Positions 1-5,713 of a DNA stretch of 5,713 nt are shown here, in pieces. The stretch is taken from positions 12,055 through 17,767 of the forward strand of contig JACQWU010000179.1 in assembly GCA_016209155.1 (NCBI GenBank), given 5' to 3'. Source of the stretch: Candidatus Desantisiibacteriota bacterium (GTDB taxonomy: Bacteria; JACRDZ01). Every line of letters begins with the position of its first letter. Position 1 is the first letter of the stretch. A program made the translations under genes and the position numbers. A model generated the notes under the pieces. That model saw only the letters and a program-made list of their open reading frames with translations. It was not told where the DNA came from and made no database searches.

Positions 1-53
1 GAGATCACAGAGATTTATTTTGAGTTCTCAAAAAGTAAAATATATATTTTTAT
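1..53. other. AT-rich non-coding left edge with small repeats
   Basis: No gene can be supported here. The first 16 bases hold an imperfect period-9 direct repeat (GAGATCACA then GAGATTTAT), which may be the edge of a larger dispersed repeat cut by the window. Bases 18-33 form a perfect short palindrome, TTTTGAG-TT-CTCAAAA, which is AT-rich, weak, and lacks a following T-run on either strand. One + frame is open from base 1 to a TGA at 64-66 (about 21 residues, ending inside the repeat element). It could be the tail of an upstream gene, but it shows no recognisable motif. Confidence 0.35.
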
Positions 54-109
54 TGTAGGGGCTTGATTTATCAAGCCCTTCAGCGGGTTCGATAAATCGA
101 ACCCCTACA
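54..109. repeat. REPIN-like paired palindrome, copy 1
   Basis: The element has terminal inverted repeats TGTAGGGG (54-61) and CCCCTACA (102-109). Inside are two perfect hairpins. The left has an 8-bp stem GGGCTTGA/TCAAGCCC (59-66 with 71-78) and loop TTTA. The right has stem GGGTTCGA/TCGAACCC (85-92 with 97-104) and loop TAAA. A 6-base spacer (79-84) separates them. Each hairpin is preceded on its own 5' side by GTAG (55-58 on +, 105-108 on -), the tetranucleotide typical of REP sequences handled by RAYT (TnpA-REP) transposases. Two REPs in inverted orientation form a REPIN/BIME. The arms differ at two stem positions, each with its pairing base also changed, so both hairpins stay intact. A second copy lies at 4861-4928. 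The structure is read directly from sequence; the RAYT link is inference. Confidence 0.85.
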
Positions 110-117
110 GATTACTA

Positions 118-145
118 TTTAAAAGTTTTTTTCTGTAGTTAAACT
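118..145 (+). promoter_or_regulatory. weak candidate promoter for purB-pyk
   Basis: TTTAAA (118-123) and TAAACT (140-145) each match 4 of 6 consensus positions for sigma-70 -35 and -10 boxes, with a 16-base spacer. A start near 152 would give a leader of about 19 bases that includes the ribosome binding site. In such AT-rich DNA, matches of this quality arise by chance. GATTAT at 148-153 is an alternative -10. The position between the repeat element and purB is the main support. Confidence 0.2.
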
Positions 146-159
146 TTGATTATGAGTAC

Positions 160-164
160 AGGAG
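160..164 (+). promoter_or_regulatory. ribosome binding site of purB
   Basis: AGGAG lies 6 bases before the ATG at 171. It supports that start over the next in-frame ATG at 198. Confidence 0.8.
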
Positions 165-170
165 ATTATT

Positions 171-1463
171 ATGATAAGACGATATACGCTGGAAAAAATG
201 GGGAAAATATGGGATGAGGAAAATAAATTTCGTAAATGGCTGGAAGTTGAAATAGCAGTCTGCGAAGTATATGCGGGAATGAAAAAAATACCTCAGAAAG
301 TGCTGCTAAATATTAAAAATAAAGCTAATTTCAATATCGCAAGAATTGATGAAATAGAAAAAATTGTAAATCATGATGTTATTGCTTTTCTTACAAATGT
401 TTCGGAATACGTCGGCCCTGATTCGCGGTATGTTCATATGGGACTTACTTCTTCTGATATTCTTGATACTTCAATGGCACTCCTTTTAAGAGAAGCGGCG
501 GATATTCTGATAGTTGATCTTAAAAATTTTGCAGCTATATTAAAAAAATTGGCGCGCAAGTATAAGAAAACCGTGATGATAGGACGGTCACATGGAATTC
601 ATGCCGAACCTATAACTTTTGGACTCAAGCTTGCTTTATGGTATACGGAAATTTTGAGAGATATTGAGCGTATGAACCGTGCACGGGAAATTATAAGCTT
701 TGGTAAATTATCCGGTGCTGTAGGGACATTTTCCAATATTGATCCTATAATAGAAGAAAAAGCATGCAGGATACTAAAACTTAGACCTGCTCCGGTTTCA
801 AGCCAGATCATTCAGCGTGACAGATACGCAGAGTATATGAGTGTGCTGGCTGTTATTTCAACTACTGTTGAAAAAATAGCTGTTGAGATAAGACATATGC
901 AGAGGACAGAAGTGCTTGAACTATCAGAACCTTTTGGCAAAGGACAAAAAGGTTCATCCGCAATGCCCCACAAGAAAAATCCTATTTTGTCTGAGCGGCT
1001 TACAGGTATGGCGCGTATTATTCGCGGTAATTTAGTGCCTGTGCTTGAGAATAATGCCTTATGGCACGAACGGGATATCAGTCATTCTTCGGTTGAGCGC
1101 GTGGTTTTCCCTGATAGTACTATTTTGCTTGATTATATGCTGGTAAAAGCAGCGGATATGCTTGAAAATATTGTTGTATATCCTGAAAATATGATAAAAA
1201 ATTTGAATAGAACCAGAGGATTAATTTTTTCCCAGCGCGCAATGCTTTCTTTGGTTGATAAGGGTTTTACCCGTGAGGAAGCTTATAAAATTATCCAGAG
1301 GAATGCGCTTTTAGTATGGGATAAAGATACTGATTTCAGGACTTTACTGCTTAATGATACTGAAATAAACAAAAATTTAACAGAACAGGATATCGATAAA
1401 ATTTTTGACCTTAATTATTATTTGAGAAATATTGAAAAAATTTTTAAAAGGGTAGGAATTTAA
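171..1463 (+). CDS. purB: adenylosuccinate lyase
   Basis: A 430-residue member of the fumarase/aspartase superfamily, complete and almost the same length as Bacillus subtilis PurB. It removes fumarate from SAICAR, giving AICAR, and from adenylosuccinate, giving AMP; both are cytosolic steps of purine synthesis. The order is an N-terminal helical domain (about 1-110), the central helix-bundle domain (about 111-360) and a C-terminal helical domain. The superfamily signature SSAMPHKKNP is at 262-271. Catalytic and binding residues known from B. subtilis sit at identical numbers: His68 (NHDV), His89 (YVHMG), His141 (GRSHG), Lys268 and Glu275. TSSDILDT is at 93-100. All key residues are present, so the enzyme should be active. 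The ATG at 171 has AGGAG six bases upstream. pyk follows after 23 bases on the same strand, so the two are probably co-transcribed. No other purine gene is in the window. Confidence 0.97.
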   Translation: MIRRYTLEKMGKIWDEENKFRKWLEVEIAVCEVYAGMKKIPQKVLLNIKNKANFNIARIDEIEKIVNHDVIAFLTNVSEYVGPDSRYVHMGLTSSDILDTSMALLLREAADILIVDLKNFAAILKKLARKYKKTVMIGRSHGIHAEPITFGLKLALWYTEILRDIERMNRAREIISFGKLSGAVGTFSNIDPIIEEKACRILKLRPAPVSSQIIQRDRYAEYMSVLAVISTTVEKIAVEIRHMQRTEVLELSEPFGKGQKGSSAMPHKKNPILSERLTGMARIIRGNLVPVLENNALWHERDISHSSVERVVFPDSTILLDYMLVKAADMLENIVVYPENMIKNLNRTRGLIFSQRAMLSLVDKGFTREEAYKIIQRNALLVWDKDTDFRTLLLNDTEINKNLTEQDIDKIFDLNYYLRNIEKIFKRVGI

Positions 1464-1475
1464 TTTAAAATATTT

Positions 1476-1480
1476 GAGGA
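1476..1480 (+). promoter_or_regulatory. ribosome binding site of pyk
   Basis: GAGGA lies 6 bases before the ATG at 1487, inside the 23-base gap after the purB stop. This supports separate translation initiation of pyk on a shared transcript. Confidence 0.75.
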
Positions 1481-1486
1481 TATTTT

Positions 1487-2902
1487 ATGCGTAGAACTAA
1501 AATTATCTGCACTATTGGACCTGCATGCAGCCAACCGAAAAAGCTGGAAGAGCTTATATTAAGCGGAATGGAAGTAGCCAGAATAAATTTTTCTCATGGG
1601 ACACATGAGGAAAAATCAAGAGAAATAAAGCAAATAAGGCAGATATCAAAAAAGCTTAACCGTCAAATTACAATTTTGCAGGATTTATGCGGACCGAAAA
1701 TAAGAGTAGGGGAAGTTGAAAATAAAGAAATTTATTTAAAAGAAGGCACGACAATAACACTCACATCAAAACCTCAAGTCAGCAATAATAAGACTCTATT
1801 TATCTCATATCCGTATCTGGCAAAAGACTTATATTTAAAAGATTCCATATTACTTGATGACGGCAAGCTTGAACTTGTCGTTATAAAAAAAATAAAAGAT
1901 GAAATTGTATGTGAGGTGAAAAGAGGCGGAAAATTAAAATCCAAAAAAGGTGTTAATTTCCCTTCGCGATCACTTAGTATTCCGGCTTTGACCGGAAAAG
2001 ATATTCTTGATGTAAAATTCGGTCTTTCAGAGAAAGTGGATGTTATCGCGCTTTCTTTTGTGAGACAGGCGGATGATATTATTAAATTGTGTAAACTTAT
2101 TCGGAGTTTGGGCGGGGATATACCTATAATTGCAAAGATTGTAAAATATGAAGCAATAGAAAATCTTGAAAAAATTCTGGATGTCTGTGACGGAATTATG
2201 GTCGCACGAGGCGACCTTGGGGTTGAAGTCCCGATAGAGAATATTCCCATATATCAAAAACTTATTATACGTAAAGCAAATGAGCATGGTAAACCTGTAA
2301 TAACCGCCACCCAGATGCTTGAATCAATGATTGAAAATCCTACTCCGACAAGAGCGGAAGTTACTGATATATCCAATGCGATTTTAGACGGAACTGACGC
2401 AATTATGCTTTCAGCGGAAACTTCTATAGGAAAATATCCTGTCGAAGCTGTAAAAATCATGGCGCGGATAGCGGAAAAAACAGAAGAAATTATTAATTAT
2501 CCCGAATTGTTCAAAACCCGCAAGATCGGATCATATCAAATGATTGCTGATGCTGTTGCTCACGGAGCATGTCAGATGGCGTATGATCTATCAGCCAACG
2601 CTTTAATCACTTTCACAAGTTCAGGACATACTGCAAGACTGATATCAAAATACAGGCCTCATGCACCAATATATGTGTTTACAACAAATGATGAAGTTGC
2701 AAGAAAAGTCAACCTTTACTGGGGCACCAGGTGTTTTAAGATAAAAGAAGTTAAAACTACAGATGAAATGTTTAAACATGCTTTAGATACTGCAAAAAAA
2801 GAAAAAATTATACAAAAAAATGATACGGTAATACTTACTGCCGGCATTCCGGTAAAAGAAAAAGCTAATACGAATTTAATAAGGGTGGTGAAGGTTAATT
2901 GA
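1487..2902 (+). CDS. pyk: pyruvate kinase
   Basis: A 471-residue pyruvate kinase of normal bacterial length, converting phosphoenolpyruvate and ADP to pyruvate and ATP. Visible landmarks are TKIICTIGPA (4-13), ARINFSHG with Arg32, Asn34 and Ser36 (31-38), LQDLCGPKIRVG (64-75) opening the B domain (to about 168), ARGDLGVEVP with metal ligand Asp243 (240-249), TATQMLESM (273-281), AILDGTDAIMLSAET (298-312), and the C-terminal domain from about 345 with SGHTARLISKYRP. There is no extra C-terminal PEP-utiliser domain. Lys71 with Leu67 is the pattern of K+-independent enzymes. The active-site motif normally read as KIE is Lys217-Ile218-Val219: the metal-binding glutamate is replaced by valine (codon GTA, 2141-2143), one base from GAA. 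Apart from that, the PROSITE-type signature around it is intact. The gene follows purB by 23 bases, and its last 8 bases overlap the end of the convergent gene. Confidence 0.95.
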   Translation: MRRTKIICTIGPACSQPKKLEELILSGMEVARINFSHGTHEEKSREIKQIRQISKKLNRQITILQDLCGPKIRVGEVENKEIYLKEGTTITLTSKPQVSNNKTLFISYPYLAKDLYLKDSILLDDGKLELVVIKKIKDEIVCEVKRGGKLKSKKGVNFPSRSLSIPALTGKDILDVKFGLSEKVDVIALSFVRQADDIIKLCKLIRSLGGDIPIIAKIVKYEAIENLEKILDVCDGIMVARGDLGVEVPIENIPIYQKLIIRKANEHGKPVITATQMLESMIENPTPTRAEVTDISNAILDGTDAIMLSAETSIGKYPVEAVKIMARIAEKTEEIINYPELFKTRKIGSYQMIADAVAHGACQMAYDLSANALITFTSSGHTARLISKYRPHAPIYVFTTNDEVARKVNLYWGTRCFKIKEVKTTDEMFKHALDTAKKEKIIQKNDTVILTAGIPVKEKANTNLIRVVKVN

Positions 2903-3308
2903 TTTTTCTTAGCACAACTTTTTCATTGTCTTTATAAGCAACAGTTTCATAAAATTTTTTAAAACGCGGATAAGATTCGGGCGGAAGTAATATGGAGTTA
3001 GTTTCACTGTGACGTGAGAGATATATTATTCCGTCTTTAAAATAACAATTTATTTTGTAATATGCAAAATCTTCTTTTATCTCAAAATTTTTTGGAAGTT
3101 CTTCAATTTCATAACCATCGGGTATTTTTATTTCACTTATTTCATCCGAACTGCCGGCCCTTGCAATTTGAACAGGGTATTTACGTTTTTCAGACTGGGA
3201 AATAAAACTGGTTGAAACCAGTCGATAAAGAATATTCGGATTAAAAATAATAAGTTTTGATGTGATATCCGCAAAATTTTGCGCGGCAAAAGAAAATTCC
3301 GTATTCAC
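2895..3308 (-). CDS. C-terminal part of the frameshifted DUF3857 protein (DUF3858-like)
   Basis: This frame holds the final 137 residues counted from a GTG at 3308, but the GTG is unlikely to be a real start. There is no Shine-Dalgarno sequence before it, and family-like sequence continues upstream in the same frame to about 3359. The segment has alternating beta-strand character. It ends with YPRFKKFYETVAYKDNEKVVLRKIN-type sequence, resembling the C-termini of DUF3857 proteins, where a region with Tyr-Pro and Phe-Tyr precedes a final charged 'KVVL' strand. I infer that it is the C-terminal beta-sandwich detached by the frameshift. Its TAA stop lies within the last codons of pyk on the other strand, leaving no room for an intergenic terminator. 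Expression as a separate protein seems improbable. Confidence 0.7.
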   Translation of the reverse strand: MNTEFSFAAQNFADITSKLIIFNPNILYRLVSTSFISQSEKRKYPVQIARAGSSDEISEIKIPDGYEIEELPKNFEIKEDFAYYKINCYFKDGIIYLSRHSETNSILLPPESYPRFKKFYETVAYKDNEKVVLRKIN

Positions 3309-3352
3309 AGGGACATCCAGATTATTAAAATCTGAAAATGAATAGGAAGTTA

Positions 3353-4843
3353 CTATAGAAGATGGACACCATGTGTTTTGTTTACAAGGTTTTCAAACAA
3401 TTGGAGATATTTTTCGGGTTCAGTATATTTCAGGCTTGCCCTCATTTGCATGGCATCATCTCCTGTATAATAAGTTTTCGCATCGCATTTTATTGAGCCA
3501 TCCGGTGATATTACAGCTTTAATTGTTCTTGACCTGTTATAATCAATAGAACTTTTAAGCGTGGTACTTTTGAATTCAGCTTTATTATCTGTATCTCTAA
3601 TAATCCATGCAGTATGGTTTTGATTGCTGCCCGGAAATTCATTTATGTTTCCGACTTCGACTGTGGGGTCAAGCCAATATGTTTTTTCCTGTGTTTCAGC
3701 ATAGACTATCATATGATTAAACTGTGAAAGAGTAGGGGTGTTTAAATCTATCTCGTCATTATTATCCGAAAATAGTAATGCCGGATAAGCTTTTATCTCT
3801 GCTTCTCTCAGCATAGTTATAAGCAAAGTACTCTGATCTTTACAGTCTCCGTAAGCATTTTTAAATATTTCGGAAGCGGTATGCGGTTTGATAGAGCTTA
3901 TTCCCCATTCAAGTCCGACATAGCGTATGTTTTTTTCAATAAAATAAAACAAAGCTTTTATTTTTTCTTCAGAATTAGTTTTATTCTTAATCAGCTCTTT
4001 CACTTTACTTTTTATTAAAGGATCAGGTGCTATACTTTCTTTTATAAGTTTTATAAACTCCGGGGCCATATCATCCCAGCTTTTTGCGGTTGTTATCCGC
4101 ATCCATGGAGCAATCTTATACATAGAAGGCATTACAGGCTCAGTTACAATTTCATTGATATTTAATTTCTCCCATGTATAAGTAGTATATTCCTTATATT
4201 CGGATACATCAGGTATTTGCTCAAAATTATAATAAGTGGTTTTAAAAGGCAATTTTTTTGGCAAAGTAATTGAATATTTTGAAAGCATTATTGGTTCTGA
4301 AAATTGAAAAAACCAATCAACGCTGTATCCGTTTGAAAGCAGAAGAGGTTTACTTTTTATAACAGCCTCATATTCAATTATTGATCCTGGCTCAACAGCA
4401 GGCATGGATACAACTTTTTGTTTAATATCACTGTATAGATTGTATCCTGCGTATGGTGTTATCTCATTGAATGCTTCTTTAGACGGCAAAACTATTGTTC
4501 CGTCAGATGTAATAGTCCGTGCAAAGCTAAATGCAGCATTTTGAAAGGATGAATTATATGCCACACTTATTTCACCAAAATCCTTACCTCTATCATTTAA
4601 GATTTTTATTATCTGATGTATTTTTGATATTATTTCTCCATTTTCATAGATGATATCGGAGGCGCTGTCCAGAAGCATAATTGCTCCTGCATTTGGATAT
4701 TCTTTTGCGCCGGGAGTATTTAAATATCCGAGTTCTTTTTTTATTATAATAGGTTTTGGGGTACATCCAAAATGAGTAAGCATGAAAGAAAAAATACAAA
4801 TATTAAATATAAAAATTTTAAGCGGGGATTTAATTGATTTCAT
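3353..4843 (-). CDS. DUF3857 and transglutaminase-like lipoprotein, N-terminal part
   Basis: This frame encodes 496 residues before the premature TAG. Residues 1-26 look like a signal peptide: lysines at 2, 5 and 9, a hydrophobic core at 10-22, then Cys27. The lipobox HFGC has glycine before cysteine but an unusual -3 residue, so lipidation is likely rather than certain. About 55-205 matches the DUF3857 beta domain. About 290-400 is a transglutaminase/protease-like core with the expected triad: Cys334 (YGDCKDQS), His377 (FNHMIVY) and Asp392 (WLDPT). The natural substrate of this family is not established; an envelope or periplasmic location follows from the signal peptide. The ATG at 4843 is preferred because it gives the whole signal peptide, but no Shine-Dalgarno sequence precedes it. 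A REPIN-like repeat ends 17 bases upstream, beyond which lies the parvulin gene on the same strand. Confidence 0.85.
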   Translation of the reverse strand: MKSIKSPLKIFIFNICIFSFMLTHFGCTPKPIIIKKELGYLNTPGAKEYPNAGAIMLLDSASDIIYENGEIISKIHQIIKILNDRGKDFGEISVAYNSSFQNAAFSFARTITSDGTIVLPSKEAFNEITPYAGYNLYSDIKQKVVSMPAVEPGSIIEYEAVIKSKPLLLSNGYSVDWFFQFSEPIMLSKYSITLPKKLPFKTTYYNFEQIPDVSEYKEYTTYTWEKLNINEIVTEPVMPSMYKIAPWMRITTAKSWDDMAPEFIKLIKESIAPDPLIKSKVKELIKNKTNSEEKIKALFYFIEKNIRYVGLEWGISSIKPHTASEIFKNAYGDCKDQSTLLITMLREAEIKAYPALLFSDNNDEIDLNTPTLSQFNHMIVYAETQEKTYWLDPTVEVGNINEFPGSNQNHTAWIIRDTDNKAEFKSTTLKSSIDYNRSRTIKAVISPDGSIKCDAKTYYTGDDAMQMRASLKYTEPEKYLQLFENLVNKTHGVHLL

Positions 4844-4853
4844 AATTTTTTTG

Positions 4854-4881
4854 ATTTTATTGTAGGGGCTTGATTCATCAA
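4854..4881 (-). promoter_or_regulatory. candidate promoter overlapping REPIN copy 2
   Basis: On the - strand, TTGATG (4881-4876, 4 of 6 to the -35 consensus) and TAAAAT (4859-4854, 5 of 6 to the -10 consensus) are 16 bases apart. The -35 lies in the repeat arm and the -10 in the flanking AT-rich DNA. Transcription would begin near 4847, about 4 bases before the ATG at 4843, giving an almost leaderless message. That would fit the missing Shine-Dalgarno sequence. It is a pattern match only; the gene may instead be read from the parvulin promoter outside the window. Confidence 0.25.
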
Positions 4882-4928
4882 GCCCTTTTTTAATGTCTTT
4901 TTCGTGTTCGATGAATCGAACCCCTATA
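4861..4928. repeat. REPIN-like paired palindrome, copy 2
   Basis: Same design as the element at 54-109. TGTAGGGG (4861-4868) begins a perfect hairpin GGGCTTGA/TCAAGCCC (4866-4873 with 4878-4885), loop TTCA. An 18-base T-rich spacer (4886-4903) follows. The right hairpin (4904-4911 with 4916-4923) has loop TGAA and one mismatch (4905 against 4922). The end reads CCCCTATA instead of CCCCTACA, so the right GTAG is ATAG. Both loops carry the same change relative to copy 1 (TTCA for TTTA, read from each GTAG side). The element fills most of the 85-base gap between the two - strand genes, and its right end directly touches the parvulin stop codon (4931-4929). Confidence 0.85.
4866..4891 (+). terminator. 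terminator-like hairpin plus T-run, + direction
   Basis: The 8-bp GC-containing stem of the left REPIN arm (4866-4885) is followed by six T residues (4886-4891), which has the form of an intrinsic terminator for + strand transcription. No + strand gene ends here, so if active it would only stop antisense transcripts entering the parvulin gene. On the - strand neither arm is followed by a T-run, so it should not separate the two - strand genes. The T-run may be just part of the spacer. Confidence 0.3.
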
Positions 4929-5713
4929 CTATTTATTAACTTCTATTACCGCATTTTTGCGCAAGTTATATAACCAGTTGATGTATCTTGATTCCATTCT
5001 ACTTTGGAGAAGAGCATTTTTAATATCTTCATGCAGATCATTAAACTGGACATAACGTCTATCTATTACCTGAATAATATGATATCCAAATTTTGTTTTC
5101 ACAGGATCGCTTATTTCTCCCTGCTTAAGACTAAAAACTGCTTCGCCAAAACCTTCAACCATCATATTTTTTTTAAAATAACCCAGGTCACCGCCTTTTT
5201 CGCGGCTGGAAGCATCCTCTGATTTTTCACGGGCAAGATTTTCGAAATTTGCTCCATCCTTAAGCTGTTTTTTTATATTGTGCGCCTCTTCTTCGGATTT
5301 AAGAAGAATATGCCTTGCTCTTACTTCTTCTTCTCTTGGAAGCATTTTCCTTTCTTCAACAAAGATTATATGCAAACCATAACGTGTTCTAAGCGGTTCA
5401 GAAAATTCTCCGACTTTTAGCCTGGTCAGCACATCTTCAAATTCCGGTATCATGTCTCCGCGCTTAAAAAATCCCAGATCTCCGCCTTCAGATGCGCGGA
5501 CATCTTCAGAATATTTTTTGGCTGATTCTTTAAAATCAGATCCCCCAGTCAGTTCTTTATAAATACTATCTGCTTTTTCTCTCGCTTTTTTTTCTTCTTC
5601 AGAATTTGCATCAGGCATAATTTTAATCAGGATATGCCTTGCATGCGTTTCTTCACCGGTATGAAGAAAATATTCGCGCACTTCACTTTCGGTGACATCT
5701 ACCTGAGAGCGTA
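4929..5713 (-). CDS. SurA/PrsA-like peptidyl-prolyl isomerase with two parvulin domains (5' end outside window)
   Basis: The frame is open through the right edge, so the N-terminus is missing; 260 full codons are visible. A GTG at 5681 is internal: the frame continues upstream as RSQVDVTESE, typical of the sequence just before the first parvulin domain in SurA-like proteins. Counting from 5681 as residue 1, parvulin domain 1 spans about 12-110 (ARHIL with His16, GGDLGFF, GLHII with His104) and domain 2 about 119-207 (ARHIL with His124, GGDLGYF, GYHII with His201). A C-terminal helix follows, then a strand ending IEVNK. Both domains keep the conserved histidines and the GGDLG motif, so both could be active isomerases. 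The family folds or escorts exported proteins in the periplasm. A SurA_N-type chaperone domain and signal peptide are expected beyond the edge. SurA, PrsA and generic PpiC cannot be told apart here, so no symbol is given. Confidence 0.92.
   Translation of the reverse strand, partial: RSQVDVTESEVREYFLHTGEETHARHILIKIMPDANSEEEKKAREKADSIYKELTGGSDFKESAKKYSEDVRASEGGDLGFFKRGDMIPEFEDVLTRLKVGEFSEPLRTRYGLHIIFVEERKMLPREEEVRARHILLKSEEEAHNIKKQLKDGANFENLAREKSEDASSREKGGDLGYFKKNMMVEGFGEAVFSLKQGEISDPVKTKFGYHIIQVIDRRYVQFNDLHEDIKNALLQSRMESRYINWLYNLRKNAVIEVNK

Follow-up and report, generated by a model that had tools for sequence, protein, structure and literature searches.

A pyruvate kinase gene with a valine codon at the metal-binding glutamate position in a fragmented draft genome, probably through a base error

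Results

The window, by which we mean the whole stretch of 5,713 nucleotides that was analysed, carries a complete pyk gene with purB on one side and a convergent gene of the DUF3857/transglutaminase type on the other (Table 1). The pyk frame is open through all 471 codons, and its GC3 is 0.282 vs 0.293 for purB. In profile searches the pyk product scored 571.9 bits against TIGR01064 (cut-off 306.4) and 395.1 against PF00224 (cut-off 30), and both PF00224 and PF02887 aligned to it along the entire length of the profile. The full-length match and the order of the domains are the same as in bacterial pyruvate kinases, for which we used the solved structures 2e28, 3t05 and 1pky together with the rabbit muscle enzyme 1a49. 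Judged from its sequence, the product is a pyruvate kinase by descent; its activity is in doubt.

Table 1. Features of the pyk locus (positions counted from the first base of the window)
Feature	Position	Strand	Evidence
purB, adenylosuccinate lyase; upstream neighbour of pyk, used as error control	171..1463	+	
pyk, pyruvate kinase, 471 aa, complete	1487..2902	+	TIGR01064 571.9 bits; PF00224 1-328/328; PF02887 1-114/114
Lys217, the catalytic Lys in KIE, kept	2135..2137	+	strictly invariant column
GTA, Val219 instead of the metal-binding Glu of KIE	2141..2143	+	Glu in 113/113 homologues
GAC, Asp243 of ARGDLG, the other protein residue that binds the catalytic metal, kept	2213..2215	+	strictly invariant column
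DUF3857/transglutaminase-type gene, probably in two frames through an indel at about 3356-3392	2898..4843	-	N-terminal match to 3kd4; weak DUF3858

The reason for this doubt is a single codon. In pyruvate kinase structures, the Glu of the KIE motif and the Asp of ARGD bind the catalytic Mg2+. An earlier note on this DNA had read Val in place of that Glu, and both its codon position and its residue numbering are correct, as GTA at 2141-2143 encodes residue 219, a Val, within the segment IIAKIVKYEAIENL. The motif and the Asp partner had likewise been placed correctly, since ARGDLG begins at residue 240 and its Asp is thus residue 243. All other invariant catalytic residues are common to pyk and the known enzymes, including the one from rabbit muscle, whereas at the metal-binding position of KIE pyk has Val rather than Glu. 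GTA differs from GAA by one base, and GAA is the commoner Glu codon in pyk (28 GAA, 6 GAG).

Conservation of residue 219 was examined in pyruvate kinases from 60 comparison genomes and the named genome collection (n = 112), to which one homologue from a viral contig was added (n = 113). The column holds Glu in 112 of 112 homologues and, after this addition, in 113 of 113; the viral protein, the one pyruvate kinase found among the viral contigs, is 39% identical to the pyk product. Among 32 strictly invariant pyruvate kinase columns, pyk departs at residue 219 only and keeps the other 31, among them Arg32, Asn34, Asp66, Arg73, Lys217, Asp243, Thr275, Ser309 and Glu311. Across 46 columns with at least 98% of one residue, which were picked using the same relatives, 100 of the 112 relatives show zero departures. 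The nearest pyk found in the comparison genomes is approximately 51% identical. Three genomes of the same phylum (G001, G002 and G003) carry five pyruvate kinase genes (loci L018, L031, L115, L116 and L117), which belong to the same family at about 39-44% identity; all five have KIE where the pyk described here has Val219.

The same residue was followed beyond this set. Glu is present in distant pyruvate kinase-like proteins, at about 26-35% identity, wherever the alignment is clean. An apparent Leu in a homologue from a Sphingobium plasmid (L250) looks like a local misalignment, as its LKVEAIDNL contains the Glu. A pattern scan of 386 further genomes, judged from the matched sequences, gave no other pyruvate kinase with K-x-V at the matching spacing before ARGD. 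Around Val219 itself the alignments are gapless, including those with 2e28 and 3t05, and their flanks are conserved, which rules out a shift in alignment register. No new acidic residue stands out near Val219, Glu222 being common in the pyruvate kinase family. Lastly, the literature search, with the terms used, gave nothing useful about mutants or human variants of the KIE Glu, and this residue goes unmentioned in the main text of PMC10176505.

We also asked how far the draft genome, which is 78.8% complete and consists of 352 contigs, can be trusted at the level of single genes. rpoB is an essential, single-copy gene. On contig C276 (L257, 760-3970) it is split across two frames near 2768, where there is no run of N; an RpoB of the same phylum is matched in one frame as far as its residue 674 and in another from its residue 685 on, and about 10 residues are missing. 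A living cell would not be expected to carry a broken rpoB, so the cause of this break is almost certainly an error of assembly or of sequence. Within the window, the DUF3857/transglutaminase-type gene stops at 3353, and the open frame 2898-3392 has a DUF3858-like C-terminus, albeit a weak one (E 0.033, below cut-off). The N-terminal part of this gene matches 3kd4, which we take to carry both DUF3857/transglutaminase-type and DUF3858 domains. An indel some 450 bp away from pyk has thus probably split this gene too, which would point to errors in the local sequence. Scaffold gaps are present on contigs C113 and C11, and the N gap on C113 (L123) at 12044-12054 ends directly ahead of position 1 of the window. 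Also on C113 (L123), the product of cheB (4024-5013, minus strand) reads AASTGGPNLPAGVVIVQHM and looks, by eye, about ten residues short after GGP, possibly through another small assembly deletion.

Substitutions appear to be a different matter. As an error control, PurB shows 0 departures in 62 strictly invariant columns, and purB, gltX, rpoB and groEL together show one conservative departure among 394 such columns. Unlike its indels and misjoins, the substitution error rate of the draft therefore looks better and would not seem obviously high. Mis-assembly driven by a repeat was rejected for the GTA codon, as no other place in the draft matches its 27-base context, even when up to 3 mismatches are allowed. 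A separate observation concerns residue 252 of PurB, which is Ser (RTEVLELSEPF), with Glu in 28 of 29 homologues.

The earlier note had also proposed looking for a second pyk or a pyruvate phosphate dikinase. Neither a second pyk nor a duplicate carrying Glu was found in the 78.8%-complete draft by family search and DNA search, and only one PF00224 gene is present. A gene for pyruvate phosphate dikinase (PPDK) does exist, as the note had considered, but it is broken as assembled. On contig C11 (L124, 1-2213) the first frame matches positions 17-530 of TIGR01828 and the next frame positions 656-862, so that positions 531-655, about 125 residues, are missing; the frame changes at about 1548-1563, where the two frames meet within a few bases at an A-rich junction with no run of N. 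From its sequence, this break could be either a misjoin or a pseudogene. Contig C337 encodes a second PEP-utilising enzyme, which looks intact; its frame of 591 aa and its complete PEP-binding domain suggest that it is PtsI-like. As to how much an organism depends on pyruvate kinase, the search turned up none in 12 of the 52 near-complete genomes used for comparison, which suggests that a true loss would be survivable.

Discussion

The earlier note had seen in the GTA codon either the mark of an impaired enzyme or an error in the sequence. Error fits the evidence better, and we infer that the base at 2141-2143 specifically is wrong. We regard it as probable that GTA is a one-base consensus error of a fragmented draft and that the cell has a Glu codon and an ordinary Mg2+-dependent pyruvate kinase. 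This is the best reading because the Glu is invariant and no relative has Val, because pyk is without other decay, because GTA lies one base from GAA, and because the draft is faulty, with rpoB and PPDK broken and a probable indel in the window itself. If it is right, the organism would have Glu at 219, and Glu219 and Asp243 would together hold the metal that binds PEP, as knowledge of the family leads one to expect. Two observations count against it, namely that the defects seen are indels and misjoins, none of them a substitution, and that purB, gltX, rpoB and groEL depart so rarely from their invariant columns. The defects in rpoB, PPDK and the DUF3857-type gene thus make an error at GTA plausible but do not prove it.

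An impaired enzyme is the less favoured option. The substitution might be a real and recent inactivating point mutation in a lineage or strain that no longer needs pyruvate kinase, in a gene that has not yet decayed further. The Val enzyme would then be inactive, and PPDK and the PTS would suffice to convert PEP to pyruvate. The near-complete genomes in which pyruvate kinase was not found, the presence of the PtsI-like enzyme and of a PPDK gene, and the failure to find a second pyk in the draft are all consistent with this possibility. However, pyk shows no further decay, so that the mutation could only be of very recent origin, and PPDK, the supposed replacement, is itself broken as assembled; we consider a recent inactivation unlikely. 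Another way for Val219 to be real is that the enzyme works, the catalytic metal being held by only Asp243, substrate and water, or a different metal being used. The open frame and the other catalytic residues are indeed kept, as they would be under selection. Against this stand the Glu in every homologue examined and the Val in none of them, the result of the K-x-V scan, the Glu of the distant pyruvate kinase-like proteins, and the lack of a new acidic residue nearby that could stand out as a substitute, and we find a functional variant of either kind quite improbable. Its narrower form, a working pyruvate kinase that lacks a metal-binding Glu invariant in the examined homologues and holds the metal through only Asp243, substrate and water, seems to us more improbable still. 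The weights given here to the three readings are judgements and were not calculated.

Were Val219 both real and functional, it would mean that a metal ligand can be lost even though every homologue sampled keeps it. The main lesson is that, when a fragmented draft from a deeply isolated lineage shows a change in a catalytic residue, the reads should be checked before the change is taken as biology, and the broken rpoB and PPDK genes from the same draft offer a concrete example of why such caution is needed.
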